Shown: positions 1 through 64,000 of the stretch, piece by piece
How the letters are laid out: every line of letters begins with the position of its first letter
Position numbering within the stretch: the first letter of the stretch is position 1
Assembly: GCA_937941455.1 (NCBI GenBank)
Contig: CALDHM010000007.1
Span: 1-64,000, forward strand
Length of the DNA stretch: 64,000 nt
Direction: 5' to 3'
From: an uncultured Pirellulaceae bacterium
Lineage (GTDB): Bacteria > Planctomycetota > Planctomycetia > Pirellulales > Pirellulaceae
The notes under the pieces: model-generated
Seen by the model: the letters and a program-made list of their open reading frames with translations, nothing else
Told to the model about the DNA's origin: nothing
Database searches by the model: none
Program-made: the position numbers and the translations under genes

Positions 1-329
1 CTCTTGAAGAATCCAAAGATTTCTGGCAAGCGGTTCGGTCGATAGAAGAGGGATGAGTTGCGTTAGCAATTGCAAAACCGCTGATTTAGCTTGCGTCCGA
101 GGACGCAGGACAACGATGCCGTAATGCTCGGCTGGCGGGTAGGCGCGGATGTCAGCAAAATCCAAATCGAGAGTCACCAAGGCACATTGTTCTAACTGGC
201 AAACGGTTGCAATTCGAGCGTCTGGCTCGCCGACCATGCGCTGATCATGGACTGTAAGAGCGTCATGGCCAGCTTCCATCAATAGTGCGGCGGATTCCAT
301 GTGCAGGTTTTCGTCGATCTTGAATCGCA

Positions 330-330
<1 letters not shown>
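1..330 (-). CDS. DUF5615 PIN-like toxin-type protein (3' end cut by window edge)
   Basis: I read this frame directly from the minus strand: it opens with ATG at 330 (MRFKIDENLHMESAALLMEA) and stays open for 110 codons to base 1, where the window cuts it. The opening 'KIDENL', the central 'ALVTLDLDFADIRAYPP' and the later 'GIVVLRP' are hallmarks of DUF5615, a PIN-like fold with conserved acidic residues (Asp6, and the DLDFAD stretch) suited to metal-dependent RNA cleavage. Its start overlaps the stop of the DUF433 gene (TGATG), so the two are translationally coupled. DUF433-DUF5615 pairs are widely predicted toxin-antitoxin modules; activity here is inferred from the family and the pairing. 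Confidence 0.85.
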
Positions 331-575
<245 letters not shown>

Positions 576-782
576 TCAATTCATGTCACATTCAACGTTA
601 ACGGTCAGTCCGACACTCGACATTTCCGCAGGTAAAACAGTTTCCTGTTGTCGCCTCGGTGAATCGGTTTTTATTGAACTCAGGTTGCCAGCCTAAAGTA
701 CTCATTGGACACCTTTGGTCACAGCGAGCAACAATTTCTGAAAAAATTTCTGGCTCGTGTCCAAGAGGTTCATTGCCTCATC

Positions 783-998
783 TCACTTCTTTTTCTGTAC
801 TCGTGGCTTTTTTCCGCTGGCTTCCACGGTTCGCAGGAATTTCTCCAAGTCGCTTCGCTTGAACAGTCGGTAGCCATTAGCCGGGTTGCGGTGACAACGA
901 ATTTTCCCGGCGTCACTCCAGCCGCGAAGGCTGTTCTGTGAAATGCCCAGGATCGCTGCTGCCTCCGCTGTCTTCACGTATTCGTTGAGCTTCGCCAT
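783..998 (-). CDS. Small MerR/excisionase-type helix-turn-helix protein
   Basis: 71 residues from ATG at 998 (MAKLNEYVKTAEAAAILGIS). The frame continues upstream to 1271, but that part is low-complexity and unconvincing, so the inner start is chosen. 'YVKTAEAAAILGISQNSLRG' plus 'GKIRCHRNPANGYRLFKRSD' is the winged helix-turn-helix of the MerR/HTH_17 excisionase class, ending in a basic tail (KKPRVQKKK). It is divergent from the recombinase remnant at 1229, as IS607-type systems pair a MerR-like HTH with a serine recombinase. A role in binding the shared intergenic region (999-1228) is inferred. Confidence 0.75.
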   Translation of the reverse strand: MAKLNEYVKTAEAAAILGISQNSLRGWSDAGKIRCHRNPANGYRLFKRSDLEKFLRTVEASGKKPRVQKKK

Positions 999-1228
999 TG
1001 GATTGCCGATTGTTTCCGTGTTTCGAACCCTCCAAAGTTTACCTGACCCTGAAGCCCATGAACACCATGGAACCGGCTTTTGGGGCGAAACCCATGAAAA
1101 TGGCCCGGAAATCATGGAAACTCCAGCCGAATTGTGGCCTGACCGCGCTTGAGGTGTTACGTTTTTCATGGCTCCATGTGTGTCGTCGCCGCACAAATGC
1201 GAAACGCAAACACACGGAGAACCAAACC

Positions 1229-2712
1229 ATGAAAACCAAGACCAATACCTGCCAGGCCGCGACGAACGCACGTTGCGCCAAGAAGGCCACTAAGGCCCAA
1301 TCAGCCAAGCCCGCGACCAAGAACGCACCCGCGGCCAAACGGGGCGAACTGAATTTCGACAACCTTGGCGGTGTGATCACGGCCATCGTTGACCAATACG
1401 GTGCCCGCGAAGAATCGCTGAAGCTGGCCGACCGAGTCGTCAGCGGAAAGCGGCTCGCAGTCACGCGAGCCCAAAAGCAGGGCGGCCTGCTGTACGGGTA
1501 CGACTGCGAGGTGCTGGATGAATCGGGCCGTTTGATGCGTCGCTTCTCTTGCCACGAGACTTTTTCCAAGCCGATGAATTGGTCGTCGCGATTGGTGATC
1601 TCAAGCGATCACAAAGTGGTTGAAGCCGTGCGATTGATGTTTGAGTCAATCGCTGCGGGAGCGTCCTTCGGCGGGGTGGCTCTGGATCTCAATCGCCAGG
1701 GGTACCTCACGATGCATGGCAAGCGATTCAACGCGACGGCCGTACGTCGTACCGTCAGCAATCCAGCCTATGTCATACGGATCGTGGCGGGCCGCAAACG
1801 TCGCGGCCGGTTTCGCAGCTTGAACGATGAGGGAAAGTAGTCTGCGAGAACGTCCACGAACCATTGGTTAGCCTCAAACTATTTGATCGGGTCCAACGGA
1901 TCATCAAACGCAATCCGATGGGAAGCAACACACCAACGCCGGGTCGCTACCTGCTCACTGGCCTAATCTATTTGACTGACACTGGGTATCGATTGGATCG
2001 GTTCACGATGACCCACAGCGGGCGAAAGATCGTCCGTCGCTACTATGGCCCGCCTCCGCGAATCTTCGAGGAGTTTACCGACGATTCGGATCGTCCGACG
2101 TTTCGAGCCGACACCATCGAACGCGCGGTGCTCGAGAAGCTGCGGCAGTTCATGTCGGACGAACGCAACAAACGCGCGATACGCACCGAGATCGATCGAC
2201 GCACCGAAAAGGCGGTCGCCAACGTCAGTCGTATCGAATCGGAATTGGCGGATGTACGGGCGAAGCAGGAACGGGCGACGGAGATTCTCGCGTTGGCCAA
2301 TCGCGAAAAAATTTCGGGCATCACGAAACTGCTCGTGGGGTGGACTGAGCAGGAATCCCAGCTCAAGGACAAGTTGCGACAAGCCAACGGCCAACAAGCG
2401 CCGTCGCCAAAAGCGATGGCGATCATGAATCGGCTCGACGACCTGCTGTCGTGGCTTGACGAAGAGGATCGGGAGAACCACGCGTTTGTAATTCGGCAGA
2501 CCCTCAAGCGGATCACGCTGCGCCGCGAACGTCGCCAAAACGAACGCCACTGCATTCCCTTGTGGGGCGGCGTAATCGAACCACGTGACGACCTGGGCGT
2601 GGTAGGCGTCATCTCGTTAACCGAAGACGACACCCGCTATTCTGGCCGCTGGCCTGAAGTGGCCGATTTGATCCGCCAGCGGGGCGGCGTCGTGTATTTC
2701 TGCGACGCCTAA
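1229..2712 (+). pseudogene. Serine recombinase remnant, catalytic domain missing, split by a frame change
   Basis: Frame 1 starts at ATG 1229, behind GGAG at 1216-1219, and runs to TAG 1838-1840. Frame 2 continues from the same point in the -1 frame to TAA 2710-2712. After a Lys/Ala-rich leader of about 40 residues, the protein reads as the end of a resolvase domain ('ADRVVSGKRLAVTRAQKQGG LLYGYD' type), then a pfam07508-like recombinase domain ('GYLTMHGKRFNATAVRRTVS'), a zinc-ribbon position with its cysteines absent (LTGLIYLTDTGYRLDR), a coiled coil and a C-terminal tail. The N-terminal catalytic domain with the nucleophilic Ser is not present in any frame upstream, so strand cleavage is unlikely. 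Decay is the simplest reading; programmed -1 frameshifting at 1831-1837 is the alternative. Confidence 0.75.
1831..1837 (+). other. G_GGA_AAG slippery heptamer at the recombinase frame break
   Basis: The 0-frame codons are GGA (1832) and AAG (1835), followed at once by TAG. Slipping back one base gives GGG AAA GTA and joins the downstream frame exactly, with protein sense 'EGKVVCENVHEPLVSLK'. GGGAAAG is the heptamer used by phage lambda for its G-GT tail-protein frameshift. No convincing downstream pseudoknot or upstream stimulatory Shine-Dalgarno was seen, so a chance one-base loss in the G/A run remains equally possible. Confidence 0.4.
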
Positions 2713-3083
2713 GATGAACGTTGGCTCAAGGGTTCGTGCGTTTCCCGCCGATTGGCCCAAGCCGTACTTAACGGCAAGTTACGAAACCTGGGCCATCAAA
2801 AGGGTTGGATCGCGATCAGGTAGTCCCGTCTTCAAGTTGTTCGCCGTTGGTTGTTCTCTCAGATCACCGTTCAAGATGGGAACGTGTGATCCACCGATAC
2901 CGATTGACCGTAGCATTCCCTTGTCAGGAAATTTCGAAGGGAATTTAGCATCGGCCTGCCGTTAGCGCTGACATTACGGAGCCGTTCGGTCCCTAGCGCA
3001 TCGCGGCCGACAACGTCGCTTTCACGACGGGCCACAAAGCTCTAGAATTTGCGGGCTACCAACGCATTTTCAGGAGGCACCGC
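2713..3083. other. Intergenic region with possible decayed tail of the recombinase
   Basis: Directly after the TAA at 2710-2712 the same frame stays open for 36 codons to TAG at 2821. It reads like ordinary protein (e.g. 'RRLAQAVLNGKLRNLGHQKG'), suggesting the stop is a later nonsense mutation or that a short helix-turn-helix gene decayed here. Bases 2824-3060 show no convincing gene. AGGAGG at 3072-3077 is the ribosome binding site of the phosphofructokinase gene. Confidence 0.4.
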
Positions 3084-4394
3084 GTGAGCAATTCTCTTTC
3101 GTACCCAGCACGACCCGAAATTCATTTTGAGCGTGTCGCGATCTTGTTCGCCGGTGGCCCGGCACCAGCGGCTAACGCCGTCATTTCGGCAGCTGCCACC
3201 TCGTTCTTGCGAGCCGGTGTCCAAGTCGTGGGTATCCGTCACGGTTACTCCGCGTTAGTCGAATTCGGTCCCGATCGCCCCTTGATCGAGGGCCGCGATT
3301 ACATCCATTTGACTCCGAAGATTCTCTCGCGGACCCGCAACTCCCAAGGGATCATGATCGGCACGGCCCGTACCAATCCTGGGAAATACATTTCTTCGCC
3401 AGACGACTTTGCCGACCCTGAAAAATGCAAACCTTTGCAAGCGACGTATGCGGCATTGCGGTCGATCAATGTCGATGCTCTCATCTCAATCGGCGGTGAT
3501 GACACGCTGAAAACGGCCAACAAATTCAAACTTTATCAGGAGCGTGCCGTCAAGGGAAACAAAACGCTCCCCATCGTTCATTTGCCCAAAACGATCGACA
3601 ACGACTATCACGGTATCGATTTTACATTCGGCTTTTTCACAGCCGTCGATTTTTTGGCCTCCGAAATCCGCAATTTGATCTACGACGCCGAAGTGACTCG
3701 CTCCTATTTCATCGCCGAGACGATGGGGCGCAGTGCGGGCTGGCTGGCTTACGGCGCGGCGATCGCTGGAGAGGCCAGTTTCGTTGTCAGCGTCGAGGAT
3801 ATCAACGGCGAATATCGCGACGAAGAACGGATTACGGCTCCAGATGGTAGTGTCAAAGTTCGCCCGATCATGAATATTCAACGGATCGCCGAGCGAATCG
3901 TCAAAACGATGCTGGCTCGCGAGCGGGAAGGGAAGGAGTACGGCGTGATCGTGCTGGCCGAGGGACTCGCTGAGTATCTCCCCAGCCACTACCTCGAAGG
4001 GGTACGCCGAGACGATCACGGCCATATCTCCATTTCGGAAATCAATCTCTGCGATGTCTTTTCATCCTTGGTCGGCAAAGTTTACACAGAGAAAACCGGG
4101 AAAAAGCGTCGGATCAAGGGTCTGCAACTCGGCTACGAGTCTCGGTGTGCAAAACCCCATGCGTTCGACGTGATGCTCGGCAGCCAGCTCGGCGTGGGAG
4201 CCTTCCGCGCCTTGGCCGAGAAGAAACTGAATGGCGTGATGGTCTCCGTGACAGGTCAACTCGATCTGCACTATGAGCCGTTTGAAAAATTGGTCGATCC
4301 GCAAACGCTGGTGACTCGCGTCCGCTACATCAAACCTTCCAGCGACTTTCATCGCTTGGCGCGGTTCTTGGAAACGCAAGTCGAAGACGATTAG
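3084..4394 (+). CDS. pfp: 6-phosphofructokinase, PPi-dependent type
   Basis: 436 residues from a GTG start placed 6 bases after a perfect AGGAGG (3072-3077). Family motifs: phosphate loop 'AILFAGGPAPAANAVI' near the N-terminus, 'ISIGGDDTLKTA' (GGDDT at 137-141) and 'LPKTIDNDYHG' (PKTIDND at 168-174). An Asp following GGD, where ATP enzymes carry GGDGS, together with a Lys in PKTIDND, is the mark of pyrophosphate-using enzymes, which phosphorylate fructose 6-phosphate reversibly in the cytoplasm. 'ETMGRSAGWLAYGAAIA' and 'EGLAEYLP' complete the substrate pocket. It stands alone as a transcription unit; no allosteric domain is visible. The donor preference is inferred from these residues. Confidence 0.93.
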   Translation: MSNSLSYPARPEIHFERVAILFAGGPAPAANAVISAAATSFLRAGVQVVGIRHGYSALVEFGPDRPLIEGRDYIHLTPKILSRTRNSQGIMIGTARTNPGKYISSPDDFADPEKCKPLQATYAALRSINVDALISIGGDDTLKTANKFKLYQERAVKGNKTLPIVHLPKTIDNDYHGIDFTFGFFTAVDFLASEIRNLIYDAEVTRSYFIAETMGRSAGWLAYGAAIAGEASFVVSVEDINGEYRDEERITAPDGSVKVRPIMNIQRIAERIVKTMLAREREGKEYGVIVLAEGLAEYLPSHYLEGVRRDDHGHISISEINLCDVFSSLVGKVYTEKTGKKRRIKGLQLGYESRCAKPHAFDVMLGSQLGVGAFRALAEKKLNGVMVSVTGQLDLHYEPFEKLVDPQTLVTRVRYIKPSSDFHRLARFLETQVEDD

Positions 4395-4430
4395 AAGAGA
4401 AACATCAACGCCACCGACTAGGAGCAAATA

Positions 4431-4469
4431 CCCCTCTCCCGCCCCGGCGGGCCCACTCTCCCAGAGGGG
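4431..4469. repeat. Nested GC-rich inverted repeat
   Basis: An outer stem CCCCTCT / AGAGGGG encloses an inner CCCGCC-CC-GGCGGG hairpin. It lies between the convergent phosphofructokinase and acyltransferase genes. There is no T-run on either side, so it is not a standard Rho-independent terminator, but it may still act as an mRNA 3' barrier. Confidence 0.5.
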
Positions 4470-4583
4470 GAGTCGAAAAATCAAACTCCACCCCCTCGCA
4501 AGTTAATTGGAAAAGTCAAACTTCTCCCGCAGGATCAAAATACTCCCGCAATGAGCTTGGCAAAACGATCCGCTGCGCGCAAG

Positions 4584-5267
4584 TCACTGCGGTGACGGCC
4601 TGCCGCCGCGGCGCGCTTGCTCGAACAACTCAGCCATACGCGATTGCAGCAGATCGATCAGACCTTCATCGCTGAGCGACGCATATTCCTCAGGTTGAAT
4701 CGGAGCACCGATCACAATTCGCACCTTGGGACCGATTCGCGGAAATTTGCGCCCTTTGGGCCAGGCTCGGAACGCACCGTCGAGCCCGACGGGAATCAGC
4801 GGCGAACGCGTGCGACGCGCCATGGTGCAAAACCCCGGCAAAATCGGCTTGAGTTCGCCGTCCGGTGAACGTGTTCCCTCGGGAAACATCAGCACGAACT
4901 CGCCGCGGCGCAGACGAATCATCGTTTCCTTGATGCCGCCCAGTGATGAAACGCCCTCGCGGTCGATCGGGATGGCATCGAGAAAACTGATCAATCGCCC
5001 TAAAAAAGGCACGGCGAATAGCTCTTTTTTCGCCAGAAAATTCATTCGCCGCGTCGACGTCGAGCCCACGAGCATGGGGTCGAGATGACTCTGGTGATTC
5101 GAGCAAACGAGGCCTCCCCCCTCGCGCGGATAATTTTCGCGGCCGTAGATTTCATAACGATAAACGATCTTGAATACGAACCACAGTAAAATCCGCAACG
5201 TTTGGTAACTGCAACGCTTGAAAAGTGACCGTTTTGAACCTTCTCGGGACATCCAACCAGTGCCCAT
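4584..5267 (-). CDS. plsC: 1-acyl-sn-glycerol-3-phosphate acyltransferase (PlsC family)
   Basis: The frame is open to 5414, but the first 49 residues have no resemblance to the family, so ATG at 5267 (MGTGWMSREGSK) is preferred; ATG 5252 is also possible. Block I 'NHQSHLDP' (the NHx4D catalytic pair), block III 'LMFPEGTRSPDGEL' and block IV 'PLIPVGLDGA' are all in order, after an N-terminal hydrophobic anchor (LRILLWFVFKIVY). It transfers an acyl chain to lysophosphatidic acid at the inner membrane. About 227 residues is normal for bacterial PlsC. It is convergent with the phosphofructokinase gene and forms no obvious operon. Confidence 0.88.
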   Translation of the reverse strand: MGTGWMSREGSKRSLFKRCSYQTLRILLWFVFKIVYRYEIYGRENYPREGGGLVCSNHQSHLDPMLVGSTSTRRMNFLAKKELFAVPFLGRLISFLDAIPIDREGVSSLGGIKETMIRLRRGEFVLMFPEGTRSPDGELKPILPGFCTMARRTRSPLIPVGLDGAFRAWPKGRKFPRIGPKVRIVIGAPIQPEEYASLSDEGLIDLLQSRMAELFEQARRGGRPSPQ

Positions 5268-5583
5268 TTCGACCAATAAATTCGCCTCTCCCGTAATTTC
5301 GCATCGCACAGGTCGAAGCGTCGGGGAATTCCAAGGGTGTGCCGATAAACCGCGCTCAAGTTTATGCCAATCACCGCGACATGCTAGTCCCCAACGATCT
5401 ACGGCAAGCATCAACTCTTTGCGCAGCCGATCGTGATGGCACTCGCTAACCGCGCGACAATTTGGCGGTCGTCCAAGAATCAGCTATCCTAATGACGTCG
5501 TTGGCCGCGCTGAGCGGTCAGCGGCCGGCCGGATACCGGCAAGTCTGCGAGCGTGTCAGCATGCCCCCCCACAGGTGCTATTG

Positions 5584-6480
5584 ATGAAAATTGGCGATAC
5601 GATCATCGATGATACGTTCGCGGAAGCCTTTCGCATGGTCTACACTCGCTTGATCATCACGGCAGCCGACGCTTACTGGCGCGACATTGCCGTCGCTTCG
5701 GTCTGCGGCTATGGTACGAGTGTCATCGGGTGCGATGCCGAGGTAGGTTGCGAAATGCTTCTGGACGCGTCCACGACCATCGATGGTCGTCCAGGGGCCG
5801 CCGTGATGCTATTCGGTTTTTCGGCGGACCGACTCGAACAGGCCGTAGTTAACCGCGTGGCCCAAGCGGTGATGACCTGCCCATCGACGGCTGTTTTCAA
5901 TGGCCTCGAGACAGCTCTCGAAACGCGTCGTCTGGGTGACCAGTTGCGATTTTTCGGTGATGGGTTTCAAAAGAGCAAAGTTGTCGCCGATCGCCGATTT
6001 TGGCGCATTCCCGTGATGGATGGGGAGTTTCTCGTCGAAGCGACCTTTGGCATCGACAAAGGGGTCGCGGGCGGGAACTTTTTGATCCAAGCCTGCGATG
6101 AAGCGGCCGGGTTGGCGGCCGCGAGGCGTGCCGTCGGGGCGATTGCGGCGGTCCCTGAAGTCATCACCCCGTTTCCCGGCGGAGTCGTGCGCAGCGGCAG
6201 CAAGGTGGGCTCGAAATACTCGGGGCTTAAGGCGTCGACCAATCACGAGTATTGCCCCAATTTACGCACGTTGGTGGCCAGCAAACTCGCCGCTGGCGCT
6301 CAGGCCGTTTACGAAATCGTCATCAATGGTACCGGCGAACCAGCAATCGCCTCCGCGATGCAGGTCGGGATTCGCGCTTCCGTCGGCCCGCAGATCGTGG
6401 CTGTCAGCGCAGGCAATTACGGCGGAAAGCTGGGCAAATTTCACTTCCACCTGCATCAGATCCTCGGCAATTCGAGTTAG
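5584..6480 (+). CDS. fhcD: Formylmethanofuran--tetrahydromethanopterin formyltransferase
   Basis: 298 residues from ATG 5584 (MKIGDTIIDDTFAEAFRM), preferred over the GTG at 5575. This N-terminus and 'ITPFPGGVVRSGSKVGSKYS' and 'EIVINGTGEPAIASAMQVGI' are characteristic of Ftr/FhcD. The enzyme moves the formyl group between methanofuran and tetrahydromethanopterin in the cytoplasm. Bacteria with the H4MPT C1 pathway (methylotrophs, planctomycetes) use it in the oxidative direction as part of the Fhc complex. FhcA, B and C are not next to it, so the pathway genes are scattered or this copy is separate. It is convergent with the transglutaminase gene. Confidence 0.93.
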   Translation: MKIGDTIIDDTFAEAFRMVYTRLIITAADAYWRDIAVASVCGYGTSVIGCDAEVGCEMLLDASTTIDGRPGAAVMLFGFSADRLEQAVVNRVAQAVMTCPSTAVFNGLETALETRRLGDQLRFFGDGFQKSKVVADRRFWRIPVMDGEFLVEATFGIDKGVAGGNFLIQACDEAAGLAAARRAVGAIAAVPEVITPFPGGVVRSGSKVGSKYSGLKASTNHEYCPNLRTLVASKLAAGAQAVYEIVINGTGEPAIASAMQVGIRASVGPQIVAVSAGNYGGKLGKFHFHLHQILGNSS

Positions 6481-6656
6481 GCGTTGGGCGAGCGGTAGCT
6501 ACGGGATGTTTTCACTTGCCCGTCGCCTTGCGAAAAAATCGGTCTGTAAAAAAATCTGTCGGCCGCAGGGCCCTGGCTCGCGGTTATCCGCAAACCAGAC
6601 GCTAACGCGTTCCGGCGAATGGTTTAGGGACAGAGCCGAAGAGTTCCGACAAAAAT

Positions 6657-9104
6657 CTAGCTTGGACCGGCAGGCGAAGTTGGTTGTTTTTCCGCTGCAT
6701 CGAGAATGTTGGCCAGCTCTTTGACGTCGAGCAACAGTTGTCGCTCGGCATCGCGTTCCAAAGGCTTGCCGCCGAATCGAACGGCTTGAAAAGCCTCGGT
6801 AATTCGTTCGACGATATCTCTGCCGCGCGACTCGTGCCGTGAAGGAGCCAGCGAGGCACGAACTTGTTGAGCAAACTCGCGATGCGTCGATGTGGGGCTG
6901 ATCGTCAACCGATGCCGTCCCAGCACGGTCAGAAATTTTTCATAGAAGGGTACCGTCGGATAAGCCGATCGTTCGGCCAGCACCCAGCGGCCAAGTTGCG
7001 GGGAAATCATCGACAACAGCGATGCTGCCCAGCGACGGATTGGGCCGGACCCAGCCGATTTTCTCGAGCCCGGGCCCGCGACGCGACTTTTTCGAAACGT
7101 CAACGCGGTGAGCAGCAACAAGGCCACGATGCTCGCAGAAATCACAACGGCCTGCCAAAACGGATTCGTCTGCACGTTGATGACCGCCCGCTGAGCAGAC
7201 TCTGTCCACCGGCTGATGTTGAGAGCGTTAGCCAGTCGCGAAGCCGGCACATCCATCAGGCTTTCGTCTCTGCTGTTGTCCAGCCCCATCACATAGTCTT
7301 GCCAAAGCGTTCGCGCCAATTGCAAGGTACTCGAGTTACGAATTCCGTTCGCGAAGATTCCTTGCGGTGGCGTCGGATCGAAGCGGACCCACGATCCGCC
7401 CCGACTCGCCGTGCCGTCTCGAAACATTTCCCGCGTGCACCACTCCGGCGGAATATAGGCCTCGACCCAAGCGTGAGCGAACGAGCTCAATACGACATAC
7501 GATTCGCTGACCCAATCACCCCCGCAATAGCCGACCACCACCCGCGCGGGAATCCCTTGGCTCCGCAGCATCACGACCATCGCCGCCGCATACAACTGGC
7601 AATGGCCGCAGCGATGGTTCCGGACGAAATCCTCGATCGGATCCAGCGAAAAATCGCGGCGCACCTTGCTAAACTCCAGCGTGTACTGATATTCGGGCGA
7701 ATTCAAGAAATGTCCCTCGATCGCCTTGGCGATAAGCAGATGATTTCCAGAGGAAATACTCCCGGCAATGCGATTCGCCGTCTCGACGACAGTCGGATAA
7801 CGGTCGGGAGGCAAGTACGTCAGGCTGCGATGTTCGCCTTGGTCGGGTCGGAGGGCAGGCTCGCTCGGATCCCGGGTGGGATTGAAGTAAGGATTGGCAC
7901 TGGGAAGCTGATTTTGTTTGTCGACGCTTGTTACCAGGCGGTAGCGAAACGGGGCGTATTCAATGAACTCCAAGGGACGCGGCCGTACCACCGCCGAGAG
8001 GGGGCGGCAAACTTCGAAGGGGACAGCATCCTCTGCATGCGACCACAGCGGCAAGGTGCAGTAAATCAACGGGTCGTTGGTCGCATCAAGCGTGTAGTCG
8101 ACGTTGACGAACGGCTCCGGCAGCCTCGCCTCGCGAGCACTGATTCGCGGAATCACTTCGTATTCGTTGTAAAAAACTCGATCGTAGGGGGCTTCGAAGG
8201 TCGTTGCGTTGTTGCGGACCACGAGCCGAGAGAGGGCCATCGCTCGAAAATAAGGATTGCCGGCGATCTGGATCGGTTCCTCGGTCACCATGTTGGTGAA
8301 TTTGACACGCATCACCTGGGTCGAATTCAGTTTGATATCTTCGCGGACATCGAGATTGATCGCTTGTGATAGACCGGTCACAGCCACCGGCACCACTCGC
8401 GAGGCTACCCATGAATCCGGCGCTCGCGGGATCAGCACGAACAGGACAAGGGCGAAGGCCAGGCAAGCTACAATCGCCGGGATCAGATGTCCGATGGAGG
8501 TCTCGAAAAAGTCGCGCGGGGCAGACGCCAAGGCATAATTCAGCCGCAACGGCGGAGCCGCGGCAGCCGCGGACTTGCCGAACAGCGGGAAGGCGAAGCG
8601 GCGTTCCGTGCCGGCTCGATTGACCTCCTGCAAGCGTTCTTCCTCATCTTCTCCCGTCAACAAATACAAAAAGAACGCCGCCAGAATCATGTAGAGCAGA
8701 AATATGCCCCCCCCTTCGAGTTCAAGGCTGAAGACGGCGGCCACAACCACTTGCAACACATTCAAAATGATCAACTGCCAGTACTGTCGCGGTGCCTTGT
8801 CCTGAAACAGCAGCAGCGATTGCAAGTAGACCAACAAGTTGGCCACGGCGATCAACTGCGCACCACTCTGCGCCTCGAAAAAGTAGCTCATCGTCCAGAT
8901 CAAGATGCCGATCGAAACGACATTCGCCACCCAGCGCGGGATGCGGAACAGCTTCCACCAATCGACGATGATCCACGCCAGAATCGCCGCGATTATGGCG
9001 GTCACGCTGAGCGCGATGCTTCCTTGGCCCATACCCAATAGGATAGCACTGACGATCACCATCGCCAAAAATACAAGCTCCAGGGCGCGACGGCTCCATC
9101 TCAT
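6657..9104 (-). CDS. Membrane transglutaminase-like protein (DUF3488/TgpA type)
   Basis: 815 residues. The first ~185 hold a series of hydrophobic segments (e.g. 'LELVFLAMVIVSAILLGMGQ'), followed by a second hydrophobic stretch near 200-225, a large extracytoplasmic region and a transglutaminase core. The papain-like triad is visible: Cys502 in 'RCGHCQLYAAAMVVMLRSQG', His544 in 'FAHAWVEAY' and Asp576 in 'FDPTPP'. A late membrane segment (AVVISASIVALLLLTALTF) and a cytoplasmic DUF4129-like tail follow. It overlaps the DUF58 gene by 4 bases (ATGA). MoxR-DUF58-transglutaminase operons are common; proteolysis or cross-linking in the envelope is inferred, substrate unknown. Confidence 0.9.
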   Translation of the reverse strand: MRWSRRALELVFLAMVIVSAILLGMGQGSIALSVTAIIAAILAWIIVDWWKLFRIPRWVANVVSIGILIWTMSYFFEAQSGAQLIAVANLLVYLQSLLLFQDKAPRQYWQLIILNVLQVVVAAVFSLELEGGGIFLLYMILAAFFLYLLTGEDEEERLQEVNRAGTERRFAFPLFGKSAAAAAPPLRLNYALASAPRDFFETSIGHLIPAIVACLAFALVLFVLIPRAPDSWVASRVVPVAVTGLSQAINLDVREDIKLNSTQVMRVKFTNMVTEEPIQIAGNPYFRAMALSRLVVRNNATTFEAPYDRVFYNEYEVIPRISAREARLPEPFVNVDYTLDATNDPLIYCTLPLWSHAEDAVPFEVCRPLSAVVRPRPLEFIEYAPFRYRLVTSVDKQNQLPSANPYFNPTRDPSEPALRPDQGEHRSLTYLPPDRYPTVVETANRIAGSISSGNHLLIAKAIEGHFLNSPEYQYTLEFSKVRRDFSLDPIEDFVRNHRCGHCQLYAAAMVVMLRSQGIPARVVVGYCGGDWVSESYVVLSSFAHAWVEAYIPPEWCTREMFRDGTASRGGSWVRFDPTPPQGIFANGIRNSSTLQLARTLWQDYVMGLDNSRDESLMDVPASRLANALNISRWTESAQRAVINVQTNPFWQAVVISASIVALLLLTALTFRKSRVAGPGSRKSAGSGPIRRWAASLLSMISPQLGRWVLAERSAYPTVPFYEKFLTVLGRHRLTISPTSTHREFAQQVRASLAPSRHESRGRDIVERITEAFQAVRFGGKPLERDAERQLLLDVKELANILDAAEKQPTSPAGPS

Positions 9105-10405
9105 GAGCGTGCCACCTCCAGCATTGGCGGTCGACTTGGTCGGGGCTCCACCCCTCCGTCGAGCGACGTTGCCGCCGGTTCCGAACTGAAAATCTCTGCG
9201 AACTCACCGCTCGAAACATCGACCCACCGCACCCATGCCTGCAACGATCGGTAGCGGATCAATTCCTCCTCCGTCAATTCATTCAACAAGTCATCCGTAA
9301 ATGGTCGCGAGCTGAATACGTAAATGGGAGTCCCCTCCGAAGCCCGGCGTCCCATTTCCAGAACCGTGCGGAGCGTCGCTGGGGCATGGCTGCTGCGCGC
9401 CAAGGCGAGACTGCGAAAGACGTCCAAGGCGATTTTCGAATAACTTTGATCGCTATGGAAGTCGCAACTGGCCCCGCAGATCGCGACGGAAATCAAGCCG
9501 AAGACGCGGTTCTCCATTTTCGAAAACAGCGTCGCTCCGAAACTGAGAATCTGCTCGACTCGGTCTTCGTTCGCAGTTACCCGGCCCGCAAAAATCCCCC
9601 CCCCTTCGAAGAGGTCGAAAATCAAGGCCACGTCCTTGTCGGTCCGCGTATCGAATTGCTTGACCATCGGGATGCCGAATTTCGCCGTGCTGCGCCAATG
9701 GACCTGCTTCAGGCTGTCTCCCGAACGCCAGGCTCGCAACGCGAAAAATTCGTCGTCGCTCAACGCGCGTTTTCGTTTTACCGAGTTTTCGCCGGCAGCC
9801 AGCGATAACAAACGGCGATCCCAAGTCGCACTGAGTTTCCCCAAACGCGGGGCGACGAACAGGGCATCGACTTGATCGAGCGGCCGAGTGCTGGTCATCA
9901 GGCCGAAAGGGAAACGCGTCGAGAGCTTGGCCGGGCCAAATTCATACGCACCACGCTGGGTGAATGTCGCCTTGAAACTCTGATAGCGGCATTCTTGTGG
10001 ACGAATCAGCCGATATAGGAGCCGAACCGCTTGAGAGCCCTTCCCGGAGGCGCCCTCGCTCTTTACTGGACGCCCTTGGTCCTGCAACACCATTTGCCAC
10101 GTGCTGAGCCGCTGCCGCTCGTTGACGACCTCCCATGTGATATCGACAGGATCGCCAGCAAAGGCGATCCTGGGCAACAGCCGTTTGCAGCGCAGTCGCC
10201 GCAAGGTCAGCTGCGCGACCCGCCAGCCGATCAGCAATGGCGCGATCATCAAGGCCGCCATGAGCACGAGCATGCTGATGTTCCGCAACAAGGCCCCCGA
10301 CGTAACGAACAGCCAAACCACTAGATAAATCCAACCCTCGCGCGTCAGCGCGACGCTGACTCCACTGGAATCCGTGGTGGCGACTTGTGCTTCATCGGTG
10401 GACAC
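9101..10405 (-). CDS. DUF58 domain protein with two membrane segments
   Basis: GTG at 10405 is preferred because GGAAGG sits 7 bases before it; the upstream ATG at 10420 has no ribosome site. Two hydrophobic helices (LVVWLFVTSGALL and MLVLMAALMIAPLLIG) lead into a beta-rich region, then the DUF58 core 'LRAWRSGDSLKQVHWRST' and the vWA-like 'KDVALIFDLFEGGG', where the acidic pair replaces a full MIDAS DxSxS. DUF58 proteins act with MoxR ATPases, probably as adaptors or metal-binding partners at the membrane. It is the middle gene of a MoxR-DUF58-transglutaminase operon. Function beyond that is not established. Confidence 0.88.
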   Translation of the reverse strand: MSTDEAQVATTDSSGVSVALTREGWIYLVVWLFVTSGALLRNISMLVLMAALMIAPLLIGWRVAQLTLRRLRCKRLLPRIAFAGDPVDITWEVVNERQRLSTWQMVLQDQGRPVKSEGASGKGSQAVRLLYRLIRPQECRYQSFKATFTQRGAYEFGPAKLSTRFPFGLMTSTRPLDQVDALFVAPRLGKLSATWDRRLLSLAAGENSVKRKRALSDDEFFALRAWRSGDSLKQVHWRSTAKFGIPMVKQFDTRTDKDVALIFDLFEGGGIFAGRVTANEDRVEQILSFGATLFSKMENRVFGLISVAICGASCDFHSDQSYSKIALDVFRSLALARSSHAPATLRTVLEMGRRASEGTPIYVFSSRPFTDDLLNELTEEELIRYRSLQAWVRWVDVSSGEFAEIFSSEPAATSLDGGVEPRPSRPPMLEVARS

Positions 10406-10432
10406 GTGGCGACCTTCCATACTGACAGCCGA

Positions 10433-11437
10433 TCAACGCGGCAGAGGCGTCTGATTCACAATGCGGCGGATGATCTCTTCGACTTCGCCACGTTGGTTGC
10501 CGTGCATGAAGCCGCGCGTTTGCACGCGGTGAGCGCAAATACTGACCGCTAAATTCCGTGCGTCATCAGGGATCGCGTAATCCCGTCCATCGGCGAACGC
10601 CGCCGCTTGCGTCGCGCGATACCACAACAACACTCCGCGGGTCGAGACGCCAAAGGCCAAGTCTTTCGAATTGCGGGTCGCATGAACGATCCGCAAGATA
10701 TAATCCGAGATCGAGGGATCGACCTGAACCTCGCGGACACTCGCCTGCATGGCGACGATTTGCTGCGAATCGCAAATTGGCTTCAGTTGATCGACCGGTT
10801 CCCCCAGACGATGACTGTTCAGAATGGCCTCCTCGAACTCGCGGTCGGGATAGCCCATCGAAATCCTCAAAAGAAACCGGTCGAGCTGGCTTTCCGGCAG
10901 CACGTACGTCCCCTCGAATTCGAAGGGGTTCTGTGTCGCGATCACCATGAATGGGAGACGGAGAGGGTGAGAAATTCCATCGACACTGACTTGACGATCA
11001 CTCATCGCCTCCAGCAGCGCGCTCTGGGTTCGCGGCGGCGCCCGGTTGACTTCGTCGGCCAACACGAAATTGCTGAAAATCGGGCCAGGCTTGAATTCGA
11101 ACTCGCGCGTCGAAGCCGCAAAAATCGAACTTCCCACGATGTCGCTGGGGAGCAAGTCGGGTGTAAATTGAATGCGGCGAAATTCTCCCGAAACGCTTCG
11201 CGCCAGTGCCTTGCCCATCAACGTTTTCCCGACGCCCGGCAAATCTTCCAGCAGCAAGTGTTCGCCGGCCAACAACGCGATCACGCACGAGCGGGCCACG
11301 TCCTCCTTGCCGAGCACCACAGACGTAATGTTGCCGACGAGCGAGCGAACCGTAGCGAACTGCGCTGCCAATGATTGCGAACCGCTCTTTAACGCTGATT
11401 GTGAGTTTTCTTGAAACAACGTTTCCCCCGATCTCAT
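10433..11437 (-). CDS. MoxR-family AAA+ ATPase
   Basis: 334 residues from ATG 11437 (MRSGETLFQENSQS); the longer frame to 11644 does not look like protein. Walker A 'LEDLPGVGKTLMGKAL', Walker B 'FVLADEVNRAPPRTQSALLE', sensor 'FMVIATQNPFEFEGTY' and the 'LPESQLDRFLLRI' arginine-finger region are all present and intact. MoxR proteins are chaperone-like ATPases that remodel or insert metal cofactors in vWA/DUF58 partners. It lies 27 bases upstream of the DUF58 start, so the three genes are very probably co-transcribed. No clear Shine-Dalgarno precedes the chosen start, which is the least certain point. Confidence 0.9.
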   Translation of the reverse strand: MRSGETLFQENSQSALKSGSQSLAAQFATVRSLVGNITSVVLGKEDVARSCVIALLAGEHLLLEDLPGVGKTLMGKALARSVSGEFRRIQFTPDLLPSDIVGSSIFAASTREFEFKPGPIFSNFVLADEVNRAPPRTQSALLEAMSDRQVSVDGISHPLRLPFMVIATQNPFEFEGTYVLPESQLDRFLLRISMGYPDREFEEAILNSHRLGEPVDQLKPICDSQQIVAMQASVREVQVDPSISDYILRIVHATRNSKDLAFGVSTRGVLLWYRATQAAAFADGRDYAIPDDARNLAVSICAHRVQTRGFMHGNQRGEVEEIIRRIVNQTPLPR

Positions 11438-11840
11438 CGATGAACCGCTACCCGGCAGGCGACTCTGGTCACATTTTAAACGATTTACGACGTTTGCGGC
11501 TGCCCCTTCGAAAAACGGCCGACGGCTTGTCTTTCCCCTGCAATCTTCCAGAGCTCGGCGGGGAGAGCTTGCCGCTGACCTAGCTACAGACGGCCCTTGG
11601 CAGCTGATGCACTCGCAACCAAGATCGCCAGACAGCCCCAGCATCGCCAGAACGCCATCGCGGTTTTCGATAAAGCCCAGACTTTGACAGCGAGACCGGG
11701 TGACGCATCCGCCGCAATCAGGCGAAACCGAAATCGCGGCGACTTAAAAACAGAAATTCCGTCTTCACCGGAGCAGAGGGGACGGACGACAGGCCCCGAG
11801 TACAAACGAAGCGCCCCCAAACGATGAAGATCCGTGGTGG
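11438..11840. other. Gap without a supported gene
   Basis: The open frames here are short, overlap on both strands and have no protein-like composition. The region should hold the promoter of the leftward MoxR operon, but I see no good -35/-10 pair. Confidence 0.4.
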
Positions 11841-12071
11841 CTATTCCGAAGTGACGAACTCGGTTTCGAATTCGGTCGTTTTCCAAGGCAAGTCCAACAG
11901 ATTACCCCATTTCGTCAGTTCGAGATACATTAGGATTGTGGCCACGGTAATCATGACCGCCGAGATGGCCAACAGGGCATGAAAGAAGTTGAAGCCAACC
12001 CATGGTTTGGGGCGGACGATTTTCCCGTCCTTGATCACGATGTCTTGAGAGGTTTTCCCGGCTTGGCTCAT
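11841..12071 (-). CDS. Small single-span membrane protein, unknown
   Basis: 76 residues: a short polar N-terminus (MSQAGKTSQDIVIKDGKIVR), one hydrophobic helix (ALLAISAVMITVATILMYLE) and an acidic tail. I do not recognise a family. It follows, 8 bases apart, another single-span gene and a coiled-coil protein on the same strand, so the three probably form an envelope-associated operon. The topology is predicted only from hydrophobicity. Confidence 0.7.
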   Translation of the reverse strand: MSQAGKTSQDIVIKDGKIVRPKPWVGFNFFHALLAISAVMITVATILMYLELTKWGNLLDLPWKTTEFETEFVTSE

Positions 12072-12079
12072 GACGGTTC

Positions 12080-12319
12080 CTAGTACTTGCTGGCGTCGAT
12101 AAACAACAGGATCGCCGCCGCGGTGAGCATGACGAACGAAATGATCAAGCTGAACGAATAGACGTCAAAAGGACGCTTGCCGATGATTTCGGGACGTCGT
12201 TGCGGTACTGGCGCTGCCTGTGACGGAGCCGAAGTCATCGGTACATTCTTCTCGGCCAGCGGCGGGTCGAAGACCGCATCCGCCGAATCGAACAGGTCAT
12301 CAGAATCTTGTCGTGACAT
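12080..12319 (-). CDS. Small C-terminally anchored membrane protein, unknown
   Basis: 79 residues from ATG 12319 (MSRQDSDDLFDSADAVFDPP), with GAGGGTG just upstream; an ATG two codons earlier is less well placed. A flexible, Pro/Ala-rich N-terminal half precedes 'KRPFDVYSFSLIISFVMLTA', a single transmembrane helix at the C-terminus. Its start overlaps the end of the coiled-coil gene by about 20 bases, indicating translational coupling. The arrangement resembles tail-anchored partners of a membrane complex. No family recognised. Confidence 0.7.
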   Translation of the reverse strand: MSRQDSDDLFDSADAVFDPPLAEKNVPMTSAPSQAAPVPQRRPEIIGKRPFDVYSFSLIISFVMLTAAAILLFIDASKY

Positions 12320-13130
12320 GATCACCCTCGCGGACCGCGGTTTGGCGATATTCGGGAGCGACGCGGAGGACCGAACGATCGTGCTCGCTCTTGACCACTA
12401 CCGCTTTGCCAATGAAGCGGTCGCCCCGGAAGATGTCCATGGTGTGGCCCTCGCGAATTCCGTCATCCAACCCCAAGCTGACCACAATATTTTCAGTGTC
12501 GCGGGTGCGGGAGACTTCCACAATCACGCCATCGACTTTGGCGGGGATATGATCGGTCAGCGAGTTGACATTCAAACCGGCACTCCGCATGACCTTTTCT
12601 TGCTTCGCGACGTAGGCGGTAAGTTCCTTAGCCTGGAGCTCGAGCGATTCCACCGTTTGCTTTAGCTGGTTGTATTGGTTGGTCAATTCGATGACTTCGG
12701 TCCGTTTGGCCGTGATGTCGGCGACCAGGTTGCGATTTGTTTCCCGCAGCGATTCGACTTCGCGTTCCTGTTGGGTCAAGCGGGCTTGTACCGTGCTGAC
12801 GTTTTGTTGCAAGCGCTCATTCTCGACAATTTTTTCCGTGAGCTGTTTGACGGCCGCGTCGCGGTTGCTTTTCTCGACTTCCAGTTGGGAGAACAATTGC
12901 TGCAATTGTTGTTGCCGCGCAACCTTTTCTGTCTCGATCAAGGTTTCCAATTCGGTCGATCGGGTCTTCAAATCCGTGATGAGGCGGCGGTACGCGTCCG
13001 CGTTGGCCTTGTTCTCCCGAGCTTGATCTTTCCACGCCCGTTGCGAAGCCCCCACCATGACGGCTAGAACAAGGAAGCAGATGCTCATCACGAGGATGAA
13101 AGCTACAAGAATCTTGCCCAATAGGTTCAT
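12300..13130 (-). CDS. Membrane-anchored long coiled-coil protein
   Basis: 276 residues. An N-terminal helix (LVAFILVMSICFLVLAVMVG) is a signal anchor; residues ~30-185 are a continuous Glu/Gln/Lys/Arg-rich coiled coil; the last ~80 residues form a compact globular domain ('DGVIVEVSRTRDTENIVVSL', 'GIREGHTMDIFRGDRFIGKA') resembling a small beta-barrel. This layout recalls periplasmic spacer proteins such as MreC, but MreC identity is not supported by its partners here. It is the first of three overlapping or close-packed leftward genes. Confidence 0.75.
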   Translation of the reverse strand: MNLLGKILVAFILVMSICFLVLAVMVGASQRAWKDQARENKANADAYRRLITDLKTRSTELETLIETEKVARQQQLQQLFSQLEVEKSNRDAAVKQLTEKIVENERLQQNVSTVQARLTQQEREVESLRETNRNLVADITAKRTEVIELTNQYNQLKQTVESLELQAKELTAYVAKQEKVMRSAGLNVNSLTDHIPAKVDGVIVEVSRTRDTENIVVSLGLDDGIREGHTMDIFRGDRFIGKAVVVKSEHDRSVLRVAPEYRQTAVREGDHVTTRF

Positions 13131-13465
13131 TGAAAAAAATCCTCAATCATGCGGCGATGGCCAAGGCATTACAGCCTCGCCAATCCCCCTATTTCCCCAA
13201 ACTGCCCATCCGAACGGACTGGCTCAGCACCAACCTTGGATTTCGACACCCTCTCGGCACCCGTCCGGGCATTGCCTGCATTTTCAGTATAGTTGCGAGG
13301 CAAAAAGAGTGTCAACGATTTTGCGATTTTGTTCTTTTTTTGGGATTTTCCCCGAATCCCGGGCGTCGCCTAGCCCCGAAAGAAACCGGGTTCTGGACCC
13401 TCTTTGTGAATCGGTCAATCCGAACTCTCGACAAGCCTGGAGTCGATAAGAAAGGGCAGCTTTTT
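13131..13465. other. Divergent intergenic region, upstream part
   Basis: No gene is supported here. The 434-base spacer up to 13564 must carry promoters for the coiled-coil operon (leftward) and the membrane/ABC cluster (rightward). Only the rightward promoter at 13466 could be recognised. Confidence 0.4.
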
Positions 13466-13494
13466 TTGACATTGGCCAATTTTAACGTTACATT
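13466..13494 (+). promoter_or_regulatory. Sigma70-type promoter of the 13.5-19 kb membrane/ABC cluster
   Basis: TTGACA (13466-13471), a 17-base spacer and TACATT (13489-13494). The predicted start is near 13501, about 64 bases ahead of the ATG at 13565. It is the only near-consensus pair in this spacer. Confidence 0.6.
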
Positions 13495-13564
13495 CATTAC
13501 AGTCGTCAGGCTCGACGGCACGCGGCGGACGGATGGTTGAGGAATTGCGCAGGGGTGGGCATCA

Positions 13565-13807
13565 ATGATTGGTGGAAAATTCTCGCTCTTTACTCTGTTT
13601 TGGGCGGTAGCAGTCGCCGCTTTTTTCAGTGCGTCCCTGCTGGCGTTTTTCCAGCAAAAATCGTGGGGCCATAGCGTCGTCACGGCGGCCATCCTAGTGA
13701 CAATTTCCGGAATGCTCGCTTTTGTCCTTGCTCGTGTGGCGATCTGGTACGGCAGCGTCTTCGTCAAGGCAAACAGCGACGGCAATGAGCCGCGTCAAGT
13801 CCTTTGA
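13565..13807 (+). CDS. Small two-span membrane protein, unknown
   Basis: 80 residues with two hydrophobic segments ('LFTLFWAVAVAAFFSASLLA' and 'VVTAAILVTISGMLAFVLAR') and a short polar C-terminus. It is preceded by a good promoter at 13466 and followed by the large secreted/membrane protein at 13852, after a 44-base spacer. No family recognised; being first in the ABC cluster suggests an accessory subunit. Confidence 0.6.
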   Translation: MIGGKFSLFTLFWAVAVAAFFSASLLAFFQQKSWGHSVVTAAILVTISGMLAFVLARVAIWYGSVFVKANSDGNEPRQVL

Positions 13808-13851
13808 CTCCCCCCCCCTTTTCCATCACTGACTAGCCTTAAGGTAGCAAC

Positions 13852-16281
13852 ATGCCGGCGAATGTGCTGCACAGCTATGTTCGAAGCGTCCGTACGATGC
13901 GATGCCTGCTCTTGATTGGCTTGGTTGGTGTGCTGACTTTACAGCACGAGGTTGCCCGGGGATTTCAAGCTAACCCCGGCGGACGGGCAAAATTCAAAAT
14001 CACCAAACAACTCTTCACATGCTACAGAGCTAAGCCAACAACCTTCGTTGAGGTCACCCTGCTGGACCAAACGCTCATCAAGTCGGTTCCCCAACAAATG
14101 TATATTCATCTGGGAATCATAGAGCATTACGATCAGCGGTCACCAGTTGTCTGGACGAAGACTCTGAATTTCGCGGCGGGATCGGCTACTGCAACCGTTG
14201 CGTTCGATCATGAGTTCTACTTCAGCGAGTCACTCGACGGCAACCAAATCAAATGGATTCGCATCACGACTGGACCTGGTCACCAATCGAAAAGCATTGC
14301 TGTCGGGGCGTTTTCTGACGTCTTCCCGGTATCAAGTTTTAATCTCAACAATTACCTGTTCCTGTCGAGCCAACCTCCAGTTTCTACCCGCGCACATCAG
14401 TTGGTTTACGACGTCGAAGATGCCAAGTTTCGCCAGCAATTGGCCCAATTTTTTAGAAAATTTTCGATATTTCCCCCTATGATTGTTGACCAATCCAATC
14501 TCTTATTCAACCCAGCCGAAATGCCAACATTGGAACATCTTCCAAACACTTTGGATCGCGACAAAAGCAATAAAATCGCATGGAATATTACCCCCGAAGG
14601 ATATTGCGGCAATATTGAGACACTGGTCAAAAACGGCTACTACTTTGGTGACATCCGAGATATTTCCGAACATTGGGTCGGACTTTCCCCGTTTGCGACA
14701 ATTTTCATTTCTGAAAAAGACCTCCGACTGTTGTGTCAAGAGTCCCCGCAAAAAGCGCAGGCTCTTGCCGACCGAGTCGCCGCGGGCGGACAACTTGTGA
14801 TCACGGAATGCACTCCTGACTTCGCATTTCGCAGATCATTGCGAACTTTATTTAGCCGCTCAACCGATTCCGATGCATCAAGGCACCCAAAACTCCGCAC
14901 TAAGTTTTGGCAGCTCAAGCCGGAGTCCTTCCAGTACGACGAATTGGCTCTCTTAGAGGCGCTACTGAGTGATCGAATTCAGCAATCCTCTAAAATGATT
15001 AAGTCAAATAATTTACGTTCAGCCGAATTTCTTGACTTTAATCATTCGGATCGAAATCTAACTTTGTTTCGAGAAATCGGAAAACTGAAAGTTTCTCTGG
15101 TTCCCATCGAATCCCTCACATCAGGTGAGGTCGATTTCGCGTCAGTAGCGTGGGGCCGCGGCGGCCTCGTCATGACCACCTTGGCACCTAAAGAATTTGA
15201 AGATCTTCATTGGCATGCTGTTGAAGAATTGTCGCAAATCAATCCAAATGTACCCTTCGATAAACTGGTCGGTTTTGAGACGTTGCAGGCGAAATCTGGA
15301 TACTTGGGAGTGCCTGGAGTTGGCCAGCCGCCGATAATATTGTTTTTGGCGCTGGTCACTGGATTTGCATTTGCGGTTGGCCCTGGCTGTCTACTGTTAC
15401 TGGCGAGATTCCGTCGCAAAAATTTGATTCTGTTACTGGTGCCGCTCCTGTCTCTGCTGGTCACGTTGATATTGGTCGGCTACGGTTTGCTGATTGATCG
15501 ACTCGACTATCAAGTTTGCCGACTTTCCAGCACCTATCTGGACCAGCACAATCAAATTGCGGTCACCCACTCGCAAAATGCGATCTTTTCGGGACGAAGG
15601 CCTGGCCCGGTGCCTATTGCACAGTCTCAGATGTTGAGCGTTAGCCAGTATCATCCGTTCGCCAGTCCATACCACTGGCGTTTCAATAACTGGCTTAACA
15701 TCAATGGGATCGATAGCCCCACCACTGTATCGGGAACAACCATGCGTGCTAGAACCTTGCATCAAATAACAACTGTGGGAGTGGCTGCGCATGAATCGCT
15801 ATTTCGAATCGAGTTGCACGAGGAATCGGACAATGACAATCCGACATTGGCTGCGGTGAATCAGTTGGGCTTTCCCATCGAACTTGGCGTTGTCCGTCAC
15901 AAGAAATCGATTTACCTTGTGCGGGACTGCCCTGCAGGAACCGCCATGCCGCTCACGATGGTTTCAGCACCTGAAGCAGCGGATGCATTACGCACCTACG
16001 CCGATGAGATACTCGAGCAATGTCTCAATAGTCGAGATCTCCGCGGCAAACTTATTCGCGGCAGTTTGTACAGTAACGCTTTAAGCGACGATTTACTTGA
16101 AAAAATGTCTTCCAACGAAGGGCAGACCTACAGTTATTGCCTCGTGCTCAATGAACCCTTGACTTGGCTCAAAGACGGCCATTTCTTCATCATCGCTCGG
16201 GACAACCCCTGGCTCCAGGATTTGAATCCCGACCCACTGATCAAATATCAAATTCACCTGATTCACGGGTCATGGCGGTAA
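13852..16281 (+). CDS. Large exported membrane-anchored protein of an ABC cluster
   Basis: 809 residues, AAGG just ahead of the ATG. An N-terminal signal sequence (CLLLIGLVGVLTL) leads to a ~480-residue extracytoplasmic part. Two transmembrane helices follow at about 495-550 ('IILFLALVTGFAFAVGPGCL', 'ILLLVPLLSLLVTLILVGYG') and then a second soluble domain of about 250 residues. No domain is recognised with certainty. The cluster order (large exported protein, ATPase, permease) and the 10-base overlap with the ATPase gene recall GldG-type components of gliding/secretion ABC systems. This is an inference from context, and a class I glutamine-amidotransferase-like fold was considered but no catalytic motif was seen. 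The region is noticeably more AT-rich than its neighbours. Confidence 0.75.
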   Translation: MPANVLHSYVRSVRTMRCLLLIGLVGVLTLQHEVARGFQANPGGRAKFKITKQLFTCYRAKPTTFVEVTLLDQTLIKSVPQQMYIHLGIIEHYDQRSPVVWTKTLNFAAGSATATVAFDHEFYFSESLDGNQIKWIRITTGPGHQSKSIAVGAFSDVFPVSSFNLNNYLFLSSQPPVSTRAHQLVYDVEDAKFRQQLAQFFRKFSIFPPMIVDQSNLLFNPAEMPTLEHLPNTLDRDKSNKIAWNITPEGYCGNIETLVKNGYYFGDIRDISEHWVGLSPFATIFISEKDLRLLCQESPQKAQALADRVAAGGQLVITECTPDFAFRRSLRTLFSRSTDSDASRHPKLRTKFWQLKPESFQYDELALLEALLSDRIQQSSKMIKSNNLRSAEFLDFNHSDRNLTLFREIGKLKVSLVPIESLTSGEVDFASVAWGRGGLVMTTLAPKEFEDLHWHAVEELSQINPNVPFDKLVGFETLQAKSGYLGVPGVGQPPIILFLALVTGFAFAVGPGCLLLLARFRRKNLILLLVPLLSLLVTLILVGYGLLIDRLDYQVCRLSSTYLDQHNQIAVTHSQNAIFSGRRPGPVPIAQSQMLSVSQYHPFASPYHWRFNNWLNINGIDSPTTVSGTTMRARTLHQITTVGVAAHESLFRIELHEESDNDNPTLAAVNQLGFPIELGVVRHKKSIYLVRDCPAGTAMPLTMVSAPEAADALRTYADEILEQCLNSRDLRGKLIRGSLYSNALSDDLLEKMSSNEGQTYSYCLVLNEPLTWLKDGHFFIIARDNPWLQDLNPDPLIKYQIHLIHGSWR

Positions 16282-17264
16282 CCATGAACAATGTCTTTAC
16301 GTCAGTATCCGCGGCGATCGAAGTCGTCGAACTTACTCGCTGGTTCGGGAAAACGCTGGCGGTGGACCATCTGCATTTGTCCGTTCGACCGGGAGAAGCT
16401 CTCGGCTTTATTGGGCCCAATGGAGCTGGAAAAACGACGACGATGCGAATTTTGGCGACGATCGACGAACCCGATTTGGGGGATGCGTTGGTGTACGGGT
16501 TTTCCTGTACCAACGACCCAGAACGAGTTCGCCGAAGACTTGGATTCATGCCGGATACTTACGGCGCCTACCCTAATGTAACGTGTATCGAATACCTCGA
16601 TTTTTTCGCGCGGAGTTATGGCTTAATCGGACGAGAGCGTTCACGAGCAATCAAACGTGTCTTGGATTTCACGAAGATGCATCACATGATCGAGAAGCCC
16701 ATGACGGGGCTAAGCAAAGGGATGAAACAACGCTTGTGCCTCGGACGCGCCTTGATCCACGATCCTGAAGTGCTGGTCCTCGATGAACCGGCCGCCGGGT
16801 TGGACCCGCGCGCTCGCGTCGAATTGAAGGAAATGGTGGCAAATTTATTGGCCGATGGTAAAACCATGTTGATCAGCAGCCATATCCTTTCCGAACTCGC
16901 TGAGATGTGCAATCGCGTGGCGATCATCGAACACGGTCGTCTGTTGGCCAGCGGTACAATCGATCAAATTCTCGAACAGTACTCGACGGGATCATTGACG
17001 GAATCCGGCCAGCGGCTGACCACGATCACGATTGGATTTGCAGGTGATGGGGAACGCCTGGCCGAATTTCTCAAGTCACGTGCGAGCTCCGAAGTCCGAG
17101 TGCGAGGAGATCAAATCGAGTTCCTCGGACCGGAAGATGCGGAGGCGTGCCGAGCCTTGTTGCACGAATTGGTATCGCTCGGCTTCCCAATCCACAGCTT
17201 CACACCGAAACCTAAGTCGCTCGAAGAAGCATTCATGAATGTCACGCTGGGACATGTCCGATGA
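16272..17264 (+). CDS. ABC transporter ATP-binding protein (GldA/ABC-2 type)
   Basis: 330 residues from ATG 16272 (MAVTMNNVF); ATG 16284 is equally possible. The frame extends upstream inside the previous gene, and that part is ignored. Walker A 'GFIGPNGAGKTTTMRIL', signature 'GLSKGMKQRLCLGRALI' and Walker B 'VLVLDEPAAGLDPRARVEL' are intact, followed by the H-loop 'LISSHILSEL' and a C-terminal regulatory extension of about 100 residues. It energises the permease encoded next, whose start overlaps this stop by 4 bases. The substrate is unknown. Confidence 0.92.
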   Translation: MAVTMNNVFTSVSAAIEVVELTRWFGKTLAVDHLHLSVRPGEALGFIGPNGAGKTTTMRILATIDEPDLGDALVYGFSCTNDPERVRRRLGFMPDTYGAYPNVTCIEYLDFFARSYGLIGRERSRAIKRVLDFTKMHHMIEKPMTGLSKGMKQRLCLGRALIHDPEVLVLDEPAAGLDPRARVELKEMVANLLADGKTMLISSHILSELAEMCNRVAIIEHGRLLASGTIDQILEQYSTGSLTESGQRLTTITIGFAGDGERLAEFLKSRASSEVRVRGDQIEFLGPEDAEACRALLHELVSLGFPIHSFTPKPKSLEEAFMNVTLGHVR

Positions 17265-18952
17265 GTAAATCCGTCGCCGAACCAGTGCAGCGCGACGCCG
17301 CCGGCGAAATTCAACATCCATTGCTCGAAGAACCAACCAATTCGTTCGATCGGGGACTGTCATGGCTGGCCGACAACTCCAGCCCCCTGGTGGTGAAGGA
17401 AATTCGCCAAGCCGTCAATAGTCGCGCATTCTTTTATACTTTTTTGTTACTGTTGATCGCCATGGTGGCCTGGTCCTTTGTCGGCTTGTCCTTTGTGATT
17501 TCCGACGATATCACGTCCGGCGGCGCGAATATGATGAGCGGATATCTAGTAATGCTTGGGGTACCACTCTTCGTCGTTTTACCGTTTTCGACCTTCCGCT
17601 CGATGATCGCCGAGTATGAAGACGATACCTTCCATTTGATATCGATAACCAAACTGTCAGGGCGAGGCATCATCTACGGGAAGTTAGCGAGTGCGCTATC
17701 TCAAATCGGAGTGTATTTGTCGGCGATCGTGCCCGGAATTACCTTTTGTTACTTGTTACAAGATTTGAGCTTATTCGAAATTTTTTCTTTTTTACTGATG
17801 GCGGTGATGCTATCGATCGGCTTGATTGGCCTCGGACTTGCGCTGGCTGGCATCGGGCGTCAAATTGTTCTGCGTTTCATGGCCTATCTCGCCATTCTGA
17901 TCGCCTGTGTCATCGCGTTTATCGCCTTTTGGATCTCTCAAGCAGAAATCTTAGTAGGAAGGTTCGTTTTTTTGGGATGGCAAATCCCTTTCGGTTTTTC
18001 TCTGTTCATTTTCGGTTTGGCATTGTTGCTGACAGAGGGGGCCGTATCTGCCAACTCGTTTTTCGCCGAGAATCGCAGTACGAACATTCGTTTGGCGTTC
18101 GTGGTCTTTTTGTTTTGCCTCATCACGGTGGTCATGGTTTCAAGTTCTGACACCTTATTTATTGATGCAGAATTTACATCAGTCGTATGGTATCTGTCCG
18201 TGGGTATCGGGCATCTTGTCGCCTTGTTCGGTTGTATGGCAGCGGCGGAGTATCCCATCATTTCGCATAGGGCTCGCCGAGGGATCCCCAACAACCCTTG
18301 GCTCCACGCGCTGGTCGCGGTGCTTTTGCCCGGACCAGGCCGTGGCTACCTCTGCTCGATTGCATTGATCTGGGGCCTGATTGGCGGGTTGGTATTTTTC
18401 TTACCGTTGGCCAGTCACTTGGCCAGATTCCAGTTATTTCAGGGTATCTCGAATTTATTTGTTACCAATTCATCAATCGCTGCTTTCTACCACGCTGCCA
18501 TGGCGACGATATTCGTATCGCTGACTTATCTGTTTTGTCGATATCTGGGAACGCGACTTCCTCGACCTTCGCCGATTGTGGGAGCAGTGTTTGCCGCCAT
18601 CTTGTACACTTTATCGACGCTATTTCCCTTGATTTTGTACGGGTTTTTCAAATATTTCGATGCGAACTCTTCCGAGTCGGATTTGTTGCTGACGGCATTA
18701 TTCGCTTGGGGTATCGTGTCGCAGCTCGATCCAGACTATATGATCTCGCAAATTCCGCCCATCTATCTCTCGGCGAATGCCGTGGTAGCGGCCGTCTTGT
18801 TCATAATTTGCTTTTCCCTCGCTGCACGCGAAATCTCGCTACCGCAGTCGATGGTTCCCGCCAAGGTGCAGGCAGAAATCGATGCTCGCCGCCGCAAATC
18901 GGTCGCGCATGACGAAGAAACGATCGAAGAGCTATTTCAAAATCGCCGGTAG
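17261..18952 (+). CDS. ABC-2 type transporter permease
   Basis: 563 residues with about 12 hydrophobic segments. After a soluble N-terminal stretch, the first is 'FYTFLLLLIAMVAWSFVGLS', preceded by 'LVVKEIRQAVNSRAFFY', the amphipathic entry helix typical of ABC-2 permeases. The tail is charged and cytoplasmic (EIDARRRKSVAHDEETIEEL). The overlap with the ATPase gene (ATGA) makes co-translation near certain. Length is well above a minimal ABC-2 subunit (~250), consistent with a fused double permease. Substrate unknown. Confidence 0.85.
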   Translation: MSKSVAEPVQRDAAGEIQHPLLEEPTNSFDRGLSWLADNSSPLVVKEIRQAVNSRAFFYTFLLLLIAMVAWSFVGLSFVISDDITSGGANMMSGYLVMLGVPLFVVLPFSTFRSMIAEYEDDTFHLISITKLSGRGIIYGKLASALSQIGVYLSAIVPGITFCYLLQDLSLFEIFSFLLMAVMLSIGLIGLGLALAGIGRQIVLRFMAYLAILIACVIAFIAFWISQAEILVGRFVFLGWQIPFGFSLFIFGLALLLTEGAVSANSFFAENRSTNIRLAFVVFLFCLITVVMVSSSDTLFIDAEFTSVVWYLSVGIGHLVALFGCMAAAEYPIISHRARRGIPNNPWLHALVAVLLPGPGRGYLCSIALIWGLIGGLVFFLPLASHLARFQLFQGISNLFVTNSSIAAFYHAAMATIFVSLTYLFCRYLGTRLPRPSPIVGAVFAAILYTLSTLFPLILYGFFKYFDANSSESDLLLTALFAWGIVSQLDPDYMISQIPPIYLSANAVVAAVLFIICFSLAAREISLPQSMVPAKVQAEIDARRRKSVAHDEETIEELFQNRR

Positions 18953-19048
18953 TGAAGAAACAATCACTTGGCCAAATTGGCAGCGTGGAGCGAACGATAG
19001 CTCGCCGATCGTAGAAGTTTCAGCCCACGGCGCGTAGCGTGATGCCGA

Positions 19049-20485
19049 TCAGGGCTCGCGAATGCTGGAATCGAGACTGCGAATCAGCGGATACAAGAAG
19101 TACTCGTAGACACGGCGTTTCCCGACCACAATTTCGGTATCTACCAGTAAGCCGGGGCGCAGTCGGAACGAATCGGGAACATGTTCGAGTTTCGTCGCTT
19201 CGGTCAACTCGACGCGTGCGATGAAGGAAATCTGACGAGGCATGCCAGGGGTATCCTCACGTTCGACGGAATCCTCGCTGATCGTGCGCACGACGCCGGT
19301 GAGATATCCGTGCCGCTGATAAGGCAATGCCGAGAGTTTGAGCCGAACCTCTTGGCCGACTTTAACCTGGCCAATATCCTTGTCCGGCAACTTGATTTCG
19401 ACTTCGATAGCTGCATCGATGGGGATCAACTTGAACAGAGGCTCGCCGCTCTGCGCCATCGAGCCGACGCTCCGCTCGGCGACCTCCAGGACGTAGAATT
19501 CTTGGTAAGGCAGATCGGTCGGCACGCGAATTTCGACCAACTCTTTCGCTCGCATTGCCTTGCTCAACTGCTGCTCGTTCTCCGAGATTTCCGCGTAAGT
19601 CGTCGCGATCTGTTTGGCGATTTCGCTTCGCCAGTTGGCGATAAAGGCTTGTTTGCGATCCTCCAAGGCCCGTTTGTCGGCCTCGATTTCCCGGCTTTTG
19701 CCAAGTTGTGTTTCCAATTCCAAGCGGGCTTTTTCCACCTGAAGGCGCTTGTCCTCGAGCTCGATCGGCGAGGCGCTACCCTTGGACTCCAGATTCCGAT
19801 AACGTGCTTCGATTTTTTCGACCGCTTCCAGAAAGTTGCGTTGCGTCGAGATAGCCATCGCGTTATTGGCCGCTTGCACCTCCAATTTGTCGAGCTCCGA
19901 GGCGAACTCGTTCATGCGGGCACGATACTCGCTTTGGCGTTCGAGATAGGCACTCTGCTGCGTCAACCATGCCGGATCGAGTTCTTTGCCCGTGATTTCA
20001 AATTCCTGCTGGTTCAGCTCGGCAGTCCAGCGCCGATAGGCGGCTTGCAATGAATTGAGTTTTGCCTCGAGTTGTTTGACGTCGGCATCCGAAAAGGTGG
20101 GATCGAGGGTTGCCAATAAATCGTTAGCGCGGACGAGCTGTCCGAATTTCGCATGGAGTTCGCGAATGGGTGCGCTGATGGCAGGTTGGATCATGATGGC
20201 CTTGTCCACCACGAACTTACCGGGTGCCGTCACGATGCGGTCCACCTCGGCCCAGGCGGCCCACAAACAAGCCGCGGAGATCAAGGCAAACACCGTGTAC
20301 AACGTCCACCGCGCTCCTCCGGGCACACTCCGTTGCTCGATTTCCACGGCATCCGGCTGGAACTCGATCAACGTTTTTTGCAGCCGAGGATCGCGGCGGC
20401 GGATCTCATCGCGAGCCACCTGACGTTTTCGCTCACGTTCGGCTTTAACGTCTTGCTTCAAATTCGACCGACCTGTTGTTGCCAT
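19049..20485 (-). CDS. HlyD-family membrane fusion protein of a type I secretion system
   Basis: 478 residues from ATG 20485 (MATTGRSNLKQDVKAERERK). One transmembrane helix (YTVFALISAACLWAAWAEVD) follows a charged cytoplasmic tail. The biotinyl-lipoyl half 'TAPGKFVVDKAIMIQPAISA' leads into a long coiled-coil hairpin (~residues 140-330) and the returning barrel 'IRVPTDLPYQEFYVLEVAER'. The C-terminal 'GQEVRLKLSALPYQRHGYLTG' is the usual HlyD signature region. It bridges the inner-membrane exporter to an outer-membrane TolC-like channel, which is not encoded nearby. Its start lies within the end of the ABC gene (28-base overlap). Confidence 0.92.
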   Translation of the reverse strand: MATTGRSNLKQDVKAERERKRQVARDEIRRRDPRLQKTLIEFQPDAVEIEQRSVPGGARWTLYTVFALISAACLWAAWAEVDRIVTAPGKFVVDKAIMIQPAISAPIRELHAKFGQLVRANDLLATLDPTFSDADVKQLEAKLNSLQAAYRRWTAELNQQEFEITGKELDPAWLTQQSAYLERQSEYRARMNEFASELDKLEVQAANNAMAISTQRNFLEAVEKIEARYRNLESKGSASPIELEDKRLQVEKARLELETQLGKSREIEADKRALEDRKQAFIANWRSEIAKQIATTYAEISENEQQLSKAMRAKELVEIRVPTDLPYQEFYVLEVAERSVGSMAQSGEPLFKLIPIDAAIEVEIKLPDKDIGQVKVGQEVRLKLSALPYQRHGYLTGVVRTISEDSVEREDTPGMPRQISFIARVELTEATKLEHVPDSFRLRPGLLVDTEIVVGKRRVYEYFLYPLIRSLDSSIREP

Positions 20486-22821
20486 AAGTCCCGATATACC
20501 TTGCAAGTCTCTAGAAGCTGCCGATGATTTCCGATCGCGTTGATTTCGCCGCGTTCGAGTACCACGATGAAGTCGCATGAAGTCAACGTCGTCAGGCGAT
20601 GCGACACGATGATGACCGTGCGCCCGCGAGCAATCCCTGCGAGATTTCGCTGAATGATCGCTTCGCTTTCGGGATCGAGAGCGCTGGTCGCCTCGTCGAA
20701 AACGAGAATCCTGGGATCGGTCAGCAAGGCCCGAGCGATAGCCAGCCGCTGCTTCTGTCCTCCTGAAAGGTTCGAGCCATTTTCCTCGAGCATCGTGTCG
20801 TAGGACTGGGGCAGTCGCTCGATGAACTCGTCGGCTCCTGCAAGCTTGGCGGCATGGACGACTTCAGGGAAACTCGTGTTGGATTTCGCCATCGAAATAT
20901 TTTCCCGCACGGTGCCGCGGAACAAGAAATTGTCTTGAAGCACCACGCCGATATTCTGGCGGAGATGCGTCAGGTCCAATTCGCGCATGTCCAGTCCGTC
21001 GATGCGGATCAATCCGGCTTGTGGCGCGTACATCCCCTGAAACAGTCGCGTGAGCGTCGTTTTGCCCGACCCGCTGCGCCCGACGACTCCAATCACGCTC
21101 CCTTGGGGGATTTTCAGCGAAACATCGCGGAGCGCCGGCGGCAGGGCAGGGGCGTAGCTGAAAGTAACCCGCTCCAATTCGATCTGTCCCTGGATCGGCG
21201 GTCGCAAGCCGTGGCCGATACCCGGTTCAGCCGGACTGTTCATGACGGTTCCGAGCATGCGGACCGAAAGAGCCGTTTCTTGGAACGAATGGATCAACGA
21301 TACGAGTTGCACGAGTGGCCCGGTCACGCGACCGGAGATCATCTGGAAGGCGATCAAGGCCCCCACGGAGATTTCGCGATTGATCACATCGGTCGCCCCG
21401 AACCAAATCACGGCGATCATCATGAGCTTCTCGATCAACTTCGACACTGTGGTGGCGGCAATCGAAATTTTGCCAACGCGGTATTGCATCGCGACCGCTT
21501 CGGCAGACCGCTGGTCCCATTTTTTGCGTTGCACAGGCTCCATGCTGAGGGCCTTGACGGTCTGTGCCCCGTGGATCGTCTCGATCAACATCGCTTGGCG
21601 GTTGCCCTCGGCGTTGTAGAGCGCCTCCAGACGACGTCTGTAGGGACCGAGCAACAAAAAGATATTGAGGGCGAGCAGCGCAGTGAACACGAGCACAATC
21701 AAGGTCAGCTTGACACTGTACAGAAACATGATCGGCAGGAATACGAACAGCGAGACTGTGTCGAGCAGTGTGAGAAAGAGGCTGCCCGTGAGGAATTCCC
21801 GAATTTTCGACGTTTGCTGCATGTGCTTGGAGAGCACACCCGCCGTGATCTGCTCGAAAAACGCCATCGGCAGCGACAGCATATGTTGGAACGTTCTCGT
21901 CGCGACCCGCACGTCGATCTTGGCTGTCGCGTGGAGTAGCAGAAAGCCGCGCAGGAAATTCAGAATCGCATCGAAAATCAGAGCCACACAGATGCCGATC
22001 GTGATCGCGTGCAGGGTTTGCATCGCATTGTTCACCAGCACCTTGTCGATCACCAATTGAAAATACAGAGGTACGACCAGGGCGATGATTTGAATCACGA
22101 CGGCAGCGATGGCAACGTCAGTAAATGTGGTCCATTGTCGGGCGATTTCCGGCAAGAACCAGCGCAGACTGAACGGTTGATTCTGATCCAGCAAGCGATA
22201 GGTCCGCTTGGCCAACAGCACCTCACCGCGCCACGATTTTTCGAACGATTCTCTCGTCAAAAAGATAAAATCGGGGCGGTCGGCCAAGGGATCGAACACG
22301 GCGACCTGGTTGACCGATTTGCCGCCTTCGACCGGTGCCTTGCGCATGCCGACGAGGATCACGAAGTTACCATTTTCCAGCTTGGCCATGATCGGAAAGG
22401 CTTGTTGGGCACGCTCCAAATGGCTCCAACTAATCCGCGTGAAGCGGGCCTTCAAGCCCAGGTCACGCGCGATCCTCAAAATCTTCGAGTTCGATGGCTC
22501 TTCGTTTTCCAGCGAGTATTCGTGAATCAACCGTGCGGCGGCAGCATCAAGGCCGTGATGCCGAGCGATCAACGACAGACAGCGAACGGCAGTATGGCCG
22601 ACCTCTTGATCGTCAGCAGACTTCTCCGTGTTTTTTTTCGCATTATCAGCGTTGGAGGGTTCGGCCTTGGTGGCCCTCGAGGTCGTGCTGTCGGGCGATG
22701 AACCGCCACTTTGTCCCCCCGGACGCGAAACCGGCAGACTGATTGGCTCCGCCGCGCCGGGCTGACGCTGGTTGGGATCGACAGCAGGGTTGTGTTCGGC
22801 TTTATGGGGATCGGAAGACAT
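20458..22821 (-). CDS. Type I secretion ABC exporter (HlyB type, C39-like domain)
   Basis: 787 residues. After a disordered Pro/Ser-rich leader of about 70 residues comes a C39-like domain ('VRCLSLIARHHGLDAAAARL') that lacks the QxxxxDCG protease signature and the later His, so it should bind rather than cleave substrate, as in HlyB. A six-helix membrane domain follows (start near 'VVIQIIALVVPLYFQL'), then the nucleotide-binding domain: Walker A 'GVVGRSGSGKTTLTRLF', signature 'NLSGGQKQRLAIARALL', Walker B 'ILVFDEATSALD', H-loop 'IIVSHRL'. It likely exports the RTX protease encoded upstream. Confidence 0.94.
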   Translation of the reverse strand: MSSDPHKAEHNPAVDPNQRQPGAAEPISLPVSRPGGQSGGSSPDSTTSRATKAEPSNADNAKKNTEKSADDQEVGHTAVRCLSLIARHHGLDAAAARLIHEYSLENEEPSNSKILRIARDLGLKARFTRISWSHLERAQQAFPIMAKLENGNFVILVGMRKAPVEGGKSVNQVAVFDPLADRPDFIFLTRESFEKSWRGEVLLAKRTYRLLDQNQPFSLRWFLPEIARQWTTFTDVAIAAVVIQIIALVVPLYFQLVIDKVLVNNAMQTLHAITIGICVALIFDAILNFLRGFLLLHATAKIDVRVATRTFQHMLSLPMAFFEQITAGVLSKHMQQTSKIREFLTGSLFLTLLDTVSLFVFLPIMFLYSVKLTLIVLVFTALLALNIFLLLGPYRRRLEALYNAEGNRQAMLIETIHGAQTVKALSMEPVQRKKWDQRSAEAVAMQYRVGKISIAATTVSKLIEKLMMIAVIWFGATDVINREISVGALIAFQMISGRVTGPLVQLVSLIHSFQETALSVRMLGTVMNSPAEPGIGHGLRPPIQGQIELERVTFSYAPALPPALRDVSLKIPQGSVIGVVGRSGSGKTTLTRLFQGMYAPQAGLIRIDGLDMRELDLTHLRQNIGVVLQDNFLFRGTVRENISMAKSNTSFPEVVHAAKLAGADEFIERLPQSYDTMLEENGSNLSGGQKQRLAIARALLTDPRILVFDEATSALDPESEAIIQRNLAGIARGRTVIIVSHRLTTLTSCDFIVVLERGEINAIGNHRQLLETCKVYRDLWQQQVGRI

Positions 22822-22860
22822 GGGGGAATTGTACTGATTTTTCCAATTCGACAGCAGGTC

Positions 22861-22891
22861 AAAAAAAAACCTCGCCGGAAAACCGACGAGG
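22861..22891 (-). terminator. Rho-independent terminator between RTX substrate and exporter genes
   Basis: On the minus strand a 10-bp stem (ACCTCGTCGG / CCGGCGAGGT, one G-U) with a TTTT loop is followed by about nine T residues. It sits between the RTX stop (22922) and the exporter start (22821), so exporter transcription must rely on read-through or antitermination. The same layout is known between hlyA and hlyB in Escherichia coli. Confidence 0.85.
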
Positions 22892-22921
22892 TGTCACCAA
22901 TCAGGTTACCGGTTGGAAAGC

Positions 22922-25612
22922 TTAGACTGGAACCGCCACATAACCGAATTGCGTTTGGAAATCGGTGATGCGGAAGTTCTTTTTCTGGTCAGTTGTACCG
23001 ACCCAAACGGATGTAAGGTCAACACTTCGGCCGAGTTGTTGACCGTTGCGGTCGACGATCCGCAAGGTTTCGACTTGAGAAGCGGTTTGGGACATTTCGG
23101 CGATCGTGATACCGCCGATGGACTGACGATCCCCCAGAGTGATTTCGATACGAAGATCCCTCAGGTTTTGGCCAGTCCGCCAGAAGGTAAAGTCCACCTC
23201 CAGCGAATTGAACCGGTTGAAACGATCAACGATTTCGATGGCATCGCGGCCACCCTCTCCCGCCTCGCGAATCACATCGCGACCGTCACCCGGGCCCCAG
23301 ACATAAGTGTCGTTGCCGGCTCCGCCACGCAGAACATCGTTGCCGCCAAGTCCGGTGATTCGGTCATTGCCCTGCAGTCCCCAGATGATATTCCGCGCTT
23401 CATTGCCGATGATCGTGTCGTTATTGGGTGTGGCGCGAGCGTTCTCGATCGTTGCTCCAAAAGCAATACCCAGTGCATTTTGTCGACCGTTCAACGAGCT
23501 GTAGCGGCCGGGACGCAGATCGATATTGGCCGCGGCAACTTGATTGCCGTAATTCAGCGTATCGATGCCGCCAGCGTCCCAAATGACGCGCAGGTCATTG
23601 TCGCCCAAGGCCCAGCGATACTGCGTGTTGTCGGCATTGTGGGACATGTTAGCGCCGTATAGTCGCTGGATCTCCAACACGTCGTATAGGGTAAATGTAA
23701 TCGGGTAACCGCTGTTCCCGCTGGGTGGCGCGTCGAACGAGGAACTGTAGCTCATGATCGTTAGCTGATGGCTATCGATCCAACTCGGCAGCACCGGGTT
23801 GCCTTCGAAAGGATGCTTGAAGCCGAGCGAATGCCCAATCTCATGGTAATAGGTGAGCCAACCGAAGCTCCCTGGAGTGCCGCGGTCAGGGTCCGACGTG
23901 GCCGTGGGCCCAGCATTGCTAATCCAAATATCACCGATCGGATCGAATTGCCCTGTCTCGCGAATCGGCCCAATGCAATAGCCTTGCGAATCTTGCTGCG
24001 TATTCTTGGCCCAAACCGTTTTCGCTGATGCGCCGTTCTGCCACCATGGCAATTCAACAAAGCGGAGGTTGGCAAACGTCTCGATGTTGCGATAGATGGC
24101 CCTCACTGCCGCCCGCGCGACAGGATCCATCGGCTCAAAACCTTCCAGGTTTTCGTCGCCCTCGGGATAGTAGGGTGGGGCCGTGTCAGCAAACGAGAAC
24201 GTGACTTGGGTCTTGCCGTTCACGTTGTTGTCCCAGCGACCGAACGACTGCAATGCCTGATTTGCCACGGGTTCGGTCCGAATGTTGATCCGCTGCCAAT
24301 CCGTCCAAAAAACGCCGTTAAAGCCACGGACATAAATTTCATCGAGCGACCGGCCTGGGTCGGAGACGGCCGAACGGACTTGGGCATTCGCCATTTGAGC
24401 AGCCGACAATTCATAAATCCGGTTTTGCAGCAGAGGCGAGCCGTTCACAATGATACGAGCCGATTCGAAATTCGAATTGAAGCCGTAGACTTCATACTTA
24501 GTGAATGCCGGCCCACTGTCAACCTTGTTGATCATCGGCAGCAAAGGCTGGAATTGGATCGCGTCCATGATGACGTTGTCATTAACCACCTCGATCACCG
24601 GTCGAGGCACTGCCGTAATTTGGCCGCGTGAAATCGGACTGAGGAATCGCCCGTCGCTGACTTGGACATCGAAAAACTCGACTTCCCCAGAGCTCGAATA
24701 TTGATAGCGAACCGTGTCGAGCTGTGAGTAGGGAACGCTGAAAAAGACGCCTTGTTGTTTGGGAACGCCGTTGACCGTGAAGTAACCGCTACCGGCAGCC
24801 ACTCCAGTGTCACGGAACCAAATTTCCTTGATCGAGTTTCCGTCTTGATCGGAGACAGTAAAGAATGTTCGAACTGACACGTCACGACCGACCGCTGCTT
24901 GTACGTCGCGAGCGTTCAACACGGGGGCGAACTGGTTTGGCGTCGTCGACATCACCATATCGGCGATGTTTCCCCACTGTTTTCCGTCAGATGCCTGAAT
25001 ACGAATCGTCTCAGAGGCAGGACCGTACAAAGCCGAGACATAACGCAGTTGGTTCAGTTGGTCGAAGTCGATCGTGAACCATTGCCCGGCAGGAACTTGA
25101 GCGCCGTTGAAAGTCAGATAGCCCGAATGGGGATGGGCCTGCGTATCCCAAAACCGCAATTGCTGAATGGCGTCGCCATCGCGATCGGTCACGGTGAACA
25201 AGTCATTGATCAGCCGCAGTTCGTTGGCCAATACCGAACCCGGCGTCGCCGACACCTCTGGCGCGAAAAAGTTCGCTCGGATCGTCAGCATGGCCCCCGT
25301 TGCGACATTGCTCCAACGGCCGTCATAGGCCATCACGCTGATGGTTTCCTGGCCGACAATCAGTCCGGAGTGATAATAAATCGTGGACAGCTCCTCAGCG
25401 GCCACCTCGATCCACTGGTTTGCAGCAACTTTCACCCCATTCCGCGTGAAAAACCCAGACGTGTTCAGCGTCCCGTTGTCACGGAATCGATAACGCAGGA
25501 TTGGGTTATTGTCCAAATCCTGGACTTCGATCAGCGACGAAAGCAGACGTTTTTGGGAAACCTCGATTTCAGTCGTTTTTACGTTGACAAGGGGCGCGAA
25601 ATTATTAGCCAT
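22922..25612 (-). CDS. Secreted RTX metzincin (M10-like) metalloprotease
   Basis: 896 residues and no N-terminal signal peptide, as expected for type I secretion. Residues ~5-445 hold four tandem modules of about 110 residues (recurring 'FRDNG..SG.FT.NG' and 'VSDGR' patterns). The catalytic domain carries 'HEIGHSLGFKH' at 590-600, the HExxHxxGxxH zinc site, and a Met-turn 'IMSYSS' at 619-624. Glycine-rich RTX nonapeptides follow at ~745-770 ('GLGGNDVLRGGAGNDTYVWG'), then a C-terminal export region. It is a serralysin-like extracellular endopeptidase folded by calcium. The exporter lies downstream behind a terminator. Confidence 0.93.
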   Translation of the reverse strand: MANNFAPLVNVKTTEIEVSQKRLLSSLIEVQDLDNNPILRYRFRDNGTLNTSGFFTRNGVKVAANQWIEVAAEELSTIYYHSGLIVGQETISVMAYDGRWSNVATGAMLTIRANFFAPEVSATPGSVLANELRLINDLFTVTDRDGDAIQQLRFWDTQAHPHSGYLTFNGAQVPAGQWFTIDFDQLNQLRYVSALYGPASETIRIQASDGKQWGNIADMVMSTTPNQFAPVLNARDVQAAVGRDVSVRTFFTVSDQDGNSIKEIWFRDTGVAAGSGYFTVNGVPKQQGVFFSVPYSQLDTVRYQYSSSGEVEFFDVQVSDGRFLSPISRGQITAVPRPVIEVVNDNVIMDAIQFQPLLPMINKVDSGPAFTKYEVYGFNSNFESARIIVNGSPLLQNRIYELSAAQMANAQVRSAVSDPGRSLDEIYVRGFNGVFWTDWQRINIRTEPVANQALQSFGRWDNNVNGKTQVTFSFADTAPPYYPEGDENLEGFEPMDPVARAAVRAIYRNIETFANLRFVELPWWQNGASAKTVWAKNTQQDSQGYCIGPIRETGQFDPIGDIWISNAGPTATSDPDRGTPGSFGWLTYYHEIGHSLGFKHPFEGNPVLPSWIDSHQLTIMSYSSSFDAPPSGNSGYPITFTLYDVLEIQRLYGANMSHNADNTQYRWALGDNDLRVIWDAGGIDTLNYGNQVAAANIDLRPGRYSSLNGRQNALGIAFGATIENARATPNNDTIIGNEARNIIWGLQGNDRITGLGGNDVLRGGAGNDTYVWGPGDGRDVIREAGEGGRDAIEIVDRFNRFNSLEVDFTFWRTGQNLRDLRIEITLGDRQSIGGITIAEMSQTASQVETLRIVDRNGQQLGRSVDLTSVWVGTTDQKKNFRITDFQTQFGYVAVPV

Positions 25613-25637
25613 GGTACCTTTTTGTTCCTGTTAATCC

Positions 25638-25684
25638 GGAGAGCTGTTAGCCGTGGGTTAAATATTGGACGATAACAACTCTCC
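25638..25684. repeat. 12-bp inverted repeat in the leader of the RTX gene
   Basis: GGAGAGCTGTTA (25638-25649) and TAACAACTCTCC (25673-25684) are complementary with one mismatch, around a 23-base AT-rich centre. It lies in the 100-base gap between the small upstream gene and the RTX start. No T-run follows on the minus strand, so it is more likely an operator or an mRNA stem than a terminator. Confidence 0.5.
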
Positions 25685-25712
25685 ATTTTATTCAGTTTCC
25701 GAGAAAAATCGA

Positions 25713-26015
25713 CTAAAAATTTGGGGATTTTGGGGTCGGATTGGCCCCGGACTGGCCAAAACCCGACGGTTCATTCGGTTGGTTTGGGCGGATCAGACCG
25801 GCGTCAATCAATTGTTTGACGAGGTTTTCCATCGCGCTAAAGCTCCTCAGGAAGCCTTCCGGCGGCATCACCAGCCGGCACTTGGTCTCGAATCGCGGCT
25901 TGTTATCGCCCGCACTTTGACTGCCGACCAGGGACACTAGATCCATGCGAACCATCCCCCCCGACAGGGAAATCTCTCCAATGGTGTCCGCGAAAATTTC
26001 GTCTCGCACGTTCAT
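25713..26015 (-). CDS. Unknown 100-residue protein, first gene of the type I secretion locus
   Basis: Starts with 'MNVRDEIFADTIGEISLSGG' and continues with 'VRMDLVSLVG' and 'CRLVMPPEGFLRSFSAMENL' before a Pro/Asn-rich tail. It has no signal peptide and no membrane segment. I recognise no family. The same orientation and the 100-base spacing to the RTX gene suggest a shared transcript. A cytosolic chaperone, adaptor or regulator dedicated to the secreted protease is a reasonable guess, unproven. Composition and codon use look like those of a real gene. Confidence 0.65.
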   Translation of the reverse strand: MNVRDEIFADTIGEISLSGGMVRMDLVSLVGSQSAGDNKPRFETKCRLVMPPEGFLRSFSAMENLVKQLIDAGLIRPNQPNEPSGFGQSGANPTPKSPNF

Positions 26016-26402
26016 TCTTCGATTCTCGTTTCTGTACGGGGTTCGTGAGAGTGATCTTTGCCGCGGCCATCCCCGCTAGCGTCAGGGCAAAAGTAGCTAC
26101 GCACAGTCAGTTTATCGGCAGCTCATGGGCCTTTCAAGCAAAAAAGGTCAGCAGGACTTGAGGACGACGGGCATCTGCAAGCAAAACCGGATTGAGTCGT
26201 GTAGACCTCTTGTCCCTCCAACTCACCCCAGAATTTCCGGTCGTCTCAAACTTTGACGAACAAGCAAATAAATCCGCCTCGACAGTTTTTCGCCAAGTTC
26301 CTATAAGTCTCCCTGAGTCGGCGGCGACGCGCGGCAAAGTGATTGCCGATGTTCGAGCGCCGCGCGGCAGATAAAGACCATTCGATTGTGGCGAATTGAA
26401 AC
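26016..26402. other. Divergent promoter region, no gene supported
   Basis: 387 bases between the leftward secretion locus and the rightward TIGR03546/03545 pair. Several short frames exist on both strands, but none looks like protein. No near-consensus promoter was recognised in either direction. Confidence 0.4.
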
Positions 26403-26903
26403 ATGTCCGTAACATCGGCTACGCCGGAAGCTTCCGGTTTTTGGACTGCCATGAAATCGACGATCCGAGGCGTCGATGCGCCCTGGCAATTGGCTTGGGG
26501 ATTGTGCCTTGGACTCGCCATCGGTTTGATCCCGAAGTTTTCTGCGTTGCCCTTTTTGTTGGCGATCGTACTGGTGCTCAGTCGCGCCAACTTATTGACA
26601 GGATTGATCGGCTTGGCCATCGGGATTCTCGGTTTGGGTGGGCTGCAGGGTTCATTCGATCACTGGGGTTGGGCTTGCCTGAATTATCAAGGCGCACAGC
26701 CACTGCTGGCTTGGCTGCAACAACTGCCGCTAGTCCCCTGGTTGCGCATCAACAACACCATCGTTGCCGGATCGCTCGTGACGCTGGCCATTGGCTGGCT
26801 GCCACTGTTGATTTTGACTCATGGCTTTTTCGCTTGGTATCATCCCCACATTTTGGCCCGCTGGCGAGATTTCATGGCTCCAGAATCTGACCCTGCACAA
26901 TGA
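26403..26903 (+). CDS. TIGR03546 family membrane protein
   Basis: 166 residues. 'PWQLAWGLCLGLAIGLIPKF' followed by further hydrophobic segments ('LSRANLLTGLIGLAIGILGL', 'VAGSLVTLAIGWLPLLILTH') and the 'WYHPHILARWRDF' tail match the TIGR03546 type, related to DUF2062. Its stop overlaps the next start (ATGA), and TIGR03546 and TIGR03545 proteins are usually encoded side by side. The role of the pair is not established; an envelope function is inferred from the predicted topology. Confidence 0.85.
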   Translation: MSVTSATPEASGFWTAMKSTIRGVDAPWQLAWGLCLGLAIGLIPKFSALPFLLAIVLVLSRANLLTGLIGLAIGILGLGGLQGSFDHWGWACLNYQGAQPLLAWLQQLPLVPWLRINNTIVAGSLVTLAIGWLPLLILTHGFFAWYHPHILARWRDFMAPESDPAQ

Positions 26904-28702
26904 ATTTACCCCAGCGATCCAGATGGTTCATACCCTCGTTACAAATCGATGATCCAATGATGCAGGTGAACCACTTGTCCGCTCGAATCGTGATTTTGAC
27001 ATTGTTGATGCTGATCGTTTGGATGATCTCCAAACCCACTATCCACCGCATGGTCAAAAGCCATCTAGAGGAGACTACAGGCAGTATTGTTGACCTCGGG
27101 GAGGTCGCTACCGATCTGCGCCGGGGCACGATGGAGGTTCACGATTTCGCCATCGGCAATCCGCGGCAAGCCAATCGCAACCTCATTCAAGCCCGCGAGG
27201 CGGTCATGCATTTCGACTTGGCGGCCCTTGCCCATCGACGTTTGGTGATCACGCGCGGCAGGGCCAGCGGCGTCCGCCTTGACACGCCGCGAACGCGACA
27301 AGGCGCCGACTCGCCTAGTCCGCCCCAAAACAACCTCGATCAATTCGGACTGGCCAAGTTCGTGTGGGAGCGATCCATTCCGGAGGCCCATCACCTGTTC
27401 CTCGACCATATGCTGTCTTGGTCGGCTCCGAGTCAGGCGGATACGCCGATGAGCAATTTCAATCCCGAAGTGTTGAAAACGTCCTGGACTCGACAACTCA
27501 ACGAACTAATCGCTGAGGCGGATCAAGTCCACGCATTGCTCCAACAAAAAATCCAAGCCGTGCAAGCCTCGACGCAAGGTTCCAACCCGCTGCGAAAGCC
27601 CAAGGAGAACGGCAGCGAACAACAAACGCAACTTGTCAACTTGCGCGACCGCTTGCTGGCGATCTCGCGTCAACTGGACAACATGGACGTCGCGGGTCAA
27701 AAAGAGATCGAACAGACGCTGCCGAAACTGAATCCGGCAGCGGCGCCTACGCCGCTTCTATTTGTGGCCGACACGCACGAGGCTGCCTTGACGCAAATTT
27801 TGCTGCACGATTTGGCCTTGCTAGAAACCCACAAGGTTCTGGAATGGCTCGATTGGTTTTATTCGGTGTACCCTGACGCCGACCGTAACTTCACGCCACG
27901 CACGGCGCCGGGCCGCGATGTCCAATTCAGCGGATTGCCCGAGGCGCCCGCGTTTTTGATCCAGACTCTGGATATCGAGGGTTCCGGTACGATCCACGGT
28001 GAGCATTACGAGTTGGCCGGAAAGCTAGAAAACTATTCCCCTCACCCAGGTTCGACGAATCGGCCAACGCTGATTGGCTTCCGAGCCCAAGGACAACATC
28101 ATTTCGCAGTCAACGCCACGCTCGACCGCAGCGGCCCCTCCGCCGCGGACCACTTTTCGATCGTCTGCCCCGACTTCAACATCGCCGCCCGGACTCTCGG
28201 CAGCGAATCGACCTTGCAGGCCAACCTTTCGAGCACCACCTGCCAGGCCCAAGCCGATCTGCAAGTAATCGACAACCAACTGACCGGCAGCATTCGCATT
28301 GCGGTCGCCGGATCAGGAATTTTCATCGAACAGGTCGCGGCGCATGCGGGGGGGGAGGACATCCGCAATCTGCTCAATCAAGAAGTCGCCGCGATTCAAA
28401 ATTTCGAATTCACGGTCAAACTTCAGGGGACTCGCGAACAACTACAAGCTTCGCTGGAATCCGATCTTGGACAAAAATTGTATGCCGCGTTGGCTGCGGC
28501 CCACACGCGCAACCAACAACTCCGTTCGTCGCGAGGATCGACGCAACTCCAAGCCAGTACGTTCGGCGAGGAACTTCGCCAGTTTTTGTCGCAAGAGGTT
28601 GCCCGAGCGCGGAGTTCGATCGATCAGAAATGCAACGTCGCCAATCAGGTCGAATCTATTCTGGCCGCGCCAACAGAACAGAAAAACGCTCGTCTGCGTT
28701 AA
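26900..28702 (+). CDS. TIGR03545 family protein with N-terminal membrane anchor
   Basis: 600 residues: one transmembrane helix near residues 30-47 (RIVILTLLMLIVWMISKPTI), then a large extracytoplasmic part. The stretch 'TDLRRGTMEVHDFAIGNPRQ' followed by 'LIQAREAVMHFDLAALAHRR' resembles the N-terminal repeat of AsmA/TamB-like lipid-transfer proteins, the fold expected for TIGR03545. A charged coiled region lies at ~190-280. It is translationally coupled to its TIGR03546 partner. A role in lipid or outer-membrane traffic is inference from the AsmA-like pattern. Confidence 0.85.
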   Translation: MNLPQRSRWFIPSLQIDDPMMQVNHLSARIVILTLLMLIVWMISKPTIHRMVKSHLEETTGSIVDLGEVATDLRRGTMEVHDFAIGNPRQANRNLIQAREAVMHFDLAALAHRRLVITRGRASGVRLDTPRTRQGADSPSPPQNNLDQFGLAKFVWERSIPEAHHLFLDHMLSWSAPSQADTPMSNFNPEVLKTSWTRQLNELIAEADQVHALLQQKIQAVQASTQGSNPLRKPKENGSEQQTQLVNLRDRLLAISRQLDNMDVAGQKEIEQTLPKLNPAAAPTPLLFVADTHEAALTQILLHDLALLETHKVLEWLDWFYSVYPDADRNFTPRTAPGRDVQFSGLPEAPAFLIQTLDIEGSGTIHGEHYELAGKLENYSPHPGSTNRPTLIGFRAQGQHHFAVNATLDRSGPSAADHFSIVCPDFNIAARTLGSESTLQANLSSTTCQAQADLQVIDNQLTGSIRIAVAGSGIFIEQVAAHAGGEDIRNLLNQEVAAIQNFEFTVKLQGTREQLQASLESDLGQKLYAALAAAHTRNQQLRSSRGSTQLQASTFGEELRQFLSQEVARARSSIDQKCNVANQVESILAAPTEQKNARLR

Positions 28703-28847
28703 TCACCCACTAGGCTATGTGCCGAGACCCCTGTACCGCAAGTTACAGGCCCGCGGTTCCCGCAAAAACAGGGCGTTTCCCCCTCCCGGCAAATCGTTTT
28801 GCGACAATGCCCAAACACGTCCACACTACTCTGTGGGTGCCGCGCGG

Positions 28848-29177
28848 CTATGAACGAGCGAAATCGGTGTACAAGGGATAGTCGTCCCAATTATCTTTCG
28901 CGGCAAGATCCTCGACTTCGGTCCGATAGCCTTCAGCGACTTCGATGCCGTCCACGATCGAAAGAACCCCAGCCACGCGGCGGCAGCTGTTCAACGCTAC
29001 CTGCTTTTCATAAAAAGAGTTGGCTTTCGCCGTAATCGACACCGCACCGTTTTTCGCTTGGATCTGAACATCGCGCAATTTCGGGAATTGGCGAGTACTC
29101 AAAAAATTTTGGACCCGAAATCGCAAATCCTCGTCGTCGTATTCGACCCTCACTCGTTCCAACAGAGCGTCAGCCAT
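28848..29177 (-). CDS. BON domain protein
   Basis: 109 residues from ATG 29177 (MADALLERVRVEYDDEDLRF), five codons inside the longest frame. 'LRDVQIQAKNGAVSITAKAN' followed by 'ALNSCRRVAGVLSIVDGIEV' is a BON (OsmY/nodulation) domain: short beta strands and a helix with a conserved glycine that bind phospholipid surfaces. There is no signal peptide, so it acts in the cytoplasm or at the inner membrane. Monocistronic, convergent with the TIGR03545 gene. Confidence 0.8.
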   Translation of the reverse strand: MADALLERVRVEYDDEDLRFRVQNFLSTRQFPKLRDVQIQAKNGAVSITAKANSFYEKQVALNSCRRVAGVLSIVDGIEVAEGYRTEVEDLAAKDNWDDYPLYTDFARS

Positions 29178-30316
29178 GGTAAGTCCTTTCACATCTCACG
29201 AACCGATTACCGGTCAGTTTCAACCGCTCATCAACCCATACGCCCATACGCGAGAACAAAGCAAATGGTTGCGGCCAATCGCCAAGATGACATTCGGCCT
29301 GATAAGTAAATTCCCTTTTGTTTGCCCGCCCGCAGTCCGTTTCCGTTACCTCCCCATTTACTAAACGACTCTCGCGTCGCCAGTCCGCATCGCCCTAAGC
29401 CAAAGAGTTTCCCCGAGATTTGCGGCGGGATTGCCGCCAGATCGCTGAGCACTTTGCTCTGGCTCGAGCGATTCGAGCTTTCTTTGAAAAATCGTTTGCC
29501 ACCACCTTGCGGGGAACAAGGGAAATAACGAAAACTATCGAAATCGGCTACGAATCGGCACCCTTTCGCTAGCATCTGGCAGCACCCTTGGGTTCTCCAT
29601 TTCACGCAAACCCCCTAATTTTTCAACTCAACTAACTGGACACTTAGTATTTTTTACAAGGCGTATAGGCGAAGGCGGGAGTCGCTTTTACCAGCGATAA
29701 AAGCCTAGAGCTTTTCTCAAAACCGTCCGCGGCTGTAGCCCGAAGCGTAAGCGAGGGCACGTTTTGGGACGAGGGCACGTTTTCGGAAAGGTTTTTCACC
29801 CGGCGGGGCGCAATCTCCGATGGCGATTGGCAAACCGTACGTCGGCCAACTCCCACTTAGCCGCCGCCATTTCTCGCCGTGCGAAACTTGAGCAGACAAC
29901 GCACCTTGCGATGTCGCACGCTGCCCGCGCCGTTGGCTCCTGCAAGCAACGAGCCAATCGAAATTTTTCTATCGATGCTTGGTGCAGACTGGGGCTCCAA
30001 GTTTGCGGATCGCAAAACGAAGGCTCTGCGCGAAAAACGGACCATCACGCAGGGAGAGAGTTGCCTGAAGTTGCGGCACTGTCGGAGGCTGGGGTTCACA
30101 ACGTCCTAATGGCGACGGCCAATCTTCCCGGTCCGCAACCTGCGCAACCTGGTTGTGCAAGCCGCCGCGTTAAATCGCGAAGAACTCGCGCCAACGCAAG
30201 TACGCTAACGGCGCGAAAGTGCTTGCGTCGACGCGAAGGATAGGTTTACAGTTTCCTCAAGTCTGGGCATACTGTTTTGCGAATCAACTACATCCAGGCC
30301 TGACGAGGACACCAAG
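29178..30316. other. 1.1-kb repeat-bearing gap, no gene supported
   Basis: Frames up to 159 codons are present on both strands, but they overlap each other and have Arg/Cys/Ser-rich, non-protein-like composition. A dispersed repeat copy lies at 29736-29757, and 'ACGAGGGCACGTTTT' occurs twice in tandem just after it. CGAGGA near 30304 is the ribosome site for the gene at 30317. Confidence 0.5.
29736..29757 (+). repeat. Dispersed intergenic repeat, copy 1
   Basis: TAGCCCGAAGCGTAAGCGAG plus GG. It matches five other intergenic copies in the window with the pattern CCCGA-GCGT-AGCGAGG. Only found outside supported genes. Confidence 0.75.
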
Positions 30317-31198
30317 GTGAATTGCCTTTCGGTTAATCAAGTCTCTTCGCTCAAGTGGAATTTCTTTCAAGACGTAATTCGATACGCCCGCAAGGGTTTC
30401 GACGGGATTGGGTTGTGGCGCGCAAAACTCGACGATGTCGGTGTTCATGAGGCCGCCGACTTCTTGTACGAAATGAAAATGTCGGTCACCAGTTTGGGAT
30501 GGGTCGGTGGTTTTACTGGGAGCGACGGTATGTCGTTCAAGGAGGCCATCGATGATGCCGTCGAGGGAATCGCTCAAGCTGCCGCACTGCGGGCACACTG
30601 CTTGATTTTGCACCCCGGCTCCCAGGGATTACACACGCCGCGGCACGCCCGCCGCCTGTTGAGTCATGCACTTGAAATCTTGGTACCCTGCGCCGAGGTG
30701 TATGACGTGTCATTGGTCCTCGAACCGATGCTCATTCCAGAAGGCCGGGACTGGACGATCCTCAATGGCATTCGCGAGACTTTGGAAATCGTGGAAGAGT
30801 TCGCGCCGGATCAACTCGGTCTGGTGGTTGATTTGTACCACCTGGGCCTCGATTCGCAACTGGCGCAATACCGCAAGCGATTGTGTGAACGGCTCAAACT
30901 AATTCAAATCGCCGATCGCCGCCGCGGCGGATCGGTCCCCCACGCTCGTTGCCTGCCCGATCGCGGCGAGGTGCCCCTGCGGTCCTGGATTCGTTTGCTG
31001 GCGATTTCGGGTTACCAAGGTCCGCTCGAGGCGGAATTGATGGGGGGAGACATCGAGGGGTTGGGTTACCACTGCATGCTCGATTCAGCTTGGGATTTTC
31101 TCCTGGACTGCCGCGAAATTTTGCGGGCCGTGCGCTGTTCCCAAGACGAGGGGGCGTCGGTGCGACCTGAAATCAGTCAACGGCGGCCGCTGTTTTGA
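30317..31198 (+). CDS. Sugar phosphate isomerase/epimerase-like TIM barrel protein
   Basis: 293 residues from GTG 30317. 'MSVTSLGWVGGFTGSDGMSF', 'AAALRAHCLILHPGSQGLHT', 'VYDVSLVLEPMLIP' and 'LGLVVDLYHLGLDSQL' trace the AP-endonuclease-2/xylose-isomerase-like barrel, with metal ligands expected at the Glu of 'LEPM', the Asp and His of 'VDLYHL' and the Glu of 'EAELMG'. These proteins act on sugars or polyols in the cytoplasm. The substrate cannot be told from sequence, and there are no pathway neighbours. Confidence 0.85.
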   Translation: MNCLSVNQVSSLKWNFFQDVIRYARKGFDGIGLWRAKLDDVGVHEAADFLYEMKMSVTSLGWVGGFTGSDGMSFKEAIDDAVEGIAQAAALRAHCLILHPGSQGLHTPRHARRLLSHALEILVPCAEVYDVSLVLEPMLIPEGRDWTILNGIRETLEIVEEFAPDQLGLVVDLYHLGLDSQLAQYRKRLCERLKLIQIADRRRGGSVPHARCLPDRGEVPLRSWIRLLAISGYQGPLEAELMGGDIEGLGYHCMLDSAWDFLLDCREILRAVRCSQDEGASVRPEISQRRPLF

Positions 31199-31481
31199 GC
31201 GAACAATTTTGTGTCGCGCAGGTCAGGGCTTGTGCCAAATTCCGACAGCCGCGGAACTACTCGAAAACCGTTTAACCCCGGCAGCCGCAGGGCGCTAACC
31301 CAAAGTTCTCGCGAATTTCGGACGCCGACACATTCCGGCTAATCGCTGATAGGACAAAACCGAGTACTCGTGCTCGAACACCGTCCGCTTGTCGTCCCGG
31401 GTGATCGTGCGAGATACTTACAAGGCTCGCTCAACAAAACGAAGGGAGCGGCGTTTTCCGCCCTGAATCGAGAAACCTCCC

Positions 31482-31904
31482 GTGCTTAGAATATCTGCGA
31501 CGATTTCCATCCCCACCGATGAACTTAAATTCACTTACTCGCGTTCGCCCGGGCCGGGGGGACAAAATGTCAACAAGGTCAACACCAAAGCGACACTGAC
31601 TTGGGATTTGAGCGTCACCACGGCGTTACCCGACGACGTGCTTCAGCGATTCAAATCGCAAAATCGAACTCGCATCACTCGCGACGACCGCTTTGTTACC
31701 ACCAGCAGCCGCTATCGCGATCAACCCCGCAACGCCAACGATTGCCTTGGCAAACTGCGACAATTGCTGCTCAAGGCGATCGAGAAACCGAAGCCGAGAA
31801 AGCCGACGAAGCCGACGGCGGGCGCTCGCCGACGCCGGTTGGATAAGAAGCGCAAAACTAGTGACAAAAAAATGTCGCGGCGGGGTATTTCATCGTCCGA
31901 TTGA
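31482..31904 (+). CDS. arfB: ArfB-like peptidyl-tRNA hydrolase (ribosome rescue)
   Basis: 140 residues, GTG start at 31482. The catalytic 'RSPGPGGQNVNKVNTKATL' (GGQ loop) lies near the N-terminus. After it, the domain-3 fold of class I release factors is followed by a basic tail (KPRKPTKPTAGARRRRLDKK) that enters the mRNA channel. There is no codon-recognition domain, which separates ArfB/YaeJ from RF1 and RF2. It releases peptides from ribosomes stalled on mRNAs without stop codons. Size matches the family. Confidence 0.93.
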   Translation: MLRISATISIPTDELKFTYSRSPGPGGQNVNKVNTKATLTWDLSVTTALPDDVLQRFKSQNRTRITRDDRFVTTSSRYRDQPRNANDCLGKLRQLLLKAIEKPKPRKPTKPTAGARRRRLDKKRKTSDKKMSRRGISSSD

Positions 31905-32228
31905 GCTGCGCCCGTTTTTACTTTTTCGCTCCCTGCGGTACGATGGGATCTAGAGCGATTTTCGCTTGCGGCCGCTAGGATCACCGCGACAAGGCCTGCG
32001 GCCAAACCTGCGTAACCTGGATTTGACTCGCGGCTCGATCTGAAAACTGCCGACTGGAAACCGTCAGCGTCCGATTTGTTCACCTGGACTGCGGGCTACC
32101 GCGGTGCGAATGGCAGTTTTGAGACCATGCCTACGACGAAAGCCCGTCGCAGGGTGGACTGCCCCTTGCCGAGGGGGTGAAATTGCGCTAAACGTCGACT
32201 ACGCCGCAATCCCATCAAATTTTTGCTC
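31905..32228. other. Gap without a supported gene
   Basis: 324 bases between ArfB and the UVR-motif gene. Only frames overlapping the neighbours or of poor composition occur. No terminator with a T-run or promoter was recognised. Confidence 0.4.
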
Positions 32229-32975
32229 ATGGATAACCGACAAGATATCGATCACATCCTGAAGAATTGGCCCTTTGATCCGACCAGCATCAACGTGCGC
32301 AGCGTCCGCATTGGAGAACGGTCTGTCATTCAACTCCGCTTGGACATGGGCCTGTTGCAAATGGAAATTTTGGGTCGCCCCGACGGAAAACGACCGCATG
32401 GGGAGACCACCTATTTCGACTACCTGCGCAAACAGCGCGATCAAAAGCCGGGACGTTTCCAATTGACCGAAGAGCAATGTGCCGAGGTCGACCGCGAGTT
32501 CGTCCAGTTCTATCACCGCCGTGTTTGTTGGCTGCATATGCGGGAGTTCGACCGCGCGGTGCGGGATGCAGAACATACCTTGGGACTCATGGATTTTTGC
32601 AAAGCCTATTCCCCGGACGAAGAATGGACGATCTCCCATGAACAGTATCGCCCCTTCGTGCTCTACCACCGGACGCAGGCGCGAGCGCTGGCTATCCTGG
32701 AATCGGATGTCGAAAACTCTGGTGAACTGGCGATCGAAGAAGTCGCCAAGGGCTTGGAAGAGATTCGGCAACTATTTATCGAATACGAAGCCGAAGACAA
32801 ATTCGATGAAGACGAATTGGTCATCCAATTGCGAGAATTCCAGCAAAGCCTGCGGTCCCGCTATAAGATCGACAAAACTCTGTCCGAGCAACTTTCTGAA
32901 GCAATCGCCGAGGAGAATTTTGAATTGGCGGCCAAGTTGCGCGATCAAATCAGCTCGCGGCTTCACCGGCGATGA
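32229..32975 (+). CDS. UvrB/UvrC (UVR) motif protein
   Basis: 248 residues from ATG 32229 (MDNRQDIDHILKNWPFDPTS); a TTG two codons upstream is in frame. The C-terminal 'LSEQLSEAIAEENFELAAKL' is a clear UVR motif, the helical hairpin through which UvrB and UvrC interact. The N-terminal ~200 residues are predicted soluble and start with 'SINVRSVRIGERSVIQLRLD', 'DMGLLQMEILGRPDGKRPHG', which I do not recognise as a named domain. It lacks any nuclease or helicase motif. A docking role in DNA repair, or in a McsA-like stress complex, is possible. Confidence 0.8.
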   Translation: MDNRQDIDHILKNWPFDPTSINVRSVRIGERSVIQLRLDMGLLQMEILGRPDGKRPHGETTYFDYLRKQRDQKPGRFQLTEEQCAEVDREFVQFYHRRVCWLHMREFDRAVRDAEHTLGLMDFCKAYSPDEEWTISHEQYRPFVLYHRTQARALAILESDVENSGELAIEEVAKGLEEIRQLFIEYEAEDKFDEDELVIQLREFQQSLRSRYKIDKTLSEQLSEAIAEENFELAAKLRDQISSRLHRR

Positions 32976-33184
32976 TGGATGGCGCAACGCGGCTTACCTC
33001 GCGCCGTGTTCGCCGAATGGTCGTACATCTTGTGCCCCTCAGCGGTCGCTCGGGCCACGAACGCTTCGTCTAACGACCAGGATCACTGAGCGGGCAACAT
33101 CGATGATCCACTACCAACACCCGCACCATCGCCCGGTTAGGTGCATCCGCTTGTTCGCCAGGATCTTGCGGTGTCGCTTTCCGC

Positions 33185-33591
33185 CTACTCGTACTCAGCT
33201 TCGCGGTACACCTTCTCGATTCGATTTTCCGCGACGGTTTCCGTTCCTTGAATCAACCGAGTAGGTATCGACACGATTCGTTGCAGGTCTGCTTTTCCAC
33301 GACGATTCGATTCATCGTCAATCGCATCGCAAACACGCAAGACGTCGTGAATCGAAGCACATGCCGAGGCCGACCCAGGAGCGATTCCCATGAATCGATT
33401 CTTGTCCGTGAGCCGTTGCTTGCCATTTCCTTCGGCAATGTTCAGCGCGAATCGATTGAGCGGCACGCAGCCATTGATCCCGAGCCTGTCTATTGACGCC
33501 AGAAAGAGATTTGGCAATGCGAGAACGCAACGCATTCGATCGCGGGACGATATACGTCCAGTCGCTCATGGTCGAAGATTGGTTCTGCCAT
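33185..33591 (-). pseudogene. Four-helix-bundle protein (23S rRNA IVP family), frameshifted
   Basis: Three minus-strand frames, read in order, reconstitute the family: 'FDHERLDVYRPAIECVAFS' (start ATG 33591), then 'IAKSLSGVNRQARDQWLRAA' and finally 'LNIAEGNGKQRLTDKNRFMG' to the stop at 33185. In the standard family these run as one uninterrupted ORF of about 120-140 residues. Two frame changes fall between the segments, so the gene is decayed. GTACGAG-type tracts flank it (33185-33195 and 33615-33650), a frequent companion of this family in planctomycetes. Small standalone members have no proven function. Confidence 0.75.
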
Positions 33592-33907
33592 CACGCGATC
33601 TTTGCAAGCACAAGCACGAGTACCGTTGCACTGAGTACGAGTACGATTGTCCTGTCTAAATGTCGAGTAGCTGTCGAGCGTCAGATCGGTGATCGATTGC
33701 TGGCATGCTAGCAAGTGGCACGTTTGCCGTAAAATACTCGGTTATTCCGCGAACGGATCGCCTTGGAATTGCACGCGTCGTCCGCGGCGTGGCGCGACTT
33801 GAGGTTTTTTGGGGAACTTTTGGAATTTCCATGCGTATAGTGACGGTAGGAAGTTCATTCGAGCGTCCCCGCAAATTTTTCCTTCCCACTAGCAAAGGAG
33901 TGTTGTC
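33592..33907. other. Upstream region of csrA with short direct repeats
   Basis: Contains repeated CGAGTAC units around 33610-33655, linked to the decayed neighbour, and AAGGAG (33895-33900) as the ribosome site of csrA. A TATAGT at 33836-33841 could be a -10 element, but no matching -35 lies 16-18 bases before it. No gene supported. Confidence 0.4.
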
Positions 33908-34315
33908 GTGTTAGTCCTCTCGCGAAAGACGGACCAGGAAATCATCATCGGTCAAAACGTCAAAGTCACCGTTCTGCAGATCAAAGGCAATACCGTCCGC
34001 CTAGGAATCGATGCCCCCCGCGAGGTACGTGTTGTTCGTGGCGAACTGCCACGCGATACCGCGGATTGTTCCGCAGTGCAAGAATTTACATTGAAATTGA
34101 ATTTGGATCAGACGGCAGAGAATGACGGGCCAGCCGAGGTAGTTCCGTTCAAGTTAAACCCCAGCACAAGCCGCCGTGCGGTTCCAACTCCTCAATCGGC
34201 GGACGGCGATCGCTTGGATCTGGTCGCAGAACGCCATGCGGATGCCACCGATCTCGAGCCCACAAAACATCGCGTTCGCGAAATTCTCGCATTGCTTACT
34301 CGTAACCAGAATTGA
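33908..34315 (+). CDS. csrA: Carbon storage regulator CsrA with long C-terminal tail
   Basis: 135 residues from GTG 33908, after AAGGAG. The first ~50 residues are textbook CsrA: 'MLVLSRKTDQEIIIGQNVKV' followed by 'LGIDAPREVRVVRGEL', including the Arg that contacts RNA GGA sites. The protein binds GGA motifs in mRNA leaders and blocks or aids translation. Usual CsrA length is 60-75 residues; here ~65 extra residues, low in predicted order, follow and end with 'VREILALLTRNQN'. No FliW or flagellar gene lies nearby. Convergent with dnaA, 57 bases apart. Confidence 0.92.
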   Translation: MLVLSRKTDQEIIIGQNVKVTVLQIKGNTVRLGIDAPREVRVVRGELPRDTADCSAVQEFTLKLNLDQTAENDGPAEVVPFKLNPSTSRRAVPTPQSADGDRLDLVAERHADATDLEPTKHRVREILALLTRNQN

Positions 34316-34372
34316 AGAATCGGCACCATTGCAGGGAAGTTTTTTTCGGGGTGCAGGGACGCCCCGCGAACC

Positions 34373-35896
34373 TCAACTCAAGCGCAATTTATTTTCGAGA
34401 GAGTCCCACACGTCGCGAATGGGAAATCGGCCGATGGGTAAGGTGATGGGCTCGTTATCCTCTAGCATCTTTTCGACGCGCTTGATGGCCGCGATCACCG
34501 TGCTGTGGCTTCTGCCACCGAAGTGATCTCCAATCTCCGACAATGCGGCCGTTGTTGCCTTGCGGCACAGCATCATCGCGATCATCCGCGCGTTGACGAT
34601 TTTCTGGACGCGAGTCGCCGATCGCAACTCCCTTGGACTCGTCGCTAAAAACTCTGCCGCGGCTTGTTCAACCTGCGACATGGTGAGCATGCGATGGCCC
34701 GTCGGTGTCGTCAATTCCAAAATCCCGGCCACGAAATTTTCGGTCACTGGACTGTTGCGGATCGTGGACATGGCGTGAATGCGATTGACAGCCCCAAGCA
34801 AACGACGGCTATCGCGCGTCGCTTGCGAAGCGATCAAGCGGTAAACCTCGCTCGGCCAATTCAATTGCCGCTCGCGGCAGATTCGGGCCACGATCGCCTC
34901 TCGACTGGACTCGCTGGGGGGGTGCAGCGGACAAACCAAACCGCTGCCGAATCGCGTCAGAATCTCCGAACCCAATTCCCGCAGTTCCAGTGGAGGCCGA
35001 TCGCTGGCGAGAATCAGTTGCTTGCCGTGCCGCAGCAAATGATCGATAGTGTACTGCAGTTCGTGAATCGTCGCCCGTTTGTTGGTAAAAAACTGCACAT
35101 CATCAATGGCCAAAACATTCACATCGCGATACTTGCGGCGGAAACTGGGCAATCCCCCGCCGCGGAGGGCATGCACGAACGCGCTGGTAAACTGTTCGGC
35201 GGTCACATAGATGCAATTGGTCATTTTCTTCGCTGTGCGAAGCTCACCAGTGAGCGCCTCAAGCAGATGCGTTTTCCCCGTACCCGGCCCACCGCAGATC
35301 AGCACGGGAGAAATTTGACCGGGATTTTGCAGGATCTGCATCACAGCCGCCCTGGTGAATTCATTCTCCGGCCCGAGCACCAAGTCATGCAACGTGAACC
35401 GTCGCCGCGGGGGCGAATCGCTCGGGACGGCCGCCGCGAAGCTTACTCGGCCTGGCACAGCCGCTCGCGAGAGGCTCGCTCCCGTATTGAGCGCCGATAT
35501 CATTGGCGACGGAGAATCGCCGGTTCGATCGTCGTTGGTTGGCGGGCCATGGCTGCTCGCCGCCATGCCGCCGGGTGCCTCTCCACCAAGTTCGTCCGTC
35601 CCATCCTCCCGCACCAGGAACTCGATTTCGGGCGGTTGCCCGAGCACCGCGGTCGCGATGCGCCGCAAGGTGCTGGTGTAGCCTCGCTGCAATCGTCGAG
35701 CCTCGAATTCCGTTTCGGCAAATACTCGGACTCGTTGGCCAACGACTTCGAGGCAGCGATCGGCTGAAAACCACAATGCGAAGAGACTGTCGCCGATCTC
35801 TTTCGCAATACCTGCCAGGATCAAGTCCTCTGGCCTAGCGGTAGTTTGTAGGGGTTGGGGAACTGAGACGGCCACGTCCTGATCAAACTCCTTCAT
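34373..35896 (-). CDS. dnaA: Chromosomal replication initiator DnaA
   Basis: 507 residues. The N-terminal DnaB-interaction domain ('KEIGDSLFALWFSADRCLEV') and a Pro/Ser-rich linker lead to the AAA+ core: Walker A 'CGGPGTGKTHLLEAL' at about 200-210 and Walker B 'VNVLAIDDVQFF'. The C-terminal DNA-binding domain ends with 'IGDHFGGRSHSTVIAAIKRV', the DnaA signature that reads DnaA boxes. Size is slightly above the Escherichia coli protein. It binds oriC and melts DNA in an ATP-dependent way. No dnaN, recF or gyrB follows, so the classical origin cluster is absent here. Confidence 0.94.
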   Translation of the reverse strand: MKEFDQDVAVSVPQPLQTTARPEDLILAGIAKEIGDSLFALWFSADRCLEVVGQRVRVFAETEFEARRLQRGYTSTLRRIATAVLGQPPEIEFLVREDGTDELGGEAPGGMAASSHGPPTNDDRTGDSPSPMISALNTGASLSRAAVPGRVSFAAAVPSDSPPRRRFTLHDLVLGPENEFTRAAVMQILQNPGQISPVLICGGPGTGKTHLLEALTGELRTAKKMTNCIYVTAEQFTSAFVHALRGGGLPSFRRKYRDVNVLAIDDVQFFTNKRATIHELQYTIDHLLRHGKQLILASDRPPLELRELGSEILTRFGSGLVCPLHPPSESSREAIVARICRERQLNWPSEVYRLIASQATRDSRRLLGAVNRIHAMSTIRNSPVTENFVAGILELTTPTGHRMLTMSQVEQAAAEFLATSPRELRSATRVQKIVNARMIAMMLCRKATTAALSEIGDHFGGRSHSTVIAAIKRVEKMLEDNEPITLPIGRFPIRDVWDSLENKLRLS

Positions 35897-36374
35897 CGGT
35901 TGTCATCCGTTAGCAGGCGAGCGACCTTGGCGGCAAAACAAAGAGGCCTCTCGCTTCGATTTCAAAGCCCGTCACTGAGCCAGAAAACGAAGCCCAACAA
36001 CCGAGCGATTTACTGGCAATCAGAAGCGGCTCCATGCATCCACTTGAGCTGGCTACCGTTCGGTTTGCTTCCCAGCAAACTGCTCAAGTGGTCCATGATT
36101 CTAAGGTCGCTAGCACCGCTGTCAAACCGTCTTCGAGAAAAAAAAATCGCGGCGCGAAATGAAACAAAAAGTGACCGAAAATTCTCGTTGCATTCGAGTG
36201 TCAAGTAGGGCGAAAAAAATATTTTTTCGCACGAAAAAAAATGGCACGCATGTTCTGGTTCAGAATTGCGCCGTGGAAAAGTTGTCGAAGCGTGCGGGTT
36301 GTCGGTCGCCAGCTTGCTCCATTCCGCGCGGAGTCCGCCAAGATTCAGCGAGAAACAAGCGAATCTGCTCGTTT
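35897..36374. other. AT-rich gap upstream of dnaA, no clear origin
   Basis: 478 bases. It contains 'AAAAAAATATTTTTTCG' and other A/T tracts near 36145-36240, which would suit an unwinding element, and a CCACTTGAGC / GCTCAAGTGG inverted repeat at about 36040-36095. I found no TTATCCACA-type DnaA boxes, so an origin is not supported. No gene is supported. Confidence 0.45.
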
Positions 36375-37154
36375 TTACTGCAGCAGTTCGACGGCATCCG
36401 CCATCTCCTTGCTGATGCCGAAGCGAAACGCGGGCAACGCGACTTCGAAAAATACGGCGTAATTTTCATAGTTGTTTTCGCGGCGAATCACCGAGGATTC
36501 CTGGATGATCAACGCTCCGCCAACAGCCGTCCACGATTTGTTGACGAAAACTCTCTGAGAATTACCCCCTTTGGGCCGGAGTTTCCAGTTGTCGGCCGTG
36601 AATTTCTTGAAGGCCTCTGGGTCGCCAGTCCACCCGCGAAAGGCGATCTTCGCCAGTTTGCCTGACGAATCAAAATAGTAGGTCAGGGCACCGTGGATAT
36701 CCGTCATTTGACGCCCCGAACTGAACTCACAACGATACGCCGTCAAATTGTGAGCGCTCGGAAGAACTGAAATCCTTTCCCAATTCCGTTTCACCCAAAC
36801 GGCATCGATGTCGGGTCGAAACACGTCGGCAAAATTGATCGACGGTTGCCAACTCATGGCGATCGGATCGCCGACGACCGGATGCTGGACTTGGGCTGTC
36901 TGGTGAGACCACGGATCGGCGAAATACTGCGCCTGGTCTGTGGCAACCGACGAGACTGCGGATGCTGATAATGCTGGATAACTCGCCGAATCAACACCGC
37001 GTGCGAACCTGGCCAATTCGAACGGCTGCGACTGATCGAGACTTTCCCCAACACCGACGGTCTGCAACGAAGGGGCGGTCGGTTCGTTGACAGTCATGAG
37101 CAAGGGTATCCCCAAAACACTTGCAATCACTGCTGGCCAGAAGTTTTTCGACAT
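36375..37154 (-). CDS. Exported protein of unknown function
   Basis: 259 residues from ATG 37154 (MSKNFWPAVIASVLGIPLLM), with AAGGAAAG upstream. The N-terminus is a signal peptide or single anchor. The rest is soluble: a Ser/Gln/Pro-rich segment, then a folded region with 'PSINFADVFRPDIDAVWVKR' and 'HGALTYYFDSSGKLAKIAFR'. The latter looks like a beta-sandwich lipoprotein-like domain. Planctomycete proteins of this type exist, but I cannot name the family safely. No operon partners. Confidence 0.7.
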   Translation of the reverse strand: MSKNFWPAVIASVLGIPLLMTVNEPTAPSLQTVGVGESLDQSQPFELARFARGVDSASYPALSASAVSSVATDQAQYFADPWSHQTAQVQHPVVGDPIAMSWQPSINFADVFRPDIDAVWVKRNWERISVLPSAHNLTAYRCEFSSGRQMTDIHGALTYYFDSSGKLAKIAFRGWTGDPEAFKKFTADNWKLRPKGGNSQRVFVNKSWTAVGGALIIQESSVIRRENNYENYAVFFEVALPAFRFGISKEMADAVELLQ

Positions 37155-37373
37155 ATTCAACTTTCCTTCGCGCAATGCTCAGACTGCCGGGGCACTACTG
37201 CTTCATCTCCGCGGATGGCATGCTCGACCGCAAGACGATCAGGCGGCGACGGCATCCACAACCGTCGAAGGCAGGGGCGACCGTTCTATTAAATACCCTT
37301 CGGCTAATGCCACCAAAGACAGCAAAGCTGCAGCAGATTTGCTGATGAATCGGGTTGCCATGAAAATGCCGGT
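37155..37373. other. Gap without a supported gene
   Basis: 219 bases between two leftward hypothetical genes. One frame on each strand is open, but neither looks like protein. Confidence 0.35.
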
Positions 37374-37778
37374 TCAGAAATCGTCGAGCCAGGAGGGATC
37401 GACCTTCAAAATATGGGCGATGAAATTCAGCTCCGACGTGAAGTCATCCAACGTCGATTTGCGGCGGTAGCCCAAGGACTTCAACGTCTCTTCATAGTTC
37501 TCGATAGGGATTTTCGCCGAAACTTGTTTGATCAACGTCTGGAACTCGGGAGCCGACAAGGCCTCTTCGAAATCGTCCCAGCGGCGGATCATGTGATTCG
37601 AATTCCGCTGCAAAATCTGATGCCGTAGATAACTGGCCAGTTGCGGGTATTTCGCCAAGCTGGCACAGCAACCGGCCATCAGCAAAGCCCGGTCGGAATC
37701 GGAAATCATGCCACGATTCTTGTAGGCCATCGCTAAATCCAGGTAGATAACTAACTCATCCCACAACTCGGCACTCAT
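37374..37778 (-). CDS. Small soluble protein of unknown function
   Basis: 134 residues from ATG 37778 (MSAELWDELVIYLDLAMAYK). It is largely helical with no membrane segment and no recognised domain; 'DSDRALLMAGCCASLAKYPQ' and 'QVSAKIPIENYEETLKSLGY' give normal protein composition. It lies alone, 219 bases upstream (in its own direction) of the exported protein, with an AT-rich stretch before the start. Confidence 0.7.
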   Translation of the reverse strand: MSAELWDELVIYLDLAMAYKNRGMISDSDRALLMAGCCASLAKYPQLASYLRHQILQRNSNHMIRRWDDFEEALSAPEFQTLIKQVSAKIPIENYEETLKSLGYRRKSTLDDFTSELNFIAHILKVDPSWLDDF

Positions 37779-38049
37779 CCGGCAGAATTTCTCCAAAAAT
37801 TAACGATGCAGTCATCATAGATTAACAAATTTTTTTATGCGAGTCAGCCACGTTTCCATTCAATGCGACACGATGAAGTTCGTTGCCGTGCGAGATTGCC
37901 AGCCCCCCACGAACGTGGTTTTCTGCACCCCAATTCGACTTTTTTTCTAATGCTACAATAGTGGAGCTTAACTTCCGTCGCAGCGCAGCGAACTCGGGTC
38001 GACGATGTTGGCTACGTGCAGTTTATGATGATTAGGGTATTGCTCGATC

Positions 38050-39279
38050 GTGGATAGTTACCATTGGCTTTTGACCCCTGCGGGAATAGAACGAACCGCC
38101 GAGGCTCGCACGCGGTTGTTGGCCAAGGACAGCATCCTGCGAATCCTGAAAAGTCTGCGCAAATCGATTTCCCCCCCCCAGGCAGCCATGGCGTTGGAGT
38201 TAGCGCAACTCCAAATCCGCGGACGATCGAAGTTTTCGCGCGCCGACCAAATGTTGTTCACAAAGCAGTCGCTGGAACAAGCGACTTCTGAACGGCTGGC
38301 CCGCTACAAGTCCTCGCGGTTCCCCCCGGGGGCCAGCCTGGCGGACATCTGTTGCGGCATCGGTGGCGACGCCATCGGGTTGGCAGCCAATCGCTTAATC
38401 GCGGCCGTCGATCAACAGGAATTGATCGCGCGGATGGCTCAACACAATCTGGCAGCTTACGGTTTGCACGACGCCGCTGTCTATCATTTGACCTTCGCCG
38501 AATTCGATATCTCCGAGATCGATTGCCTGCATTTCGATCCGGACCGCCGCGTAGCGGGTCGCACGGTGCTGGCCCATGATTTTTCTCCATCCATCAACGC
38601 CATTTTCTCGGGAATCGGTCGCCGCTTGACCGGTATCAAACTCGCCCCTGCCACAAACCTTCCCCAACACGTCCGTGAGAAGATTCACCGCGAATTCATC
38701 GGTGAGCGCCGCGAGACGAAGCAACAAATGGTCTGGCTGCATCATCCCGACCTGCCGAACAACATGACGACCTGTACTGTCCTCCGCAGTTCTGGTGCAG
38801 AGTCGATGACTTTCGAAAATCAGGAACAATTCCAGCCCTGCCCGCTCGCGCAGCAGTTTGGAGACTTCTTGTACGAACCGCATTCGGTCGTTCTGGCATC
38901 GCGCTTGGTTAACGGACTGGCCCGGGCCTTAGGGTTGTCGCGAGTCGGACATGGTTCCGCCTATCTCACCGGCGGTCAAACAAGGCCAACCGCGCTGGCG
39001 ACATGCTTCAAAATACACAGTGTCGTTCCCTTGAGTATCGAGCGGGTTGCCAACCATATCCACCGCGAACAATTCGGCGAAATCGAATGGAAAAAAAGGG
39101 CGATCGAACAGGAGACCTACGAGCAATTGGCCAAGCTGAAAAGTCGCGGCAATCGCCGCATCACAGCGGTCGTCACCCCTTCATTCTGCGGGCCTGTCGT
39201 TGTCTTCTGTCAGCGCACAACGGAACTTGCTCAGGAATCGTCCGTGGTCAAGTCCGATCAAGCCAATAGCGAGATTTGA
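38050..39279 (+). CDS. SAM-dependent methyltransferase with THUMP-like C-terminus
   Basis: 409 residues from GTG 38050. After a helical N-terminal domain, 'ASLADICCGIGGDAIGLAAN' is motif I of a Rossmann methyltransferase, followed by 'LIAAVDQQE' (motif II) and 'IDCLHFDPDRR' (motif IV, DPxR). The last ~80 residues ('ATCFKIHSVVPLSIERVANH') match the THUMP_like domain often attached to these enzymes. A nucleic-acid substrate, probably RNA, is inferred from that domain. Its last 32 bases overlap the convergent amidohydrolase gene. Confidence 0.85.
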   Translation: MDSYHWLLTPAGIERTAEARTRLLAKDSILRILKSLRKSISPPQAAMALELAQLQIRGRSKFSRADQMLFTKQSLEQATSERLARYKSSRFPPGASLADICCGIGGDAIGLAANRLIAAVDQQELIARMAQHNLAAYGLHDAAVYHLTFAEFDISEIDCLHFDPDRRVAGRTVLAHDFSPSINAIFSGIGRRLTGIKLAPATNLPQHVREKIHREFIGERRETKQQMVWLHHPDLPNNMTTCTVLRSSGAESMTFENQEQFQPCPLAQQFGDFLYEPHSVVLASRLVNGLARALGLSRVGHGSAYLTGGQTRPTALATCFKIHSVVPLSIERVANHIHREQFGEIEWKKRAIEQETYEQLAKLKSRGNRRITAVVTPSFCGPVVVFCQRTTELAQESSVVKSDQANSEI

Positions 39280-40471
39280 CGCGCCCGTGCAGCAAGGCAG
39301 CAGCGGGATCGTCGCCAAGCGGGTCCGTGAGTTCCATCACCAACACGCCGGGGGTTTCTCCAACTCGTAACGCGCCGAAGCGATGCCCCAGTCCCAAGGC
39401 CTCCGCCCCCATTACGGTCCCCATTTCGAGAATCGTCGCCGCTGACAGTTCCGGAAACTTCGCAGCGACCATCCGCAACTCAGCCAACAGATCCAAATCG
39501 GGATTGCTCGCTCGTGAGTCGGTACCGATCGCCACATGAATCCCCCGCGCGAGCATCTCCAGCAGCGGATAGTCCTCATGCCCGAAGTAATCGTGAGTTC
39601 GCGGGCAGTACACGATCGACATCTCTGGAAAGCTGGAGATCCAATCCAATTGCTTGGGCTGCAAATAATTCCCATGAATAATGAGGCTGCGCCGCGCGCG
39701 ACTGAGCCAATCCAAACAATAATCGATCGAACACAATCGCTGCGCCGGGTCAAAAAGGTTCAGTTCCGTCAGGAATTCGCGAAACGGGCCATGCCCAGTC
39801 TCCAGGAACTGAATTTCCTCCCGCGACTCCGCCAAATGCATGGCGACCAAGGCGTCTTCTTGAATCGCGAGGGACATGATCGACTCGAACAGTCGCGGGT
39901 GAAGCGAATAGGGGGCATGCGGACTCAGCCCCACTTGCTCGCCGCGCTTCGTTCCAGTGATCCGTTCCCACGTGGACCACAATTCTTGCTGCCGCGATTC
40001 AATCATGTCCTCCCGCATCCCCAATTGTTCGAGCAATGGAACACTCGTCAATGGTGATTCGCGATAGGGAGCCAGGTCCCATGGCGCGACTGAGATATCC
40101 GCCAGCAAGGCTACGCCGTGTCGCTCCGATTCGTCAAGGCCGCGCGAGATCGCGCGGCGGCGCGATTCAACCTCCTCGCCGATTTCTGCCTTCCTCGCTC
40201 GTTCGCGAAGGACTTCCCGAATCCAAGCGGACATGCCTAGTCCGCGCTGGCCGAGCGGTTCCCTCAGGTGGCTGAACTCCAGATGGGTATGCGCGTTGAC
40301 GAATCCCGGTACGATCATCGCATGTTGTGGCAGGCGAATCCCTTTGTCTCCCGACCTGCTTTCACGAATTTCGACGATCCGCGCCCCCGCCATGCGAATC
40401 AGTCCATGCCGGATCGGCGGCTCTGAAATTGGCAAAATCCAGTCGGCGATAAAATCCTGGACGGTTGGCAT
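39248..40471 (-). CDS. Amidohydrolase, aminofutalosine deaminase-like
   Basis: 407 residues from ATG 40471; an ATG six codons earlier is also possible. Metal ligands of the amidohydrolase superfamily are present: 'VPGFVNAHTHLEFSHLREPL' (HxH), 'VGLSPHAPYSLHPRLF' (third His), 'MHLAESREEI' and 'AIGTDSRASNPDLDLLAELR' (Asp). This pattern fits SsnA/MtaD-type deaminases, and 'SPHAPYS' with 'GTDSRASN' resembles aminodeoxyfutalosine deaminase of the futalosine menaquinone route. No other mqn gene is near, so the substrate is uncertain. The 3' end overlaps the convergent methyltransferase. Confidence 0.85.
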   Translation of the reverse strand: MPTVQDFIADWILPISEPPIRHGLIRMAGARIVEIRESRSGDKGIRLPQHAMIVPGFVNAHTHLEFSHLREPLGQRGLGMSAWIREVLRERARKAEIGEEVESRRRAISRGLDESERHGVALLADISVAPWDLAPYRESPLTSVPLLEQLGMREDMIESRQQELWSTWERITGTKRGEQVGLSPHAPYSLHPRLFESIMSLAIQEDALVAMHLAESREEIQFLETGHGPFREFLTELNLFDPAQRLCSIDYCLDWLSRARRSLIIHGNYLQPKQLDWISSFPEMSIVYCPRTHDYFGHEDYPLLEMLARGIHVAIGTDSRASNPDLDLLAELRMVAAKFPELSAATILEMGTVMGAEALGLGHRFGALRVGETPGVLVMELTDPLGDDPAAALLHGRVKSRYWLDRT

Positions 40472-40498
40472 GCGGACGATTATGACCATCGTTCGCGA

Positions 40499-42760
40499 TC
40501 AGGCAAGGTCCTGATAAACGCCGCGGAGTTGATTGCAGAATCTACCAAGTCGCGAAAAGTCGAAATTTTTGATATCGGCTCGCGACGTTTCTTTCCACAT
40601 CCAATACAGCAAACATCCGCCCGTTACCGTCATGAACAAAGCTGGACCGACGTGGTAGGAGATCCCGCCCCGTTCTCCCACACTGAGCAACCATTCAAAA
40701 CTCGACAACCACTGCGAACCGGCTAGATTCGCTCCCAGCACCGTCAATGAGTTGTGGACGGCATGGTAGGCGATGCAGGGCAGCAAACTCCCCGTGCGAA
40801 CCGCGAGAAAACCCAGAACTATGCCGACAAAAAACGTCAGCAACGATTGCTGAAATACGGCGTGAGCCGCGCCGAAGAAGAAACTAGCGATTGCAACCGC
40901 CAGCCACTGGTTCTTCACACCCTGAGCACCGCTGAGGATGAACCCGCGAAACGCCAATTCTTCCAACAACGCGGGCATCACGGCCAACACCAGCAACAGC
41001 AACCAGACAGGAGGCGTCGACGCCAGCAGATTTTCTATGAGCCCGTGCAGCGCCGCCAAATCATGGGCGGGCGGATAAATCGCCAAGATGATTCGGCTGA
41101 GCGTGGCAAAGGCAGGATGAAAGCAGACCGCCAAAAACATTGCGGCAGCTATGAACGAAGGACGGCACCATGTCAACCGCAAAGACAAAAGCGGTCGCCG
41201 CGTCAAAATCGTCGCCATCAACACCGCGGGCACTGCGACCGTCGCCAACAAAATGACGAAGGTTTGCCGACCGAATTCGTACCAATCGTCGGGAACACCT
41301 ACGCCGAAGCTGACAAAGAACTTCGCCAGCAAGATCAACACACCACACAGCAGGGCATGCCCGACCGTGGGTAGATCCCCCCGATGCTGCAACACGAACG
41401 ACAGCCATGCTCCGATGCCGAAACGCTCGGAGGCGCGAAACAGGACCCCTTCGCTGTTGAACTGATAGACGACCCAACGCACGGCGGCAGCCACGCCGAG
41501 CAATGTGACGAGAATCACCACCACCGAATACCGCAACACCGGGTCGAAACTTCCCTCGATCAACGAACGCAACAGCAACATCACATTGGTGACGGGAATC
41601 AAGCTGGTTCCTAAATCGAGTTGAGTCGCGGGCAGCATCGGCAAAATCATCAGCGGCATCGACACCATGATCAGCGGCACGAGATAGTATTGGCCTTCCT
41701 TCGAGCTGCGGGCAAACGCGGCCGCTGCCAAGGATACGGCCCCGAAGAGTGCCGCGACCGGTACCATCGCCAGCACTAACCAAAAGACCGACAGGAGTGG
41801 TGGCGGCCCCAACGCGGCAACTCCCAGCGGACCACCGGCCAGATGACTCAACTTGCTCATCACGAAGGTGGTTGTGATCGTCAAACTGGCCAGGTTCAGC
41901 ACGGCCGTCGCAATACTGAACACGATCACCGTCAATAATTTTCCAAGCGCGATTTCCGAACGACTAGCCGGACTGCTTAGCAAGGTTTCGAAGGTACCGC
42001 GTTCTTTCTCGCCGGCGCACAAATCGACGGCAGGATAGAATGCTCCGGTCAAACACCAGACCATGATCAGCAACGGCAGAATTTTGCTCCAAGCAGCCGA
42101 GTTCCGTTCGGCTTTTCTTGCGACATCCATGACCTCGAATCGCACCGGCAGGGCGTCGGCCATCGTCATCTGCCGTTCGGCCAAGCGTCGCTCGAACAAG
42201 GCTAGTTGCCAGCGATTGAGAACACTTTGCCACCGCTCCAAGGCAATACGAGATTTGTCGGATGCAGAACTCGTCAACATGTAAGCGTTCGGTTTCGGTG
42301 CAAGCGAAGCGTCCGCAACGTCTGCATCCACGGGTCGCGGGATGACGACCGTCAAATCGACCTTGCGCTGGGCCATTTGCTGCTGGATCCATTGATCGAT
42401 CAGTTCCAGCGTCCCTTCGCTTTCCTGAGCACGGCGGAACCGATCGAAAATTTCGCAAAACCCGTGTTCATCGACGGGCGAGATCGCCAACCGGACCAGC
42501 GACGCCTGGTTCTCCGGCAACCATTCGGACGCCACTTCTTCGCCGCGAATTAAGGGGGGATCGGTCGGCAAATTCCCGGCGCCGACAACCCAGATCGTGA
42601 CCGGGTGCTCGCGAAAGAACTGCGTGATTTGAATCAGCGACAATCCCAGCAATGGATACAGCAGCAGCGGCAACACGACCACCGTAAATAGCGTCCGGCG
42701 GTCCCGCAGTTGGTCCTTCAATTCGCGAATCAAAATCAATTTGATATTCGTCCAGGTCAT
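40499..42760 (-). CDS. ABC-2 permease (NatB-like) fused to CPBP intramembrane protease
   Basis: 753 residues. The N-terminal part is an ABC-2 permease: first helix 'FTVVVLPLLLYPLLGLSLIQ', a large extracytoplasmic loop of about 150 residues, then 'LLIMVWCLTGAFYPAVDLCA' and 'ETLLSSPASRSEIALGKLLT', which marks NatB-type subunits. The C-terminal ~250 residues form a CPBP/CAAX-type domain with 'ALLEELAFRGFILSG' (EExxxR), 'FFFGAAHAVFQQS' and 'AYHAVHNS', the glutamate and histidine ligands of these membrane proteases. Overlaps the ATPase gene by 4 bases. The exported substrate is unknown. Confidence 0.92.
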   Translation of the reverse strand: MTWTNIKLILIRELKDQLRDRRTLFTVVVLPLLLYPLLGLSLIQITQFFREHPVTIWVVGAGNLPTDPPLIRGEEVASEWLPENQASLVRLAISPVDEHGFCEIFDRFRRAQESEGTLELIDQWIQQQMAQRKVDLTVVIPRPVDADVADASLAPKPNAYMLTSSASDKSRIALERWQSVLNRWQLALFERRLAERQMTMADALPVRFEVMDVARKAERNSAAWSKILPLLIMVWCLTGAFYPAVDLCAGEKERGTFETLLSSPASRSEIALGKLLTVIVFSIATAVLNLASLTITTTFVMSKLSHLAGGPLGVAALGPPPLLSVFWLVLAMVPVAALFGAVSLAAAAFARSSKEGQYYLVPLIMVSMPLMILPMLPATQLDLGTSLIPVTNVMLLLRSLIEGSFDPVLRYSVVVILVTLLGVAAAVRWVVYQFNSEGVLFRASERFGIGAWLSFVLQHRGDLPTVGHALLCGVLILLAKFFVSFGVGVPDDWYEFGRQTFVILLATVAVPAVLMATILTRRPLLSLRLTWCRPSFIAAAMFLAVCFHPAFATLSRIILAIYPPAHDLAALHGLIENLLASTPPVWLLLLVLAVMPALLEELAFRGFILSGAQGVKNQWLAVAIASFFFGAAHAVFQQSLLTFFVGIVLGFLAVRTGSLLPCIAYHAVHNSLTVLGANLAGSQWLSSFEWLLSVGERGGISYHVGPALFMTVTGGCLLYWMWKETSRADIKNFDFSRLGRFCNQLRGVYQDLA

Positions 42761-43527
42761 CCGTTTCTCATCGCTAGACTGCTATGCTCCCGCTCGCTTT
42801 GAGCAATCAATTCGTAGAACAACTCCTCGGCGTCGTGCACCTCGTGCTCATCGGCCAATTGTTGCAAGGAACCCGCCGCCACAATCCGTCCGCGATTCAT
42901 GATGGCGACAAGATTGCAGAGGCGACTGATCTCCGACATGATGTGGGACGAATAGATGACGCATTTCCCTTCATCGCGCAATTCCTCGACGGAACGGAAA
43001 ACTTCGCGGGCCGCCAAGACGTCGAGCCCTGATGTGGCTTCGTCGAAAATCAGAACCGGCGGATCGTGAACCAGGGCCCTGACGATCGACACCTTCTGTT
43101 TCATCCCGGTGGACATTTTGCTGCCGAGCAGGTTGCGCATTCCGTTCATTTGGAAACGGTCGAATAGTCGCTCCATGCGCAGCTGTAGCTCGTCCTCATT
43201 CATCCCATTGAGCCGCCCAAATAGTTCCACCATCTCCCAGGCGGTCATGCGATCGTAAATCATCGTGTTCACAGACACGAACCCGATTTGTCGTCGGACG
43301 TCGCTGGGTGATTCGGTCACCTCGTAGCCGTTGACCAAGGCGATTCCTGAGGTCGGCTTCAACACGGTGCTGAGTATTCGCATCGCGGTGGACTTTCCGG
43401 CACCGTTGGGGCCCAAGAGTCCGAAGACCTGTCCCGGCATCGCGTCAAAGCTGATCCCCCCCAAGGCCACGAAGTCACCTTCCTGAAATCCGTTGTAGAT
43501 CTTTGTCAGATTGCGGACGTGGATCAT
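42757..43527 (-). CDS. ABC transporter ATP-binding protein (NatA-like)
   Basis: 256 residues from ATG 43527 (MIHVRNLTKIYNGFQEGDFV); the longer frame to 43776 is not protein-like. Walker A 'GLLGPNGAGKSTAMRILSTV', signature 'KMSTGMKQKVSIVRALVHDP' and Walker B 'VLIFDEATSGLDVLAAREVF' are intact, with the 'VIYSSHIMSEI' H-loop. It is the energy partner of the CPBP-fused permease, whose start overlaps its stop (ATGA). NatAB systems extrude sodium in Bacillus, but the CPBP fusion argues against a simple ion pump. Confidence 0.93.
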   Translation of the reverse strand: MIHVRNLTKIYNGFQEGDFVALGGISFDAMPGQVFGLLGPNGAGKSTAMRILSTVLKPTSGIALVNGYEVTESPSDVRRQIGFVSVNTMIYDRMTAWEMVELFGRLNGMNEDELQLRMERLFDRFQMNGMRNLLGSKMSTGMKQKVSIVRALVHDPPVLIFDEATSGLDVLAAREVFRSVEELRDEGKCVIYSSHIMSEISRLCNLVAIMNRGRIVAAGSLQQLADEHEVHDAEELFYELIAQSEREHSSLAMRNG

Positions 43528-43945
43528 CGCGGTAACTCTTGGAAACAAACGACTTCGAGGGATCGCCCGTGGCTGAAAGGTTGAACATCGATTAGTCCCT
43601 TCGAACAGCTTCGGCGCGAGGACAATTCTCCAGCAAAGCCTAGGCCAAGTTTCGGATTCGGGTGTCGAAAGTTCGATCGAATCGGTTATTCGGGCGCGCG
43701 ACCCAACCAGAACAACCGGCCAATTCACGCAATTCGAATTTTCGATAATCCATGCCGACCTTTCAGGTCCGATCACCGATAACTAACGCTAATGAGCGGG
43801 ACTCCTCTGGCCAGCGTTTCCCGTAGACCCTTCTGGCGTCCGCCGGAATAAACCCGCCTTGCCGACTGTTGGGCTGCACACGGTTGCCGACGCGGACGAA
43901 CAGTTCAAGCGGCCTAATTCAATCCGTACACTTGCGAGAGCACGA
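43528..43945. other. Divergent intergenic region, no gene supported
   Basis: 418 bases between the ABC operon (leftward) and the AAA protein (rightward). The first 29 codons of the rightward frame (from 43859) are not protein-like. A copy of the 'AAGCCTAGG' core seen in other gaps occurs near 43637. No promoter recognised. Confidence 0.35.
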
Positions 43946-45301
43946 ATGTCCCAGTTCACTCCAGCCACCAGCGCTGCTACCTACACGATACCGTCCATGC
44001 CGGCAACCCAACCGTCGAGTGTACCGGACATGCATGCGACTCTTTTTTGGCCACGTCAGCCAGCAACCCTCGATGAAGCGCAACTTGCTCCCAACGATCT
44101 CTATCCACTGATCCTCAGGATGCTATTTTTGCATGGCGACCAAACCGGACGTGCCATTTCGAAGCGTCTGCGATTACCCTTCGGCATCGTCAATCCTGTG
44201 CTGAGCGCCCTGAAAACAAATCAATTGATCGCCCACAAATCGGCCAGTTCTCATCATGACTACTTGTACGAGCTGACGCCCAAGGGAGCAGAGCAATCGC
44301 GGATTTGCATCGAACGCAGCACTTATTGCGGCTCCGCACCAATTTCCCTTGAAGAATACCATCACGCGATTCTGCGCCAATCGATTCGCAATTGCGCCAT
44401 CACACTGCCAGCTATTCAAAAGGCGTTTTCCGATCTGGTCGTGTCGAAATTACTGCTCGCGCAGATCGGGCAGGCCATCAACTCCGGACGAAGTATGCTG
44501 CTGTTCGGTTCCCCCGGTAATGGCAAAACGCAGATCGCCAAAAGGATCATTCGTGCCATCGAGCCCTACATCTGGATTCCCCGCGCGCTCAGTATCGGTG
44601 GCGACGTGATGCGGGTATTCGATCCGTCGATGCATACCGAAATCCAATTGCCAGAAAATCAACGCTTGGCGAATGACAACCCGATCGACGAGCGGTGGGC
44701 ACTGATCGAGCGTCCCTTCCTATCCGTCGGCGGTGAATTGACCCTGGATCATTTGGAGGCCACACTCAATCCGATCACCAAAATCATCGAAGCCCCAATT
44801 CATATCAAAGCGAATTGCGGCTGCTTGGCCATCGAGGACCTAGGGCGACAACAAACCAGCGTGCCCCATTTGCTCAATCGCTGGATTCTGCCGATGAGCG
44901 AGGGTCACGATTTCGTCAATCTCCCGTCAGGGCGACAAATCAAGGTTTCGTTCGATCTGTTGCTAGTGTTCACGACGAACTTGAACCCGCAGGAATTATG
45001 CGATGAAGCCTTCTTGCGGCGACTTCCCTACAAGATCGAAGTGTTCGATCCCACCGAGCAGCAGTTCCGACAACTCTTCGAACAACGGCGGCAACAATAC
45101 GGCTTCGAGTTCCAACCCGGCATCATCGATTACCTAATCGAATACCACTACAAGCGAAAGAACAAGCCGTTTCGCTTCTGCCATGTGGACGACATCTTGC
45201 AGCAAGCCCGTGATTTTTGTTCTTTCCACAACATGCCGCTGGCGCTCAATCGCGACATTGCCGAGATCGCCATGCTGAATTATTTTTCGGTCAGCAAATG
45301 A
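43946..45301 (+). CDS. Winged-helix plus AAA ATPase, unknown role
   Basis: 451 residues from ATG 43946 (MSQFTPATSAATYTIPSMPA); upstream starts add low-quality sequence. After a Ser/Pro-rich leader comes a winged-helix domain ('ISKRLRLPFGIVNPVLSALK', residues ~75-130). Then the ATPase follows: Walker A 'SMLLFGSPGNGKTQIAKRII', Walker B-like 'CGCLAIEDLGRQQTS' and 'LLLVFTTNLNPQELCDEAFL' with the arginine 'FLRRLPYKI'. Related proteins are annotated as predicted ATPases with chaperone activity. It stands alone. DNA binding plus ATPase suggests a regulatory or DNA-remodelling role. Confidence 0.8.
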   Translation: MSQFTPATSAATYTIPSMPATQPSSVPDMHATLFWPRQPATLDEAQLAPNDLYPLILRMLFLHGDQTGRAISKRLRLPFGIVNPVLSALKTNQLIAHKSASSHHDYLYELTPKGAEQSRICIERSTYCGSAPISLEEYHHAILRQSIRNCAITLPAIQKAFSDLVVSKLLLAQIGQAINSGRSMLLFGSPGNGKTQIAKRIIRAIEPYIWIPRALSIGGDVMRVFDPSMHTEIQLPENQRLANDNPIDERWALIERPFLSVGGELTLDHLEATLNPITKIIEAPIHIKANCGCLAIEDLGRQQTSVPHLLNRWILPMSEGHDFVNLPSGRQIKVSFDLLLVFTTNLNPQELCDEAFLRRLPYKIEVFDPTEQQFRQLFEQRRQQYGFEFQPGIIDYLIEYHYKRKNKPFRFCHVDDILQQARDFCSFHNMPLALNRDIAEIAMLNYFSVSK

Positions 45302-45515
45302 TGCGGAACGCCCACTAAATATTGCGGCGACGGCCCAAACCACTGATTCCAATGTTCCGTCGCAAGATTATGACGGGCCGACTGAGGATCCCGGAAGCGG
45401 CCAGCAGAGACGGCCCGAAGTCGCGGAACTAGGCTTTGTCCCCAAACGATTAGCCGGAACGCGCTGACACCCGGTTTTCGGGAGAACCGCGGGCGAGCGT
45501 CCTGCGGCAGATGAG

Positions 45516-45547
45516 TTTTGGCAGAAAGCCTAGGCTTTCTGCCAAAA
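45516..45547. repeat. Perfect 32-bp palindrome centred on CCTAGG
   Basis: The left half reads TTTTGGCAGAAAGCCT and the right half is its exact complement, leaving no loop. It lies in the repeat-rich gap after the AAA gene. It could form a cruciform, bind a dimeric protein or work as a two-way terminator, since A/T tracts end both arms. Confidence 0.65.
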
Positions 45548-45707
45548 CGAGTACGATCACCGAGCGGGCACCGAGTGGGCGACGACGAAAATCCCTCGCT
45601 GTTGAATTGCTAGCTGTTCCGCAAAGCTGCAGTCGGTGACGGTCCCATGTTTGCTGCCATGCAACGCTCGCACGAGAATTTTGCCGGGTAACTGCTGTTG
45701 CGATCCT

Positions 45708-45730
45708 CCCTCGCTGACGCTTCGGGTTAC
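45708..45730 (-). repeat. Dispersed intergenic repeat, copy 2
   Basis: Minus-strand copy: GTAACCCGAAGCGTCAGCGA then GGG, nearly identical to the copies at 29736 and 54686. Confidence 0.75.
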
Positions 45731-45834
45731 CAAATTGAGTATTGAAGAGGTGGTAGGGGCCTGCCAACTTGCTGTTTGCCCACCACCGCGAAGAGGCCAT
45801 GGTGGTTGTCCTTCATCGTCCATTTGTGTTTCTC

Positions 45835-45864
45835 TTGACCAATTTTCGCCGAGCGGACTATACT
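45835..45864 (+). promoter_or_regulatory. Sigma70-type promoter of the parvulin gene
   Basis: TTGACC (45835-45840), an 18-base spacer and TATACT (45859-45864). The start would lie near 45871, giving a leader of about 48 bases that contains AAGGAG at 45905-45910, 8 bases ahead of the ATG at 45919. Confidence 0.65.
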
Positions 45865-45918
45865 GCCCGCCGTTGGACGGAATGGACGCCCCCGCATCTG
45901 GTTTAAGGAGAAACCGAA

Positions 45919-47763
45919 ATGAAACATCTGCTGGCTTTTTGGACCGTATTGGTCACTGCGGCCACGATTTGCTTGACCCTAGCCGGCAAACCCACCTTCG
46001 TCGCTGCCCAGCAATTCGATCCGGCAAAAAATCCGGTAAACACCAACCCCGAACAGCAAATGCAGGTGCTGGCCGTCGTCAATGGCGAGCAGATCACGCG
46101 GCAACATGTGGCCAGTGAATGCTTGCGCCGCTACGGCAAAACTGTTCTGGAAAATATCGTCAACAAGATTTTGGTGCTCAACGAGTGCCAACGCCGCGGC
46201 ATCGTCATAACCGAGCGGGATATCAATGATGAAATCGTGAAAAATGCCAAAGGGGTCGGTTTGTCCGCCGAGCGTTTCATGGAAACGATCTGCTCGCGGC
46301 GAAACATTACCGTCGACCAATACAAAAACGACATTGTTTGGATGCAATTGGCCTTGCGAAAGTTGGCTGAACGGCAAATCCAAGTCACCCCGCAAGAACT
46401 CGACGAGCAGATCGAATTCGAGTACGGCCCAAAGGTCCAAGTGCGGGAAATCGTCTGCGAATCACGCGAGGAAGCCGAGCAGTTGTACCGCATGGCGCTG
46501 GCCGACCCCGAGCAATTCGGCGACCTTGCCAAACGTTATTCGAAAAATCCGGCCAGCCAGGCTATGAAAGGGCTCTTGCCCCCGATCGCACTTCACTCCG
46601 GGGCTCCCAAATCGATCGAGCGATTGATCTTCTCGATGACACCCGGACAAATTTCTGACGTGTTGGAGGTCGCCGAAAATCAATTCGTAATTCTGCAATG
46701 CGAACGCATCTTTCCTGGTGCACAGCTGACGGAACAACAGCTGGCCATGGAAAAAGAAAAACTGGTGACCAAAATTTCCGAAATGAAACTCGCCGACGCG
46801 GCGACGAATCTCTTCAAGCAATTGCAGGATACCGTCACCATCACCAACGTGATGAATGATCCGGAATTGAGCAAACGACATCCTGGGATCGCCGCCAAGG
46901 TAGACACCTACGAGATTCCCTTGCGGATGCTGGCCGAAGAATGCATCGCTCGCTTTGGCCACGACATGGTTGAAATCGAGATCAACCGGACGCTGCTCCT
47001 GCAAGCGCTCAAGCAAGCGGGTCTGCAAGTCACACGGCAAGATATCGATCAAGAGATCATGCGTGCCGCCGAATCGTTCGGCTACTTGACGCCGCAAGGC
47101 GAGGTCGACATTCAGGCTTGGTTGAACTACACCACGAACAATGATCCGAGCAAAGTCGACTTCTACATCGAAGACGAGGTCTGGCCGACCTGCGCGTTGA
47201 AGAAACTCGTCGCCAATCGGATCTCCGTTACCGATGAAGACATGCAAAAAGGCTTCGAGGCCAATTTCGGCCCCCAAGTCGAAGTCTTGGCTATCGTCCT
47301 CAATGACCAACGTCGGGCTCTAACCGTGTGGAACATGGCGAACGCCAACCCGACCGAAGAATTCTTTGGAAAACTCGCCGCCCAGTACTCCATCGAGGAC
47401 GCCTCCCGCGCGAACAACGGATTGGTGCCACCTATCCAAAAACATGGCGGCCGGCCCGAACTCGAAAAGGAAGCGTTTTCTCTCAAGGTCGGCGAAATCT
47501 CGAAGGTCGTTCAAGTCGACCAGTACTACATCATCTTGATGTGCACGGGGCATACGGAGCCCAAGGTCTTCGACATCGACGCCGTCCGCGACACGCTCCG
47601 CACCGATATTCTTGAGAAGAAGATGCGGATTGCGATGAACGAAAGGTTCTTGAAGATTCGCGATGACGCGCAAATCGATAACTACCTGACCGGCGTTTCG
47701 CAAGCCAGCCGCGCTCAACGCATAGCCGCTCAGAAACAGGAGGGGAGCACAACGAATCGGTAA
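45919..47763 (+). CDS. Exported peptidylprolyl isomerase with two SurA-like units
   Basis: 614 residues, strong AAGGAG site and promoter upstream. A signal peptide (LLAFWTVLVTAATICLTLAG, cut near 'VAAQQ') sends it out of the cytoplasm. Two units of about 270 residues follow. Each has a SurA-N-like helical part ('TRQHVASECLRRYGKTVLEN' in the first, 'LRMLAEECIARFGHDMVEIE' in the second) and a PpiC/parvulin domain ('FGDLAKRYSKNPASQAMKGL', 'FFGKLAAQYSIEDASRANNG'). It is therefore an internal duplication of a SurA-type chaperone/isomerase that assists folding of exported proteins. A Gln-rich tail ends it. Confidence 0.88.
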   Translation: MKHLLAFWTVLVTAATICLTLAGKPTFVAAQQFDPAKNPVNTNPEQQMQVLAVVNGEQITRQHVASECLRRYGKTVLENIVNKILVLNECQRRGIVITERDINDEIVKNAKGVGLSAERFMETICSRRNITVDQYKNDIVWMQLALRKLAERQIQVTPQELDEQIEFEYGPKVQVREIVCESREEAEQLYRMALADPEQFGDLAKRYSKNPASQAMKGLLPPIALHSGAPKSIERLIFSMTPGQISDVLEVAENQFVILQCERIFPGAQLTEQQLAMEKEKLVTKISEMKLADAATNLFKQLQDTVTITNVMNDPELSKRHPGIAAKVDTYEIPLRMLAEECIARFGHDMVEIEINRTLLLQALKQAGLQVTRQDIDQEIMRAAESFGYLTPQGEVDIQAWLNYTTNNDPSKVDFYIEDEVWPTCALKKLVANRISVTDEDMQKGFEANFGPQVEVLAIVLNDQRRALTVWNMANANPTEEFFGKLAAQYSIEDASRANNGLVPPIQKHGGRPELEKEAFSLKVGEISKVVQVDQYYIILMCTGHTEPKVFDIDAVRDTLRTDILEKKMRIAMNERFLKIRDDAQIDNYLTGVSQASRAQRIAAQKQEGSTTNR

Positions 47764-47914
47764 TTGCTGGGAATATTACGGCAACCTCGATTTTCGTGGC
47801 GCCGCCGACAAGTGCTGGGATCATGAGGCGAGCGGTCGGTAACGTCGAATCGACGTACGGCACATCATGAAGCCTAGCACGAGGAAAAAGCGGATCGGCC
47901 TGCGCGACTGCCTT

Positions 47915-48562
47915 TTACAAATCAGGATTTCTTTCGTACGCCGGTTTGGTGTTCAACAAGGGGTTGGACAGCCACGGACGAATATCGACGCCAGTCATGC
48001 CTGCCCGGCGCGCGGCGGTCAACCCCAACTCGGTATCTTCGAAAACAACACAGCGATGCGGCTGCGCGATGCCCAACCGCCGGGCTGCCTCGAGAAAAAC
48101 GTCCGGCTCCGGCTTGTGCCGGGTCGTGTCTTCGGCGCAGACGATCGCGTCGAACAACTCCAAGCCACCGATGGACCTTATCGTCCGCTCGACGACATTT
48201 CGTTGCCCGCCACTAGCAAGGGCCAAGGGCAGCATTCCATGGTACCGCCGCGCGATGTCGAAAACAGGTCGTATCGGTGCCACATCGTCGAGTCGTTCCA
48301 AAAAAGCCGCCTCCTTGACCCGTATCAATCGCTTGATCTGCGTCGCGTTGACCGACCGGCCCGCTTCCTCAGCCAACAGGCGAATGATGGCCGACGTCGG
48401 CATGCCACCAAGCTGATAAAAACGTTCCTCGGAAAAGGGAATCTCCACCGGATCGAGTGCCTGTCGCCAAGCGATGTAATGAATCGGCATCGTGTCGGCC
48501 AGAGTGCCATCGCAGTCGAAAATCAGCGCGACTGTTTCGGGGGGGGCAGTCCAGGTGTTCAT
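47915..48562 (-). CDS. HAD-superfamily hydrolase (beta-phosphoglucomutase-like)
   Basis: 215 residues. Motif I 'LIFDCDGTLADTMPIHYIAW' (DxDGT), a small helical cap with 'FYQLGGMPTSAIIRLLAEEA', motif II 'LALASGGQRN', and motifs III/IV 'RHKPEPDVFLEAARRLG' and 'CVVFEDTELGLTAARRAGM' are in the right order for the subfamily IA, PGMB/YqaB-type phosphatases. The Asp nucleophile and acid are intact. Likely substrate is a small sugar phosphate. Convergent with the parvulin gene, no operon partner. Confidence 0.9.
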   Translation of the reverse strand: MNTWTAPPETVALIFDCDGTLADTMPIHYIAWRQALDPVEIPFSEERFYQLGGMPTSAIIRLLAEEAGRSVNATQIKRLIRVKEAAFLERLDDVAPIRPVFDIARRYHGMLPLALASGGQRNVVERTIRSIGGLELFDAIVCAEDTTRHKPEPDVFLEAARRLGIAQPHRCVVFEDTELGLTAARRAGMTGVDIRPWLSNPLLNTKPAYERNPDL

Positions 48563-48683
48563 GAGGCGTCTTTGTTGTTGTGCTTTGCGATTATTTCGAC
48601 GTTGTGCTTATGAGTACTCCGCGATGTGAGCCAGGGAAATCTCCGAACCAACCGTCGAACCTACTCCGAAACCTTCAGCGTAA

Positions 48684-48705
48684 GTAACCCGACTCGTGAG
48701 CGAGG
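48684..48705 (+). repeat. Dispersed intergenic repeat, copy 3
   Basis: GTAACCCGACTCGTGAGCGA then GG: a variant of the same repeat. It stands 40 bases from an inverted copy (48746-48768), so the two could pair as a long stem in RNA. Confidence 0.65.
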
Positions 48706-48745
48706 AAATGTTTGGAATCAGCCTTGGTCGCGCCGTCGCCAGTCT

Positions 48746-48768
48746 CCCGCGCTGACGCGTCGGGTTAA
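48746..48768 (-). repeat. Dispersed intergenic repeat, copy 4 (inverted)
   Basis: Minus-strand reading TAACCCGACGCGTCAGCGCG then GGA. It is followed by 'CTAGGCTTTGTCCCC' at 48776-48790, the unit also seen at 45429. Bases 48563-48861 contain no supported gene. Confidence 0.6.
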
Positions 48769-48861
48769 GATTTTCTAGGCTTTGTCCCCGAAGCTATTAG
48801 CCCAATTAGCCGGTTCGCACCAGCGTCCGGTTTTTGCAAATTCCGAGAACGGCAGCTGGGG

Positions 48862-49512
48862 CTACAACCGCAGCATGTCTTGGAAGGCCGTCACCACCTC
48901 CACCTGGTTTTGGAACAAAGTTATACCGCTGATCACCGCGAGTACGAATGAGGTAAACAAAAAACCGATACCCAAAAAATTCGGTCGGCCTCGGCAGTCG
49001 GCAGTCGCCACACGCAGCCGCTTCTCCAATTCACGCCACCCCTCGTAGCTCTGCCGATTTCCGGTTGCGGTGATTTGCACATTGCGCAGCCACTCGACCC
49101 CCTCGACGTGAAAATGAACTCGAGCTTGGGGGATGATCATGCTATCGCCTGTCCAGCGACTCTTTTGATCGAGCTTTTTGCCGATATCGGTCAGCAACGG
49201 ACGGATTTGCTCGACCGTACTGTTGTAGACGACGAGCCGGGGCCGCAGCAATAACACGATCAGCGACACGCACAAGCCGTAAAAGGCCAACAGGAACAAC
49301 CAGACATACGGCCCGAAGCGTATGGCGACCGCCTCGGGCATGAACAACTCGAGCGGCCCGACAATCATCAGGCCGAGAATGCCGATTCCGACCGCCCCGA
49401 CGTCCCGGGCACCGGTCGTTACAAACGGCCTCGACCGCAGGTTGATCATCCCGAGGATCGCCAGGTACACGGCTAACGGGATGATCGCAATGGAAAAACG
49501 CAACGGATCCAT
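48862..49512 (-). CDS. Integral membrane protein, unknown
   Basis: 216 residues from ATG 49512 (MDPLRFSIAIIPLAVYLAIL). Three helices fill the N-terminal half (also 'GAVGIGILGLMIVGPLELFM' and 'VWLFLLAFYGLCVSLIVLLL'), a soluble domain of ~95 residues with 'VRNVQITATG'-like strands follows, and a last helix (GIGFLFTSFVLAVISGITLF) ends it. It starts 15 bases after the stop of the fluoride channel gene, so they are likely co-transcribed. No family recognised. Confidence 0.7.
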   Translation of the reverse strand: MDPLRFSIAIIPLAVYLAILGMINLRSRPFVTTGARDVGAVGIGILGLMIVGPLELFMPEAVAIRFGPYVWLFLLAFYGLCVSLIVLLLRPRLVVYNSTVEQIRPLLTDIGKKLDQKSRWTGDSMIIPQARVHFHVEGVEWLRNVQITATGNRQSYEGWRELEKRLRVATADCRGRPNFLGIGFLFTSFVLAVISGITLFQNQVEVVTAFQDMLRL

Positions 49513-49526
49513 GATCGGACAAATTC

Positions 49527-49943
49527 CTATCCGGCTGGAGCCATCAAGATGCGAGCCAGCCCAATTCCCAATCCGACACAAGCCAAACCGCCCAACAAAT
49601 TGGCCAGGATATTGCCGAGCAACCATACCCAGCGGTTTTGCTCGATCAACTGCCAACTTTCATAGCCGAAGGCCGAAAATGTCGTCAACGACCCCAGAAA
49701 TCCCACGGCGAGCCATAACCGCTGCGGTTGGTTCGACGTGAGCCAGCCGGCCCCCCCCAAGATGCCAATCGCAAGGCAACCAACCAAGTTGACACAGAGC
49801 GTCGCGATCAAAAACGACGGTTGGCCCGCCAGCAAAGTATGTCTGCCGAAATTTGCGAAACCGATCGCGGTCAGATATCGCATACAGGCCCCGACCGCTC
49901 CCCCCCCCGCGACCATCAATAGCTCTTGTGCGAGACTGGTCAT
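49527..49943 (-). CDS. fluC: Fluoride channel FluC (CrcB)
   Basis: 138 residues, the usual size. Family marks: 'MVAGGGAVGACMRYLTAIGF' (GGxxGAxxRY), 'ATLCVNLVGCLAIGIL' (with the pore Asn) and 'GFLGSLTTFSAFGYESWQLI' (the GxxTTFSTF-like pore stretch). It forms an antiparallel dimer that lets fluoride leave the cytoplasm. Only 6 bases separate it from the end of citrate synthase, so there is no room for the fluoride riboswitch that often precedes crcB. Confidence 0.93.
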   Translation of the reverse strand: MTSLAQELLMVAGGGAVGACMRYLTAIGFANFGRHTLLAGQPSFLIATLCVNLVGCLAIGILGGAGWLTSNQPQRLWLAVGFLGSLTTFSAFGYESWQLIEQNRWVWLLGNILANLLGGLACVGLGIGLARILMAPAG

Positions 49944-49949
49944 GTCTGA

Positions 49950-51266
49950 CTACCGATCATCGATGGGTACGAACGCCAATTTCTGTGGGCCGGTGTAAAT
50001 CTGGCGCGGGCGGCAGATCTTTTTCGTCGGCGATTCATGCATCTCCAACCAATGCGCGATCCACCCTGGCAGACGGCCCATCGCAAACAGAACGGTGAAC
50101 ATCTGCACGGGGATCCCCAAGGCCCGATAAATCACGCCCGAATAGAAGTCAACGTTGGGATAGAGCTTCCGCTCGATGAAATAGGGATCGCTGAGCGCGA
50201 CCGCCTCCAGCTTTTGTGCGATTTCAAACAGCGGATCGTCCAGATTCAGTTTGTGCAGCAAGCGATCGCAAGCCGCCTTGATAATCGTGGCCCGCGGGTC
50301 GAAGTTCTTGTAGACCCGGTGGCCGAAGCCCATCAGGCGGAAGTTGTTGTCCTTGTCCTTGGCCATCCGCACGTATTTTTCAACGTTGCCTCCATCCTCG
50401 CGGATTCGCTCGAGCATCGACACCACAGCCTCATTCGCTCCGCCATGCAGCGGGCCCCACAAGGCACAAATCCCAGCAGCAATCGAGGCGAACAAATTGG
50501 CATTGGAGGAACCGACCATGCGCACCGTCGAGGTGCTACAATTCTGCTCGTGATCCGCATGGACGATCAACAGCAAGTTGAGCGCCTTCACAAAATCTGG
50601 GTCCACCACGTACTTGGCCGCCGGCACCGCGAACATCATGTGCAAAAAGTTCTCGACGTAGTCAAGATTGTTGTCGGGGTAGATGAAGGGTTGCCCAATT
50701 GATTTCTTGTGACTGTAGGCAGCGATCGTAGGAATTTTGGCGATCAACCGATGGATGCAAATGTTGACATGCTTCGGATTCGACGGATCCAATGCATCCT
50801 GATAAAAGGTGCTCATCGCTCCCACCACGCTCGACAAAATCGCCATCGGGTGGGCATCGCGCGGGAAACCGTTGTAGAACGATTTCATGTCCTCATGCAG
50901 CATCGTGTGCAGGCGGATCGAGTTCCGGAATAGTTCCAACTCCTGCCGCTTGGGCAGGTGACCATAAATCAGCAAGTAACAGACCTCGACGAAGTCGCAA
51001 TTTGCCGCCAGTTCTTCCACCGGGTAGCCGCGGTATCGCAGAACACCTTTTTCGCCGTCGAGAAACGTGATTGCGCTGGTCGTCGAGCCCGTATTGACAT
51101 AACCCTCATCGAGTGTGATCAAGCCTGTTTTCGATCGCAGGTTGGCAATGTCGATGCCGAGTTCCTTTTCCGAACCCTCGACCACTGGTATCTCAAGCTC
51201 TTTGCCGTTGTAAGACAGCTTGGCCATTTCCCGCATCGTTTTTTTACCCGTTTCCGCAATACTCAC
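49950..51266 (-). CDS. gltA: Citrate synthase
   Basis: 438 residues; inner Met codons at 51236 and 51227 (MAKLSYNGKELEIPVVEGSE) are also credible starts. Hexameric type II features: 'ITLDEGYVNTGSTTSAITFL', 'LRYRGYPVEELAANCDFVEV', catalytic His in 'HGGANEAVVSMLERI' and 'FRLMGFGHRVYKNFDPRATI', and the Asp region 'NVDFYSGVIYRALGIPVQMF'. It condenses acetyl-CoA and oxaloacetate in the TCA cycle. It is first in a likely operon with fluC and the membrane protein. Confidence 0.96.
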   Translation of the reverse strand: MSIAETGKKTMREMAKLSYNGKELEIPVVEGSEKELGIDIANLRSKTGLITLDEGYVNTGSTTSAITFLDGEKGVLRYRGYPVEELAANCDFVEVCYLLIYGHLPKRQELELFRNSIRLHTMLHEDMKSFYNGFPRDAHPMAILSSVVGAMSTFYQDALDPSNPKHVNICIHRLIAKIPTIAAYSHKKSIGQPFIYPDNNLDYVENFLHMMFAVPAAKYVVDPDFVKALNLLLIVHADHEQNCSTSTVRMVGSSNANLFASIAAGICALWGPLHGGANEAVVSMLERIREDGGNVEKYVRMAKDKDNNFRLMGFGHRVYKNFDPRATIIKAACDRLLHKLNLDDPLFEIAQKLEAVALSDPYFIERKLYPNVDFYSGVIYRALGIPVQMFTVLFAMGRLPGWIAHWLEMHESPTKKICRPRQIYTGPQKLAFVPIDDR

Positions 51267-51533
51267 AAGGTCACCGCTGGTTTGAAGGTTGAGGGCAAGA
51301 ACTGGCTTTTCTCGCGAATCGCCGAAGTTGAGTCCCCCATTTTAGACGATCGGCAGCAAAAATAAAGGGAACGGAGGGAGGACTCCCGCGGCAAGCTCTC
51401 GACCTCGTGAGCGGTAGTGCATCCCTCGTAGGACAGATCCACTTCGCGATTGGCCGCTGCAGCTCATGTTGGACTACCCCATCCGTCGTCGAGTCGTGGC
51501 GATGGCGAGTTGACTTGGTGAGCTGGGTTGACT

Positions 51534-51866
51534 CTACGGTCGTTTGGCAAGCGATTCAGCTAGCCAGGCCTCGTAGGAAGCGGACACATGTTGCAACGGC
51601 ACCGCTACGATTTGCGGCACTGCATAGGGGTGTTGCTGCGCGATCATGGCGGCGACGCCGTCAAAACGATCGGACGACGTCTTGATACTGAGCGTATATT
51701 CCTGGCTTACTTCGAGAACGCCTTGCCAGCGATAATGGCTTTCGATCGGTCCGGCGATTTGTGCGCAGCCACAGAGCCCATGTTCGACGAGCATAAGGGC
51801 GAGCGTTTCCAGCACATCGCGGCGATCGCAGGTTGTGGTGACGACGATCCAGGACGTTCCAGCCAT
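51534..51866 (-). CDS. cutA: Divalent cation tolerance protein CutA
   Basis: 110 residues, full length. 'WIVVTTTCDRRDVLETLALM', 'GLCGCAQIAGPIESHYRWQG', and 'HPYAVPQIVAVPLQHVSASY' follow the CutA1 pattern (CAQI, Y-W, HPYxxPxI). The protein is a very stable cytoplasmic trimer of ferredoxin-like folds linked to copper tolerance, with an uncertain molecular role. It stands alone, 267 bases from the citrate synthase start. Confidence 0.94.
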   Translation of the reverse strand: MAGTSWIVVTTTCDRRDVLETLALMLVEHGLCGCAQIAGPIESHYRWQGVLEVSQEYTLSIKTSSDRFDGVAAMIAQQHPYAVPQIVAVPLQHVSASYEAWLAESLAKRP

Positions 51867-52254
51867 TCGAGATCAAGTTCCTTGACGACGCGTAGACGAG
51901 CAGAACAACCGCACTGCTTGATGATACCCAGCATTGAAAAATTCTTTCAAATTTTTCGCGAACGGGGAACCGGAGGTTCGATCAGCCGCCGGGCGATGGC
52001 TGATCGAGTGAAGCGGCGAAGCGCAGGAGCACTGCACCTCGCCGACGCCAAGGCGACGGCAAAAATCCCAGCCTTCAGCGGCCGGCATTGGTGCTAGGCT
52101 TTTTGCGAATACCCGTCAGCCACAGGGGCACTAGCCGGCGGCTCTCACGAAAACCGGATGTTAGAGGGTTCCGGCTAATCCTTTTGAAACGAACCTAGGA
52201 TCGGAACTTCGCCAAGGATGAACCGAGTCAATGGGTGGTGACTGCAAAAGGGCG
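51867..52254. other. Gap without a supported gene
   Basis: 388 bases. It includes 'TGCTAGGCTTTTTGCG' near 52092 and 'GAAAACCGGATGTTAGAGGG' near 52148, both of the style of the repeats in the other gaps. Frames here run through these repeats and are not protein-like. Confidence 0.45.
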
Positions 52255-53280
52255 TCAGCGATTGTCTTCGGTCTTCCTCGAATTGTTGTCGACCGCGTCA
52301 TTGTAGCGTTCGACCAACTCGCGGTACCGCGGCGGCAATTTATCTTTGAGACCTACGTTCGCCGGATCGCGGCTCATGTCGCGGAGGCGACTCCACGGAC
52401 TGGCCGTTCCCGTGTCGTAAGATTTTTCGACAAAGCGACCATTAGGGTTGCTACTGTTCCCGCCCGACTGGCTTTTGCTCTGCTGCGGTTGGTTTTGAGC
52501 TTGCTGTTGGTTTTGCTGCGACTGTTGATTCGGCTTGTTGCACTGCCCGCCGCTGCATTGTTTCTTTTCTTCTTCCTCGATCAATTTGGCCAAAATCTTG
52601 ACTACCCGGTGCTGCTCCTCTTGGGTTTGTTCACCGGCTTCGGCGAACCGCAAGCGGCGTCGCGAAAAATCCATGCGATGATAGGCGTCTTGAATCGTTT
52701 CCGGCTTCACGTTTTGCAACTCCTGGATTTGCCGCCAAGCACTGACGCGCAACCGTTCCGGAGCATCGGGATTCGTTTGCAGGAATTCCATCAGTGCCCC
52801 CACTGCCTCGTCATGCCGCAACATGCCGGCTAGTGCCTGTCCTACGTAGTACTGCGAGACGCCTTGGTTGGCCGAATAGTCGAACAAGTCATTCTGCAGA
52901 TCGCGCAATAATGGGAGAGCCTCTTCGAAACGTTCGGCATTCATCAGAGCCCGACCAACATAGAACGAAGCGTCAGCGGCCAGAAACTTGTCTGCCGTCT
53001 CAAGCAACGTCGAGAGTTTCGACTTTGCCACATCGAGCTCTCCAGCATCGGCAGCATTCGTTAGCGCTTGGTACTCGGGGTACATTTTCGCTAGAGCGCT
53101 ATGGATCGCATCGGCGGTATTTTCGGTCTGCGAAACCGCGGCCAGCACGTCGCGGGCCGCCGGATTATCGATCTGCTGCAAGTGAGCAATAAATGCCGTG
53201 CGAACCGCATCATCACTGTTTCCAGACACGGAGCAGCCGAGCAAGACAGAGACAATGATGGCGGATAACGTTTTGTTCAT
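52255..53280 (-). CDS. TPR protein with signal peptide, possibly a lipoprotein
   Basis: 341 residues from ATG 53280 (MNKTLSAIIVSVLLGCSVSG); 'LLGC' may be a lipobox, though Leu at -2 is less usual. Helical TPR-like repeats lie at ~60-190 ('ADASFYVGRALMNAERFEEA', 'YVGQALAGMLRHDEAVGALM'). A Gln/Asn-rich linker (residues ~245-275) precedes a tail 'PPRYRELVERYNDAVDNN'. Similar tails occur in planctomycete proteins with Bat-like neighbours, but none is here. It probably scaffolds an envelope complex. Confidence 0.75.
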   Translation of the reverse strand: MNKTLSAIIVSVLLGCSVSGNSDDAVRTAFIAHLQQIDNPAARDVLAAVSQTENTADAIHSALAKMYPEYQALTNAADAGELDVAKSKLSTLLETADKFLAADASFYVGRALMNAERFEEALPLLRDLQNDLFDYSANQGVSQYYVGQALAGMLRHDEAVGALMEFLQTNPDAPERLRVSAWRQIQELQNVKPETIQDAYHRMDFSRRRLRFAEAGEQTQEEQHRVVKILAKLIEEEEKKQCSGGQCNKPNQQSQQNQQQAQNQPQQSKSQSGGNSSNPNGRFVEKSYDTGTASPWSRLRDMSRDPANVGLKDKLPPRYRELVERYNDAVDNNSRKTEDNR

Positions 53281-53614
53281 AGGGTTGATCCTGTTGATGT
53301 TCGATGCTTTTGGCAATCCTTTTGTGCTTGGAGCCTATCCCCAATCCAACAGCAACCGTAGCCGGAAGCTCAAGCGAGGACTGGTTTTGGAATAGGCTCT
53401 TGACCGAACTGAGAATTTTCCAGTTCGACGTTTCCAGAATTCTCGCGGCTTTGCAACACTCAATTATTGCTGATTCTAAGGTTATGTCGAGAGAAATTCA
53501 CGGCATCCCCGGCCGAAATCTCGCCGAATCGCCGCAAATTTTGTCGAAATTCCCGCCCCGACAACTCCTGGGATTCCAGTCGGCTCGGAGAATCGTCGGA
53601 GTCGATTCGCAGCG
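53281..53614. other. Gap with a degenerate repeat copy
   Basis: 334 bases, no gene supported. A degenerate dispersed repeat lies at 53359-53379 (TAGCCGGAAGCTCAAGCGAG then G). The rest has no recognised signal. Confidence 0.45.
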
Positions 53615-54643
53615 TTATTTTCGTCGCCATTTGTCATCAGACTCCAAGACCGTTCGCACCATTTTTTCGTCATGCAAAAACTGCTTGGCGGCCGAATCAC
53701 CTTTGAGGTAGGCATCCCAAAACGCCGTCGACAATGCTTTGATCGACCGGTGATGGTTGGGATTGCGATTGGCCCGCTCGCCGGGCAAGGGGCGATCGGT
53801 GAAGGCTGAGTGCTCCGCACCGTGGAGCACTAGTTCGTATTTCTGGCCGTCAGCGGGGAGCGCAGGAAAAACGGACAGTCGATTTTCGACCGTGACGTCA
53901 CCGATCGGCGCGGTGTCGTTCGTTCCCGTCATGAGCAGCCACGGCAGAGACACCGCACCGAAAGCGTCATCGGTCTGCCCGACTCGGGGAGCGCTGGGGC
54001 TGAAGATCACCGCTGCTTTGATACGCCTATCCGTGTAACGAGCCTCTCCGAAAACTTGCTGCCCGGCAACCCCTTGCGTTGTCGCCGCGCCGAAGGAATG
54101 GCCGCTCATCCCAATGCGGTCCAGGTCGCAGCGTTTCGACAACGGATGCTGCGGATCGTCATTCCAGCGCTGCAGTTGATCCAGGACGACCGGGACATCC
54201 GCACAACGCAGGAGTAAATTCTCGCCGTTGGCCGCCTCTCGCAGCGCCTGCATCCGCTCGCGCAGCGGACGACCTTGCCACACGGATTCATCGCTGCCAG
54301 GATGCTGAATAAACACGGCGACATATCCTCGAGCGGCCCAGTGCTCCCCAAGAAAACGACTCGTCTCGCGACTGCCGCCGAGACCATGACTATACAAAAC
54401 GACCGGCACGGGCGCTTCGTTTTCGGGCAGGTAGACCTTGATCGGCACCGTACGATTTCGCTTGCCATCGTCGACGTCGAGCAGTAACGTCTTGAGTGCT
54501 CCGCCGGAAACCTTGAGCGGATCGTAAGGGACGGATTGTTTGGTAGTTTCGGCAGGTACTTTAATGGTTCCGGTTGGCTTACCGGGAAATTCTTGGGCGA
54601 CCGCGGTCAAACTAACACCAGCGACGACTGCAAGACCGAACAA
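53615..54643 (-). CDS. Exported alpha/beta hydrolase (PAF acetylhydrolase/chlorophyllase-like)
   Basis: 342 residues if it starts at TTG 54643, just inside a signal peptide (FGLAVVAGVSLTAVAQEFPG). The frame is open to 55000, but the part beyond 54680 runs through a dispersed repeat and is not credible. 'PVVLYSHGLGGSRETSRFLG' is the oxyanion-hole region, 'RIGMSGHSFGAATTQGVAGQ' the nucleophile elbow (GHSFG, Ser), and 'LHGAEHSAFTDRPLPG' carries the catalytic His. The substrate is unknown; an ester or lipid is likely. The start is the weakest point. Confidence 0.82.
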   Translation of the reverse strand: MFGLAVVAGVSLTAVAQEFPGKPTGTIKVPAETTKQSVPYDPLKVSGGALKTLLLDVDDGKRNRTVPIKVYLPENEAPVPVVLYSHGLGGSRETSRFLGEHWAARGYVAVFIQHPGSDESVWQGRPLRERMQALREAANGENLLLRCADVPVVLDQLQRWNDDPQHPLSKRCDLDRIGMSGHSFGAATTQGVAGQQVFGEARYTDRRIKAAVIFSPSAPRVGQTDDAFGAVSLPWLLMTGTNDTAPIGDVTVENRLSVFPALPADGQKYELVLHGAEHSAFTDRPLPGERANRNPNHHRSIKALSTAFWDAYLKGDSAAKQFLHDEKMVRTVLESDDKWRRK

Positions 54644-55191
54644 GACTCTAACGACTAATCGCCTGTCCCAAAACCAACAGCACCAGTAACCCGAAGGGTC
54701 AGCGAGGGCTGTTTTTTGGTTTGGCGCTGCGGATTCGGTACGAACCTGCCGACGATCACCTTTCGACAAGCGCCCCAGGCCGGCAAATGAACAAGTTGGC
54801 GCGATCACGGATAATCTCGAAGTACGAGTGATGGAAAAAAATATCTGCTTCAGTTTAGACCAACGTTGCGGAAGATTTATTTCTCGATTTGCGCGCCAAC
54901 AACGAAAATTTCTCAGAACTTTTAACCGAAACATATGAGCGTCCGGTTTTTGCGAGGATCGCGGGCTCGTGAGATGCGTTGGATGGGTTTTGATGCACAC
55001 CTTAGTTGGACAGCGCTACTTTTTCGAAGTCGCTCGCTAGAACGCGGATAATTGTGGGAAATTACTGTCCGGCGACGGCAGCTACGTTCAACTACTTTCA
55101 ACCAAAGAATTTTGGCAGAATCGATTGAAACTGGTGCTGTCCCGCTAGTTTTTTTTGCCGTTCATGCGATTGGATCGCGGCACGTCCACGA
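54644..55191. other. Gap with dispersed repeat, no gene supported
   Basis: 548 bases. The repeat copy at 54686-54708 sits just upstream of the hydrolase. 'GAGCGTCCGGTTTTTGCG' near 54938 is another unit shared with 48832. The remaining frames lack protein character. Confidence 0.45.
54686..54708 (+). repeat. Dispersed intergenic repeat, copy 5
   Basis: GTAACCCGAAGGGTCAGCGA then GGG. Near-identical to copy 2 on the other strand; it interrupts the apparent 5' extension of the hydrolase frame. Confidence 0.75.
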
Positions 55192-55935
55192 TCACCGCCA
55201 TAAGTGATCATCGCTAAATGGGTGAAGCGGAGCGTCGAACTTTGGCGCGGGGAGAGCCTTGAGGCACGCGGCCGCCAAACTCAAGTCGGCCTTCGTCGTG
55301 ATCTTCACGTTGAGCGGAGACCCCTGGACGATCCGCACGGGATGCCCGAGAGCCTCGACCAGTTGCGCTTCGTCGGTCGGCGGGAGCGTCGGGTCTCGCT
55401 TGGCGAAGGCCTCTTGGAGCAGGGCCTTGGCGTACACTTGGGGGGTCTGTGCCAGCCAGAGCTTTTCGCGACTCACCGTCTTCGTCACCGATTTTCCATC
55501 CTCGGAATGTTTGATGGTGCTGGTAATCGGTGTGGCCAAGATCGCAGCTTTTGAATCTACGCCCACCGCCAGAACATCCTCGATCCATTCCTCTGCGAGA
55601 CAAGGCCGAGCGCCGTCGTGAATCACGACAAAGTCACAATCCGAGGAAACCTTGGCCAGCCCTCGCTCGATACTGTGAAATCGTTCCTCGCCACCCAGCA
55701 CGACATCGATCCCCATCACCGCGACATTGGCTCCAAAGCGGGACATGAAATCCTCGCGATCCTCCGGGGCGATGACCACGATCAGTTGGCCAACATCCTT
55801 GCGACCCAAAAATTTTTCTGCCGAGTACAGCCAGACGGCTTTTTGATTCAGCAGCGCAAACGGCTTTTTGTAGAAAGGATCACGGAATCGCGTGCTGCGT
55901 CCGGCGGCGGCGATGATCACGGAAAAGCGAGCCAT
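55192..55935 (-). CDS. ispD: 2-C-methyl-D-erythritol 4-phosphate cytidylyltransferase
   Basis: 247 residues. 'SVIIAAAGRSTRFRDPFYKK' is the CTP-binding loop (GxSTRF variant), 'VVIHDGARPCLAEEWIEDVL' and 'AAILATPITSTIKHSEDGKS' line the pocket, and 'LWLAQTPQVYAKALLQEAFA' and 'VRIVQGSPLNVKITTKADLS' are the C-terminal family marks. The enzyme makes CDP-ME in the non-mevalonate isoprenoid route. It starts 20 bases after the deiodinase-like gene ends, on the same strand, and is probably co-transcribed. The usual partner ispF is not here. Confidence 0.95.
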   Translation of the reverse strand: MARFSVIIAAAGRSTRFRDPFYKKPFALLNQKAVWLYSAEKFLGRKDVGQLIVVIAPEDREDFMSRFGANVAVMGIDVVLGGEERFHSIERGLAKVSSDCDFVVIHDGARPCLAEEWIEDVLAVGVDSKAAILATPITSTIKHSEDGKSVTKTVSREKLWLAQTPQVYAKALLQEAFAKRDPTLPPTDEAQLVEALGHPVRIVQGSPLNVKITTKADLSLAAACLKALPAPKFDAPLHPFSDDHLWR

Positions 55936-55954
55936 AATGCGAGAAACCTGAATG

Positions 55955-56668
55955 TCAACGTGTTTTGGAAGGTTGAGTCCCCACAGCGGCAGGGGTCAGA
56001 TCGGCCCGATGCGTTCGCACGGCTTGCGCGATTTGCTGAGGATCGGCCCAAGGAAATTTGGCGATGACCTTTCCGCTGGGGTCGATGATGAAGGCAGGGC
56101 TGGGCAAGTCGCTGAACAACTCTCGGCTCCGGTCATCGAGCGGATCAATCAAAATCTGCATATTCAATTCCAATTCGTCTTTCATCCGCTGCGCTAGTTC
56201 ACAGCGCTCCGCCAGCGTCTGTGGCTGTGCAATCTCCTTGAACGCCATGCGACTGACATGCGGTTCCTTCTGTGCGACAACGACCATCACGACGTCGGAT
56301 CGATCCGCCCATTGATCGTGCAATCTCCGCAACCCGGCGGAGGCTCGACGAAACGGCGGTCACGTGTACCCGCCCTTAATCAAGACCAAGGTCTTGCCGC
56401 GAAAATCGCTAAGTTTTACCGGATTTCCCGCCGGGTCCAGTAATTCCACGTCCGGAGCCATCGTTCCGACCGCTGGAGCGGCGACGAGAAACTGCGCCGC
56501 ATCGTACAGCGACTCGCGCCGCTTTTCCATTTGCCCCCAAACCGTTGCACTGAGGCAGATCAAACCAAGGCTCAGGAGGAACCGCCGCGCGCCGTAGCAA
56601 CGGGCCTCGCGTTTAATCGCAGGCCAAGAAAATTGACGAAGGTTATTGCCAAGCCGCTTAGGATACAT
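55955..56668 (-). CDS. Deiodinase-like redoxin, predicted selenoprotein (in-frame TGA = Sec103)
   Basis: ATG at 56668 (a TTG at 56698 is also in frame) opens an exported protein with a hydrophobic signal (RRFLLSLGLICLSATVWGQ). The thioredoxin fold begins at 'APDVELLDPAGNPVKLSDFR' and reaches 'LVLIKGGYT', then TGA (56362-56360), then 'PPFRRASAGLRRLHDQWADR' in the same frame, continuing to TAA-type end at 55955. Iodothyronine deiodinases read 'FGSCT-Sec-PPF', and bacterial relatives put Cys or Sec at this spot. The downstream half also matches deiodinases ('AFKEIAQ', 'ILIDPLDDRSRELFSDLPSP'). A SECIS-like hairpin follows the TGA. The rest of the fold is intact, which argues against decay. Role: thiol/peroxide redox chemistry, substrate unknown. 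Confidence 0.8.
56325..56342 (-). promoter_or_regulatory. Candidate bacterial SECIS hairpin
   Basis: On the minus strand CTCCGC and GCGGAG form a perfect 6-bp stem around a CGGGTT loop. The loop starts 24 bases after the TGA and has G as its second base, both within published limits for bacterial SECIS elements (UGA-to-loop distance about 16-37 bases, G in the first two loop positions). A further TCGT / ACGA pair lies below an internal loop. Confidence 0.65.
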
Positions 56669-56772
56669 TCTGCAAAATTTCGATCGCAGACCAATCAACT
56701 CATTCTAGGTCGGATATCCACGCGTTTCCATGTCAGATGTGGCGTCAACCCGCAATAATTTTTCGGTCCTGG

Positions 56773-57930
56773 TTATTTGGTTGGAGCTGAGAATTTGTCC
56801 GGGACGGCATCGCGTGCCACCCGAAATCCAAAATCGTCGGTCATGGTCGCGGGGTTCTGCCTCATGCGAAAGCTATTCCGCAGGTACATGCCGTCCAAAA
56901 CAAACGATCCGCCACGCAGCACTGCCGTCATCGGATCGCTGGGATCGGTCGATCGAACTTTCCCGGCCACCCATTCGAAGGCGTTTCCCGTCATGTCGTA
57001 GACCCCAAAACCGTTGGCGCCGAATTTCCGCACCGCCATCAGCTGCCCACTTTCTTGATTCGCCCGCTGGGGATGGTAAGTATTCCCATAGCTGTAAATG
57101 AATGTGTATGGTCCGCCTGCCGCTTTTTCCCATTCGTCCTCCGTCGGCAAACGATAGTTCCTTCCGGTTTTTTCCGACAGCCATCGACAATAGGCGGTTG
57201 CCCCATCAAAGGTTACGGTAACGACCGGGAAATCGGGGGCCGTGGCCTCGAAGCGTCCGTTCTGCAACTTGATGCGGCATTTGCGGCTGTCAAGATCCAG
57301 CCAGCCCGAAACAATATCGGTTTGAGCGTTGAGGAACTCGGCGTATTGAGCATTGGTGACTTCGGTTTCGCCGATCCAGAATCCTGGGAGTTCGACCAAC
57401 CGCAGCGGTCGCTCATCGGGTTGGCCGACACCCAAACGGTCACCCACCAGTGCGGGGCCTGGGGGAATCCAGCAGAATCCCGCTTCGCTTCGCAACCAGG
57501 ATTGGTCGGAAACTCCGATGGTGAACATCGGCCGATTGCTTTTGGAATCGGGTTCGTGCTGCGCATCGGTCCGGTCGCGAGGCATCGGTGCAGCCCGCGC
57601 CGAGTCTTTTACGAGTGCGTCATGCCAAGCCGGCACGGGGACCCGAATGACTTGGTTCCTCGCCCGATTCACAGGACTTACCAAACAGTAAATCCCCGAC
57701 GGCACGTCGATCTGAAAGCGATCACGATCGCCGCATTCGATGACCTTCTCGGTCACATCCCCGCGAACGCGCAGCAGTGTTAGGGGCTGTCCCGTCGAAT
57801 TCACAACGTCGACCACTACCCGCGGCGCGTCCAGGGTTACGGTCAATGGGCGATCGTCATTCACTTGGGCGTTCGCCGCGCCGACATAAAGGGCGAATAC
57901 GAAAAAATTGATAAAACACGGCACGCGCAT
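56773..57930 (-). CDS. Exported formylglycine-generating-enzyme-like (SUMF1) protein
   Basis: 385 residues from ATG 57930 (MRVPCFINFFVFALYVGAAN), a signal peptide. After a ~120-residue beta-rich region, the FGE-sulfatase domain starts with 'WIPPGPALVGDRLGVGQPDE', then 'LPGFWIGETEVTNAQYAEFL', 'NYRLPTEDEWEKAAGG', 'NGFGVYDMTGNAFEWVAGKV' and 'LRGGSFVLDGMYLRNSFRMR'. True FGEs use a Cys pair in the last third; I do not see it here, so this is more likely a binding or other non-FGE relative. It is upstream of the deiodinase-like gene on the same strand, 104 bases apart. Confidence 0.85.
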   Translation of the reverse strand: MRVPCFINFFVFALYVGAANAQVNDDRPLTVTLDAPRVVVDVVNSTGQPLTLLRVRGDVTEKVIECGDRDRFQIDVPSGIYCLVSPVNRARNQVIRVPVPAWHDALVKDSARAAPMPRDRTDAQHEPDSKSNRPMFTIGVSDQSWLRSEAGFCWIPPGPALVGDRLGVGQPDERPLRLVELPGFWIGETEVTNAQYAEFLNAQTDIVSGWLDLDSRKCRIKLQNGRFEATAPDFPVVTVTFDGATAYCRWLSEKTGRNYRLPTEDEWEKAAGGPYTFIYSYGNTYHPQRANQESGQLMAVRKFGANGFGVYDMTGNAFEWVAGKVRSTDPSDPMTAVLRGGSFVLDGMYLRNSFRMRQNPATMTDDFGFRVARDAVPDKFSAPTK

Positions 57931-58156
57931 GGTGCATGTCCTCGATTCGTCTCGTCTCCTGATTGGTCTCATCTCCTCGATTCGTCATGGGGCAGAGTTT
58001 CCCTACGCTGAAACTCCGCGGGCCAGCGGCGCGGACACCCCTCCCCCAAAGTGTGCGCGAACGGTTTCCCCAAAGGTTCCCCGAGCGTGGTACGATCAGG
58101 GTCAAAAAATTTTTTCTGCGACAAATCGCGAAGCCGCCAACCAAGTCCCAACACGC

Positions 58157-58197
58157 AAAAAAACCCGGCAAAACCATCAGGTTTTGCCGGGTTTTTG
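58157..58197 (-). terminator. Rho-independent terminator of the tRNA operon
   Basis: A 14-bp stem (AACCCGGCAAAACC / GGTTTTGCCGGGTT) with a 4-base loop, followed on the minus strand by seven T residues. It begins five bases after the 3' end of tRNA-Ala. It also has T residues on the plus side, so it may stop transcription both ways. Confidence 0.9.
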
Positions 58198-58201
58198 GGC
58201 A

Positions 58202-58274
58202 TGGAGACGATCGGGATCGAACCGACAACCCCCTGCTTGCAAAGCAGGTGCTCTCCCAATTGAGCTACGTCCCC
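58202..58274 (-). tRNA. tRNA-Ala (anticodon TGC)
   Basis: 73 bases. Acceptor GGGGACG pairs with CGTCTCC (one G-U/T pair), D arm 'TAGCTCAATTGGGAGAGC', anticodon loop 'CTTTGCAAG' with TGC, and T arm 'GTCGGTTCGATCCCGAT'. Discriminator base A; CCA is not encoded. It follows tRNA-Ile on the same strand. Confidence 0.95.
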
Positions 58275-58314
58275 GTCATCAACAAAAATTCCGAAAACTT
58301 TCGAATCCGTCCAG

Positions 58315-58388
58315 TGGGCGTGCCAGAACTCGAATCTGGGACCTCGTCGTTATCAGCGACGCGCTCTAACCAACTGAGCTACACGCCC
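58315..58388 (-). tRNA. tRNA-Ile (anticodon GAT)
   Basis: 74 bases. Acceptor GGGCGTG pairs with CACGCCC, D arm 'TAGCTCAGTTGGTTAGAGC', anticodon loop 'GCTGATAAC' with GAT, T arm 'CAGATTCGAGTTCTG', discriminator A; CCA not encoded. It is the promoter-proximal gene of a two-tRNA unit that is not inside an rRNA operon in this window. Confidence 0.95.
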
Positions 58389-58421
58389 AACTTGCAGTGG
58401 GCTTGGCATTTGAAGTCCTTC

Positions 58422-58449
58422 ATTTTAGGGAAAGACCTCAAACTGTCAA
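58422..58449 (-). promoter_or_regulatory. Promoter of the tRNA-Ile/tRNA-Ala unit
   Basis: On the minus strand: TTGACA (58449-58444), a 16-base spacer, TAAAAT (58427-58422). Predicted start near 58415, about 27 bases ahead of tRNA-Ile. This is the best promoter match in the window. Confidence 0.8.
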
Positions 58450-58561
58450 ACGGTGTTCACTTTATCGGAAAAAAAGGTTCAGATTTGGCCAAAAAGCGGC
58501 CGGAGTTTGCGTCGTGGTGCTGTGCTTTGGGGCGTTACGACTGATCGTGTTGCCGCAAAGC

Positions 58562-59926
58562 CTAGACCGTTTCGACGCTGACTGTCGTTTTCACGCGGTC
58601 TTTGGAAATCAGGGCCGGCCAATAACTGATGACCTCCGTGGCTTTCGGCCGCCCCCCCGCAAAACCGGTGACTCCCGGTGGTCCACTGGTCACCAAAGGA
58701 ACGATTTCCATGCCGAGCCGATTGAGCTGTTCCTCATCTTGCCCTCGGGCTCCGATTCGCAGCACAATTTCGCCGGGTTGTTTCGGCGGAGGCAAGATGC
58801 CGGCATGGCACACATTCGAACCGACAAGTTCGACGAAGCGGTCTACCTCAGGAATGTTGATTCCATCAAGCTTGAGCCGCTCGAAGACAATGTCGGCACA
58901 AAGCCGAGCCTTGTCGATCGCATCAGGGCCCGCAACAGTCAGTTGACCCAAAATTTTGTAACCTTCATGGAACGAAATCGAGACCTTCAATGTATCGGTC
59001 GCCGGAGCGCCTTTGATGCCTGAAACGCGGACGCGATTGGGACCCTCCTGCGTCAACTGCGCCGACGTGAAGTCTGCGATGCAATCGGGAGTGATGTACC
59101 GCCTCGGGTCGCCCATCTCGTATACCAACTGCGACGTGACGGTTTCGATAGTGACGAGGCCCCCGGTCCCCTCATGCTTGGTGACGACGAAGCTGCCATC
59201 GGGATGCGCCTCGACGATCGGATAGCCGATGCGAGCCATATCGGGGATTTCCCGCCAATTGGTGTAGTTTCCCCCGGTGCACTGCGCGCCGCATTCCACG
59301 ATGTGGCCCGCCACCGTCGCCGCCGCGAGCAAATCGTGATTTTGCATGTCCCACCCGAATTCATGAACGATTGGAGCGACGACTACGGATGGGTCCGTGG
59401 CCCGTCCCGTGATGACGATATCGGCACCTTGGTTGAGCGCTTCCACGATCGGCCCCGCTCCGATGTAGACATTCGCGCTGCGGACCGAAGGCAAATAGGA
59501 CTCGAGCAACTCGCCGTTGTCCATATTCTTGAACGGTTCGCCGCTGCGGATCAGATCGGGCAAGTCCGCCAAAATGTCATCCCCTTCCACAACGCCGACC
59601 TTGACGCCACTGAGTCCCAGTTTTTTGACGACTGCGAAGACCGCAGCCCGGCAAGCTTGCGGATTGACCCCGCCGGCATTGGCAACGATCTTGATCCCCA
59701 TCTCGCGGCACTTGGGAAGCACTCTTGCCACCATTTCGACGAAATCGGTGGCGTAACCCGCTTGGGGGTTGCGGCTCTTCAGTTTCTGCATGATGCTCAT
59801 CGTCACTTCGGCCAAGTAATCGAGTGTCAAATAATCCAAGGGCCCTTCGTTAACCAGCCGAATCGGCCCCAAAATGCTGTCTCCCCAGAAACCTTGGCCG
59901 TTGGCGATCAGAACTTTTTGCTTCAT
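58562..59926 (-). CDS. AtuA-like (DUF1446) acyclic terpene utilization family protein
   Basis: 454 residues from ATG 59926 (MKQKVLIANGQGFWGDSILG); ATG 59941 is also possible and the frame reaches 60049. 'LDYLTLDYLAEVTMSIMQKL', 'GIKIVANAGGVNPQACRAAV', 'ADIVITGRATDPSVVVAPIV' and 'HIVECGAQCTGGNYTNWREI' follow the DUF1446/AtuA pattern. AtuA is needed for acyclic terpene degradation in Pseudomonas, but this large family also occurs without terpene genes. It is soluble, with no signal. No catabolic neighbours are present, so the substrate is open. Confidence 0.88.
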   Translation of the reverse strand: MKQKVLIANGQGFWGDSILGPIRLVNEGPLDYLTLDYLAEVTMSIMQKLKSRNPQAGYATDFVEMVARVLPKCREMGIKIVANAGGVNPQACRAAVFAVVKKLGLSGVKVGVVEGDDILADLPDLIRSGEPFKNMDNGELLESYLPSVRSANVYIGAGPIVEALNQGADIVITGRATDPSVVVAPIVHEFGWDMQNHDLLAAATVAGHIVECGAQCTGGNYTNWREIPDMARIGYPIVEAHPDGSFVVTKHEGTGGLVTIETVTSQLVYEMGDPRRYITPDCIADFTSAQLTQEGPNRVRVSGIKGAPATDTLKVSISFHEGYKILGQLTVAGPDAIDKARLCADIVFERLKLDGINIPEVDRFVELVGSNVCHAGILPPPKQPGEIVLRIGARGQDEEQLNRLGMEIVPLVTSGPPGVTGFAGGRPKATEVISYWPALISKDRVKTTVSVETV

Positions 59927-60202
59927 GTTATGTCGACCCATGACGATGGCGATGTGCTGCGACGGCGTTCCCCGATCCTCCCGACCCGTGGGCAGGGGAA
60001 TTTTGGACCAGGCCACGTCGAACCGGTTGATCGGGATCAGACGCTTCAACGTGAAAATTTTCCGAGCGGCTCGATGGCAGGGACGAACGCGGATGATAAG
60101 CCGTCCCGTAGGCCGCAGTGGACCTCAGCATCATATACAAAATTGCCGACAATTCGCGACGGGCCAGAAACGAAAAATCGTCGCCCAGTTTGGGCTCAGC
60201 GC
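59927..60202. other. Gap without a supported gene
   Basis: 276 bases between the AtuA-like start and the terminator of the small lipoprotein gene. Frames here are shadows with no protein-like stretch. Confidence 0.4.
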
Positions 60203-60241
60203 AAAAAAAATGCCCGTCGGAGATTTCTCTACCGAGCGGGC
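60203..60241 (-). terminator. Terminator of the small lipoprotein gene
   Basis: Minus strand: GCCCG and CGG pair with CCG and CGGGC (small internal loop) around an 11-base loop, followed by ATTTTTTTT. It lies 29 bases after the lipoprotein stop at 60271. Confidence 0.75.
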
Positions 60242-60270
60242 TGCTGCGATGTACGTGAGTCGGACGGAGT

Positions 60271-60501
60271 TTACCGTCGGGATTCTTGCTCGGCACGGGC
60301 GGCCTTGAGGGCGGCGGCCTGTTTCTGCAACTTGAACTCTGGCCCCTTGGGGAAGTACTGGATGTCGTCGTGGTGGTAGTACGAACTTGGCAGGGTTTGG
60401 CCACCCACGCTGACTTGGCAACCGGTGTTCACCGCGGTGAGGCACAGAAACAAGCCGCCCAGTGCAATCGTTGCAAACTTGTATTTTTCAGAAAATTTCA
60501 T
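60271..60501 (-). CDS. Small lipoprotein, unknown
   Basis: 76 residues, preceded by GGAG. 'FATIALGGLFLCLTAVNTGC' is a type II signal sequence; Cys at residue 28 would be lipidated. The mature part carries 'SSYYHHDDIQYFPKGPEFKL' and then an Ala/Lys/Glu-rich helix. No family recognised. Its promoter region is shared with the divergent CHAT gene, and it ends in its own terminator. Confidence 0.8.
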   Translation of the reverse strand: MKFSEKYKFATIALGGLFLCLTAVNTGCQVSVGGQTLPSSYYHHDDIQYFPKGPEFKLQKQAAALKAARAEQESRR

Positions 60502-60732
60502 TAGGCAACTCCATTTCTTGAACCAAACCGCCGACAGTTCTCGTCAAACTAAGAACCGTCAAAGTCAGTATCGGCGTCGAAACCGGCAAACTTTGACATT
60601 CGCCGAAAAAAAAAAGCGATGGCTAGCAGTCCCACAATTCGACGGCCAATCCGCATGCCGGATCACCGAAATTGGTACAATGCTGGCGGGGAAGTTGGGG
60701 CCAAGTTCGCTAGCGAAACCGGGAGAAAACTG

Positions 60733-63700
60733 ATGCATCCTCGTTTTGGGGCCGCTGTTGTCACGTTCGTCATCGCCTTGCTGAGCCATTTGTCGATCGC
60801 CTGCGGGCAAATCGGCGAAGGCCCACTTCCCCCGACGCAGTACTATCTGCTGTACCCCGCCTATTACAACGGAGAGTACAACCAAGTCTTCGGCGACGCG
60901 CGGACGACTCCAGGGGTGTTTCGACAGGGGACGGATCGTTTCCTGGATTCGGCTTGTTATTGGGTATTAGCCGGCGAGTGCCAATACCAGATGGGAAATT
61001 ACCCATCGGCCATGGCGTTCTATGAAGACGCGTTGCGGCTGTTTGCAAATCTGCAGGCGGCCGGCTGGCAAAATCGCTTGCGCCCGCCGAACATCTCGAA
61101 CGCACTTCCAAACGCTTTGCAAAGAGCGGGAATCACCTGGGGCCAACCGAAACGGGCCTTCGAAATTCCATCCTTGCCCGATTCGATCAACATGATGTTT
61201 GGCGAGATGTTCTCGGGCGAACTCGCCAGGCTGCGCGGTGGCGTGGTCGATGAAGCTCGATTTCGTTCGGTCGATGTGGGTGAGATCATGCGGTGCATGG
61301 GGGTGGCGCTTCACCGCCGCAGCTTGATCAAGGGTCGCGTGTGCGAGTTCGATCGACTGACGAGCGAGCTACTGAGCCAACTGGAGGCGACACCCCGCAA
61401 TGACGGTTCGCTCTTCGGAGCATGGAATGGCGTACTCACCGGCATGGCGTATTCGGCGGCAGGAGAATACGATCAAGCCAGACGCAATCTCGAGGCTGGC
61501 TTGCAGTTCGGCGGACGCTTCGACCACCAACTCACGCCGTTGGGGCTTCTGCATTTGGCTCTGGTAGCGTATCGACAGGGGGACTTACCGACAGCCGCCC
61601 ACTATGCTCTCGAGGCGTCTTACTCGGCTGCGATTTTCCAACAATTCGATGTTGTCGAAGAAGCCCTTTCGCTGGGCACCGCGATTCACCTAGAGTCGAA
61701 AGGCTCGGGCGTCTATCCGCCACTTGCCGATGCGGCTGCTTGGGCCCAGCGAAATCGAGCCCAGTTGCCAGCCATCTCACTGAAAATACGTTTGGCTGAA
61801 TGCCTCTCCGAATCAGGTGACACCGCGGGTTCTGCACGCTTGCTGACCGAGGCGAGCCGCGCCTTTTCCAGCCGTACTGGATTCGGTGTTGGCCAGTTGA
61901 GCGGCCGCGCTAATTACATCGCCGCCTCGAATCAGTTCGTCGAGGGAAATTTCGAGGCCGGCATGAATCAGTTGCAAAAGGCGTTGTCCGAATTCGCGTC
62001 TTGCTCACGCTGGCTCTACCGGCTGCGCTGGACCGAAGAGGCATTTCTGAGCCGATCCCTGCTGCCGCGCCATGCGAACACGTTATTCGGCTTGTTACTC
62101 CGCGATCCCAACGAACGCGAATGGCGCAGCGATCCGATCGAGGCGATGACGTTTTTGATCACTCCACATCTCAGTTCGATCAATCTGTGGCAGCAAATCG
62201 CGATTGCCGATCGGAATTACCAGCAAGCTATCCAGATTTCGGAGCTGTATCGCCGCCATTGGTTTTACTCGACGTTGCCGCTGGGCGGACGCGAAATCGC
62301 CTTCCGCTGGACCATGCACGGTCCGTGCGAAGCCCTGACGAAATCCGCCGAAAAACAACGGCAAGATTTTCTGACCCGTTATCCCAAGTACCGCGAAGTC
62401 AGCAACGAAGCCGACAGGCTCAGGTTGAATCTCTTGACACGCCCACTCCACCATCCGCCTCAATCCGAGGAGGAAAAGGCCTACGTGCAAGCCTTCGCAG
62501 AATATGGCCGACTCACCCTATTGCAGGACTCGCTGTTGGCAAGCATCGCTCTGCGTCGCGAGCCGGCCGAGATGGTATTTCCGCCGCAGCTCGATTTCGA
62601 TAGCGTCAAGCTGTCATTGAATCCGCACCAAACAGTTCTGTATTGCATCGAAACCAATAACCAAGTGTTCATTTTCGAGCTGACATCGTTGGGCATTCGA
62701 TTGATCTCCACCAATTCAAGCCGCGATGTCGTGAATCTCGTCAACAAATTTTTCCGCGAAAGCTCTTTGCGTGAAAAAGAAATGACGCCCGAGATGCTGC
62801 AAAGCAAGACCTGGGCAAAAAGTTCCGCTGAGATCGCCAAGCTCTTGATTCCAGGCATCACACTGAGTGGTGACGAACAAACGCCGCACGAAGTGGTGAT
62901 CGTGCCCTCGGGTGCATTGTGGTATCTGCCGTTCGAGGCACTGTGCTTAGCGGTATCCGACGAGAAAACCGAGCTCCTCATGGATCGCGCCCGCGTTCGC
63001 TACTCGCCCACCGTCGGGCTTGCCGTCGTCCCCCAACGAGGTCCCCGCCAGAATTCTCGCACCGTATTTTTTGTCGATAAGGTTTCCGATTTGCTCGATA
63101 GTAGCGGCGTGATCAAAGAGTTCCAGGCCAACCTCGCGGCCGGGCCCGGCGTGGTCGCTTACAACGATCGTCTACCCATACCTTCTGCACTGTTCGGAGC
63201 GGTCTGCGATGAATTTGTAGTGTGGTCCGGCATGGGTAAAATGCCGAGCGATGGACCGTATGGCCTCGAAATCGTCCAGAAAGATCGCGGGCTCAAGGGG
63301 AGCCGTCTGTCGAACTGGTTAGGCCTGCCATGGCATGGCGCTGAACATATTGTCCTCCCATTTTTCGAATCGTTGGGAGCACGTGGCGTCACCGGAAATA
63401 ATGCTGGCGACGACCTGTTTCTTTTGACCACGTCGCTATTAGCGTCCGGTGCCAGGACTTTGATGATCAGCCGCTGGACGACCGGGGGTGTCAGTGGTTT
63501 GCAGTTTTCAAACATTTATTGGCGAGAAAACAGGAAAAAAGCTCCAATGGAGGCGATCCATGAGGCTCGCCAAAAAATGCTTTCCGAACCGATTGTTTTT
63601 ACGCGAGAACCTCGACCGGCTAAGCCCAAAGGTAAAGAACCTCTCGAGATAACCGCGCAACATCCTTTGTTCTGGGCCGGTTATTTTCTCGTTGATATCC

Positions 63701-63936
63701 CGGGCACCGCGGATCCAAATCAAGGCATCGAGGATCTGCTGGAAGAAATCATCCCCGCGGGGCAGCTTCAAGAGCGTCCCCAAGATCTACCGGCTGTCGA
63801 AAACCCACCACCGCGACTGCAAGGCAATCCTGCTCAAGACCCACCTCAGGCCGATTCGCCACCCGCCGAAGGCAAAGGCAAAAAATCGAAAACCAATCCC
63901 AAAAAATCCAAAGACAAAGACAAATCTCCAAACTAA
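60733..63936 (+). CDS. Exported TPR protein with degenerate CHAT domain
   Basis: 1067 residues from ATG 60733 (MHPRFGAAVVTFVIALLSHL, a signal peptide), GGGAG upstream. Residues ~50-600 are helical TPR-like repeats ('AGECQYQMGNYPSAMAFYED', 'ALVAYRQGDLPTAAHYALEA'). The CHAT fold (~690-1010) is recognisable at 'IVPSGALWYLPFEALCL', then 'LLASGARTLMISRWTTGG' and 'HPLFWAGYFLVDIPG'. The usual catalytic His (in VHxxxHG) is replaced by 'FVVWSGMGKM', and the Cys of LSAC by 'IVLPFFESLG', so proteolysis is unlikely. A Lys/Pro-rich tail ends it. Probably an extracytoplasmic scaffold or sensor. Confidence 0.85.
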   Translation: MHPRFGAAVVTFVIALLSHLSIACGQIGEGPLPPTQYYLLYPAYYNGEYNQVFGDARTTPGVFRQGTDRFLDSACYWVLAGECQYQMGNYPSAMAFYEDALRLFANLQAAGWQNRLRPPNISNALPNALQRAGITWGQPKRAFEIPSLPDSINMMFGEMFSGELARLRGGVVDEARFRSVDVGEIMRCMGVALHRRSLIKGRVCEFDRLTSELLSQLEATPRNDGSLFGAWNGVLTGMAYSAAGEYDQARRNLEAGLQFGGRFDHQLTPLGLLHLALVAYRQGDLPTAAHYALEASYSAAIFQQFDVVEEALSLGTAIHLESKGSGVYPPLADAAAWAQRNRAQLPAISLKIRLAECLSESGDTAGSARLLTEASRAFSSRTGFGVGQLSGRANYIAASNQFVEGNFEAGMNQLQKALSEFASCSRWLYRLRWTEEAFLSRSLLPRHANTLFGLLLRDPNEREWRSDPIEAMTFLITPHLSSINLWQQIAIADRNYQQAIQISELYRRHWFYSTLPLGGREIAFRWTMHGPCEALTKSAEKQRQDFLTRYPKYREVSNEADRLRLNLLTRPLHHPPQSEEEKAYVQAFAEYGRLTLLQDSLLASIALRREPAEMVFPPQLDFDSVKLSLNPHQTVLYCIETNNQVFIFELTSLGIRLISTNSSRDVVNLVNKFFRESSLREKEMTPEMLQSKTWAKSSAEIAKLLIPGITLSGDEQTPHEVVIVPSGALWYLPFEALCLAVSDEKTELLMDRARVRYSPTVGLAVVPQRGPRQNSRTVFFVDKVSDLLDSSGVIKEFQANLAAGPGVVAYNDRLPIPSALFGAVCDEFVVWSGMGKMPSDGPYGLEIVQKDRGLKGSRLSNWLGLPWHGAEHIVLPFFESLGARGVTGNNAGDDLFLLTTSLLASGARTLMISRWTTGGVSGLQFSNIYWRENRKKAPMEAIHEARQKMLSEPIVFTREPRPAKPKGKEPLEITAQHPLFWAGYFLVDIPGTADPNQGIEDLLEEIIPAGQLQERPQDLPAVENPPPRLQGNPAQDPPQADSPPAEGKGKKSKTNPKKSKDKDKSPN

Positions 63937-63943
63937 ATCCCTA

Positions 63944-63991
63944 AATCCCGCTGCCCGTTCACGGTATTCCACGTGTTCGCGGGGCGGGATT
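63944..63991. terminator. Weak inverted repeat after the CHAT gene
   Basis: AATCCCGC (63944-63951) and GCGGGATT (63984-63991) are complementary around a 32-base centre. It lies 8 bases after the stop. There is no T-run within the window, so terminator function is only suggested by position. Confidence 0.35.
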
Positions 63992-64000
63992 GAAGGCAAC

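Follow-up and report, generated by a model that had tools for sequence, protein, structure and literature searches.

A deiodinase-like selenoprotein gene and its conserved FGE-like neighbour in Planctomycetota

The DNA analysed here (the window) is a 64,000-nucleotide stretch of the genome of an uncultured Pirellulaceae bacterium. It carries a gene in which an in-frame TGA falls where deiodinases place their catalytic selenocysteine (Sec). Is this TGA read as Sec or does it end the protein, and, if it is read, what kind of enzyme results and with what does it work? Bacterial deiodinase-like proteins with Sec were reported in 2005 from Sargasso Sea data (PMC1088965), and recent reviews list such selenoproteins (PMC9312934; with PF00837 and the motif UxxC, PMC13188914). 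The Porphyra planctomycete paper (PMC4807772) describes selenoproteins in two planctomycetes.

In this study, we compare the window gene with its orthologues, its more distant homologues and its genomic surroundings. The explanation that best accounts for the whole, and that we regard as highly probable, is an exported selenoprotein, placed in the deiodinase-like branch of the thioredoxin superfamily and paired with a protein like the formylglycine-generating enzyme (FGE), which has the sulfatase-modifying-factor fold. Comparison at the sequence level demonstrated the Sec decoding, the kinship with deiodinases, the existence of the clade and the linkage. The linked clade, previously undescribed, and its FGE-like link are the new part of this work. 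Neither the clade nor its partner turned up in open-licence papers on Planctomycetota selenoproteins or on FGE together with deiodinases.

The gene and its conserved in-frame TGA

The coding sequence occupies positions 55955..56668 on the minus strand. Its frame opens with ATG at 56668 (MYPKRLGN...), passes the internal TGA at 56362-56360, and terminates at a second TGA at 55957-55955, giving 237 residues. A preliminary description of this DNA had these positions right, and the frame was confirmed there; the strand, which it left out, is minus. Its peptide LVLIKGGYT-TGA-PPFRRASAGL, read with no shift, was found as an exact match on that strand. The protein consists of a hydrophobic signal region followed by a thioredoxin-type domain with LIKGGYT-U-PPFRRASAGLRRL, and its catalytic position is the TGA (56360..56362, minus strand), in the context GGYT-U-PPFRR. 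The signal peptide region, encoded by 56531..56668 (minus strand) and ending in RRFLLSLGLICLSATVWG before a Q, was predicted from the sequence and from orthologues by eye, with no signal-peptide program; in the orthologue comparison a conserved QM-x-x-R motif opens the mature proteins. Ordinary gene finding, as in annotation software, would cut the protein in two at the internal TGA, and both the Sec protein and its FGE-like link are therefore easily missed.

Orthologues were sought at family, order and phylum level and in named genome contigs, and ten distinct genomes, including that of the window, were obtained. The clade comprises the window, L024 and L025 (both from uncultured Pirellulaceae), G031, G403, G473, G680, G707, G619 and G650, and spans at least three planctomycete families. 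The orthologues share 41-54% identity with the window protein. Orthologues had been proposed as the way to tell Cys from TGA at this site, and the aligned codon proved to be TGA in all ten genomes and Cys in none. Outside the clade, 15 homologues carry Cys there. Invariant residues flank the TGA on both sides in the ten-protein alignment, with more of them downstream, and dN/dS between L024 and L025 is 0.12 upstream and 0.10 downstream. The downstream half is thus translated, and the earlier statement that the TGA is not the onset of decay agrees with this purifying selection.

These data bear directly on the simplest alternative, that a nonsense mutation has made the TGA a true end of a gene in decay, or that it is an assembly error for TGC or TGT. 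The draft genome consists of 77 contigs, one of which (C74) carries a deiodinase-like paralogue that is broken, and both facts would favour such an event. Against it, ten genomes that were assembled separately all have TGA at this codon, selection downstream is purifying, and the SECIS covaries as described below, so that we consider this explanation to have a negligible chance of being correct. The paralogue itself (L094, ~2740-3240) is a Cys form, GNFTCGPF, broken by a TAG and a frame change, which suggests a pseudogene or a fault of assembly.

The downstream stem-loop and the decoding machinery

A stem-loop, CTCCGC-CGGGTT-GCGGAG, lies at 56325..56342 on the minus strand, with its stem at nucleotides 18-23 and 30-35 and its loop at nucleotides 24-29 after the TGA. 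The geometry first given for it, a 6-bp stem starting 17 nt after the TGA and a 6-nt loop from nucleotide 24 with G in second place, is accurate. Criteria for a bacterial SECIS are a loop of 3-9 nt, a stem of 4-16 bp, a G among the first two bases of the loop, and a loop 16-37 nt from the UGA (PMC13188914). The window hairpin, which has a 6-nt loop at nucleotide 24, a G as the second loop base and a 6-bp stem, lies within these limits, as had been suggested.

Taken alone, the window hairpin is no better than chance in codon shuffles (p = 0.20), and the 45-nt region as a whole folds like its own shuffles (z = 0.12). The minimum free energy structure of the region differs from the proposed hairpin; the centroid structure is that hairpin. 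In the orthologues the hairpin begins 17 nt past the TGA in 10/10 genomes. Its loop is CGGGTT across the clade except for CGGGCT in two genomes and CGTGTT in one, and 98.3% of the stem positions over the ten sequences form standard pairs. Three of the six stem pairs (1, 2 and 6) show two-sided changes, switching between C-G and U-A or between G-C and U-A. None of 500 shuffles matched the observed pairing percentage or covariation score, and slid controls were far lower. By sequence comparison, then, the hairpin is a bacterial SECIS, significant solely through the ten-genome comparison; the SECIS-like hairpin of the preliminary description gains a covarying stem and loses significance in the window sequence taken by itself. 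More broadly, over 36 Sec and 15 Cys deiodinase-like sites, hairpins are stronger after Sec codons than after the aligned Cys codons (Mann-Whitney p = 5e-7).

Other planctomycete clades of Sec deiodinase-like genes have their own clade-specific SECIS hairpins, with loops GUU, GGC, GGU or GGUC at 18-26 nt (L027, L029, L031, L033, L035, L037-L039, L042, L043-L045, L049 and L079-L083). Several planctomycete genomes contain more than one Sec deiodinase-like gene.

All four components of Sec decoding that had been named as worth seeking were found in the window's genome: SelB on contig C8 (334.8 bits over cut-off), tRNA-Sec on contig C5 (70.7 bits; called tRNA-SeC(tca) by ARAGORN), SelA on contig C10 (564.5 bits), and SelD on contig C73 (364 bits), the last with an in-frame TGA of its own. 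Across 60 related genomes, SelA occurs in 20 of the 21 that carry a deiodinase-like gene of the TGA form, and in 19 of the remaining 39 (Fisher p = 2e-4). The sole exception, G006 (L044), has a TGA-form gene and no SelA above cut-off, with a completeness rated at 99%; the machinery may have been lost, SelA may fall in a gap, or it may be divergent. The SelD gene of the window's genome (G000:C73:15254-16189; L057, L095) probably encodes a selenoprotein itself.

Could the UGA be read as some other amino acid, through code reassignment or leaky readthrough? The gene's own terminal stop is TGA, the Sec machinery is complete, the SECIS covaries, and the residue aligns with the Sec or Cys of deiodinases and the Cys of homologues, all of which make such a reading very improbable. 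The orthologue evidence led us to reject decay, sequencing error and code reassignment alike. Together, the Sec machinery, the conserved TGA, the conserved downstream half and the covarying stem indicate a selenoprotein gene with a bacterial SECIS, and we are nearly certain, as far as comparison of genomes can tell, that its UGA is decoded as Sec. In the mechanism that we propose, SelB and tRNA-Sec would read the UGA at 56362-56360 under the direction of the stem-loop 18-35 nt downstream.

Relationship to deiodinases and to other redoxins

Profile searches place the window protein among several redoxin families. In Pfam, AhpC-TSA scores 40.0 bits, Redoxin 35.7 and T4_deiodinase (PF00837) 31.5 against a gathering cut-off of 27; the fused orthologue from G031, described below, falls marginally below that cut-off with 26.4 bits. 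The best NCBIfam match is the deiodinase-related family NF038285 (90.7-91.8 bits, E 1.2e-25), over profile positions 174-322 only and short of its curated cut-off of 250 bits. The same family is the best NCBIfam match in all ten clade members. Residues T56, U57, P58, P59 and H91 are invariant in the ten sequences, and F60 is F or I. When a ten-protein profile was compared with the PDB, mouse DIO2 and DIO3 were the top two entries. TCPPF aligned on TCPPF, Cys replacing Sec in the crystal forms, and the His of the conserved E-P-H fell on that of the DIO E-A-H. The T-Sec-PPF placement that had been recognised as typical of deiodinases is thus matched, the T-U-P-P of the clade being aligned with the DIO2/DIO3 active site.

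An AlphaFold model of the Sec protein, built from three sequences, is of moderate quality (pLDDT 62, pTM 0.62). With this model, both Foldseek and VIA-align ranked DIO2 and DIO3 first (VIA-align Z 14.7-14.8), within 1 Z of ResA and the peroxiredoxins. The window protein shares with animal DIO2/DIO3 (PDB 9h48, 4tr3) the T-Sec-P-P-F motif, the aligned His, the D-x-M-D region and what is predicted to be the same thioredoxin-type fold. It differs in its identity of about 20%, in having no DIO-type transmembrane anchor, and in a bacterial SECIS that lies within the coding region.

The protein could instead be a Sec peroxiredoxin or a ResA/TlpA-like thioredoxin, with thiol peroxidase or disulfide reductase activity in the periplasm. 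AhpC-TSA outscores T4_deiodinase in Pfam, comparison of the predicted model gives ResA, Bcp and GPx structures Z scores on a par with those of DIO, and peroxidase is the commonest chemistry of Sec redoxins. However, the protein has no CxxC or UxxC as in ResA/TlpA. Nor does it have the peroxiredoxin signature PxxxTxxC/U: in KGGYTU the Thr abuts the Sec and the Pro is missing, the 40-bit PF00578 match nonetheless. DIO2/DIO3, which head the PDB matches in both the profile search and Foldseek, are the pattern that its TUPPF, conserved E-P-H and D-x-M-D region follow, and NF038285 is the leading NCBIfam match for the window protein and covers all ten members. We therefore treat the peroxiredoxin or thioredoxin assignment as a serious competitor that is somewhat less probable than its opposite. 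By motif and similarity the window protein is deiodinase-like, as judged from sequence; its fold, taken by itself, does not tell it apart from other redoxins.

With the known bacterial deiodinase-like selenoproteins, this clade has in common the PF00837 match, the in-frame TGA for Sec, the downstream bacterial SECIS, and Cys homologues elsewhere (PMC1088965, PMC13188914). The listed bacterial forms are UxxC, whereas the clade has UPPF or UPPI in its place, no second conserved Cys in the ten-sequence alignment, a predicted signal peptide, Sec in 10/10 members and the FGE-like link. The preliminary description had thought bacterial members mostly Cys proteins and a planctomycete Sec form notable in itself. 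For planctomycetes this needs correcting: among 50 of their deiodinase-like domains, a sample gathered by similarity to a Sec query, 35 have TGA and 15 have Cys. Since Sec forms are common in Pirellulales and have been known in bacteria since 2005, the Sec form itself is not new.

The FGE-like partner and a possible joint function

The next gene upstream, on the same strand and separated from the Sec gene by 104 nt, encodes an FGE/SUMF1-like protein (56773..57972, minus strand; PF03781, E 1.2e-46), whose Pfam match covers nearly the whole profile. The preliminary description had missed this gene. Judged from their N-terminal sequences, it and the Sec protein both appear to be exported. The FGE-like gene holds the same position in 9/10 clade genomes. 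The exception is G031, where both are joined in a natural fusion (L061:8374-10066, minus strand), in which the Sec deiodinase-like domain is followed by the partner's N-terminal and FGE-like domains. For 40 other deiodinase-like loci, Sec and Cys forms alike, the flanks of roughly 1.5 kb on either side contained no FGE-like gene. The ten linked proteins form one clade, with support of 100/99, and do so in 100% of bootstrap trees. On the downstream side, ispD (55192..55935, minus strand; TIGR00453 above cut-off) begins 19 nt after the Sec gene and stands outside the conserved pair; the corresponding gene in L024 and L025 is a different one, so that conservation does not extend to the downstream neighbour.

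Genes of one operon do not have to interact, and the FGE-like gene might simply share an operon with the Sec gene without functional coupling. The evidence for coupling is that all ten clade members, which come from at least three families, have the link and that 0/40 members of other deiodinase-like clades do, together with the G031 gene fusion and the unconserved downstream neighbour. Only five PF03781 matches occur in the whole 4.04 Mb window genome, and the neighbourhood is thus not explained by abundance. We give an uncoupled neighbour a small chance. Conversely, genome comparison argues strongly that the Sec gene and the FGE-like gene form a conserved, linked two-component module in Planctomycetota.

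The partner shares the PF03781 match with the FGE/SUMF1 family, including its PvdO and EgtB relatives, but is without the catalytic Cys pair of FGE (SYLCHDSYC): both Cys are absent at those positions in 10/10 partners. Because all ten partners lack the pair that makes FGE an oxidase, formylglycine formation is unlikely, and true FGE activity was rejected on this ground. The partner also scored far below the cut-offs of the PvdO, EgtB and SenA models. Its profile matches include 2y3c, which we take to be the Treponema denticola variable protein TvpA. The FGE fold serves as a binding fold too, as in TvpA, and the most likely role of the FGE-like domain would be to bind or present substrate. An AlphaFold model of the partner (pLDDT 34, pTM 0.30) was not used for any conclusion.

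To our knowledge, no function has been assigned to bacterial deiodinase-like selenoproteins since the 2005 report, and the FGE-like link, with its natural fusion, is the first concrete partner lead for any of them. The most likely function of the window protein is that of a periplasmic one-Sec reductase working with the FGE-like protein. In a tentative scheme, more doubtful than not in its chemistry, the Sec selenolate would attack an electrophilic atom, either halogen or peroxide oxygen, in a substrate in the periplasm, helped by the conserved Thr before it, the PP after it, Arg61/Arg62 and His91. The Se-X intermediate would then be reduced by an external thiol; since no resolving Cys is conserved in the Sec protein, we infer that an external reductant is needed. 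The FGE-like domain would hold or present the substrate to the Sec enzyme. Thyroid hormone is an unlikely substrate in what we take to be a free-living bacterium. A bolder and less likely proposal is that the two proteins together make up one extracytoplasmic enzyme whose activity would be new; an example would be a reductive dehalogenation that depends on Sec and acts on a substrate which the FGE-fold subunit holds or modifies. If this were true, the fused G031 protein would be its single-chain version. The clade offers natural material for asking whether Sec chemistry of the deiodinase type had its bacterial beginnings in a reaction other than hormone deiodination.

Upstream of the FGE-like gene, at 58202-58388 of the window (minus strand), tRNA-Ala(tgc) and tRNA-Ile(gat) lie next to each other, a pair that is usually found in rRNA spacers.
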